The notes under the pieces: generated by a model
What the model was told of the DNA's origin: nothing
The model's database searches: none
Seen by the model: only the letters and a program-made list of their open reading frames with translations
Program-made: the position numbers and the translations under genes
Virus record (IMG/VR): IMGVR_UViG_3300020457_001375
Span: 1 to 28,485 of that record
Length of the DNA: 28,485 nucleotides
Strand: one strand, 5' to 3'
Source: a virus
In this document: one piece after another, positions 1 to 28,485 of the stretch
How positions within the stretch are numbered: the stretch's first letter is position 1
Layout of the letters: every line of letters starts with the position of its first letter

Positions 1-2
1 TA

Positions 3-335
3 GCTGCACACGGTTACTTTGGTCGTCTTATCTTCCAGTATGCTTCATTCAACAACTCAAGAAGTCTTCACTTCTTCTTAGCAGTATTCCCTGTAGTTTG
101 CGTATGGTTAACTTCAATGGGTATTTGCACAATGGCATTCAACTTAAATGGTTTCAACTTTAACCAGTCTGTAGTTGATGCACAAGGTAAAATCGTTCCT
201 ACATGGGGCGACGTTCTAAACAGAGCAAACCTTGGTATGGAAGTTATGCATGAAAGAAATGCACACAACTTCCCACTAGACTTAGCATCTGCTGAGACTA
301 CAACAGTTGCTTTAACAGCACCTTCAATCGGTTAA
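3..335 (+). CDS. psbA: Photosystem II D1 protein, C-terminal part (cut by window start)
   Basis: This is the last 110 codons of D1, the reaction-centre subunit that binds P680, pheophytin, QB and the Mn cluster in the thylakoid membrane. In standard D1 numbering it starts near residue 250. Visible landmarks are His252, Ser264 in YASFNNS (the QB pocket), His272 (iron ligand), and the Mn ligands in the run [14 protein letters not shown] (His332, Glu333, His337, Asp342, Ala344). The tail after Ala344, about 15 residues, is the part normally removed by host CtpA, so the phage protein looks processable. Phage D1 is known to replace the fast-turning-over host D1 during infection. psbD follows after a terminator. 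Identity is certain; the 5' end and promoter lie outside the window. Confidence 0.98.
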
Positions 336-358
336 TAACTTAACTGATATAATCACAG

Positions 359-380
359 GGGGTCTTCGTGACCCCTTTTT
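359..380 (+). terminator. Intrinsic terminator after psbA
   Basis: A six-pair GC-rich stem (GGGGTC/GACCCC) with a TTCGT loop is followed directly by five T. It lies 24 bases after the psbA stop and ends just before the psbD ribosome-binding site, so psbA and psbD can be transcribed partly independently. Confidence 0.88.
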
Positions 381-394
381 ATTAGGAGAAATTA

Positions 395-1471
395 ATGGTA
401 GCATCTACCTTACAACAAACTCAAAGAGGTTGGTTTGATGTTCTTGATGACTGGTTAAAGAGAGACCGTTTTGTATTCATAGGATGGTCTGGTCTTTTAC
501 TTCTGCCTTGTGCTTTTCTATCAATTGGTGGTTGGTTCACAGGAACCACATTCGTTACTAGTTGGTACACACATGGTATCGCATCCTCATATCTTGAGGG
601 AGCAAACTTTCTGACCGCAGCAGTGTCAACACCTGGCGATGCAATGGGTCACAGTTTATTATTCCTTTGGGGTCCTGAAGCACAGGGTTCTTTCGTTCGT
701 TGGTTACAAATCGGTGGACTATGGAACTTCGTAGCATTACATGGTGTGTTCGGTCTCATAGGTTTTATGTTACGTCAGTTTGAGATAGCAGGACTTGTAG
801 GCATTCGTCCTTACAACGCACTTGCATTCTCTGCAGTCATCGCAGTATTCACTAGCGTCTTTTTAATCTACCCACTAGGGCAACACAGTTGGTTCTTTGC
901 ACCTTCATTTGGTGTAGCAGCAATCTTCCGTTACATATTATTCATTCAAGGTTTCCACAACATTACATTGAATCCATTTCACATGATGGGTGTTGCAGGA
1001 ATCTTAGGTGGAGCACTTCTATGTGCTATCCATGGTGCAACAGTACAGAACACACTGTATGAAGACACCTCCATCTACACAGAAGGTCAGATTCAAAGTA
1101 CAACCTTTAGAGCATTTGACCCAACACAGGATGAGGAAACTTATTCTATGATTACAGCGAACAGATTCTGGTCACAGATATTTGGTATCGCATTCTCTAA
1201 CAAGAGATTCTTACACTTCCTTATGTTGTTCGTACCTGTCATGGGTATGTGGACATCATCTATAGGTATCGTAGGTCTAGCACTTAACCTCAGAGCATAC
1301 GACTTTGTATCTCAAGAGATACGTGCAGCAGAAGACCCAGAGTTCGAGACTTTCTATACAAAGAACATTCTTTTAAACGAAGGTATGAGAGCATGGATGT
1401 CATCAGTTGACCAACCACACGAAAACTTCGTGTTCCCAGAGGAAGTATTACCTAGAGGTAATGCACTCTAA
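395..1471 (+). CDS. psbD: Photosystem II D2 protein
   Basis: A 358-residue D2 protein, partner of D1 in the photosystem II reaction centre. The redox tyrosine is Y159 (FLIYPLGQ), the P680 ligand H196 (NPFHMMG), and the non-haem iron ligands H213 (AIHG) and H274 (FLHF). The C-terminus [12 protein letters not shown] is the usual D2 end. In standard D2 the two iron ligands are His214 and His268, 54 residues apart; here they are 61 apart, so about seven extra residues sit in the stromal D-E loop (between ED at 223-224 and TFRAF at 237-241). The start is set by AGGAG eight bases upstream. Phages carry psbD with psbA to keep photosystem II active. Identity is certain. Confidence 0.98.
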
Positions 1472-1514
1472 ATAAGATTGAGACCTTTCGTGCGTCTCTA
1501 CAATCGGAACTTAC

Positions 1515-1540
1515 AGACCTCCTTCGGGGGGTCTTTTCTT
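1515..1540 (+). terminator. Intrinsic terminator after psbD
   Basis: An eight-pair stem (AGACCTCC/GGGGGTCT, one T-G pair) with a TTCG tetraloop is followed by a T-rich run (TTTTCTTTT). It lies 43 bases after the psbD stop and separates the photosystem genes from the next block. Confidence 0.9.
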
Positions 1541-1554
1541 TTGATATATAAAGT

Positions 1555-1800
1555 ATGGAATTAATTGAAGGTTGCCATTCACTCAAACTAGAGTGTGCCC
1601 TCAGAAATCTAGGGTTCGTAGATGTTGGGTGGAAATGTATAGCACATGCAGGACTATTCTTCATTGAACCAGTAGGTATACCAGATGACCCAGAGGGTGA
1701 TTTGTTAGGATTCCATATCATAAATCCCAAGGGTAACTCATTAAGATTGTCACAAACCGCAAAACAAGCACTAGATGTCGCTATTAGATGGTCTGGTTGA
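1555..1800 (+). CDS. Hypothetical protein, 81 aa
   Basis: Not recognised. A soluble protein of 81 residues with no membrane segment and two cysteines near the N-terminus (C7 and C14) plus C28. It has short hydrophobic strands and the loops PVGIPDDPEGD and NPKGNS, suggesting a small mixed alpha/beta fold. It sits alone between the psbD terminator and a strong promoter whose -35 box overlaps its stop codon. It would need its own promoter; TATATA lies just upstream (1545-1550) but no convincing -35 was seen. The ATG is the first in the frame after the terminator. Confidence 0.6.
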   Translation: MELIEGCHSLKLECALRNLGFVDVGWKCIAHAGLFFIEPVGIPDDPEGDLLGFHIINPKGNSLRLSQTAKQALDVAIRWSG

Positions 1801-1825
1801 CATAAATTACTGAGAACGTTATAAT
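1797..1825 (+). promoter_or_regulatory. Consensus sigma-70 promoter (early)
   Basis: TTGACA (1797-1802), a 17-base spacer and TATAAT (1820-1825): both boxes match the bacterial housekeeping consensus perfectly. Predicted transcription start is near 1832, leaving a leader of about 12 bases before the ATG at 1844. It heads the small-gene block that leads to ndhI. Confidence 0.88.
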
Positions 1826-1843
1826 ATAAAAAATAAATAACAA

Positions 1844-1999
1844 ATGGACGAACAACCAACAGACCTCTATCAAGATATGGAAACACTCAATGCTCTCTAT
1901 GAAGAGTTGATGTGGGGTCATAAGGATGTTTTAGAATTTTCTGCTGATTACAAGAACAATTGTATAATCATTAAGAACAAGACACAACAAGGACGATGA
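1844..1999 (+). CDS. Hypothetical small acidic protein, 51 aa
   Basis: Not recognised. The product starts MDEQPTDLYQDMETLNALY, is acidic and probably mostly helical in its first 35 residues, and ends with a basic tail (KNKTQQGR). There is no signal peptide or membrane segment. It is the first gene after the consensus promoter at 1797-1825; its leader is about 12 bases with no Shine-Dalgarno. Its stop overlaps the next start as ATGA, so the two are probably translationally coupled. Confidence 0.65.
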   Translation: MDEQPTDLYQDMETLNALYEELMWGHKDVLEFSADYKNNCIIIKNKTQQGR

Positions 2000-2313
2000 C
2001 TGAAGACTTAATTCGTAAAGTCTCTTACACTAAGGAAGAGGTTGACATATTAATTGCTGACGCTTTAGATGAGGCAAGAAGGATTGACGAAGAGTCAATG
2101 CGTAAACATAATAGAGACGCTACAATAATCTCTATGATACTAGGATTCACATGCCTAGCATTATTTTTAGATGGTACACTTAGATTGTTAGGTATCATCC
2201 CACCATTTATGGACATCGATATTAACATCTTAGAAAGAATTGCTGATAAGGTAGAAGGTGATGTTATAGATAAGATAAGGCAAGTACCAATTCAAAAATT
2301 ATTAAACAGATGA
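1996..2313 (+). CDS. Hypothetical single-pass membrane protein, 105 aa
   Basis: Function unknown. Residues 1-40 are charged and helical (KEEVDILIADALDEARRIDE), residues about 44-68 form one membrane helix (ISMILGFTCLALFLDG and following), and the C-terminal 35 residues look amphipathic (ILERIADKVEGDVIDKIRQ). It overlaps both neighbours by ATGA, so it belongs to a coupled run of small genes from the 1797 promoter. Similar N-helix, membrane, C-helix proteins are common among uncharacterised cyanophage genes. Confidence 0.72.
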   Translation: MTEDLIRKVSYTKEEVDILIADALDEARRIDEESMRKHNRDATIISMILGFTCLALFLDGTLRLLGIIPPFMDIDINILERIADKVEGDVIDKIRQVPIQKLLNR

Positions 2314-2555
2314 ATGACTTGACAGCTTCCCTGTATTTGTTATGCTTTGTAGGTATAGCAGGGGCAACCTTCGCATTTATGTGGAAGATGACAACAGCAT
2401 CATTAGATGCCATGAACAAACCCATCAAGCGTGAGGTTAACATTCACCCTGAGATGCAAGACGTTCGCTCTGGTACGTCACTTCTAGTCTTCAATGCTAA
2501 TAAAGAAGAGGATGATGATGACGATGACGGAGATATTATAGTTGTACGACCATGA
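2310..2555 (+). CDS. Hypothetical membrane-anchored protein with HPEM motif and acidic tail, 81 aa
   Basis: Residues about 7-28 form one membrane helix (LYLLCFVGIAGATFAFMWKM). It is followed by a linker, the motif NIHPEMQD, a hydrophobic patch (TSLLVFNA) and a run of acidic residues (EEDDDDDDGD) near the C-terminus. The same order of parts (N-terminal anchor, HPE-x-x-D, LL-x-x-x-F, acidic end) is seen in the 78-residue product at 9299-9535, so the two may be paralogues. Function unknown. The Asp run could be a Ca2+ or basic-protein contact; that is a guess. It overlaps both neighbours by ATGA. Confidence 0.72.
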   Translation: MNDLTASLYLLCFVGIAGATFAFMWKMTTASLDAMNKPIKREVNIHPEMQDVRSGTSLLVFNANKEEDDDDDDGDIIVVRP

Positions 2556-2710
2556 AATTTAACTGTAAAGATTTAAAAATGCTGATGCAAGCAGCAGACC
2601 AGTACTCAATGGACATAGAATATGATGACGTAGCATGGAGAGAATTGTCACGACTGAAACAGAAGTTAAGAACATATGCTGACCAAGAAGTTTGGAATTG
2701 TCAAATCTAA
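2552..2710 (+). CDS. Hypothetical protein, 52 aa
   Basis: Not recognised. It starts MKFNCKDLKMLMQAADQYSM and looks like two amphipathic helices joined by an acidic turn (DIEYDDVAW), with no membrane segment. It overlaps the upstream stop (ATGA) and is the last gene of the first small-gene run, before the intergenic repeat at 2715. Confidence 0.65.
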   Translation: MKFNCKDLKMLMQAADQYSMDIEYDDVAWRELSRLKQKLRTYADQEVWNCQI

Positions 2711-2714
2711 TTAC

Positions 2715-2764
2715 CAAAAAGTCGGAAAAAAATTTTCGGTAATTTTTCTCACGTAGGGTTTTTT
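2715..2764 (+). repeat. AT-rich intergenic element, copy 1
   Basis: About 50 bases nearly identical to 7503-7552. The order is CAAAAAGTCGG, an A run, an inverted repeat AAAAATT (2728-2734) / AATTTTT (2741-2747) around a GG-containing loop, then CTCACGTAGGGTTTTTT. It lies in the non-coding gap 2711-2871. It may be a terminator, an RNA-processing hairpin or an UP-element-like site; the sequence alone does not decide. Confidence 0.7.
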
Positions 2765-2832
2765 CTCATGTATATTTGATCCCCCTAACTAAGTGTTGGA
2801 TTCCGTACATAACTAGGCATATTTACTCAGTG

Positions 2833-2841
2833 TGCTATGAT
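2833..2841 (+). promoter_or_regulatory. Extended -10 promoter, TGC-TATGAT
   Basis: TGC-TATGAT without a recognisable -35. The same TGC-TATNAT form occurs at 7273-7281, 14477-14485 and 16596-16604. The predicted start is near 2848, about 24 bases before the ATG at 2872, with GGAG in the leader. Confidence 0.6.
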
Positions 2842-2871
2842 ATATAATTATGTACTGGAGTTGAAACTATC

Positions 2872-3033
2872 ATGTCCCACTACACACTCGCTTGGCACGA
2901 TAACAAGAATACCGAGCACCACATATGCGAATATGCGAACGACGCATTTGAAGCAGCAGCACACGCAAGAGAGGATGTTCCCTATCTACAGGAGCATCCT
3001 TATTCATTGTACGAAATTCTGAGGGAAAACTAA
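2872..3033 (+). CDS. Hypothetical protein, 53 aa
   Basis: Not functionally recognised. It starts MSHYTLAWHDNKNTEHHICE and continues as an alanine-rich helix (NDAFEAAAHAREDVPYL). It is soluble and rich in His and acidic residues, with five His in the first half. It follows an extended -10 promoter with a GGAG site 12-15 bases before the ATG, and its stop overlaps the next start (TAATG). The composition and tight packing mark it as a real gene. Confidence 0.7.
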   Translation: MSHYTLAWHDNKNTEHHICEYANDAFEAAAHAREDVPYLQEHPYSLYEILREN

Positions 3034-3122
3034 TGAAAGATTTACCAATCAAATCAACGACCATTTTGTTTGGGGTTATATCTGTGGCAGTTTTTGTCTC
3101 GATTAATTACGCATGGGTATAG
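3033..3122 (+). CDS. Small single-pass membrane protein, 29 aa
   Basis: A very short product, MKDLPIKSTTILFGVISVA followed by more hydrophobic residues and a short polar end (NYAWV). The size and single helix resemble the tiny subunits of photosynthetic complexes, but no specific family is recognised. It is coupled to the upstream gene by TAATG and lies just before a strong promoter. Confidence 0.6.
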   Translation: MKDLPIKSTTILFGVISVAVFVSINYAWV

Positions 3123-3123
3123 G

Positions 3124-3152
3124 TTGCACTGTCAACAATTCAATGATATAAT
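3124..3152 (+). promoter_or_regulatory. Sigma-70-like promoter
   Basis: TTGCAC (3124-3129), a 17-base spacer and TATAAT (3147-3152). The predicted start is near 3159, upstream of the gene run that leads into ndhI (3224, 3489, 3611). Confidence 0.75.
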
Positions 3153-3227
3153 ATGCTTATACACGCAGCAGTATACATAACTATGGTTACACTGCTCATT
3201 TTATTCTTTGGATTCTTTGACCCATGA
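3153..3227 (+). CDS. Possible 24-aa hydrophobic peptide
   Basis: A 24-codon frame (start MLIHAAVYITMVTLLILFF) that is a single hydrophobic helix. Its first ATG lies at the edge of the -10 box, so a transcript from that promoter would miss it; an internal ATG at 3183 would give a 14-residue peptide. The stop overlaps the next start (ATGA), which is the main argument that it is real. Low confidence. Confidence 0.35.
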   Translation: MLIHAAVYITMVTLLILFFGFFDP

Positions 3228-3487
3228 CATTTGCAATTCTTGGTGATGCTGCAAACGCATACAACGCTATCAGTTGGCCTGATGCGATACCTTTCCTCAT
3301 TGTTATAGTAGGATTATACTGGTTGAAAAACTGGATTGACTTACGCTTTGCTCGTAAGAAGTCTAAGATTGTTTACAGCGTCAAGATTGTACCTGACTCT
3401 CATATCAATGTAGACCATGCTCACATAGATGAGATAGACCACAATCACATAGAAGGTGATATAAACAATCACCCTAAGACTTGGTAG
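3224..3487 (+). CDS. Membrane protein with histidine-rich tail, 87 aa
   Basis: Function unknown. Residues about 18-38 form one membrane helix (DAIPFLIVIVGLYWLKNWI), then comes a basic stretch (RFARKKSK), then a tail with six histidines alternating with acidic residues (DSHINVDHAHIDEIDHNHI and following). The tail could bind a metal; that is an inference from composition. It lies under the 3124-3152 promoter, two genes before ndhI, so it may act with the ndhI product, but nothing in the sequence proves this. Confidence 0.7.
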   Translation: MTFAILGDAANAYNAISWPDAIPFLIVIVGLYWLKNWIDLRFARKKSKIVYSVKIVPDSHINVDHAHIDEIDHNHIEGDINNHPKTW

Positions 3488-3488
3488 C

Positions 3489-3614
3489 ATGACTGTAATC
3501 ACAACAGAGACCTTGCTTAGAGTGTACAAGGCAGTTCGGGTAGTCAAACCCAAGAAGAAGAAGGTAGAGTATAAACCTTCTAGAACACATTACAACGCAC
3601 ACCTGTTTGGATGA
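3489..3614 (+). CDS. Hypothetical basic small protein, 41 aa
   Basis: Not recognised. It starts [19 protein letters not shown], followed by a lysine run ([13 protein letters not shown]) and a polar end (THYNAHLFG). It is strongly basic with no membrane segment. It lies directly before ndhI and its TGA overlaps the ndhI start (ATGATG), so the two are probably translated together. Confidence 0.6.
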
Positions 3615-4198
3615 TGCTTAAACCTGTCAAGAGTTACTTGAAAGAGATTATTGATGCGACTAAATATATGTTGCAGGGTCTTTCTGTAACTCTTTCTCAC
3701 ATGGGAAGACGTCCTGTTACCGTTCAGTATCCGTATGAAAAACTCATTCCTTCTGAACGTTACCGTGGTCGTATTCACTACGAGTTTGACAAGTGCATTG
3801 CTTGTGAAGTATGTGTTAGAGTATGTCCAATAAATTTACCAGTCGTTGACTGGGTAATGAACAAACAGACAAAGAAGAAAGAATTAAGAAACTACTCGAT
3901 AGACTTTGGGGCTTGCATTTTCTGCGGAAATTGTGTAGAATACTGCCCTACCAACTGTCTATCAATGACCGAAGAATATGAACTTGCTACATTCGATAGG
4001 CACTCACTCAACTTTGATAACGTCGCTCTTGGACGACTTCCCACTAATGTTACAACTGACCCCAGTGTTCGTGCATTACGTGAACTTGCTTATCTACCCA
4101 AAGGTGAGATGTCACCTCACACAGTAAAAGATTCAGACCCTAGAGTTGGTAAACTACCCACTGAAGTATTAGACTGGATGAAACAGGATGCTAATTGA
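3611..4198 (+). CDS. ndhI: NAD(P)H-quinone oxidoreductase (NDH-1) subunit I
   Basis: A 195-residue NdhI, the two-[4Fe-4S] subunit that passes electrons towards plastoquinone in cyanobacterial NDH-1. Cluster motifs are complete: C62, C65, C68, C72 ([12 protein letters not shown]) and C102, C105, C108, C112 ([12 protein letters not shown]). The cyanobacterial signatures [30 protein letters not shown] and [16 protein letters not shown] are all present. The C-terminal tail ([16 protein letters not shown] and onward) is of the type found in marine picocyanobacteria. The length is close to host NdhI, only slightly shorter. It sits inside a run of small phage genes, coupled to its neighbours (ATGATG upstream, overlap downstream). 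It probably supports cyclic electron flow and ATP supply during infection. There are two start codons (3611 and 3614). Identity is very secure. Confidence 0.96.
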
Positions 4199-4340
4199 CC
4201 TATCTAAAAAAGAACTAGAAATCGTAGTTCGCAACCTATGGATACATAGGAGAAGCGATAGAGATGCGAACACAATGTATGAGAAACTAAAACATACACT
4301 AGAGATGTGTACATGCAAAGATGAAGTACGAACATCCTAA
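4188..4340 (+). CDS. Hypothetical helical protein, 50 aa
   Basis: Not recognised. It starts [19 protein letters not shown] and contains a second amphipathic helix ([15 protein letters not shown]). It has no membrane segment and looks like a small helical-hairpin protein of a type frequent in cyanophages. It overlaps the end of ndhI by 11 bases and the next gene by 20 bases. Confidence 0.65.
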
Positions 4341-4596
4341 TTTTTATAAGACTCCTATGGGTGTGGTCTATGAAAAGAAACCCAAGAAAACTTACCCACA
4401 TCTATATGCTGTCTTTTTATTAGACTCACACAACACAAGTTGGTTTTATATGAGAGAGGATAACACATGTTATTGGGAACATACACGTAAGGACAAAGAT
4501 AAGGTAACACGTGATGCATCAAATCTACAACTAGATTTGTTTGGAAAACCTGTCTTATCTAAGGACTTCATTATGAAGGAAATTTTAAGTGTATAA
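4321..4596 (+). CDS. Hypothetical protein, 91 aa
   Basis: Not recognised. It is soluble and aromatic-rich ([29 protein letters not shown]), followed by a charged stretch (RKDKDKVTRDAS) and a C-terminal helix. The composition suggests a small beta-rich fold. The ATG chosen overlaps the upstream gene by 20 bases; no later ATG would keep the conserved-looking N-terminal half. Confidence 0.68.
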   Translation: MKYEHPNFYKTPMGVVYEKKPKKTYPHLYAVFLLDSHNTSWFYMREDNTCYWEHTRKDKDKVTRDASNLQLDLFGKPVLSKDFIMKEILSV

Positions 4597-4622
4597 CTAT
4601 TAGTAATACTACACATTAACAA

Positions 4623-4922
4623 ATGTTATCTACCCAATATCGTCTTCGTTTAGAAGGCATTTGTAAGTCTATTGCATCAGGAACTGAGGTTGGAATAGAC
4701 GATATGATATGGGCACAAAAACTAGCGAAAGCAAATACAAGTGCAAGAGGTATGCTAAATCAAGCAAGAAGACTATCTACTAACCCGAACGATTCTTTTT
4801 TGAATAACTTGAACATAGGAGACCCCGATTCAAGTAATCATAAAAGGGGTTTCGGTTCACCTGACGAGATTGTAGACTGGTTTCATCAAGAACGTAGTGA
4901 CGACTGGAGACAGAGAGACTAA
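4623..4922 (+). CDS. Conserved cyanophage hypothetical protein, 99 aa
   Basis: A soluble helical protein (MLSTQYRLRLEGICKSIASG, then DDMIWAQKLAKANTSARGMLNQARR) with an acidic C-terminus ending in WFHQERSDDWRQRD. I recognise this type from T4-like cyanophage genomes, where it has no assigned function. It starts after a 26-base gap and ends in a TAATG overlap with the next gene. Confidence 0.75.
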   Translation: MLSTQYRLRLEGICKSIASGTEVGIDDMIWAQKLAKANTSARGMLNQARRLSTNPNDSFLNNLNIGDPDSSNHKRGFGSPDEIVDWFHQERSDDWRQRD

Positions 4923-5062
4923 TGTTCGGACTGGTTCTATTAATACTAGCGTTACCGTTCGTGACGCTCACTCTGTACATGGGTACAAAGGGTGGGTTCT
5001 ATGATAGTGATGACTATGATGGTCACGGAACTGCACACAAAGTTTTAATTGATGACGAATGA
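4922..5062 (+). CDS. Small membrane protein with acidic tail, 46 aa
   Basis: Residues 2-21 form one membrane helix (FGLVLLILALPFVTLTLYMG); the tail is acidic (GGFYDSDDYDGHGTAHK). Proteins of this pattern recur in T4-like cyanophages without a known role. It is coupled upstream by TAATG and overlaps the next small gene by 11 bases. Confidence 0.72.
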   Translation: MFGLVLLILALPFVTLTLYMGTKGGFYDSDDYDGHGTAHKVLIDDE

Positions 5063-5150
5063 GATACCTAAATGGTTTTACTACACCGTCATTTCGATGG
5101 GTGTCATGGTCTTTATTGCCTTTGGTCTTATCCTCCTCGGTAGTTTGTAG
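5052..5150 (+). CDS. Small single-pass membrane protein, 32 aa
   Basis: It starts MTNEIPKWFYYTVISMGVMV and continues as a hydrophobic helix (FIAFGLILLGSL) to the C-terminus. The clean N-polar, helix, stop layout is typical of phage membrane microproteins. A competing frame starting at 5059 runs through the same bases, but its N-terminal part is serine-rich and not protein-like, so the 5052 frame is preferred here. Function unknown. Confidence 0.65.
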   Translation: MTNEIPKWFYYTVISMGVMVFIAFGLILLGSL

Positions 5151-5175
5151 AGCAGACCTCAGACAAGAGTATGAT

Positions 5176-5352
5176 ATGCTAATACAACACGCAAGGAGAA
5201 ACGTGGAGCACAAACGACAACAAAAGAGAATGCAGGGTATTGATAACGACATATATAATGCAATATTAGAGTATTACAATGGGAAAAATGATACCACCGT
5301 CGAGGAGGAGTTGCTACAACTTCCGAGTGACGGAGATAAACAAAGTTCTTGA
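5176..5352 (+). CDS. Hypothetical protein, 58 aa
   Basis: Not recognised. A charged helical protein (MLIQHARRNVEHKRQQKRMQ, then NDIYNAILEYYNGK) with an acidic end. The frame is open from 5059, but the start at 5176 avoids the microprotein at 5052-5150 and has AAGAG a few bases upstream. Its last 74 bases overlap the nuclease gene in another frame, which is long for this genome. Start and exact extent are uncertain. Confidence 0.5.
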   Translation: MLIQHARRNVEHKRQQKRMQGIDNDIYNAILEYYNGKNDTTVEEELLQLPSDGDKQSS

Positions 5353-5740
5353 TGGAGACACGATAGATGTTACAATTGATCTCGGATTCAATCTTTTCAA
5401 AAAAGAGCGAGTCAGAGTGGCGGGAGTCGATACGCCAGAAAAAAGAACAAGAAACCTCGAAGAAAAAGAATTAGGAATCCATGCAACGAACTGGCTCAAG
5501 GAGAAACTCGAAGACACTATTGCTGGTGACGATGAGTTGTCTATTAGGACTGAGCTCGTTGGTGGGGTCGGTAAGTATGGGCGTCTTCTTGGGTGGTTGT
5601 ACATTGGGGATTCTGATGTGTCGCTTAACGAACAAATGATTGACGAAGGATACGCTTGGGAGTATGATGGTGGCACAAAGCAAAAAAACTTTGAAGAATT
5701 GAGAGAAATCCGTAGAAAATATGGAACTCTGGAGTCTTAA
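5279..5740 (+). CDS. Thermonuclease (staphylococcal nuclease-like), 153 aa
   Basis: An SNase-fold, Ca2+-dependent nuclease that cuts DNA and RNA. The active-site set is complete: D25 and D27 in KVLDGDTIDV, R46 in ERVRVAGVDTPEKR with D51 and E54, and R102 in GKYGRLLGWLY. These correspond to Asp19/21, Arg35, Asp40/Glu43 and Arg87 of staphylococcal nuclease. No signal peptide is seen, so it probably acts inside the infected cell, perhaps in host DNA or RNA breakdown. The start overlaps the preceding small gene; ATG 5288 is an alternative that keeps all catalytic residues. It is the last gene before the late cp12-talC unit. Confidence 0.9.
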   Translation: MGKMIPPSRRSCYNFRVTEINKVLDGDTIDVTIDLGFNLFKKERVRVAGVDTPEKRTRNLEEKELGIHATNWLKEKLEDTIAGDDELSIRTELVGGVGKYGRLLGWLYIGDSDVSLNEQMIDEGYAWEYDGGTKQKNFEELREIRRKYGTLES

Positions 5741-5741
5741 A

Positions 5742-5749
5742 GATAAATA
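5742..5749 (+). promoter_or_regulatory. T4-type late promoter before cp12
   Basis: GATAAATA, one base off the T4 late consensus TATAAATA, immediately after the nuclease stop. The predicted start is near 5756. A strong AGGAGG follows at 5762-5767, seven bases before the cp12 ATG. Confidence 0.75.
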
Positions 5750-5774
5750 ATAGTAACCTATAGGAGGTATACTT

Positions 5775-6002
5775 ATGAAATCTATAGAAGACCATATCCA
5801 AAAGGATAAGGACATCTTGGATAATCCCGAAACAAACCCCGCAGCACGCAGACACTATAAGGAAGAATTACATGACTTAGAAGTGTATCAAGAGCACCAT
5901 AAAGAGGAGATTGATAAGGGAGACCACCATGACCCAACCGCACTCGAATTATTTTGCGAGATGCACCCCGACGAACCCGAATGTTTAATTTACGACGACT
6001 AA
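5775..6002 (+). CDS. cp12: CP12-like Calvin cycle inhibitor, 75 aa
   Basis: CP12 is a small, largely disordered protein that locks GAPDH and phosphoribulokinase in an inactive complex. The C-terminal signature is complete: C61 and C70 eight residues apart in FCEMHPDEPECLIYDD, with the terminal YDD that docks into GAPDH. There is no N-terminal cysteine pair. The first 50 residues are highly charged and His/Glu-rich (LEVYQEHHKEEIDKGD). Phage CP12 is known to shut down the Calvin cycle during infection. talC follows directly with no gap, a classic cyanophage pairing. The start is fixed by a perfect AGGAGG. Confidence 0.93.
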   Translation: MKSIEDHIQKDKDILDNPETNPAARRHYKEELHDLEVYQEHHKEEIDKGDHHDPTALELFCEMHPDEPECLIYDD

Positions 6003-6683
6003 ATGAAATTATTTCTTGACACCGCTGATGTCAATACTATTCAAAGAGTATGGACAACAGGACTTATTGATGGCATTACTACAAACCCTACTCTCATAAT
6101 GAAGAGTGGAAAAATACCTGACAAGGTATACCGTGAGTTGAAATTCATGGGAATCAAGGACATTAGTATGGAAGTGGTCGCAGAGACCGCTGAAGCAATG
6201 GTTGACGAAGCACTAAGATTAGTTGGTGTATTCGGTGATGTTGTTACGGTAAAGGTACCGTGTACTGTTGAGGGACTACGTGCATGTAGAGAACTAGCAA
6301 ACCAAAACATAAGAGTAAACGTAACCCTCATCTTTTCTGCTGCACAGGCAATACTATCTGCTAAGGCAGGAGCAACCTATGTGTCACCTTTTGTAGGTAG
6401 AATAGATGACAACAGTTTCGATGGTATCGGACTAATAAAAGAAATCGCTGCAGTGTATGATAAACAGTTTGTACACGAAACAGAAGTGCTTGCAGCAAGC
6501 ATAAGAACAGTAGGAGATGTCAGCAAATCCTTTCAAGCAGGAGCACACATTTGTACCATACCACCTACAGTTTTTGACAAAATGTATCAGCATATACTCA
6601 CAGACAAGGGTTTAGACCTGTTTGACGAGGCATGGAGGACGGTTCAGCAACTGTCACAACCCCTCTTGACTGATCCCAAATAA
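6003..6683 (+). CDS. talC: Transaldolase, TalC/FSA type, 226 aa
   Basis: A short-form transaldolase of the pentose phosphate pathway that moves a three-carbon unit between sugar phosphates. It starts MKLFLDTADVNTIQRV and contains the TTNPTL motif (26-31) and the Schiff-base lysine K84 in VTVKVP. Later family signatures NVTLIFSAAQA and SPFVGRIDD are intact. Its length fits the TalC/FSA family. It starts at the base after the cp12 stop, so both come from one late transcript. CP12 blocks the Calvin cycle while TalC directs carbon to NADPH and ribose for nucleotides. Identity is secure. Confidence 0.97.
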   Translation: MKLFLDTADVNTIQRVWTTGLIDGITTNPTLIMKSGKIPDKVYRELKFMGIKDISMEVVAETAEAMVDEALRLVGVFGDVVTVKVPCTVEGLRACRELANQNIRVNVTLIFSAAQAILSAKAGATYVSPFVGRIDDNSFDGIGLIKEIAAVYDKQFVHETEVLAASIRTVGDVSKSFQAGAHICTIPPTVFDKMYQHILTDKGLDLFDEAWRTVQQLSQPLLTDPK

Positions 6684-6691
6684 AGTGTTAA

Positions 6692-6699
6692 TATAAATA
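6692..6699 (+). promoter_or_regulatory. Perfect T4-type late promoter
   Basis: TATAAATA, an exact match to the T4 late consensus, nine bases after the talC stop. The predicted start is near 6706, so the transcript would begin right at the hairpin at 6708-6721. Confidence 0.85.
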
Positions 6700-6841
6700 T
6701 CGATTAGTGGCAGACGTGCCATTAAAAAGACGAATGACCGAATGTCTCAATTACTCACGCTAGGTTAATCTTCTATACCTACGAAGTTGTCGAACTTCTC
6801 TCATCCGCAGGAATTACTCTGCGAGACACTATAAAAAAACA
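6700..6841 (+). promoter_or_regulatory. Structured 5' leader of the outer-membrane-like gene
   Basis: About 135 bases of leader with three perfect hairpins: TGGCA-GACG-TGCCA (6708-6721, at the predicted RNA 5' end), GAAGTT-GTCG-AACTTC (6783-6798) and CGCAG/CTGCG (6806-6823). AATTACTC occurs twice (6749-6756, and 6812-6819, mainly in the loop of the third hairpin). Two tiny frames (6734-6763 and 6742-6768) lie between. There is no Shine-Dalgarno close to the ATG. This looks like an RNA-stability or translation-control element; the role is inferred. Confidence 0.6.
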
Positions 6842-7213
6842 ATGATTAACAAATCTGTATTAGCAGCATTAGCCGCTGCACCTCTATTTTCTTCCGCTGC
6901 TATGGCAGGTCCATACGTCAACGTTGAAGCGAACGGTTCATATCCTGATGGAACATATTCATCTGGCAACCTTGAACTACAAATTGGATACGAAGGAACC
7001 ACAGAAGGTGGACTTTCTTGGTACGTATCTGGTGGTCCTACAGTTAAGCACACTGAAACTTCTGACGAGTTTGGTGATGTTGAATTAGCAGGATTCATCG
7101 GTGGTTCTAAAGGCATTACCGAAAAGGTATCTGCATATGGTGAACTATATGGTGCCACAAACAATGATGACTTTGATGTCTCTGGTAAAGTTGGTGCAAG
7201 ATATAAGTTCTAA
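6842..7213 (+). CDS. Outer-membrane beta-barrel-like protein with signal peptide, 123 aa
   Basis: An N-terminal signal peptide (MINKSVLAALAAAPLFSSAA, cleavage after AMA at residue 22) is followed by alternating beta strands (LELQIGYEGTTEGGLSWYVS, VELAGFIGG, VSAYGELYG) and a C-terminal aromatic end (GKVGARYKF), as in small outer-membrane barrels. Similar short OMP/porin-like proteins are conserved in T4-like cyanophages; their function is unknown. It has its own late promoter, a structured leader and its own terminator, so it is probably an abundant late transcript. Confidence 0.82.
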   Translation: MINKSVLAALAAAPLFSSAAMAGPYVNVEANGSYPDGTYSSGNLELQIGYEGTTEGGLSWYVSGGPTVKHTETSDEFGDVELAGFIGGSKGITEKVSAYGELYGATNNDDFDVSGKVGARYKF

Positions 7214-7236
7214 GACAGAACTCATAACTTAATTAC

Positions 7237-7271
7237 AAAGACTCCTACATACATGTCGGAGTCTTTTTTTT
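7237..7271 (+). terminator. Intrinsic terminator after the barrel gene
   Basis: A nine-pair stem, AAAGACTCC (7237-7245) / GGAGTCTTT (7258-7266), a 12-base loop and an unbroken run of eight T. It closes the single-gene late unit. Confidence 0.92.
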
Positions 7272-7272
7272 G

Positions 7273-7281
7273 TGCTATCAT
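7273..7281 (+). promoter_or_regulatory. Extended -10 promoter, TGC-TATCAT
   Basis: TGC-TATCAT right after the terminator; no good -35. The predicted start is near 7288, leaving a leader of about 10 bases before the ATG at 7298. Confidence 0.55.
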
Positions 7282-7297
7282 GTGCATAAAATGTTGG

Positions 7298-7480
7298 ATG
7301 AAAAAAATTTACGAAGTTCTTACGCATCCTGTTACCTACACTAACCTCCTACTACTAGGGAGTTTAGGTTTGATACAGGTCATACATACAAACGCACACC
7401 TCAGAATGAAAACCGATGTGCATGCGTACTGCAGTCAGAACATGGAGTATCAAGAGTCGTTGACAGATGACGAATACTGA
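7298..7480 (+). CDS. Small membrane protein, 60 aa
   Basis: It starts MKKIYEVLTHPVTYTNLLLL, with one membrane helix at about 11-31, and a polar C-terminal half with two cysteines and an acidic end (ESLTDDEY). Function unknown. The frame is open back to 7253, but that would start inside the terminator hairpin; 7298 is preferred because it lies about 10 bases after the predicted transcription start. No Shine-Dalgarno is present. Confidence 0.6.
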   Translation: MKKIYEVLTHPVTYTNLLLLGSLGLIQVIHTNAHLRMKTDVHAYCSQNMEYQESLTDDEY

Positions 7481-7502
7481 GGTAAAATCGGTTTTAGGTT
7501 TA

Positions 7503-7552
7503 CAAAAAAGTCGGAAAAAAAATTCTGGCAATTTTTTCACTATTAGGTTTTT
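7503..7552 (+). repeat. AT-rich intergenic element, copy 2
   Basis: Near-copy of 2715-2764: CAAAAAAGTCGG, an A run, the inverted repeat AAAAAATT (7517-7524) / AATTTTTT (7530-7537) around CTGGC, then CACTATTAGGTTTTT. It ends exactly at the ATG of the permease gene at 7553, so here it is the immediate leader or promoter region of that gene. Confidence 0.7.
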
Positions 7553-8590
7553 ATGATTGACATAGCAGAATCCATTCTCAAGAAAGAACTCTATATGGGG
7601 TATATCTTTGGAATTATGATTCTAGGTGGATATATCCGTCAGTATCATGTCTTAGATGATGTCTACTCACTGGCAAAGAGATATATCAAAGATAATCGCA
7701 TTATGATTATCATTACATCGCTTCTAGGCGGTGTTTTACCTATTCCTGGCAGAGTTGCTCTATCTGCACCCTTATTGGACGCTATAGCACCCCCAGACAA
7801 GCGTAAGAGGAGCGAATTTGGCATTATTGACTATTTGTCTACTCATCACTATTACTGGTGGTCTCCGTTGGAGAAAACAATCATATTACCAATGGCAGCA
7901 TTGGGTATAACGTATGGAGAGATGTTACATCACACTTTTCCATTTTTACTCATATGTCTTGGATATACGTGGTGGTACATTTTTACAAGAGTAGACGCTA
8001 GGAGTGTATTACCGAATATGGACGGTATTCGTGATTTTGACTGGAAACGAGCATTACGAGGTTGGGCACCGTTTATTGCTACATTATGGTTTTTGCTATG
8101 TGTAGGTAAATCGGGTGCAATCTTCTTTTTCCCATGGTTCTTTCTCATGTGTTGTTACTACGCATGGATTTGTAAGGACTGGAATTGGGGCAAGTATATA
8201 GATGGCAAGTTTGCAGTAATTGCGACTGCTGTGCTCGCTCTAGGAGGTGTTGTAGGTCTTATTAAGGAACCTGTGATGGCATATCTAAAGTCAGCAGACC
8301 CTAGCATGATTATACCTGTTTCTATCGTAGGAGCAGTTGCAGCATGGATTATGGGGTCATCTGGTAAATATGCAGGAATGACAAGTGCCCTTGTACTTAT
8401 CTTTGGTGATAAATATTTGGTCTGGTTCTTAGCAACAGAATATTCTGGGTATCTCTTGTCACCCGCCCATAAATGCCTTATGATAGGACAGCAATATTTC
8501 GGCACACCAATTCGCAAATACTATAAAGTATTGGGAGGTCTTTGTGCTTTGCTAATTACCGCAGCGTTCATTTCTACCTTCACCCCATGA
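7553..8590 (+). CDS. Multi-pass membrane permease, DUF401-like, 345 aa
   Basis: A hydrophobic protein with about eight to ten membrane helices, e.g. 50-62, 108-120, 130-145, 172-186, 189-205, 222-238, 253-268 and 326-341. Two re-entrant-type motifs stand out: GGVLPIPGRVALSAPLLD (59-76) and SPAHKCLMIGQQYFG (303-317). Both resemble the Pro-rich P-x-P and SP-x-H segments of the DUF401 family, putative anion transporters of the ion-transporter superfamily. The substrate is unknown. It is preceded directly by the AT-rich repeat and overlaps glutaredoxin by ATGA. A full-length transporter is unusual cargo for a cyanophage. The family call comes from recalled motifs and is moderate. Confidence 0.7.
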   Translation: MIDIAESILKKELYMGYIFGIMILGGYIRQYHVLDDVYSLAKRYIKDNRIMIIITSLLGGVLPIPGRVALSAPLLDAIAPPDKRKRSEFGIIDYLSTHHYYWWSPLEKTIILPMAALGITYGEMLHHTFPFLLICLGYTWWYIFTRVDARSVLPNMDGIRDFDWKRALRGWAPFIATLWFLLCVGKSGAIFFFPWFFLMCCYYAWICKDWNWGKYIDGKFAVIATAVLALGGVVGLIKEPVMAYLKSADPSMIIPVSIVGAVAAWIMGSSGKYAGMTSALVLIFGDKYLVWFLATEYSGYLLSPAHKCLMIGQQYFGTPIRKYYKVLGGLCALLITAAFISTFTP

Positions 8591-8844
8591 ATTTTACGGT
8601 TTACTCCAAGGATGGATGTCCTTATTGCGACCAAATTAAACAAGTGCTAGACTTAGCACAATTCTCATATCGGGAATACAAACTAGATGAGCATTTTGAC
8701 AGATTCGCCTTTACAGAGGAATTTGGAGGAGATGCGACCTTTCCACAAGTGCAATTAAATGGCAAAAAACTAGGTGGTTGCACTGATACAGTAAAATACT
8801 TAAAGGAGCACAATTTTTTAAATGGAACCAGAAGACCTTCTTGA
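8587..8844 (+). CDS. Glutaredoxin, 85 aa
   Basis: A classic dithiol glutaredoxin that reduces disulfides with glutathione and can donate electrons to ribonucleotide reductase. It starts MNFTVYSKDGCPYCDQIKQV, with active site C11-P-Y-C14, the cis-proline segment TFPQV (near residue 60) and the glutathione-binding GGCTD (near 70). The length matches the family. It overlaps the permease stop by ATGA, which fixes this start; a longer in-frame start at 8542 would lie inside the permease gene. Confidence 0.93.
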   Translation: MNFTVYSKDGCPYCDQIKQVLDLAQFSYREYKLDEHFDRFAFTEEFGGDATFPQVQLNGKKLGGCTDTVKYLKEHNFLNGTRRPS

Positions 8845-9175
8845 GGATATCGTCAATAACGCACTTGACGATGCTATGACTAGGAAACACAAACAACGTA
8901 AGTTTAAAATGTGGGAGTTCTTAGTTGAAAACAACTACAAGAAAAGAGATGTCACAGAGTTCCTACATAGTGGAACCTGTGCAAATCTTACCTGTACGGT
9001 AACTGATTTAGACCTCCTAATAGAAGGAGGTCACTCAGATGTACGTGAAGCATATCCTTCACTAGGAAAACAAGAAGCACGGAAGATACGTGATTACCTT
9101 TATGGAATACTACAAGATGCATGGCAGTACGAAAAAGACAAGTCAAAAAGGAAGACAAGAATACGTTCTAAATAA
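8822..9175 (+). CDS. Conserved cyanophage hypothetical protein, 117 aa
   Basis: A soluble helical, charged protein. It starts MEPEDLLEDIVNNALDDAM, has a middle part with two cysteines (TCANLTCTVTDLDLLIEGG), then an amphipathic helix (QEARKIRDYLYGILQDAW) and a very basic end (KDKSKRKTRIRSK). The type is familiar from T4-like cyanophages, with no assigned role. It overlaps glutaredoxin by 23 bases. Confidence 0.72.
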   Translation: MEPEDLLEDIVNNALDDAMTRKHKQRKFKMWEFLVENNYKKRDVTEFLHSGTCANLTCTVTDLDLLIEGGHSDVREAYPSLGKQEARKIRDYLYGILQDAWQYEKDKSKRKTRIRSK

Positions 9176-9188
9176 AGGCATAGAGATT

Positions 9189-9299
9189 ATGCTTCCAAGA
9201 AGCAGGAGGTTACCCATACCCAGTTGGTTTGACCACACCTTCGGTTTATTGAGATGGTCAATTCGACTTAGAATCGACATACACAAAAAGGACGCATAA
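9189..9299 (+). CDS. Hypothetical basic small protein, 36 aa
   Basis: It starts MLPRSRRLPIPSWFDHTFGL and continues as an Arg/Ile-rich helix (LRWSIRLRIDIHKKDA). Short, basic and amphipathic, it could lie on a membrane surface. The frame is open back to 9090, so a longer product is possible, but those starts overlap the previous gene; AGAG lies upstream of 9189. The stop overlaps the next gene (TAATG). Function unknown. Confidence 0.5.
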   Translation: MLPRSRRLPIPSWFDHTFGLLRWSIRLRIDIHKKDA

Positions 9300-9535
9300 T
9301 GGACACAAACGTAATTCTATTTTTCTCCGCTGTAGCAATGCTCATCACATTTGCTATTGGAGCAGTGATAGGATGGATATATAAATCCACTGTGGACACC
9401 CACACACTCAAACGACAGATGAACAATCTTCACCCTGAGTTTTTAGATGGCAACGGAGCATACGTAAACGAGGAACTCTTAGCAGTTAAGTTTATAGACC
9501 CCGAAGACATACTTGACGAAGATGGAGACATCTGA
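9299..9535 (+). CDS. Membrane-anchored protein with HPEF motif and acidic tail, 78 aa
   Basis: Residues 5-29 form one membrane helix (VILFFSAVAMLITFAIGAVI), followed by a linker, the motif NNLHPEFLD, a hydrophobic patch (EELLAVKFID) and an acidic end (PEDILDEDGDI). The layout matches the 81-residue product at 2310-2555, suggesting paralogues. Function unknown. It is coupled upstream by TAATG, and a strong promoter for the next gene lies inside its 3' end. Confidence 0.75.
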   Translation: MDTNVILFFSAVAMLITFAIGAVIGWIYKSTVDTHTLKRQMNNLHPEFLDGNGAYVNEELLAVKFIDPEDILDEDGDI

Positions 9536-9541
9536 TATAAT
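9513..9541 (+). promoter_or_regulatory. Sigma-70-like promoter inside the gene end
   Basis: TTGACG (9513-9518), a 17-base spacer and TATAAT (9536-9541). The predicted start is near 9548, about 15 bases before the ATG at 9563; the leader has no Shine-Dalgarno. The -10 box overlaps the stop of the upstream gene. Confidence 0.82.
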
Positions 9542-9562
9542 TTTATCAAACTGTGACTTGAC

Positions 9563-10018
9563 ATGGCACCAAGAAAATTACCAAAAGATGCATTGTTAAC
9601 CGAGATACTTCAAAAAGTATCATCAGCAAAAACTAAAAAAGAAAAGGTAGAACTTTTACAGGAATACAACAACAACGGTTTACGTGCAATTTTAATTATT
9701 AATTTTGACGAGACATTACAATTCCTCTTACCAGAGGGTGACGTACCGTTTAAACCTAATGATGCACCTGTAGGGACAGAGCATACACGCTTAGACTCTG
9801 AGTATCGAGGACTATACCGCTATTTCAAAGGTGGTGATAGTACACTCAAAGGTATGCGACGAGAACAACTGTTTGTACAACTGTTAGAAGGACTTGCTGA
9901 AGAAGAAGCAAATCTTTTAGTTTCTGCATGTAATAAGGATATACAATCAAAGTATAGAATTACAAAACAAGTAGTATCCGAAGCATTCCCGCAAATAGAA
10001 TGGGGTAACAGAGGATGA
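9563..10018 (+). CDS. Conserved phage protein, DUF6433-like, 151 aa
   Basis: A soluble, mainly helical protein. The N-terminal KTKKEKVELLQEYNNNGLRA, the following INFDETLQFLLPEGDVPF and the later YRGLYRYFKGGD and QLLEGLAEEEANLL match what I recall of the DUF6433 family of T4-like phages. Function unknown. It is driven by the promoter at 9513-9541 and overlaps the next gene by ATGA. The family name is from memory. Confidence 0.75.
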   Translation: MAPRKLPKDALLTEILQKVSSAKTKKEKVELLQEYNNNGLRAILIINFDETLQFLLPEGDVPFKPNDAPVGTEHTRLDSEYRGLYRYFKGGDSTLKGMRREQLFVQLLEGLAEEEANLLVSACNKDIQSKYRITKQVVSEAFPQIEWGNRG

Positions 10019-10338
10019 TTTGGGACAGTAACGATGAAATAGGAATACAACAAGATAAACACTCTCTTGTATTTCTCAATATCAACTGCGACAAAGAATT
10101 ATCAGAGAACAGGGCATTACCCACAAATGCGTGGATAGTGACCTATCTGGACACTAAAAAAGATAGTGATGAATTAGTTGAATGCCATGATATAGTCATG
10201 GGAGTCAAAATAGACATTTTTAATTGTTACTATGACAAACTCAGAGATGGAAAACGAATCAAAAGCATCGGATGGTGTCAAGGAAACACCCAACCAGGTC
10301 TTTTCGATCAAAAGTCATATCTCAAAACTAGCAAATAA
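10015..10338 (+). CDS. Hypothetical protein, 107 aa
   Basis: A soluble protein with a beta-rich core: LVFLNINCD, NAWIVTYLDTKKDSDELVEC, HDIVMGVKIDIFNCYYDKL, then a conserved-looking end (IKSIGWCQGNTQPGLF). The pattern is familiar from uncharacterised cyanophage proteins. It is coupled to the upstream gene by ATGA. Its 3' third overlaps the next frame by 107 bases. Confidence 0.7.
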   Translation: MIWDSNDEIGIQQDKHSLVFLNINCDKELSENRALPTNAWIVTYLDTKKDSDELVECHDIVMGVKIDIFNCYYDKLRDGKRIKSIGWCQGNTQPGLFDQKSYLKTSK

Positions 10339-10447
10339 AGCACTTGCTGAGGAGAAGAAGGACTTTAATTTTAAGTCTGATACAACCGACTTAGACGAAC
10401 TTGCTGACGAAATCTTTGATGCTCTGTATGATCACACGAATAAATAG
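10232..10447 (+). CDS. Hypothetical acidic helical protein, 71 aa
   Basis: The N-terminal part is polar and low-complexity (MTNSEMENESKASDGVKETP), followed by a helical part (ISKLANKALAEEKKDFNF) and an acidic C-terminal helix (DLDELADEIFDALYDHTNK). No family is recognised. The first 107 bases overlap the previous gene in another frame. No start codon lies after that overlap and before the helical part, so either the overlap is real or translation starts at the ATG at 10247. Confidence 0.5.
   Translation: MTNSEMENESKASDGVKETPNQVFSIKSHISKLANKALAEEKKDFNFKSDTTDLDELADEIFDALYDHTNK
10440..10446 (+). promoter_or_regulatory. Possible late promoter
   Basis: ATAAATA at the stop of the upstream gene, 29 bases before the ATG at 10476. 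It matches the T4-type late core but could occur by chance in AT-rich DNA. Confidence 0.4.
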
Positions 10448-10475
10448 TAATATAGACCTACTCGACTTGTTGAGG

Positions 10476-10655
10476 ATGTATGAACGGACGTCTCTTAGCA
10501 ATACTATGCGTTCTTTTGTTAGTTACTATAACGCTAATTTCATCTACCCCAAACGAGCTGATGAGGTTTTGAACGAATGGATAGGGTTCAAGAACCACCA
10601 TGAAAGACAAAAAAGCAGCAAAAAAGTTAATAAAGCGAGCAAAGAAACACCCTGA
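10476..10655 (+). CDS. Hypothetical protein, 59 aa
   Basis: It starts MYERTSLSNTMRSFVSYYNA, followed by FIYPKRADEVLNEWIGFKN and a basic end rich in Lys and Ser. Soluble; no family recognised. Residues upstream in the same frame (IDLLDLLR) look protein-like, so ATG 10428 is a possible longer start. GAGG touches the chosen ATG with almost no spacing. It overlaps the next gene by 56 bases. Confidence 0.5.
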   Translation: MYERTSLSNTMRSFVSYYNANFIYPKRADEVLNEWIGFKNHHERQKSSKKVNKASKETP

Positions 10656-10854
10656 TTGGTATACCAAGCAAGAAGCATGGTATGCAAAAATGATTAAAAA
10701 ACAACATGAACGTAAAACTGATAACAGTAACCCCACAGGCAGAAGAGACCATGGGTTACGTGGCAAGAGTGAGCAACCCAAACAATCAAGACAACCCAAA
10801 CATTTCGGGTTTACTTGGGTACTGCATAAAGCACGGTCATTGGTCGGTCTTTGA
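10600..10854 (+). CDS. Hypothetical basic protein overlapping thyX, 84 aa
   Basis: The first 38 residues (MKDKKAAKKLIKRAKKHPDW, then YTKQEAWYAKMIKKQHERK) form basic helices of a kind often seen in short cyanophage proteins. The frame then continues for 149 bases inside thyX, where the composition becomes Pro/Gly/Lys-rich and less protein-like. The tail may be a by-product of a lost stop codon. A real gene is likely; the tail's value is doubtful. Confidence 0.5.
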   Translation: MKDKKAAKKLIKRAKKHPDWYTKQEAWYAKMIKKQHERKTDNSNPTGRRDHGLRGKSEQPKQSRQPKHFGFTWVLHKARSLVGL

Positions 10855-11338
10855 ACAGGCACACATGACCCTAGAGATAGAGACATCTCGTGGCATAGCA
10901 GCACAGATACTTCGTCATAGGTCGTTTACATATCAGGAATTTTCGCAGAGATACGCCAATACTAACCTATTGGGAAATATTCCTGTGCCAGAATTACGTT
11001 CACAAGATAGTAAGAATAGACAAAATAGTATTGACAACATACCAGATGAGCAGAAAAAAGCATTACAAGACCAGATTGCGAGGTATTTCGCTGAAGGAAT
11101 TGACCTATACAATGAACTTATACGTGAGGGTGTTGCGAAGGAATGTGCGAGATTTGTTCTCCCGTTAGCGACACCGACCCGTATATACATGTCGGGTAGT
11201 GTTCGGTCTTGGATTCACTATATAGAATTAAGGTCTGCACACGGGACGCAAAAAGAACACATGGAAATTGCCGAAGGATGCAGGGACATTTTTAAGAATG
11301 AATTCCCAGTTGTATCACAAGCATTGAATTGGATTTAG
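10706..11338 (+). CDS. thyX: Flavin-dependent thymidylate synthase ThyX, 210 aa
   Basis: It makes dTMP from dUMP using FAD, NADPH and methylene-tetrahydrofolate. The family signature RHR-x7-S-x-R is exact: R70-H71-R72, S80, R82 in LRHRSFTYQEFSQRYA. The N-terminal MNVKLITVTPQAEETMGYVA and the C-terminal VRSWIHYIELRSAHGTQKEH (with the conserved Arg for the nucleotide) are typical. The length fits the family. It feeds phage DNA synthesis, together with pentose phosphates from TalC. It overlaps the upstream basic gene by 149 bases; the ATG here is the natural ThyX start. Confidence 0.97.
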   Translation: MNVKLITVTPQAEETMGYVARVSNPNNQDNPNISGLLGYCIKHGHWSVFEQAHMTLEIETSRGIAAQILRHRSFTYQEFSQRYANTNLLGNIPVPELRSQDSKNRQNSIDNIPDEQKKALQDQIARYFAEGIDLYNELIREGVAKECARFVLPLATPTRIYMSGSVRSWIHYIELRSAHGTQKEHMEIAEGCRDIFKNEFPVVSQALNWI

Positions 11339-11342
11339 TATT

Positions 11343-11582
11343 ATGCCACAGTATTCAGTTAAAAACTATAACACAGGTGAAGAGAAGGAGATTAATCTCA
11401 CTATTGCCGAGTATGAGCAATGGAGAGAGAACAATCCAGACTGGGAGAAGAACTGGCAAGCAGGAGTAGCATCCGCAGTCAGTGAAGTTGGTGATTATCA
11501 AAACAAACTTCCTCAAGGTTTCAAGGATCGTTTGAACAACGTGAAGAAACACCACCCATACGCTAAATTCGACAAACTCTAG
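11343..11582 (+). CDS. Conserved cyanophage protein, possibly FmdB-related, 79 aa
   Basis: It starts MPQYSVKNYNTGEEKEINLT, then IAEYEQWRENNPDWEKNWQA. This M-P-x-Y ... TGE ... S-EYEQ pattern resembles the N-terminal part of FmdB-like regulatory proteins found in cyanophages, but the zinc-ribbon cysteines are absent (no Cys at all). The C-terminal half is basic (KDRLNNVKKHHPYAKF). It sits between thyX and phoH, its usual place as I recall. Function unknown. Confidence 0.7.
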   Translation: MPQYSVKNYNTGEEKEINLTIAEYEQWRENNPDWEKNWQAGVASAVSEVGDYQNKLPQGFKDRLNNVKKHHPYAKFDKL

Positions 11583-11583
11583 T

Positions 11584-12330
11584 ATGCCTGTAAAAAGCAA
11601 AAAACAACCAACAATGGTTGGATTATCGACCAGACAAATGAGACGTAAACCTATAGGAGCAGATCACTTATTAGACATCAAACCTCTTACACCATCACAA
11701 GAGAAGGTGTACGAGGCATGGCAGAATAATAAGCATCTATTTCTATTTGGTGCAGCGGGAACTGGTAAGTCATTCATTACCTTGTATCTTGCACTCAAGA
11801 GTATTCTTGATGAGACTACTCCATATACCAAACTCTACATCGTTAGGTCACTAGTTCCTACAAGAGAGATTGGTTTCTTGCCTGGCGACCACGAGGACAA
11901 GGCAAACTTATATCAGATACCATACAAGAACATGGTACGTTATATGTTTGAAATGCCCGATGATGCATCATTTGAGATGCTATATGGCAATCTTAAGGGG
12001 CAGGACACTATATCATTCTGGTCTACATCGTTCATACGTGGTACGACTATTGACAACGCTATCATACTTGTTGACGAATCAGAAAACTTGAATTTTCACG
12101 AATTAGATAGTATAATAACTAGGTTAGGTGTGAATAGTAGGATTATCTTTGCGGGTGACGCTGCACAGAGTGACCTTATTAAGTCGCACGAAAAAACTGG
12201 TATCATGGATTTCAAGAAAATTATTGATGACATGAATGAGTTTGAATCCATTGAATTTGGCATAGATGACATTGTTAGGTCTGGTCTAGTCAAATCATAT
12301 TTGATTAGCAAGATAAATTGTGGTCTTTAA
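11584..12330 (+). CDS. phoH: PhoH-like ATPase, 248 aa
   Basis: A P-loop ATPase of the PhoH family. Walker A is GAAGTGKS (56-63), Walker B is IILVDESENL (160-169), and a conserved IIFAGDAAQSDL follows. The N-terminal 30 residues are basic. PhoH is one of the most common cyanophage genes; a link to phosphate stress or to RNA/ribosome metabolism has been proposed, but its phage role is unproven. It starts one base after the upstream stop codon and overlaps the nuclease gene by 11 bases. Confidence 0.95.
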   Translation: MPVKSKKQPTMVGLSTRQMRRKPIGADHLLDIKPLTPSQEKVYEAWQNNKHLFLFGAAGTGKSFITLYLALKSILDETTPYTKLYIVRSLVPTREIGFLPGDHEDKANLYQIPYKNMVRYMFEMPDDASFEMLYGNLKGQDTISFWSTSFIRGTTIDNAIILVDESENLNFHELDSIITRLGVNSRIIFAGDAAQSDLIKSHEKTGIMDFKKIIDDMNEFESIEFGIDDIVRSGLVKSYLISKINCGL

Positions 12331-12988
12331 GCACTTAAATATACATTCGTTTCCGAATCTAAAAGCAACAACAACTACAGAGGGTAGGAGGTACCAAGTA
12401 AATGGTGCTTTCTACCCTTCTGTCACTACTGTTATAGGACATTCTAAAAAGAAGTCTATTATGGAGTGGCGTAATAAAGTAGGAGAGGAAGAAGCAAACA
12501 AGATATCTAAACGTGCATCTACACGTGGTAACAAGTGCCATAAGTTATGCGAACTATATCTGTCTAATGAATCTATTAGTCAATATAAGGATGATGCACT
12601 ATCCATGGGGTTATTCTACCAGATTAAACCCTACCTAGATAGTATTAACAATATACACGCATTAGAAGCTCCCTTATCCTCTAAGTTGCTAAAGATGGCA
12701 GGACGTGTAGATTGTATTGCAGAGTACAAGAGCGAACTAGCAATAATAGATTTCAAAACCTCAACTAAGTCAAAACGTGAAGAGTGGATACATGACTACT
12801 TTGCACAAGAGACAGCATATGCTATAATGTTTCAAGAGTTAACTGGTTTGATACCCAAGAAACTCGTGACCATTATCGCCTGTGAAACAGGCGTACCACA
12901 GGTATTTGAAATTTATGACAAGTCTACTTATGCTCGAAAGCTCAAAGAGTACATTGATGCCTACAGGAGTGCTTATGGCGACTGGTAA
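12320..12988 (+). CDS. PD-(D/E)XK exonuclease, RecB/Cas4-like, 222 aa
   Basis: A Mg2+-dependent nuclease with the RecB-family motif set: H74 (GNKCHKL), D131 (GRVD), D144-F-K146 (IIDFKTS) and Q163-x3-Y167 (FAQETAYAI). The N-terminal part (YPSVTTVIG) is also typical. It uses a GTG start inside the end of phoH; no in-frame ATG lies before the first conserved segment, so GTG is well supported. It lies beside gp33 and gp59, which fits a role in recombination-dependent replication. Host DNA degradation is an alternative. Confidence 0.85.
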   Translation: MVFKHLNIHSFPNLKATTTTEGRRYQVNGAFYPSVTTVIGHSKKKSIMEWRNKVGEEEANKISKRASTRGNKCHKLCELYLSNESISQYKDDALSMGLFYQIKPYLDSINNIHALEAPLSSKLLKMAGRVDCIAEYKSELAIIDFKTSTKSKREEWIHDYFAQETAYAIMFQELTGLIPKKLVTIIACETGVPQVFEIYDKSTYARKLKEYIDAYRSAYGDW

Positions 12989-13232
12989 AATTGACGAAGT
13001 TTTTGAAGAGAACTTCATGACATCCGCTAAGTTTTCTGTAGAGATAGAAAAGATTGTGAAAGAGTCTGACCTCAATTACATTGAAGCAGTAGTACAATTT
13101 TGCGAAGACAAAAACATAGAGATGGATGGTATCAATAAACTGATATCAAAACCACTCAAAGAGAAATTAAAGTTTGACGCACAACGTCTAAACTACATGA
13201 AGAGAACAACAAAAGCAATACTTAAGTTATGA
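12975..13232 (+). CDS. gp33: Late transcription co-activator gp33-like, 85 aa
   Basis: In T4, gp33 links RNA polymerase to the sliding clamp and is needed for late transcription. The conserved part here is YIEAVVQFCEDKNIEMDGIN followed by KLISKPLKEKLKFDAQRLNYM, which I recognise from cyanophage gp33. The upstream part is helical (FSVEIEKIVKESD). It fits with the NATAAATA promoters seen in the window. It is chosen from ATG 12975, overlapping the nuclease by 14 bases; an in-frame start at 12882 would lie deep in that gene. It overlaps gp59 by ATGA. Confidence 0.8.
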   Translation: MATGKIDEVFEENFMTSAKFSVEIEKIVKESDLNYIEAVVQFCEDKNIEMDGINKLISKPLKEKLKFDAQRLNYMKRTTKAILKL

Positions 13233-13813
13233 GTGGAATAGAGGTATACAGAATGTACCTCTCTTTGAAACTTCACTTCACCACCGATTCATACGACTAT
13301 CTCAAGTATGGTAACGCTGCAAAAGCATCGCAGGGTTCATTTGATAGTCGCAGAGATAAATTCTTTTTCGTGAAATTGTCGAGAACTTTCAAGGAGGACG
13401 AGTTACGCGAATTTTTTGTTGCCAATATGATAGTAGAGGATAAAGTATATCCTGCTACATTGGTAAGAGAGGGTGCTAAGAACTATCAAGAGTACATCAA
13501 GAGAAGACAATCACTTGCATACAGATTCAAAGAGGACGTGATAACCCTACATGATATATCACAGAAGTTTGATAATTTGTTTAGAATAGATGGTGTTCAC
13601 CCTCCCTTGCTAAAAGCACATTTGGGTGGTAAAATAACTCTAGAAACTTTGGCAATCTTCAATAAGATTTTTGATTATGTCGGAAACTTTGACAAGATTA
13701 TCAAAGAGAACATCGTATGGTCACCACTACGCAATCGTGTAGTAAAATACGCACCCTTTATAAACATAGATAAAGGTAAATATAAGAGTATCATCAAGGA
13801 ACAATTTGTATGA
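13229..13813 (+). CDS. gp59: DNA helicase loader gp59, 194 aa
   Basis: gp59 loads the replicative helicase gp41 onto gp32-coated single-stranded DNA at forks. It starts MSGIEVYRMYLSLKLHF and contains the family signature DSRRDKFFFVKLSRTFKEDE, with a second conserved part around YKRRQS-LAYRFKEDVITLHD (residues 88-110). Length is slightly under T4 gp59 (217). It is coupled by ATGA to gp33 and to the next gene. The nearby gp32 and PD-(D/E)XK nuclease complete a replication module. Confidence 0.88.
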   Translation: MSGIEVYRMYLSLKLHFTTDSYDYLKYGNAAKASQGSFDSRRDKFFFVKLSRTFKEDELREFFVANMIVEDKVYPATLVREGAKNYQEYIKRRQSLAYRFKEDVITLHDISQKFDNLFRIDGVHPPLLKAHLGGKITLETLAIFNKIFDYVGNFDKIIKENIVWSPLRNRVVKYAPFINIDKGKYKSIIKEQFV

Positions 13814-14136
13814 GTAATTTCTTTCAGTCTGAGGTAGTTCAAAGAGAACTAGACCAGATGCAAACTTTATATATGGAAATCAACAGGATGGGTTTACTTC
13901 TATCTGTTGACCAGAAGAAGGAACAACTCAACAAGATGCTGCGTCTAATCGACTTGCAGCAAACAATGTACATGCGTGTTACACTCTCTGATGACCCAGA
14001 AGCAAAAAAACTTGTAGACCAAGTAAAACAGGCAGCACAAATGTTAGGCATGCCACCAGAAGAAGTAAACCCTCGCTTCTACGACAAACTTAAAGTCAAT
14101 GTAAACAAAATGATTGACGAATTACCAAAGGATTAA
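13810..14136 (+). CDS. DUF1825-like protein, 108 aa
   Basis: It starts MSNFFQSEVVQRELDQMQTL and is fully helical (LIDLQQTMYMRVTLSDDPEA, then QVKQAAQMLGMPPEEV). This fits DUF1825, a cyanobacterial and cyanophage family of about 110 residues whose function is unknown. It is coupled to gp59 by ATGA. The family call is from recalled similarity. Confidence 0.8.
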   Translation: MSNFFQSEVVQRELDQMQTLYMEINRMGLLLSVDQKKEQLNKMLRLIDLQQTMYMRVTLSDDPEAKKLVDQVKQAAQMLGMPPEEVNPRFYDKLKVNVNKMIDELPKD

Positions 14137-14214
14137 ATGACCGCACTTATTATTATTGTCGTTCTCATTGCTGCTGCAGGAGCACTAATTAAATATTACG
14201 ACCCACACAACTAA
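14137..14214 (+). CDS. Small single-pass membrane protein, 25 aa
   Basis: MTALIIIVVLIAAAGALIKY plus five polar residues: a single membrane helix. It starts directly after the DUF1825 stop and ends two bases before the convergent minus-strand gene. Short but clean; function unknown. Confidence 0.6.
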   Translation: MTALIIIVVLIAAAGALIKYYDPHN

Positions 14215-14215
14215 A

Positions 14216-14380
14216 TTATTCCCAATATTCATCTAAGACATCTAGAACGTTGTTCAGTGCCATCTGTGCTGCTGCACGTTCTTCTTCATTCCAATAGGGG
14301 TACCACTGGTGTCTATGGATACCGTCTTTGATACGCATTACACGTGCTAACATTGCTACTTTGTTCACTCTACCGTTCAT
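14216..14380 (-). CDS. Conserved cyanophage small protein, 54 aa, opposite strand
   Basis: It starts MNGRVNKVAMLARVMRIKDG and continues with YPYWNEEERAAAQMALNNV to an acidic end (DVLDEYWE). I recognise the type (MNGR..., W-x5-WNEEDR, C-terminal DEY) from T4-like cyanophages; no function is known. It lies alone on the minus strand among plus-strand genes and has its own extended -10 promoter (14401-14409). The predicted leader is about 14 bases without a Shine-Dalgarno. It converges tail to tail with the 25-aa gene. Confidence 0.8.
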   Translation of the reverse strand: MNGRVNKVAMLARVMRIKDGIHRHQWYPYWNEEERAAAQMALNNVLDVLDEYWE

Positions 14381-14400
14381 TAGTCTGTACCGTCATACTA

Positions 14401-14409
14401 ATTATACCA
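14401..14409 (-). promoter_or_regulatory. Extended -10 promoter for the minus-strand gene
   Basis: On the minus strand the bases read TGG-TATAAT, a TGn extended -10, with no clear -35. The predicted start is near 14394. It lies back to back with the plus-strand promoter at 14456-14485. Confidence 0.6.
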
Positions 14410-14455
14410 TCGATTTGTGGAAAACTCCTTTTGTTTGCGTCCCAAAACCGAAAAG

Positions 14456-14485
14456 TGGTCAAATGTAACACATATATGCTATAAT
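14456..14485 (+). promoter_or_regulatory. Sigma-70-like promoter with extended -10
   Basis: TGGTCA (14456-14461, four of six matches), an 18-base spacer and TGC-TATAAT (14477-14485). The predicted start is near 14492, about 16 bases before the GTG at 14508. It drives the speD to pebS unit. Confidence 0.72.
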
Positions 14486-14507
14486 ATTTTCATATACTGA
14501 TATACAA

Positions 14508-14786
14508 GTGAAACTAACTCAAGAAATGATTGATGAGATTCAAAGACTCATGGAACATACCAAGAAAGATGGTAGTATGAATTGGGTTGATGGAGAAGAC
14601 ATTGAAATAAGTCTAGCAGGAACATTTGCTGCAGATAGATTTATTGTCATCAACAACAGGTCTAAGAAACCTTGGCAACCATCAATTAATAGCACTCATC
14701 ATCCAGACCATGACCCTTCAGTCACTGCAGATTTCTATGAGAAATGGCCTCACTTACAGGAACCACCTTATAAGACAAGTAAATGA
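14508..14786 (+). CDS. Conserved cyanophage hypothetical protein, 92 aa
   Basis: A soluble protein with a GTG start; it begins MKLTQEMIDEIQRLMEHTKK, then WVDGEDIEISLAGTFAADRF and a Pro/His-rich end (STHHPDHDPSVTADFYEKWP). I recall this family from cyanophages; its function is unknown. It is the first gene after the promoter at 14456-14485, and its leader lacks a Shine-Dalgarno. It is coupled to speD by ATGA. Confidence 0.75.
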   Translation: MKLTQEMIDEIQRLMEHTKKDGSMNWVDGEDIEISLAGTFAADRFIVINNRSKKPWQPSINSTHHPDHDPSVTADFYEKWPHLQEPPYKTSK

Positions 14787-15136
14787 AACATATTCTATTT
14801 GATTTAAAGGAGTGTTTGCTACCTTCTACATTAGATGATGAAGAGTATGTTAGAGAATCTTTGCGACTTGCAGCAGAGGCAGCAGAGTGTCAGGTTCTAA
14901 GCATACACACGCATAAATTTGAACCACAAGGTGTAACAGGATTTGCATTGCTTGCAGAAAGTCATCTTAGTATCCACACATGGCCTGAGAAAAATATTGC
15001 AAAGTGTGACATTTTTACCTGTTCTGATAAAAATAAACCAAAGTCTGCGTTAGACTTATTAAAGGAACGTTTCCATGCTTGTGAAGTCACAAGGTGGGCA
15101 TGTGACAGGTCAAACGGAGTTACAATGGTATTATGA
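14783..15136 (+). CDS. speD: S-adenosylmethionine decarboxylase proenzyme, 117 aa
   Basis: It makes decarboxylated SAM for spermidine synthesis. The proenzyme cuts itself before S60 in LLAESHLSIHTWPE to form the pyruvoyl group; H65 and C80 (DIFTCSD) are the processing and catalytic residues, in the same spacing as the bacterial class 1B enzyme (Ser63, His68, Cys83). The length fits the family. Polyamines may help DNA packing; speD is a known cyanophage auxiliary gene. It is coupled to both neighbours by ATGA-type overlaps. Confidence 0.95.
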   Translation: MKHILFDLKECLLPSTLDDEEYVRESLRLAAEAAECQVLSIHTHKFEPQGVTGFALLAESHLSIHTWPEKNIAKCDIFTCSDKNKPKSALDLLKERFHACEVTRWACDRSNGVTMVL

Positions 15137-15594
15137 AGGAGTTCGACTATGGACTTGATTACAAGAGAATCGACTTTACTCTTGAAGAAAACCGCAAACT
15201 TTATCGCATTGGAAGGGGGGAGCAAGGAGTGCTATTGGTACGCCCTTATACTAACGATATCTGTGCTCATTGGAGGTTTGTAGATGCTAATATTGCTCGC
15301 AAATCTTCTGATAAGATTTATTCCATGTTTGTTGACTATAAAAACAAACAAGACTTCATTGGAATGGATATGGCAAGAAAATTTCTTGAGATGGGATTTA
15401 CTCGCTCCCGTCGGTATGCAAATCATTCTAGTGGACGGAAGTACGCTAAAGATGGTTCCGTTAGACCCCAATCGCCAGATGCACTTCACTGTGAAAAAGC
15501 AAGGAGTGCTACGATATTTAAACAAATGAGAGATAGGGCAGCATATGACCCTACATATAAGGAGATGAGAAAATTATGGAGGTCGCAAGAATGA
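15133..15594 (+). CDS. DUF4385-like protein, 153 aa
   Basis: A soluble protein that starts MKEFDYGLDYKRIDFTLEEN. It has the signatures LYRIGRGEQGVLLVRPYTND, HWRFVD, DFIGMDMARKFLEMGFTRSR and RYANHSSGRKY, which match DUF4385, a phage and bacterial family of unknown function. The pattern of conserved Arg, His and Gly suggests an enzyme or nucleic-acid-binding role; that is inference. It overlaps speD by ATGA. Confidence 0.88.
   Translation: MKEFDYGLDYKRIDFTLEENRKLYRIGRGEQGVLLVRPYTNDICAHWRFVDANIARKSSDKIYSMFVDYKNKQDFIGMDMARKFLEMGFTRSRRYANHSSGRKYAKDGSVRPQSPDALHCEKARSATIFKQMRDRAAYDPTYKEMRKLWRSQE
15578..15582 (+). promoter_or_regulatory. Shine-Dalgarno that fixes the 15591 start
   Basis: GGAGG, eight bases before ATG 15591. 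It lies inside the alternative 15576 frame start, so the shorter product is favoured. Confidence 0.7.
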
Positions 15595-15908
15595 TATTTT
15601 TATCATGTCCGCCAGTCTATCACTTGCCTGGCACATGGACAAAATGCAAAGAACCTCTGATACATCATGGTAATTTACCAGGTTTATCAGGTGACCAAAT
15701 GGTCATTGGTGTAATAATCATGTGCCTAGGTGCACTAGTATTATATGGGTTACATTTGACATTTGGTGGCGGGGGAGCAAACTTAAAAGACCAAATCAAG
15801 GAGCATGCTAAGATGCATGAACTTGGTATAGCACATGGACATGAAGGACGTGCTGCTATTATTATGGACGCATCAAAAGATTACCCTAAGCATAAACACG
15901 ATGAATAA
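15591..15908 (+). CDS. Hypothetical membrane protein, 105 aa
   Basis: It starts MIFLSCPPVYHLPGTWTKCK and has one strong membrane helix at about 36-58 (QMVIGVIIMCLGALVLYGLH), then GGGGAN, then a His-rich soluble part (IKEHAKMHELGIAHGHEGR and KHKHDE at the end). Two cysteines lie before the helix (C6, C19) and one in it. The start overlaps the DUF4385-like stop as ATGA and has GGAGG eight bases upstream. Function unknown; the His-rich end might bind metal. Confidence 0.7.
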   Translation: MIFLSCPPVYHLPGTWTKCKEPLIHHGNLPGLSGDQMVIGVIIMCLGALVLYGLHLTFGGGGANLKDQIKEHAKMHELGIAHGHEGRAAIIMDASKDYPKHKHDE

Positions 15909-15984
15909 CATAGGACTAGAAATAATATTCTGGACTGCGTTGAGTCTGTACTTGCTTACAAAATTTGGTGTATTTAAAAAATGA
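15901..15984 (+). CDS. Small single-pass membrane protein, 27 aa
   Basis: MNNIGLEIIFWTALSLYLLT followed by KFGVFKK: one membrane helix with a basic end. It overlaps the upstream gene by eight bases and pebS by ATGA, so it is probably translated with pebS. Function unknown. Confidence 0.6.
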   Translation: MNNIGLEIIFWTALSLYLLTKFGVFKK

Positions 15985-16610
15985 ATCTATGGTCAAAGTA
16001 TAAGGATGTCTTACATAGTAAGTTTTCCTTACACAACGGAGTAGATAGTGTTTGGGCAGAGTGGTCAGGTAAAAAGAATACTTTTCTAACTGCCAAAACT
16101 TATACTAACGAATACTTTATTAAATCAAGGGAGGTAGAAATCTGGAATGAAAACTCTTGCATTTACAACAACATCATCTATCCTAAGACTGGAAGTAATC
16201 TTCCCAGTTTTGGTATGGACCTTATGGGATTTAATGAGAATCGGGTCATCATAGTATTCGATTTTCAACATCCTACAGAAGACTATTTGTTCTCAGTAAA
16301 AGGACTACCAAAATCTGATGGAGACTATCGTTTCTTTGAGGTTGGTAATCACTTTTCTGAGAACATTTACGTTAGAAAGTGTAAGATGTCTGAGGTCAAT
16401 GAGCATTTAGATATGTTCACTGAGTATCTTACACGCTATAAAATTATGGTCGAGTCAGCAAAACCTAAAGGTACTGACACCTCAATATATGAGGACTTCG
16501 ATGCATACATGACCAGACTAGACCCTGTGGGTGGATACCTTAAAGGTCTGTTTGGTGAGGAAAAAGCAGAAAAGCTTGTCAAAGAGTTCTTGTTCTGCTA
16601 TAATAAATAG
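15981..16610 (+). CDS. pebS: Phycoerythrobilin synthase PebS, 209 aa
   Basis: A phage-specific ferredoxin-dependent bilin reductase that turns biliverdin IX-alpha into phycoerythrobilin in one enzyme (two two-electron steps). Close matches to phage PebS are YPKTGSNLPSFGMDLMGF, VIIVFDFQHP, RFFEVGNHFSENIYVR and a C-terminal part with LDPVGGY. The two catalytic aspartates are D80 (FGMD) and D181 (RLDP), 101 residues apart, the same spacing as Asp105 and Asp206 in the P-SSM2 enzyme. It is shorter at the N-terminus (209 against 233). No haem oxygenase gene is in this window. PcyX is the nearest alternative, but the motif match favours PebS. Confidence 0.9.
   Translation: MNLWSKYKDVLHSKFSLHNGVDSVWAEWSGKKNTFLTAKTYTNEYFIKSREVEIWNENSCIYNNIIYPKTGSNLPSFGMDLMGFNENRVIIVFDFQHPTEDYLFSVKGLPKSDGDYRFFEVGNHFSENIYVRKCKMSEVNEHLDMFTEYLTRYKIMVESAKPKGTDTSIYEDFDAYMTRLDPVGGYLKGLFGEEKAEKLVKEFLFCYNK
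16576..16609 (+). promoter_or_regulatory. Overlapping early and late promoters for gp32
   Basis: TTGTCA (16576-16581), 17 bases, then TATAAT (16599-16604) preceded by TGC. The late motif AATAAATA (16602-16609) shares its first bases with the -10 box. Both lie at the end of pebS. Predicted starts are near 16611-16616, about 45-50 bases before the gp32 ATG. Confidence 0.78.
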
Positions 16611-16660
16611 TACGCTGCATCTGCAGTAATACACACAATACACAAATACGAGGAATACGT

Positions 16661-17548
16661 ATGTCATTTGCTTCACTTAAGAAGTCTGGTGGGTTTGAAG
16701 ACCTACTCGCTAAAGCAGAGTCACTTAATAAGTCTGAGACCAAGGCAGGTCCTGATGAGCGTCTCTGGAAACCAGAAGTAGACAAAGCAGGAAACGGTTA
16801 CGCTGTAATTAGATTTCTCCCTGCACCTGATGGAGAAGACCTTCCATGGGCACAAGTTTGGAGTCATGCCTTCCAAGGACCAGGTGGTTGGTACATTGAA
16901 AACTCCTTAACAACTTTAGGCAAGAAAGACCCAGTGTCTGATTTGAACAGAGAACTCTGGAACTCTGGTGCTGAAGGTTCTCCACAAAGAGAACAAGCAC
17001 GTAAGCAAAAACGTAAGTTAAACTATTATAGCAACATCTATGTTGTAAAAGATAGTGCAAATCCTTCTAATGAAGGCAAAGTATTCTTATACCGTTTTGG
17101 TAAGAAAATCTTTGATAAGATTATGGAATCAATGCAACCCGCATTTGAGGATGAGACACCAGTAAACCCATTCGATTTCTGGAAGGGTGCTGACTTCAAA
17201 CTCAAGATTACAAGAGTTGCAGGATACTGGAACTATGATAAGTCTGAGTTCGACAAACCCGCTACACTAGCAGATTTGGACGACAAAGCACTAGAATCAG
17301 TCTGGAAGCAAGAGCACAGTTTATCTGCGTTCACTGCTGACGACCAGTTTAAATCATATGATGAACTTAAGCAACGTCTTGAGTCTACATTAAAAGGTAG
17401 TTTCTCTAAACCTGTCGATGCTGAGACAGCATACGAAGAAGTAGAGGCAACACCAAGTCCTGTTGGAATAGGAACACCATCATCGGTTGAACCTAATGAC
17501 GGAGACGATACTTTATCTTACTTTGCTAAGTTAGCACAAGAAGACTAA
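16661..17548 (+). CDS. gp32: Single-stranded DNA-binding protein gp32, 295 aa
   Basis: It coats single-stranded DNA in replication and recombination. It has the N-terminal basic cooperativity region (MSFASLKKSGGFEDLLAKAE), a core OB-fold (GYAVIRFLPAPDGEDLPWAQ, then RKLNYYSNIYVVKD and KVFLYRFGKKIFDKIM) and an acidic C-terminal tail (NDGDDTLSYFAKLAQED). The protein has no cysteine at all, so the zinc site of T4 gp32 is absent. A CGAGGA site precedes the ATG. It has overlapping early and late promoters and a strong terminator. Its partner gp59 is also in the window. Confidence 0.95.
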   Translation: MSFASLKKSGGFEDLLAKAESLNKSETKAGPDERLWKPEVDKAGNGYAVIRFLPAPDGEDLPWAQVWSHAFQGPGGWYIENSLTTLGKKDPVSDLNRELWNSGAEGSPQREQARKQKRKLNYYSNIYVVKDSANPSNEGKVFLYRFGKKIFDKIMESMQPAFEDETPVNPFDFWKGADFKLKITRVAGYWNYDKSEFDKPATLADLDDKALESVWKQEHSLSAFTADDQFKSYDELKQRLESTLKGSFSKPVDAETAYEEVEATPSPVGIGTPSSVEPNDGDDTLSYFAKLAQED

Positions 17549-17575
17549 ATAATATCGAGTTCGAGATGGATTCTC

Positions 17576-17600
17576 AAGCACCCTTCGGGGTGCTTTTTTT
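17576..17600 (+). terminator. Intrinsic terminator after gp32
   Basis: An eight-pair stem (AAGCACCC/GGGTGCTT) with a TTCG tetraloop and a T run. It also marks the convergent border with the minus-strand gp53, whose stop codon lies in the T tract. Confidence 0.93.
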
Positions 17601-18225
17601 ATGACATGCTTATATCTGACGTTGAGTTACCAATTTGTATTGTATCTGTTCGGTCACCCTTTCTCTGCAAGTCGTAGTATGCAGCAACAAAATCTTCTAT
17701 AATATCTGGACGTACAATTTGTATTCTTTCTTTCTCTGCATTTAATTGTTCTTCAAACTGATAGTTGGATATAGAAACAACAGGGTTAGCAGTAACAGTT
17801 GAGTTACCATCATAATATGCAACTTGAAAAGATTGTGGAACTACCTTACCCGCAGGACATATAATATTATTAGCAGCATCTTTAACTTCTGTAGTTACAT
17901 AATGTTTTGTTGCTGCTGGATTATCATATTTGTTTTCGACAAATTCTTGTAATTGTTTTACAGAACGTGGCCACTGTGCATAGTAGTCAGTTATATCATT
18001 CACTATAAGTATAGTCCAGTTATAAAATGGATTATCATATAACTGTGTAGAGATGTCCTCTGGTCTTTCTCCGTTCTGTACAATGTATTCATCAAACAAT
18101 GTAAGTTGCACTTTAAATTCATCTAAAACTTCAGCACGACGCCAAATATTTTTTGTGACTAAAAACTTTCCGTCTGTTTGAGACCTATCAAAGTTATAGT
18201 ATAAATCTGGTAATCCGTTTAACAT
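17599..18225 (-). CDS. gp53: Baseplate wedge protein gp53, 208 aa
   Basis: A T4 gp53-like baseplate wedge subunit. It starts MLNGLPDLYYNFDRSQTDGK and contains the family parts TKNIWRRAEVLDEF, YDNPFYNWTILIVNDI (early phage-tail core), and a conserved EKERIQIVRPDIIEDFVAAY near the C-terminus. It is the last gene of the minus-strand operon, coupled to the gp48-like gene by TAATG. It ends against the gp32 terminator. Confidence 0.85.
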   Translation of the reverse strand: MLNGLPDLYYNFDRSQTDGKFLVTKNIWRRAEVLDEFKVQLTLFDEYIVQNGERPEDISTQLYDNPFYNWTILIVNDITDYYAQWPRSVKQLQEFVENKYDNPAATKHYVTTEVKDAANNIICPAGKVVPQSFQVAYYDGNSTVTANPVVSISNYQFEEQLNAEKERIQIVRPDIIEDFVAAYYDLQRKGDRTDTIQIGNSTSDISMS

Positions 18226-19520
18226 TAGAATTTCACTATTGGTAAGTTGTCTAGAGCTTCACCTTTCTGCCACTTCACTGCACCATTTCCACCAGTCTGT
18301 CCACTAGAACCTTCCATATCGTTTCTTGTAAGTGCGGTTGTCTCTTTAAATCTTAAATTTACTTGTACTAATGGTATGTTACCATCGAACATAGTTTGCA
18401 TTTGTGCCATGGGTGTAGTATTCACTTGCATGCTAACTAATGCACACAATTTAGTTTTTGGCATCATAGGATGTTGCATTGGTTTGCCATCTAATGTTAC
18501 CTGACCATTCTTTTCAGTTGCTGGTACAAACTTTGGAGTTATAATCCAAACATCTGGGAACTGCAGCATAACTGCACTACCTCTACCACTTTTTGCCATA
18601 GGATGCATACCACGTTTGAACCATTCTATAATAGATTCTATTTTTTGACTCTCTTGTTTATCTCTTGCAGCAAATTCAAATGTAAATTCAAACTCTCTCA
18701 TGTTCATTTTTTGGAACATTTGTATAGCATTTTCGTTAGGTGCTAGTCCAGCAAGACCAGCAATATTTGTAGCATCTAGTGGTGAGTTTTTATTAAAGGG
18801 GTCAAGTCCTCTCTTGGCACCATTTGCAATACCTGATGCTAAACCAGACACTGCATTGTTCTTATCGTTTTTCTTGACGTTTTTTATATTTTTATTGTTG
18901 TTTAATGAGTTAGTTAGTACTTGAGGAGTTGCACCTAACGCACCACCAACTAGCATGTTTCTTAGTGCAGCACCACCATTCTCTGCTATTAGTGATAAAG
19001 TTCCTAACTTAAATTCGTTATTCCAATCAGCACCATATGAATACTGATATTCATTTGGCATGGGTAAGTTACATGTGGTTGCTTCCAGTCCTTTTAGACG
19101 TAGTGACCTAAGAAATGCTTTGTCCTTCTTTAACTCTCCCAATTTAACTCTTTTTGTTGTGCCAGGTATTGTTACTACTCTATTATCTTTACCGCCCTCT
19201 ATACTGCCAGGTGCACCATTTTCGCCAGGTACAAATGCTGCACCCTTAAATTGTTTATTAAATATATTATTATTAGATAGTCTAGCATTCTCACCAGAAT
19301 CTGTAAATGATTCTAAAGACTTACCAGCAAGAGCAAGTGCTCCCTTTACGATTATATTATCTGAACCAGAAATTGCACCAAGAGCATCGTTTTGATTTTT
19401 AGCAATTTTTTCCAATGCTTCGCTGTAAGAATATCTTTGGATACTAAGAAATGAAGCATACGGGATTGTTTCTAACCCAGTAGGATATGATAAACTCTTA
19501 ATTTTATTGTCAATTGACAT
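18225..19520 (-). CDS. gp48: Baseplate tail-tube cap protein, gp48-like, 431 aa
   Basis: In T4, gp48 and gp54 cap the hub and start the tail tube. This protein has an N-terminal core (YPTGLETIPYASFLSIQRYS), a long Gly/Ala/Asn-rich middle, the strands MREFEFTFEFAARDKQESQK and a C-terminal tube-like part (NIPLVQVNLRFKETTALTRN), as in tube-domain proteins. Position beside gp53 fits cyanophage gp48. gp54 is the alternative. It overlaps both neighbours by TAATG. Confidence 0.7.
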   Translation of the reverse strand: MSIDNKIKSLSYPTGLETIPYASFLSIQRYSYSEALEKIAKNQNDALGAISGSDNIIVKGALALAGKSLESFTDSGENARLSNNNIFNKQFKGAAFVPGENGAPGSIEGGKDNRVVTIPGTTKRVKLGELKKDKAFLRSLRLKGLEATTCNLPMPNEYQYSYGADWNNEFKLGTLSLIAENGGAALRNMLVGGALGATPQVLTNSLNNNKNIKNVKKNDKNNAVSGLASGIANGAKRGLDPFNKNSPLDATNIAGLAGLAPNENAIQMFQKMNMREFEFTFEFAARDKQESQKIESIIEWFKRGMHPMAKSGRGSAVMLQFPDVWIITPKFVPATEKNGQVTLDGKPMQHPMMPKTKLCALVSMQVNTTPMAQMQTMFDGNIPLVQVNLRFKETTALTRNDMEGSSGQTGGNGAVKWQKGEALDNLPIVKF

Positions 19521-20014
19521 TATCTATTACGATGAAATTTTTCTAGTGGTAGCAGACTTAGCAACTGTACCTCGTTTTCATTAACCTCAAAGAAAAGACT
19601 GTCTGCATTCTTTGGGATGTAGTAATGTAGAGTAGACACGGGAAACTTATTGTTATTTATAGCACTTAATCGAGCATTTGATCTCATATAGTGTATGTTG
19701 GCACCCAGTATCCTATCTTTTGTAGTTTCTAAAAAGTATATTAATGGAAACTCGTCCCATACTTTTAGTTGATCTTTAAATTTTGGTTCGTATTCAAACA
19801 TGTACCACTTGTCTGGTTGTGGGTTCTCAGTGGCATCGTCTAGTAATATATTGAATACCTCGTCTCTAAGTTTAGAATTAGATATTTTACTTCCTTTTAG
19901 TTTTTGAATAAGTCCGTCAAATCTTGAGTTCTCGCTCTGTGACGAGTTTGAATTCCCAGAGTCTGTCTTTGCAGTATTGTTCTGCAGCGTCCCACTTTGC
20001 TGTGTTGGTGGCAT
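19520..20014 (-). CDS. Conserved phage structural-region protein, 164 aa
   Basis: Residues 1-30 are Ser/Asn/Gln-rich and low-complexity. They are followed by a helical part (FDGLIQKLKGSKISNSKLRD), then a conserved domain: WYMFEYEPKFKDQLKVWDEF, PLIYFLETTKDRILGANIHY. I recognise the F-x-Y-x-PK ... FPL ... LGxNxHY pattern from T4-like phages, where the function is unknown. The start at 20014 overlaps the end of gp4 by 98 bases; the next ATG is at residue 72, inside the conserved domain, so 20014 is the better choice. Confidence 0.7.
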   Translation of the reverse strand: MPPTQQSGTLQNNTAKTDSGNSNSSQSENSRFDGLIQKLKGSKISNSKLRDEVFNILLDDATENPQPDKWYMFEYEPKFKDQLKVWDEFPLIYFLETTKDRILGANIHYMRSNARLSAINNNKFPVSTLHYYIPKNADSLFFEVNENEVQLLSLLPLEKFHRNR

Positions 20015-20354
20015 AGGTCATAACCTCCGTTATGTAACGTTTGGTATGTCGTTTTTGAGGTTTAGGTTCCTGCGTTTGCTTCTTAGGTTTTACCTCAATT
20101 AGATATGATTGTTTCTTGCCTGACTTTTCATGCACTTTAATATAGAAATCTGGATAGTATCTACGCCATTTCTTTGACACGGGGTCTTTATATGGTATAG
20201 CTAGTTCCTCACTCCACCATTCGACAATCCTAGGGTTGCCATCACACCAATCCATAAACTTTTTTTCCCACAAAGAACGATATACTACAGTTGTGGGGTC
20301 ACCTTTGTATTTACGGTAATTTCTTACTCTGTATTTACCTTTATAAGTCGGCAT
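19917..20354 (-). CDS. gp4: Head completion protein gp4 (T4 gp4/gp50), 145 aa
   Basis: A head-completion protein, needed before head and tail join. It starts MPTYKGKYRVRNYRKYKGDP and contains VVYRSLWEKKFMDW, a WWSEELAIPYKDPVSKKWRR segment, YYPDFYIKV and LIEVKPKKQTQEPKPQKRHT: the same order as T4 gp4. The D-x(n)-E-x-K pattern (PDFYIKV ... LIEVK) suggests a PD-(D/E)XK nuclease fold. The ATG at 20354 matches T4; an upstream in-frame ATG at 20519 lies inside the divergent gene. A late promoter sits at 20381-20388. Confidence 0.92.
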   Translation of the reverse strand: MPTYKGKYRVRNYRKYKGDPTTVVYRSLWEKKFMDWCDGNPRIVEWWSEELAIPYKDPVSKKWRRYYPDFYIKVHEKSGKKQSYLIEVKPKKQTQEPKPQKRHTKRYITEVMTYATNTAKWDAAEQYCKDRLWEFKLVTERELKI

Positions 20355-20359
20355 AAATA
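20352..20359 (+). promoter_or_regulatory. Late promoter, plus strand (tail/baseplate operon)
   Basis: CATAAATA, 27 bases before the ATG at 20386. The first three bases (20352-20354) are the complement of the gp4 start codon. TAGG in the leader (about 20378) may be the ribosome-binding site. Confidence 0.78.
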
Positions 20360-20380
20360 AATATATCACACCATAGTAGG

Positions 20381-20388
20381 TATTTATG
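20381..20388 (-). promoter_or_regulatory. Late promoter, minus strand (gp4-gp53 operon)
   Basis: On the minus strand the bases read CATAAATA, 27 bases before the gp4 ATG. Its CAT (20386-20388) is the complement of the tube-gene start codon, mirroring the plus-strand promoter. Confidence 0.78.
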
Positions 20389-21075
20389 GCAACAACTGCC
20401 ACTGGATTACAAAGTTTTCTAAAAAGAGTAGGTAACTCTGGTGGTATATCAGCATCCAATTTATACAGGTTCGATATACAACCATCTGAAAAACTGAACA
20501 AATATTTTACGGACAACATAGGTTTTGACAGTTCTAATCAAGACCTAGTGCTATTTTGTAATGAGATACAGTTGCCTGGCGTAACATACTCAGCAACTGA
20601 TGTTAAGTCAGTTCACAAGGGTATCACACAAAAGATAGCATCTGCCAAGGTATACAACGAATTAGATGTTAGTTTCTTCATGGATGCTGATTCAACACCA
20701 TTACTATTCTTCCGTGCATGGCAAGATTTTACAATGGGTACTAAGTCTACCAGTGGAGACTACGTAGGTGATTTTCCTACAGGTAGAACACAAGCATTTG
20801 CTATGAACTATTACAATGACTATGCATGTGAACTTGACATAGTAAAGTTAGAGAAGTATAATGAGAAATTAGCGAAGGAAAATAAGAAAGGCGAACCTAA
20901 GTATAGAGAATCTTGGAAAGCGAGACTATATAAAGCATACCCTTACACTGTCTCATCTATACCATATTCCGCAGGTCCTGCACAACTTGTCAAGGTCAGC
21001 GTTGGTTTTTACTATGAGTACAGTCAACTAGGACAATTACAACCACCCTTCCAAAATAGAGTTACTAGCAATTAA
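20386..21075 (+). CDS. Tail-tube-family protein (gp19/gp54-like), 229 aa
   Basis: A beta-rich protein of the tail-tube family. Segments: SNLYRFDIQPSEKLNKYFTD, VLFCNEIQLPGVTYSATDVK, ELDVSFFMDADSTPLLFFRA and a C-terminal YPYTVSSIPYSAGPAQLVKV strand, as in the T4 gp19 family. It is longer than gp19 (163) and lies at the head of a hub operon, so a tube-initiator role like gp54 is likely. The order tube, chaperone with frameshift, tape-measure-like protein is that of many myoviruses. A separate gp19 is expected elsewhere in the genome; that is inference. Confidence 0.7.
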   Translation: MATTATGLQSFLKRVGNSGGISASNLYRFDIQPSEKLNKYFTDNIGFDSSNQDLVLFCNEIQLPGVTYSATDVKSVHKGITQKIASAKVYNELDVSFFMDADSTPLLFFRAWQDFTMGTKSTSGDYVGDFPTGRTQAFAMNYYNDYACELDIVKLEKYNEKLAKENKKGEPKYRESWKARLYKAYPYTVSSIPYSAGPAQLVKVSVGFYYEYSQLGQLQPPFQNRVTSN

Positions 21076-21078
21076 ATT

Positions 21079-21780
21079 ATGCCATTACCTGAAATTGTTA
21101 CGCCAACGTATACGTTGACGGTGCCTTCTACAAAAAAGAAACTGAAGTACAGACCATTCCTTGTTAAGGAACAGAAAGTATTGATACTAGCATTAGAGAA
21201 CAAAGACCAAGAACAGATACTTGATGCAGTTATTACAGTATTAAAAAATTGTATAATAACTAAGACTAAAATAGAGGATTTATCCTTATTTGATTTAGAA
21301 TTTATATTCTTACAGATACGTGCTAGGTCAATCAGTGAAGAAATTGAACTAAAGGTTACCTGTGCAGATGATGGTCAAACAGAAGTTGATGTACGATTCA
21401 TGGTAGATGATGTTAATGTTCACTTTCCTAAAGGACATGAGAGACTCATTGATTTGACTGATGAAATCAAAGTAGAGATGAGATATCCAGACCTAGAATA
21501 CTTCTCCACAGTAAACTTTGGTGACGCTGCAAAGATAGACCCATATGAATTAGTAGGCAAGTGCATCAAGAGAGTATATGTAGGAGAGGATGCCAACGAT
21601 GATTTTACTGCAGAAGAAGCAAAAGAATGGGTTGAGAAACTTACAAGTGAACAGTTTGATAAGATACAGAACTTCTTTAACACCATGCCTACATTACGCC
21701 ACGAAATAAAAGTCAAGAATCCTAAGACAAAGGTAACCAATCCTGTAGTCATAGAGGGTCTTGCTGATTTTTTCGCATAG
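21079..21780 (+). CDS. gp26: Baseplate hub / tail-assembly chaperone gp26, 233 aa
   Basis: A T4 gp26-type baseplate protein. It starts MPLPEIVTPTYTLTVPSTKK and has the signature KYRPFLVKEQKVLILALENK, then CIITKTKIEDLSLFDLEFIF and IRARSISEEIELKVTC, with C-terminal helices. The order next to a tape-measure-like gene fits a tail-assembly chaperone. It ends ADFFA-stop, and the last codons carry a perfect slippery site (T-TTT-TTC) followed by a hairpin, so a minority of ribosomes may shift -1 to make a 296-residue fusion (see 21768-21968). The start lies three bases after the upstream stop. Confidence 0.9.
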   Translation: MPLPEIVTPTYTLTVPSTKKKLKYRPFLVKEQKVLILALENKDQEQILDAVITVLKNCIITKTKIEDLSLFDLEFIFLQIRARSISEEIELKVTCADDGQTEVDVRFMVDDVNVHFPKGHERLIDLTDEIKVEMRYPDLEYFSTVNFGDAAKIDPYELVGKCIKRVYVGEDANDDFTAEEAKEWVEKLTSEQFDKIQNFFNTMPTLRHEIKVKNPKTKVTNPVVIEGLADFFA

Positions 21781-21798
21781 CCCTCTTCCATGAGGGCT
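21768..21798 (+). promoter_or_regulatory. Predicted -1 ribosomal frameshift signal in gp26
   Basis: The slippery heptamer T-TTT-TTC (21768-21774) is in the gp26 reading frame. After a spacer of four to five bases comes a seven-pair hairpin, AGCCCTC (21779-21785) / GAGGGCT (21792-21798), that contains the gp26 stop codon. The -1 frame is open from here to 21968. Confidence 0.8.
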
Positions 21799-21968
21799 TG
21801 ATGACTTTTTATCAAACCAATTTTTCTCTTGTTCAGCACCATAAATACTCTTTGACTGATATAGAAAATATGATTCCATGGGAACGAGATGTATACGTGA
21901 ATTTGTTATCTGCTCATCTACAAAAAGAAAGAGAGCAACTAGAAGAACACAAACGTAAACGACGCTAA
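21774..21968 (+). CDS. Frameshift extension of gp26 (64 codons), GT-like chaperone domain
   Basis: Reading -1 after the slippery site gives RIALFHEGLMTFYQTNF, then a helical part (YSLTDIENMIPWERDVYVNL) and a charged tail (KEREQLEEHKRKRR). The IPWERDVYV motif resembles the T-type domain of tail-assembly chaperones in other tailed phages. The fusion would be 232 plus 64, or 296 residues. A separate 32-residue product from ATG 21870 is possible through the late promoter at 21840, but it would lose half of the coherent frame. The stop overlaps the next start (TAATG). Confidence 0.72.
   Translation, partial: RIALFHEGLMTFYQTNFSLVQHHKYSLTDIENMIPWERDVYVNLLSAHLQKEREQLEEHKRKRR
21840..21847 (+). promoter_or_regulatory. 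Possible late promoter inside the frameshift extension
   Basis: CATAAATA, 23 bases before ATG 21870 and about 120 before ATG 21968. It could drive the 728-residue gene, or it may be a coding coincidence (it encodes HKY in the extension frame). Confidence 0.5.
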
Positions 21969-24154
21969 TGTCATCTGAAATACACATAGACTCAGAAGTC
22001 CTCACCGCTGTAAGCGATGGGTTCTCTGCTGCTATGGAAAATTTCATAGAGACAGACTTTCAGTATTTTCAATATTTAAGAAACAGACAGAGATATTACG
22101 TAGGCGGTAGGTCAGAAGAAGTAAAGACAGTTAACCCTGCAACAAAATTTTTCGAGAAAAAACCAAAAGCAAAAGAAGGGGGTAGGAGACCAAATGGAAG
22201 ACCTTTTAATATTCCAATAGGTGTACCATCAAGGGTACCATTTGATATACCATCAATTGCAATTCCAGAAAGGAAACCCGTAACTGTCGATGATCCAGCA
22301 AATGATATTAAAGATTTCATACGTCAACCACAACCAGAGGATGTAAATGTAGGTGTACCAGAGACACAACCACAACCTGTAACGCCTGACGTAACAACAC
22401 CGTTGCCTGGTGAAATTAATAATGAAGTAGAGATTCCAAATTTTGTAGTCCCAGAAAAGAAGACAGAGGATGTATACCAAGGACCTAACTTAGGAGATAG
22501 AATTCTTGAAGGTATTGGAACTAACCTTCAGAATGCTCTAGGTTTTTCTCTTGCAGCTGGTTTAGTTGGATTTGAATTAATCAAAACGTTGGGAAGGGGT
22601 CTCTTACCAGGTTATGCAAAAGGTGGTATAGTCCGAACTCCAACAAAGGCGTTGATAGGTGAAGCAGGTCCTGAAGTCGTAATCCCGATGGGATTGTTTG
22701 GTCAAGTCATAGAGGCGGTTTATAGAGAAGGTGCATCTGCACTTATATCATCATCTATGGGTTTCCTTGCTAAGTTGCCATCATCGACAGCAAAAGCAAC
22801 TGTACTTGCAGAAGCAAATAGATTGAAAGGTATCTTTGGTATCTCTAAGATGGAGGTACCAGAGGGAGATTTAGGACTTAAATCACCTCTAGCACCTATA
22901 AAAGTAGGTGGCAGCGGTAATGCTGCAGTATTTGTAGGTGCACCAAAACAAGAGCAAGGTGGTGGTGGAGGAGGTGGACTCCCTAGATTTATAAGAAAAG
23001 CACTAGCGAAAGCATTTAAGAAAGGTTGGAAAGCACTAAGAAAAACACCTGTAGGTAAGTTTATCAGACGAGGTAGAATTGCTGCAAAGAAAGCAAGGAA
23101 AGCAATAGGTAAAACTATATCAAAGGTAGGTAGTAAAGTAGGTAGAAAAGGTGCAGCAAAAGCAGCACAGAAGGGTGGTTTAAAATTAGCAGGAAAGATT
23201 GGTGCTAAAGGACTAGGTGCACTACCTTTAGTAGGAAATGTATTTGACTTGGCATTTGCAGCAAAAAGATTTGCTGATGGTGATGCAGTTGGTGGTTTAT
23301 TATCATTAGGAAGTGCGATACCTGTATTAGGATGGGGTGTTGCAGCATTAGATGTTGCTAGAACTACTGGTGCATTTGATGGAGGACCTTTTGGTAGAAA
23401 GTCAAAAGACCAGAAGAAAGTAGATGCAACAAAGTTTGCGTCTAACACAAAAACTGAGATACAAACACCTGATCCTACACGTGGTGGCAGTATCATACTT
23501 AACCCATCTACCATGAAGGCATGGTCAAGAGCAGTAGCAGCTGCAGCAAAAGATGGCATAGACCTTACACAGGCAGTTACTTCATCATATAGAAGTCCTG
23601 CTGATCAACAAGCATTGATTGATAGAGCAGCAGCGGGTGATCCAAACGTAATGACTCCTGCACCTGTAGGAAAATCACCACATGGTCAAGGTTGGGCGAT
23701 AGATATTAACTTCTATTCTCCTGCTAATGAGTGGATGAGGAACAATGGTGGTAAGTATGGTTTCAAATGGCAAGGTGAGAACGACCCCGTACACTTTGAT
23801 TTCTGGAATAATGAACCAAATGATAAGTGGTTGCAACCTGGCAATAGAGATTGGATACCAAACGCTACTGACCCACAAGATAAGTCAAGTTCTAGTTTAG
23901 TTACTAATGAGTTAATGGCAAAAGCACCTGACATTAGTGGCGGTAGAGAAATATTAAATGACACTCCTGTTACTCAAGGTGGTAAAATGTTTGGCGAGAC
24001 TGGTGAGGTCGTGCGGTTGCCAGTTCCTATACCCATACCAAAAGCAATACCAATTATGGTTGGTGGTGTAAATAGTGATGATGGTAGAAGTCATCTTATT
24101 ATTGATGTATTCGGTAAAGGTACTAAGACTTCTCGCGAGGTAGTTAGCGTATGA
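21968..24154 (+). CDS. Tape-measure/hub-like structural protein with M15 peptidase domain, 728 aa
   Basis: Layout: residues 1-60 helical; 60-170 Pro-rich linker; a hydrophobic part (about 185-215); YAKGGIVRTPTKALIGEAGP continuing EVVIPM (218-241), a motif typical of tail tape-measure proteins; a Gly run (327-335) and a Lys/Arg/Ala-rich segment (336-400); then an M15-type peptidase domain with YRS (541), SPHGQGWAIDI (H572, D579) and DPVHFDF (D606, H609). These are the zinc ligands and base of L-Ala-D-Glu or D-Ala-D-Ala peptidases, so it probably opens the host wall at DNA entry. It follows the frameshift chaperone, the normal tape-measure place. Coupled by TAATG and ATGA. Confidence 0.82.
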   Translation: MSSEIHIDSEVLTAVSDGFSAAMENFIETDFQYFQYLRNRQRYYVGGRSEEVKTVNPATKFFEKKPKAKEGGRRPNGRPFNIPIGVPSRVPFDIPSIAIPERKPVTVDDPANDIKDFIRQPQPEDVNVGVPETQPQPVTPDVTTPLPGEINNEVEIPNFVVPEKKTEDVYQGPNLGDRILEGIGTNLQNALGFSLAAGLVGFELIKTLGRGLLPGYAKGGIVRTPTKALIGEAGPEVVIPMGLFGQVIEAVYREGASALISSSMGFLAKLPSSTAKATVLAEANRLKGIFGISKMEVPEGDLGLKSPLAPIKVGGSGNAAVFVGAPKQEQGGGGGGGLPRFIRKALAKAFKKGWKALRKTPVGKFIRRGRIAAKKARKAIGKTISKVGSKVGRKGAAKAAQKGGLKLAGKIGAKGLGALPLVGNVFDLAFAAKRFADGDAVGGLLSLGSAIPVLGWGVAALDVARTTGAFDGGPFGRKSKDQKKVDATKFASNTKTEIQTPDPTRGGSIILNPSTMKAWSRAVAAAAKDGIDLTQAVTSSYRSPADQQALIDRAAAGDPNVMTPAPVGKSPHGQGWAIDINFYSPANEWMRNNGGKYGFKWQGENDPVHFDFWNNEPNDKWLQPGNRDWIPNATDPQDKSSSSLVTNELMAKAPDISGGREILNDTPVTQGGKMFGETGEVVRLPVPIPIPKAIPIMVGGVNSDDGRSHLIIDVFGKGTKTSREVVSV

Positions 24155-25503
24155 ACTTAGCAGTTCTCGTAGAAAATATTAGAGGTCTTAGCAATCTATT
24201 AAACAATAGAACTGCTATGATGAAAATGATGTACAGGCAAGATGTACGTCAAGATTTCTTGATGAAAGAAAAATTACAAGAATTAGATGATACAGGTGGT
24301 GTACAAGTACAACCGATTGCATCGCCAGGTGTAGATTTAAGTCCTGTCAATGATCTTGTACCTAACGTAGTACAGAAAAAAGAATCGTCAGGTGACTTAG
24401 TAAAGGCACAGACTGGTTTGCTTGGTGGTGCTGACGTCAGCGGTGCACTTAATATATCTGCAACTAGTTTAGGTTCTGAACCCATGGGAGATAATCCGAA
24501 GGGACAAGACTTAGAGGAATCTGGTATTACAGGAACGATAGAAAAGAATCCAGTAAAACAGATAGAGGATGATTTTGGTGTAGATGAGAAGATGAAAAAA
24601 GCACTTGCTGAAGCAATGGCATTGCCAGTAAAAGCAGCAGCAGTGTCACTTGTTGACTTGATGAGTAAGATACCTCCTGCAGGAGAAGCATCTGCAACTG
24701 CTATCACGAGAAACATAGAGTCTGTTACTAAGTCATTTAAACTAGCACCTGTCAATTATGAGTTTGGAGAAGATGCAAATAAGATGGATGATGGTGACGC
24801 TAGTGGAGAAGATGGAGATAAAGGATATGATACATTCTTAGAACAACTAGTAGCACTAGGAGTTAATGCTGCTGGTGGTGCTGGTATTGTTGACATGAGC
24901 GGAAACAAATCTGCTGGTGGTAAAATAGTACCTAGTCAAGGTGACCCGATAGTCGGCACTGGTAATAGACCACCATATACAGGAACTGCTGATGGCATAG
25001 GTCTTGGTGATGGTAGTGGAAGAGCTATGCAACCTATTAAGAAGAGAAAACCAAATCTTAAGAGTGCACTTGCAATGACACCACTAGGTATGTCATTCAT
25101 GGCGGGTAAGAAAGTTCTTGAAGGTGCAAAATCATTCTCAAAAACACAAGCGTTCAGCAATATAACGAACGTAGGTAAGAAAGCATTCAATATGACACCT
25201 ATGGGTATGATGGCAAACATGGGTATGAAAGGATTTGGTGCCATATCTAATATTTTCAACTCTAATGGTGATAAGAAAACAGACATCAATGAACTAACTA
25301 ACAATGTAATAGAAGGAAACAGAGAGAAAAGAGATGCGGCCACAGAAATAGACGGTGGTGAATTAGCAGCAAAAATGTCTGAAATTCCTACAATGATGCC
25401 ACCTCCTATAGGTGGAGAAAAATCAGATGGTGGTGGTCTTACCATACCTAAAATAATCGAGTCTCCATACTTTGTGGAGTATAACAAAACGTCTCAATTC
25501 TAA
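24151..25503 (+). CDS. Structural protein of the tail/hub region, 450 aa
   Basis: Not assigned to a family. Residues 1-50 are helical (MNLAVLVENIRGLSNLLNNR), followed by an acidic, Gly/Ser-rich middle (80-150), hydrophobic helices (KKALAEAMALPVKAAAVSL), an acidic Gly/Asp stretch (205-225), then two similar units, ALAMTPLGMSFMAGKKVLEG and AFNMTPMGMMANMGMKGFGA, near 310-370, and a Pro-rich end. The pattern suggests a tape-measure or hub accessory partner of the preceding gene. It is coupled to both neighbours (ATGA, TAATG). Confidence 0.65.
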   Translation: MNLAVLVENIRGLSNLLNNRTAMMKMMYRQDVRQDFLMKEKLQELDDTGGVQVQPIASPGVDLSPVNDLVPNVVQKKESSGDLVKAQTGLLGGADVSGALNISATSLGSEPMGDNPKGQDLEESGITGTIEKNPVKQIEDDFGVDEKMKKALAEAMALPVKAAAVSLVDLMSKIPPAGEASATAITRNIESVTKSFKLAPVNYEFGEDANKMDDGDASGEDGDKGYDTFLEQLVALGVNAAGGAGIVDMSGNKSAGGKIVPSQGDPIVGTGNRPPYTGTADGIGLGDGSGRAMQPIKKRKPNLKSALAMTPLGMSFMAGKKVLEGAKSFSKTQAFSNITNVGKKAFNMTPMGMMANMGMKGFGAISNIFNSNGDKKTDINELTNNVIEGNREKRDAATEIDGGELAAKMSEIPTMMPPPIGGEKSDGGGLTIPKIIESPYFVEYNKTSQF

Positions 25504-26747
25504 TGAAAACACAAAATAATTTTAGATTAATAAGTATGATCATCACTGTAGGCGACAAAGAAGTCGCAATACAGATGGGGCAAGTTTTGTATATTAAGTA
25601 TACTGAGGACATCCAATCTGCAACTAAGAGGATGGAGATACAGATAACTGACTCACAGACTGGTATATGTTCTGCCCTTAGAGGTATGGAACGTGTATAT
25701 ATTGAAATTGCTGACAGTAAAGATAATCTAATCGGTGGTTACTATACTGTATATGACATACAGGACAGAGTTACCAGTGGTATATTGTCTAAGGCAACAT
25801 TAATGCTGTGTACACCTGACTTTATAAACAATGCTGCTATTAAGTTATCAAAGAAGTTTGGTACAAAGGGTGCACATAAAACAATTGACAAGATAGTCAC
25901 AGAGGATATATTGGAAGGCGTATTGCAGACTGCTGTTACTGTAGACCCAGTAAACATTGAGACCACATTTAATAAGTATTCATTTGTGTCGCCATACTGG
26001 TGTCCATTCACAATCATATCGTGGTTAGCAAGTAAATCTATACCAGTAAAAGGTTCTGGTGCATCTGCTAGTGCAGGATTTGCATTCTATGAGAATGCCA
26101 GAGGATATAATTTTAAATCATTTGATAGTTACGCTGCAGAACAAACTACCAAGACATTCATAGTTGGTTCAGAACCAAAAGAAAACAAGGATATTGATGA
26201 AGATAACGTTATATTGACAAAGAGTATGAGGGTTGTATCTACAACAGATGTGCTCAAAGGTTTGAACATAGGTTCTTATGCTAGTAGGGTGATGACATTA
26301 GACCTTGCTGACATGAAATATGAAGAATTTGAATTTAACATCAATAAATACTATGACAAAGTGGACTTACTAAACAAAGCATCCAAACCAAAATACTTTG
26401 AAGGTTTTACAGGTAAGACTGCTGCAACACGTATCATGTCTAAGATTGTAGACACAGCACTATTCTCAACAGGAACCCATACAAAGGGATTGACAAAGCA
26501 ACTTTCACAATCATCTTTAAGGGAAAAATTATTTTACAATAAAATTGTCGAAATAGATTACATTGGTATGTTTGACGTTACCGTTGGTGATGTAGTACAA
26601 TTAGATGTATACAAGGGTAAAGAAAGAGAGTATGATGAACAGAACAGTGGTAAATATGTTATTGGTAAAGTAGAGAGAACATTCCAAAGTGGAAACGATA
26701 TGATGGGAACACAACTTAAATTAATTACTGACTCACCTGGTGCATAA
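25503..26747 (+). CDS. Baseplate hub protein, gp27-like, 414 aa
   Basis: A beta-rich protein (RLISMIITVGDKEVAIQMGQ, then VLYIKYTEDIQSATKRMEIQ) in which paired strands of this type fit the T4 gp27 torus. The middle PYWCPFTIISWLASKSIPVK (residues 160-179), and a C-terminal IGMFDVTVGDVVQLDVYKGK strand plus GKYVIGKVERTF, resemble the gp27 and related hub proteins. Length is close to T4 gp27 (391). It lies directly before gp5, its partner in the T4 hub. The call rests on fold pattern and position. Confidence 0.72.
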   Translation: MKTQNNFRLISMIITVGDKEVAIQMGQVLYIKYTEDIQSATKRMEIQITDSQTGICSALRGMERVYIEIADSKDNLIGGYYTVYDIQDRVTSGILSKATLMLCTPDFINNAAIKLSKKFGTKGAHKTIDKIVTEDILEGVLQTAVTVDPVNIETTFNKYSFVSPYWCPFTIISWLASKSIPVKGSGASASAGFAFYENARGYNFKSFDSYAAEQTTKTFIVGSEPKENKDIDEDNVILTKSMRVVSTTDVLKGLNIGSYASRVMTLDLADMKYEEFEFNINKYYDKVDLLNKASKPKYFEGFTGKTAATRIMSKIVDTALFSTGTHTKGLTKQLSQSSLREKLFYNKIVEIDYIGMFDVTVGDVVQLDVYKGKEREYDEQNSGKYVIGKVERTFQSGNDMMGTQLKLITDSPGA

Positions 26748-28485
26748 TGTACGAATCAACTGCTAATTTTATAGGAAAAGACGGGTTCAATTGGTGGATT
26801 GGACAAGTGGAGAACGATGGTCACGGGTCGTATGATGTCGAGACTAAAGAGTTTGTTGAGGGCGATTATGACTGGAGTAATAAAGTCAAGGTTAGAATTG
26901 TAGGATACCACAACGATAGCAGAGTAGAGTTGCCTACTGAAGAGTTGCCATGGGCACAAGTAATAATGCCACCAATATATGCACAAAGGTCAGGTATTGG
27001 TTCAATACATCAACTACAGATAAACAGTTGGGTAATAGGTTTCTTCATGGATGGTGCTTCTGCACAGATACCTATTGTTATGGGTTCTCTGACTGACGAA
27101 AATCCTACTGTGGGATATGGTACAAAAGATGGAAGTGATAAAGGATTTGCACAACTCGCTGCTAGAGAATATGATGAAAGACATCACGTCACTACAGGTA
27201 GTGGTGCACCGAATACTGGTGACAATATAGAGACTGATAAAGAAACAAATATTGATAAGAAGAAAGAGAAAGTAGAATTAGACGAGGATACTATTGATGA
27301 CAATAATAAGAGTCATCAGCAATTTATAACTGAGTCTGAGTCTGGTGAAATAGCAAACAATGCTAAACTTGTTACAGTACATGTAGGTAATGGTAAGTGT
27401 GGTTCTGAGGTCGCTACTAAACTAGAGGCACCATTGGCAGAGTTTATGAAATTTGCTCGTGGTATAGAACAGAATGATATAAATGAGTTCATTGACAAAG
27501 CAACAGGTAAGGTAGTTGATTTAGACTTAGAAATTAGTAGAGTATCAGAAAGAATAGGGTCTAAGTTACGTGGACTGACTGCTAACATTAAGGGCGTGGT
27601 CATGGAAGAGACTAACAAACTTATACAAGATGGTCTGGACAAAATCAACATACCTAATCCAGATTTGGATGTTGCAGTTAAAGACCAACTTAAAAATGTT
27701 GGTGATTTGGTCTCATGTCTATTCAAACAAATAGTTGGTGAACTTGGAGACTTTATCAAAGGGTTGTTAAAAGACCTAATAGAGAACGTACTAGACACTT
27801 CATTATGTCTTGTTCAAAATATCTTGGGTGATATTATGAGTGAGATAATGAACAAGGTCAATGGTGCATTAGGTATACTTAAAGGTGTAGCGGGTGCAAT
27901 CAAAGGTGCAGCATCAAAGATACAAGCAATACTTAATAAGGTAGGAGATTTTATAGATTTATTCTGCGATGGTGCACTATCATGTGCTATCGGTGCATCT
28001 GTATTTGAAACTGGTGTAGGTCCTAAGAAGAAGGGTAACGATGCAAAAGAAGCAGCAACATCACAGTATGCATTCAAACCACCAAACTCAGGAACTGTAG
28101 TTGGTAACGGTAAACCTAAGAACGGTTTCGTTCCATTCTTAGATAAGTCTGGTGTTAAGAAGGTATTTGATACTACAACTGGTACACTAGTAGATTTGAA
28201 TTCTGCTGCTGGTAAGGCATCAGGGTTATCCGATAAGTCATTTGATACAAGAGGACCTCTAGAGAAGTTTGAAGACATTAACTTCTATGATTCAAATGGA
28301 AAACCATCAATGGCAGCACTACAATGTAATAGTGCTAACCTTAACAGGAAACCATGCTTCCCAGAATTAGTTTGGGAGAATCTAAAATCTACATCACCAG
28401 TAAAAGCTATAGCAATTGTAGATGATATAGGTCAGATGCTTGGCGTATTGATGAGAAAGAAAGGTTCTAACGTCAACAGAGAAGC
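26747..28485 (+). CDS. gp5: Baseplate hub spike protein gp5, N-terminal part (cut by window end)
   Basis: 579 codons are visible and the frame is still open at the window end. Residues 1-130 match the gp5 OB-fold: NWWIGQVENDG, WSNKVKVRIVGYHNDSRVEL, ELPWAQVIMPPIYAQRSGIG and IGFFMDGASAQIPIVMGSLT. Next come an acidic/Lys linker (150-190) and long amphipathic helices (about 230-420). No T4-lysozyme catalytic pattern is seen, so this gp5 seems to lack the lysozyme domain; wall cutting may fall to the M15 domain of the 728-residue protein. It is coupled to the gp27-like gene by TAATG. Confidence 0.85.
   Translation, partial: MYESTANFIGKDGFNWWIGQVENDGHGSYDVETKEFVEGDYDWSNKVKVRIVGYHNDSRVELPTEELPWAQVIMPPIYAQRSGIGSIHQLQINSWVIGFFMDGASAQIPIVMGSLTDENPTVGYGTKDGSDKGFAQLAAREYDERHHVTTGSGAPNTGDNIETDKETNIDKKKEKVELDEDTIDDNNKSHQQFITESESGEIANNAKLVTVHVGNGKCGSEVATKLEAPLAEFMKFARGIEQNDINEFIDKATGKVVDLDLEISRVSERIGSKLRGLTANIKGVVMEETNKLIQDGLDKINIPNPDLDVAVKDQLKNVGDLVSCLFKQIVGELGDFIKGLLKDLIENVLDTSLCLVQNILGDIMSEIMNKVNGALGILKGVAGAIKGAASKIQAILNKVGDFIDLFCDGALSCAIGASVFETGVGPKKKGNDAKEAATSQYAFKPPNSGTVVGNGKPKNGFVPFLDKSGVKKVFDTTTGTLVDLNSAAGKASGLSDKSFDTRGPLEKFEDINFYDSNGKPSMAALQCNSANLNRKPCFPELVWENLKSTSPVKAIAIVDDIGQMLGVLMRKKGSNVNRE

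Follow-up and report, generated by a model that had tools for sequence, protein, structure and literature searches.

The window analysed here, a stretch of 28,485 nucleotides, is a 28-kb fragment of DNA from a virus of marine cyanobacteria. Its record itself extends over only 28 kb, and its nearest named relatives are the Prochlorococcus phages P-HM1 and MED4-213 (Eurybiavirus). Two divergent structural operons are separated in it by a gap of 31 bases (Table 1). The gene identities given in the initial annotation, gp4 on the minus strand and a tube-like gene on the plus strand, are confirmed by matches to head closure and tail tube families, and a comparison by sequence of the tube-like protein with solved structures found no resemblance. 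Two copies of CATAAATA face each other across the gap, and, as had been noted, each contains a CAT that is complementary to the ATG of the opposite gene. The distance from each motif to its own start codon is the same in both directions, with 26 bases in between, so that the 27 bases reported earlier hold when counted from A to A. The frames of gp4 and gp2 overlap by up to 98 bases (window 19917-20014) if gp2 starts at 20014; the overlap annotated in P-HM1 and MED4-213 is 65 bases. The ATAAATA inside gp2 is probably a second late promoter of the minus operon.

Table 1. Features at the divergent junction (window coordinates)
Feature	Position	Strand	Remarks
Late promoter (predicted, -13 to -6), tail-tube-like / gp26 operon	20352..20359	+	CATAAATA; CAT complements gp4 ATG; facing motif in 73/73 distinct junctions
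Second overlapping copy, AATAAATA	20356..20363	+	clear of gp4 start codon
Late promoter (predicted), gp4-gp2-gp48-gp53 operon	20381..20388	-	CATAAATA; CAT complements tube gene ATG; P-HM1 and MED4-213 counterparts are the sole ATAAATA on that strand per genome
Start sites (predicted)	20365..20375	+ and -	+ about 20365 (20369 from second copy), - about 20375; from the T4 rule
gp4 ATG start codon	20352..20354	-	phrog_218 match from residue 3; annotated homologue in P-HM1
Tail-tube-like gene ATG start codon	20386..20388	+	in 35 loci this ATG opens a frame of 218 codons or more, one shortened by contig end
gp4, head closure / head completion protein, 145 aa	19917..20354	-	phrog_218, E = 5e-59
Tail-tube-like protein, 229 aa	20386..21075	+	phrog_45, E = 2e-31; PF23849 (tail tube), E = 8e-17
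ATAAATA inside gp2, second late motif of minus operon	19654..19660	-	about 134 nt before gp48; CTAAATA at corresponding place in P-HM1 (7231) and MED4-213 (106552)

The T4 late promoter is TATAAATA at -13 to -6, of which position -13 is weakly conserved in many T4-like phages, S-PM2 among them; in Aeh1, CTAAATA fills the role of late promoter (PMC1524935). The late motif described for the cyanophages S-PM2 and Syn9 is NATAAATA (PMC2984593). Such promoters are read with the help of gp55, which flips the base at -12 and opens a bubble in the DNA that spans -12 to +2 (PMC7892883), and the genes for gp55, gp33 and gp45 are annotated in P-HM1. At the junction, a motif of the NATAAATA type stands 26 nt before a late structural gene in each direction. 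This spacing resembles that in P-HM1, where sense copies of ATAAATA peak 20-29 nt before gene starts (12/21 copies). The start sites predicted from the T4 rule lie within one base of those proposed initially (20366 and 20374); they would be about 10 bp apart, and the two predicted RNAs would overlap by about 11 nt. An AUG-GUG-UGA mini reading frame at the predicted gp4 transcript start was considered and set aside; it is possible, but the frame is not kept in all relatives.

The conservation of this arrangement was followed in gp4 loci that were gathered by protein similarity and not by motif, yielding 108 marine T4-like phage loci with 73 distinct junctions; these loci are kin to one another, so that the junction counts do not represent independent events. 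A pair of [A/C]TAAATA motifs facing each other is present in every one of the 73 distinct junctions, with a gap of 16-23 bp between the 7-mers in both of the groups into which the loci fall. The close group comprises 35 loci with 20 distinct junctions; here gp4 lies next to the tube gene, and CATAAATA overlaps the tube ATG in 20/20 distinct junctions. The open frame from this ATG spans at least 218 codons in every close-group locus except one that is ended by its contig. The N-terminal residues of the tube protein vary widely, yet the motif over the ATG persists, indicating that it is not explained by the protein sequence. On the gp4 side of the same group, the motif overlaps the ATG in 10/20 distinct junctions, and in the other 10 gp4 begins one codon later, with ATG or GTG, while the motif stays in place as CTAAATA, GATAAATA or TATAAATA. 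In the second group (73 loci, 53 distinct junctions), gp4 is found on the other side of the junction, where it diverges from gp48 in annotated relatives. The forward motif is CCTAAATA in 46 of these junctions and TATAAATA in 5, with two others, and the reverse motif overlaps the gp4 ATG in 50/53; in the remaining 3 the start codon has moved and the motif is kept. Five more distant loci (L291, L293, L294, L296 and L298) were left out of the tally, and four of them also carry TATTT-ATG at gp4.

Two further features of these junctions are worth recording. Cyanophages differ in the side of the divergent promoter pair on which gp4 lies (L201, L205 and L212 versus L202-L204 and L206-L210), as if the gene had been inverted, and yet either layout retains the motif at the gp4 start codon. 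In many relatives (L219-L297), the leftward frame on the gp48 side has an apparent TTG or GTG start near the promoter, not an ATG.

The initial annotation described the two promoters as interlocked late promoters that lock the two operons together, such that a change in the first bases of either would destroy a start codon. The comparison among relatives bears out the facing pair and its overlap with start codons, and on the tube side the overlap is constant. On the gp4 side, the start codon has slipped in 10/20 and 3/53 junctions with the motif retained, indicating that selection acts on the promoters themselves and that the lock can open. At the level of single bases, A-12 and T-11 do have a double use. 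The C of CATAAATA corresponds to -13, which is not conserved in many T4-like phages including S-PM2, so that only the A and T serve both functions. The second plus-strand copy, AATAAATA, had been overlooked, and since it is clear of the gp4 start codon it further loosens the lock on that strand. Taken as two facing late promoters that overlap opposite start codons, the predicted arrangement is strongly supported by these comparisons.

The number of motifs is not informative in itself. Three copies of CATAAATA are found in the window versus 2.3 expected, and the count alone is therefore no evidence; what makes the pair significant is where it lies, its conservation and the rarity of wrong-strand copies across the genome. 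Similarly, CATAAATA-N(10-40)-TATTTATG was dropped as a diagnostic pattern, as a scan of viral contigs gave mixed sequences among the matches listed, indicating that the pattern alone is common and uninformative.

The rarity of wrong-strand copies emerges from genome-wide counts. In P-HM1 (181 kb), the mainly coding strand has 28 copies of ATAAATA and the other strand a single one, whereas a second-order Markov model predicts about 27 and about 31 copies, respectively; this skew far exceeds that of any other A5T2 heptamer. The sole wrong-strand copy is the promoter of the gp4 operon at this very junction. CTAAATA is distributed 25 versus 1 in the same genome, its single copy lying in gp2 before gp48. 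In MED4-213 the ATAAATA counts are 27 versus 1, the single copy being at the same junction as in P-HM1, and its wrong-strand motifs occupy the same two places (the gp4 junction, and gp2 before gp48). Over 13 cyanophage genomes (P-HM1, MED4-213, P-SSM7, Syn33 and nine others), the counts are 455 versus 45, a roughly tenfold lower number on the non-coding strand. The skew is far weaker (37 versus 21) in the T4-type phage slur02, whose late genes lie on both strands. Because ATAAATA contains TAA in one sense frame, a stop-codon constraint would act in the opposite direction to the skew. The skew across the 13 genomes suggests selection against antisense late promoters; a literature search on the avoidance of promoter-like motifs found nothing.

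These data also bear on other ways of reading the junction. The TATTT before the ATG could be a translation-start context, leaving the antisense ATAAATA as a by-product with no promoter function, and the location of the motif directly at start codons in an AT-rich region would fit this idea. However, TATTT-ATG is found at only 1 of 240 annotated gene starts in P-HM1, that of the tube gene; where the gp4 start codon is shifted, the motif remains at the promoter position as TATTTAT or TATTTAG, and elsewhere it is almost missing from that strand. A translation-start context is thus already largely refuted and very improbable. A single active motif, with the second a chance or decayed copy, is somewhat less improbable, though still unlikely. 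The annotated phages Sf-CH5 and SynMITS9220M01, which show the gp4-directed motif only, are consistent with it, but both motifs are kept in every one of the distinct junctions, and the minus copy is the one whose counterparts stand alone on their strand in P-HM1 and MED4-213.

Least probable of all is a palindromic operator or an RNA hairpin that controls both genes. The two 8-bp arms are exact inverted copies, and the initial annotation regarded the whole 37-base stretch as a near-perfect inverted repeat. This description does not hold, as 20/37 positions match their mirror and 16 of these 20 are the arms themselves. The inner 21 positions have 4 mirror matches versus a mean of 5.4 after shuffling (P = 0.81), and the folding of the strand does not stand out (z = -1.0); on these grounds the palindrome and hairpin ideas were rejected. 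Nor is the symmetry maintained when the junction is compared among cyanophages, a check that had been suggested: the arms differ in most relatives, most Kyanoviridae-type junctions having CCTAAATA forward and CATAAATA reverse, and the gap varies.

The best explanation, to which we assign a probability of about 0.83, is that two T4-type (gp55) late promoters stand face to face, with predicted starts about 10 bp apart, and are used by one polymerase at a time. Both would be read by the RNA polymerase of the host together with phage gp55, with help from gp33 and the gp45 clamp. Each -10-like motif overlaps the opposite gene's start codon, with the bases at -12 and -11, A and T, being the same base pairs as two letters of that codon. 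The motifs, their positions, their conservation and their scarcity on the non-coding strand elsewhere are observed; from the T4 rule we infer that initiation would occur at about 20365 (+) and 20375 (-), placing the two bubbles (-12 to +2) side by side. Two polymerases should not both fit, and initiation should therefore alternate, with each DNA copy read one way at a time, a mutual exclusion deduced purely from geometry. With many replicated copies present, both operons would still be expressed late. That start codons and promoters overlap is probably a consequence of a gap close to the shortest possible; leaders in this phage group are usually about 20 nt long.

Since only one polymerase would fit, the facing pair might go further and constitute a conserved switch, in which any one genome copy would at each moment yield the gp4/gp2/gp48/gp53 mRNA or the tube/gp26/gp51 mRNA but not both, balancing the two operons, with the paired promoters also letting gp4 change sides of the junction without loss of a promoter. 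This extension is speculative, and we consider it doubtful.

The spacer between the motifs is itself well kept. In 20 related junctions chosen for a 16-bp gap, a choice that makes the fixed motifs in this set no independent evidence, the majority base accounts for 84% of the spacer versus 66% at third codon positions and 48% upstream. The conserved spacer is seen at window 20364-20380 and in relatives (TATGGTGTGA, TATGTGACC). Its conservation indicates that a further signal may be present there, possibly a gp4 leader or ribosome-binding site.

The predicted promoters resemble those described for S-PM2 and Syn9 (PMC2984593) in motif (NATAAATA), in their site before late structural genes and in the gp55 sigma system that would read them, but here two of them face each other, each over the opposite start codon. 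Between genes 53 and 4, the sequences of slur02, JS98 and Acinetobacter phage PhT2-v2 likewise contain facing late motifs, TATAAATA...TATTTATA. In these phages, unlike here, both start codons lie outside the promoter pair without overlap, and in slur02 and JS98 Shine-Dalgarno-like sequences intervene between promoter and start codon. Judged by its sequence, the cyanophage arrangement is a tighter version of the facing late motifs of T4-type coliphages. In E. coli, argE/argCBH and bioA/bioBFCD have face-to-face, overlapping divergent promoters with repressor operators between them. The junction is similar in that its promoters face each other and each is predicted, from the motif positions, to be transcribed through by the other; it differs in that no operators were found between the promoters and in that start codons are embedded in them. 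In the bidirectional promoters of E. coli and Salmonella, a single pseudo-symmetric -10 element serves both directions, and the diverging starts, usually 18 bp apart, flank it or lie within it (Warman et al.; PMC12825309, PMC10268837). These, too, have two opposite starts on a short stretch where one polymerase excludes the other, as would be the case here. By contrast, the junction has two separate -10-like motifs, 21 bp apart, that flank the predicted starts, and the predicted transcripts overlap. The junction is best filed as a variant on known late promoters in a known face-to-face layout.

A predicted promoter and an opposite start codon share the same bases over a large group of viruses. 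The cases in which the start codon moves and the promoter stays provide a natural experiment, in which the dual use comes apart. Furthermore, the data point to strong selection against late motifs on the non-coding strand, which would aid the prediction of late promoters and open the cost of antisense late transcription to testing.

Follow-up and report, generated by a model that had tools for sequence, protein, structure and literature searches.

A predicted -1 frameshift signal that would join gp26 to gp51 in T4-like cyanophages and their relatives

The lambda proteins gpG and gpGT are produced through a -1 shift near the end of a short chaperone gene, which yields a minor long form, and this gene lies between a tube gene upstream and a tape-measure-like gene downstream. 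Vladimirov, Gautam and Davidson (2022; Virology 566:9-15) reportedly identified the tail chaperones of T4-like phages. A later paper (PMC12846349) names their study as the source for poly-T sites of shifting in the tail chaperone genes of T4-like phages, and a -1 shift at a poly-T motif is predicted for the myovirus tail chaperone of Pakpunavirus and Vandenendeviridae (PMC12846349). A second citing paper describes some T4-like phages as having a short gene and a longer fused gene (PMC10885494). The first-pass annotation of the DNA studied here knew of no proven case in T4-like phages; for prediction this is outdated, as citing papers credit Vladimirov et al. (2022) with the T4-like tail chaperones and their poly-T sites, whereas for experiment it stands, no experimental proof having been found. 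Our literature search, which covered few subscription papers, found no description of the signal in cyanophages. Frameshifts of this kind are therefore known, and one has been proposed before for T4-like phages. The present analysis adds a detailed map of the signal, in which the Shine-Dalgarno (SD)-like element and the lineage-specific hairpins described below are the parts most likely to be new.

The DNA analysed, hereafter the window, is IMG/VR record IMGVR_UViG_3300020457_001375 (positions 1 to 28,485), a 28,485-nt contig of an uncultivated marine cyanophage. Its relevant features are as follows.

20386-21075, + strand: tail-tube-like gene, 229 aa, upstream of gp26 (PF23849 Phage_TTP_2, 8.2e-17; phrog_45 tail tube, 2e-31)
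21079-21780, + strand: gp26 ORF, putative short tail-assembly chaperone form, 233 aa (PF12322 T4_baseplate, 5.9e-65; phrog_150, 4.2e-73)
21754-21758, + strand: SD-like GAGGG, proposed 5' frameshift stimulator, 9 nt upstream of the heptamer
21768-21774, + strand: U UUU UUC, the slippery heptamer, with two Phe codons in tandem in the gp26 frame, conserved in relatives
21774-21968, + strand: gp51 domain of 64 aa in the -1 frame, appended to gp26 by the proposed shift (phrog_634, phrog_150)
21778-21780, + strand: 0-frame stop TAG of the short form (read from the sequence)
21779-21798, + strand: 7-bp hairpin AGCCCTC-TTCCAT-GAGGGCT, proposed 3' frameshift stimulator (fold, stem score)
21801-21803, + strand: lineage-specific ATG, in frame with the -1 tail, at which a 55-aa gp51 might start independently
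21968-24154, + strand: gene after the gp51 tail, 728 aa (M15/VanY peptidase; weaker tape-measure similarity)

The ORF at 21079-21780 is assigned by its profile match to T4 gene 26 (PF12322), and its product is about 69-70% identical to gp26 of the nearest named phages, P-HM2, P-HM1 and MED4-213. Its 3' end reads GAG GGT CTT GCT GAT TTT TTC GCA TAG. The first-pass annotation had proposed at this end a perfect in-frame T-TTT-TTC, a seven-pair hairpin holding the stop codon and an open -1 frame, and all three are borne out. The heptamer lies in frame at 21768-21774; the stem is perfect, begins 4 nt past the heptamer and shares two bases with the stop codon; and translation of the -1 frame from 21774 yields 64 residues, IPWERDVYV included, and ends at TAATG, in which its stop overlaps the start of the next gene. 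The claimed gene order of tube, chaperone and tape measure stands for the tube-like gene upstream and only in part for the gene downstream. The best match of its 728-aa product, which has an M15/VanY peptidase domain, is a phage 'peptidase' family, and tape-measure families score lower among the profile matches; the product is a putative tape measure of weak similarity.

From these sequence features and the comparisons below, we consider it very probable that a -1 programmed ribosomal frameshift of the lambda G/GT kind yields a gp26-gp51 fusion. The window resembles lambda in the site of the predicted shift, near the end of a putative short chaperone gene with a minor long form, and in having a tube-like gene upstream and a possible tape-measure gene downstream, but it differs in having U UUU UUC, a protein of the T4 gp26 family, an SD element and a simple hairpin. 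The poly-T shift of Pakpunavirus and Vandenendeviridae uses a GTTTTT motif and belongs to a different phage family. The SD-like element joins the heptamer and the hairpin, which makes the layout three-part and dnaX-like: in Escherichia coli dnaX, too, an internal SD lies about 10 nt upstream of a homopolymer-type heptamer, with a hairpin a few nucleotides downstream. Unlike dnaX, the window's heptamer is built of U instead of A and the shift would give the longer product.

To place the signal among related phages, relatives of the window's gp26 were gathered from IMG/VR and from named phages, giving 261 unique loci that form 81 clusters below about 70% identity. TTTTTTN, mostly TTTTTTC or TTTTTTA, occurs in frame within the last few gp26 codons of 258 of the 261, and the three loci without it are one Kuttervirus and two Vibrio phages. 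The codon phase is always xxT TTT TTN. Among other Phe-[Phe/Leu] pairs in the same genes, 50 of 858 are slippery. All 258 have T as the base before TTT, where synonymous usage predicts 175.6, and all use TTT for the first Phe codon against a background of 74%. Within the window itself, T TTT TTN occurs a single time across 11 ORFs (3,720 codon positions), which hold no other tandem-slippery heptamer at a distance of 30 codons or less from a stop. The alignment of cyanophage gp26 ends that had been suggested as a check places the heptamer near-universally in Kyanoviridae-type loci. Relatives lacking the slippery site or carrying -1 stops had been named in advance as counter-evidence; TTTTTTN is kept in 258 of 261, and the -1 frame is open. 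A chance heptamer or a sequencing error is ruled out by this conservation.

GGAGG or GAGGG sits 9-10 nt ahead of the heptamer in most loci, and an internal SD stimulates bacterial -1 frameshifting at a spacing of 9-14 nt (PMC5009743). Over 81 representatives, mean pairing with the anti-SD shows a sharp, conserved peak at -15 to -10; it reaches -6.96 kcal/mol, compared with -5.21 kcal/mol under synonymous randomisation (Wilcoxon 3e-9, overstated, as is the next p-value, by treating representatives as independent). In a control region 30 codons upstream, pairing is the same as randomised (-2.48 versus -2.45). GAG is chosen over GAA in 51 of 72 cases against a background of 27% (naive p 2.7e-14), and the Leu codons before the element end in G. 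The SD-like element is thus kept by synonymous codon choice, and owes its strength to the preference for GAG and for Leu codons ending in G. It did not feature in the first-pass annotation.

On the other side of the heptamer, hairpins start 4-5 nt past it in three lineages and differ in sequence at the same spot: the window's clade has GCCCTC/GAGGGC, the P-SSM2 type an 11-bp AGTATGGCTCA/TGAGTCATACT, and part of the TTTTTTA-type clade either GGACTATC/GATAGTCT or GGGCTCTC/GAGAGCCT. In the window, 41 nt comprising the hairpin and its flank fold at -16.3 kcal/mol (z -4.2), and the stem score over 44 members of the window's clade is 16.9 versus 7.3 when shuffled. Covariation of the P-SSM2-type hairpin is 0.77 paired, and column shuffles give at most 0.729; it is not clearly above column shuffles in the window's clade, where it is 0.84 and shuffles reach 0.836, nor in that of TTTTTTA (0.74 versus 0.744). 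Heptamer-bearing Methylophilales-type loci and one further locus (L037) either lack the hairpin or have one that scores no higher than shuffled sequence. Because some heptamer-bearing lineages are without an evident hairpin, the hairpin looks lineage-specific, and the heptamer together with the SD looks general. The related loci would offer a clean natural series for the study of bacterial -1 stimulation, with a constant slippery site, an SD-like element, and hairpins that vary or are missing by lineage. A role of the hairpin as terminator found no support: no T tract follows the stem and a terminator scan did not list it.

The -1 frame beyond the gp26 stop is coding. In 261 of 261 loci it continues without interruption for 161-200 nt beyond the gp26 stop, where locus length allows judging, and entropy just past the stop peaks at third positions. 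The window's tail matches phrog_634, 'baseplate hub assembly catalyst' (1.4e-26), and also phrog_150, the profile of the gp26 family, in its C-terminal part (positions 237-279), which indicates that phrog_150 includes fused members. We pooled dN/dS in three clades over the 7 codons that separate the gp26 stop from the site of the window's ATG. The -1 frame gives 0.26, 0.20 and 0.32 without stops, while the remaining two frames give 0.99 to 4.4 with many stops over the same codons. Purifying selection thus acts on the -1 frame ahead of the window's ATG. Ahead of the conserved NF motif, some ATG in the -1 frame is present in 160 of 249 loci, GTG or TTG alone in 25, and none of the three in 64. 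Given the dN/dS of 0.20-0.32 before the ATG and these 64 startless loci, the -1 ORF codes from the shift site without need for a start of its own.

A natural counterpart of the predicted product exists in phage T2. Residues 14-244 of the 249-aa T2 gp51 align to the predicted fusion (hhalign E 1.2e-13), nearly along its whole length, and the alignment crosses the gp26-gp51 junction and reaches the IPWER region; T2 gp26 aligns to the short form only. This homology makes T2 gp51 a counterpart, in one ORF, of the 296-aa fusion predicted here. Both parts of the fusion are homologous to the T4 gp26/gp51 family (PF12322, phrog_634, phrog_150 and T2 gp51 against the fusion profile). Unlike in the window, the T2 pair consists of separate genes on opposite strands, T2 gp26 is heptamer-free, and no shift is needed. 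These alignments indicate that T2 uses two genes for what window-type phages would make from one, which fits the arrangement of a short gene plus a fused gene described in the citing paper above (PMC10885494). The T4 gp26/gp51 pair is thereby tied to the frameshift arrangement.

The fold predicted for gp26 may be that of a tail chaperone. An AlphaFold2 model built from the IMG/VR loci (pLDDT 86.5) has as its two best Foldseek matches in the PDB chains of the HK97 tail chaperone 2ob9, at a weak E of 0.89-1.1. Its N-terminal domain matches the HK97 chaperone with a VIA Z of 7.7 over 84 residues, which is under 8, and 3fgx, an uncharacterised Bacillus protein, ties with the HK97 chaperone as a match. 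A sequence search of gp26 against solved structures returned weak unrelated matches only. The model is suggestive of a tail-chaperone fold for the short form.

We infer that one start would give rise to two tail-assembly chaperones in the following way. A majority of ribosomes would stop at TAG 21778 and release gp26 of 233 aa. In a minority, the Phe-tRNAs on UUU UUC would slip back by one base onto UUU UUU, and these ribosomes would bypass the stop and continue into the 296-aa gp26-gp51 fusion (...ADFF-RIALFHEGLM...). The SD-like sequence 9 nt upstream would aid the slip by pairing with 16S rRNA, as would the hairpin 4 nt downstream. As with lambda G/GT, the short form would serve as a coat on the tape-measure protein, and the long form, the rarer of the two, would recruit tube subunits via its gp51 domain. 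On this reading, strong comparative evidence places the abundant marine T4-like cyanophages (Kyanoviridae), together with their relatives, among the phages that probably use the conserved tail-chaperone frameshift. The reading would also account for the annotation of cyanophage gp51 as a tiny gene with inconsistent starts, and cyanophage gp51 entries may often be mis-started.

Two of the other readings concern ATG 21801, which was not mentioned, with its GAGGG, in the first-pass annotation. In the first, compatible with frameshifting, the fusion and a free 55-aa gp51 from this ATG would both be made, for a total of three proteins. A standalone gp51 is possible in the window's clade because GAGGG, part of the 3' arm of the hairpin, stands 4 nt before ATG 21801, and the ATG is kept in 37 of 44 clade members. 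The ATG is absent, however, from the other 7 and from many other lineages, and the methionine position differs between clades. Moreover, the SD bases double as the hairpin 3' arm and are still G-rich in the subclade that lost the ATG, so that the hairpin alone can explain GAGGG. We regard this combined reading as unlikely. Its explicit form, in which gp26, a fusion by dnaX-like, SD-stimulated shift and free gp51 from the SD inside the hairpin all come from the locus, appears likewise unlikely; if it were true, the relative amounts of the three products would depend on one and the same RNA element, and lineages would gain and lose the third.

The second reading dispenses with the frameshift: gp51 would be a separate small gene translated from ATG 21801 by reinitiation or coupling, with ribosomes that terminate at TAG melting the hairpin that hides its SD. 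The GAGGG before the ATG, the listing of gp51 as its own gene by annotators in P-SSM2 and others, and the 160 of 249 loci with some -1 ATG ahead of the NF motif are in line with it, but the start is not conserved: its position, where present, depends on the clade, and 64 loci have none. In P-HM2, the public gp51 annotation (L081:3289-3381) is a 30-aa fragment that starts inside the conserved domain. Purifying selection on the -1 frame already acts between the stop and the ATG position, T2 gp51 is a fusion, and a separate gene leaves the conserved heptamer, its codon phase and the SD 9 nt before it unexplained. We hold this reading very improbable, and as the sole explanation a purely separate gp51 gene is rejected on the startless loci and the pre-ATG selection. 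RNA polymerase slippage on the T run, which would give mixed mRNAs and a fusion without ribosomal frameshifting, has the T6 run at the junction and known cases on A or T runs in bacteria to recommend it (PMC5009743), but the reviewed runs are of ~9 A or T and those here mostly of 6 T, the fixed codon phase is something that slippage does not require, and the SD-like element acts on ribosomes, so that we judge it extremely unlikely.

Several divergent lineages depart from the arrangement proposed for the window. Methylophilales-type loci such as L083 carry an AGT TTT TTT TAA site (8 T) and no clear hairpin, and stimulation, even transcriptional slippage, may therefore differ there. In Ackermannviridae, the gp26 ends (L091:3200-3260, L335, L336, L337, L338 and L339) are without U UUU UUN, yet they share a strongly conserved sequence, ATT TTC ATY TAA TNTTTGAAA, and their -1 frame codes for a gp51-like tail (LSYFVMCDELK...MPWHLD). 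TAATG is present at the gp26 end in Agtrevirus and Limestonevirus; Kuttervirus, the Klebsiella phage and Bue1 lack an ATG at this place and may therefore use a different shift or a rare start. A Vibrio phage gp26 used as query gave no match among viral contigs. In Vibrio phages K469 and K361 (L087 and L092, near 3150-3230), the gp26 end is without a tandem slippery heptamer, and a -1 tail is present whose opening ATG overlaps the stop (TAATG), which suggests that these phages switched to coupled translation.
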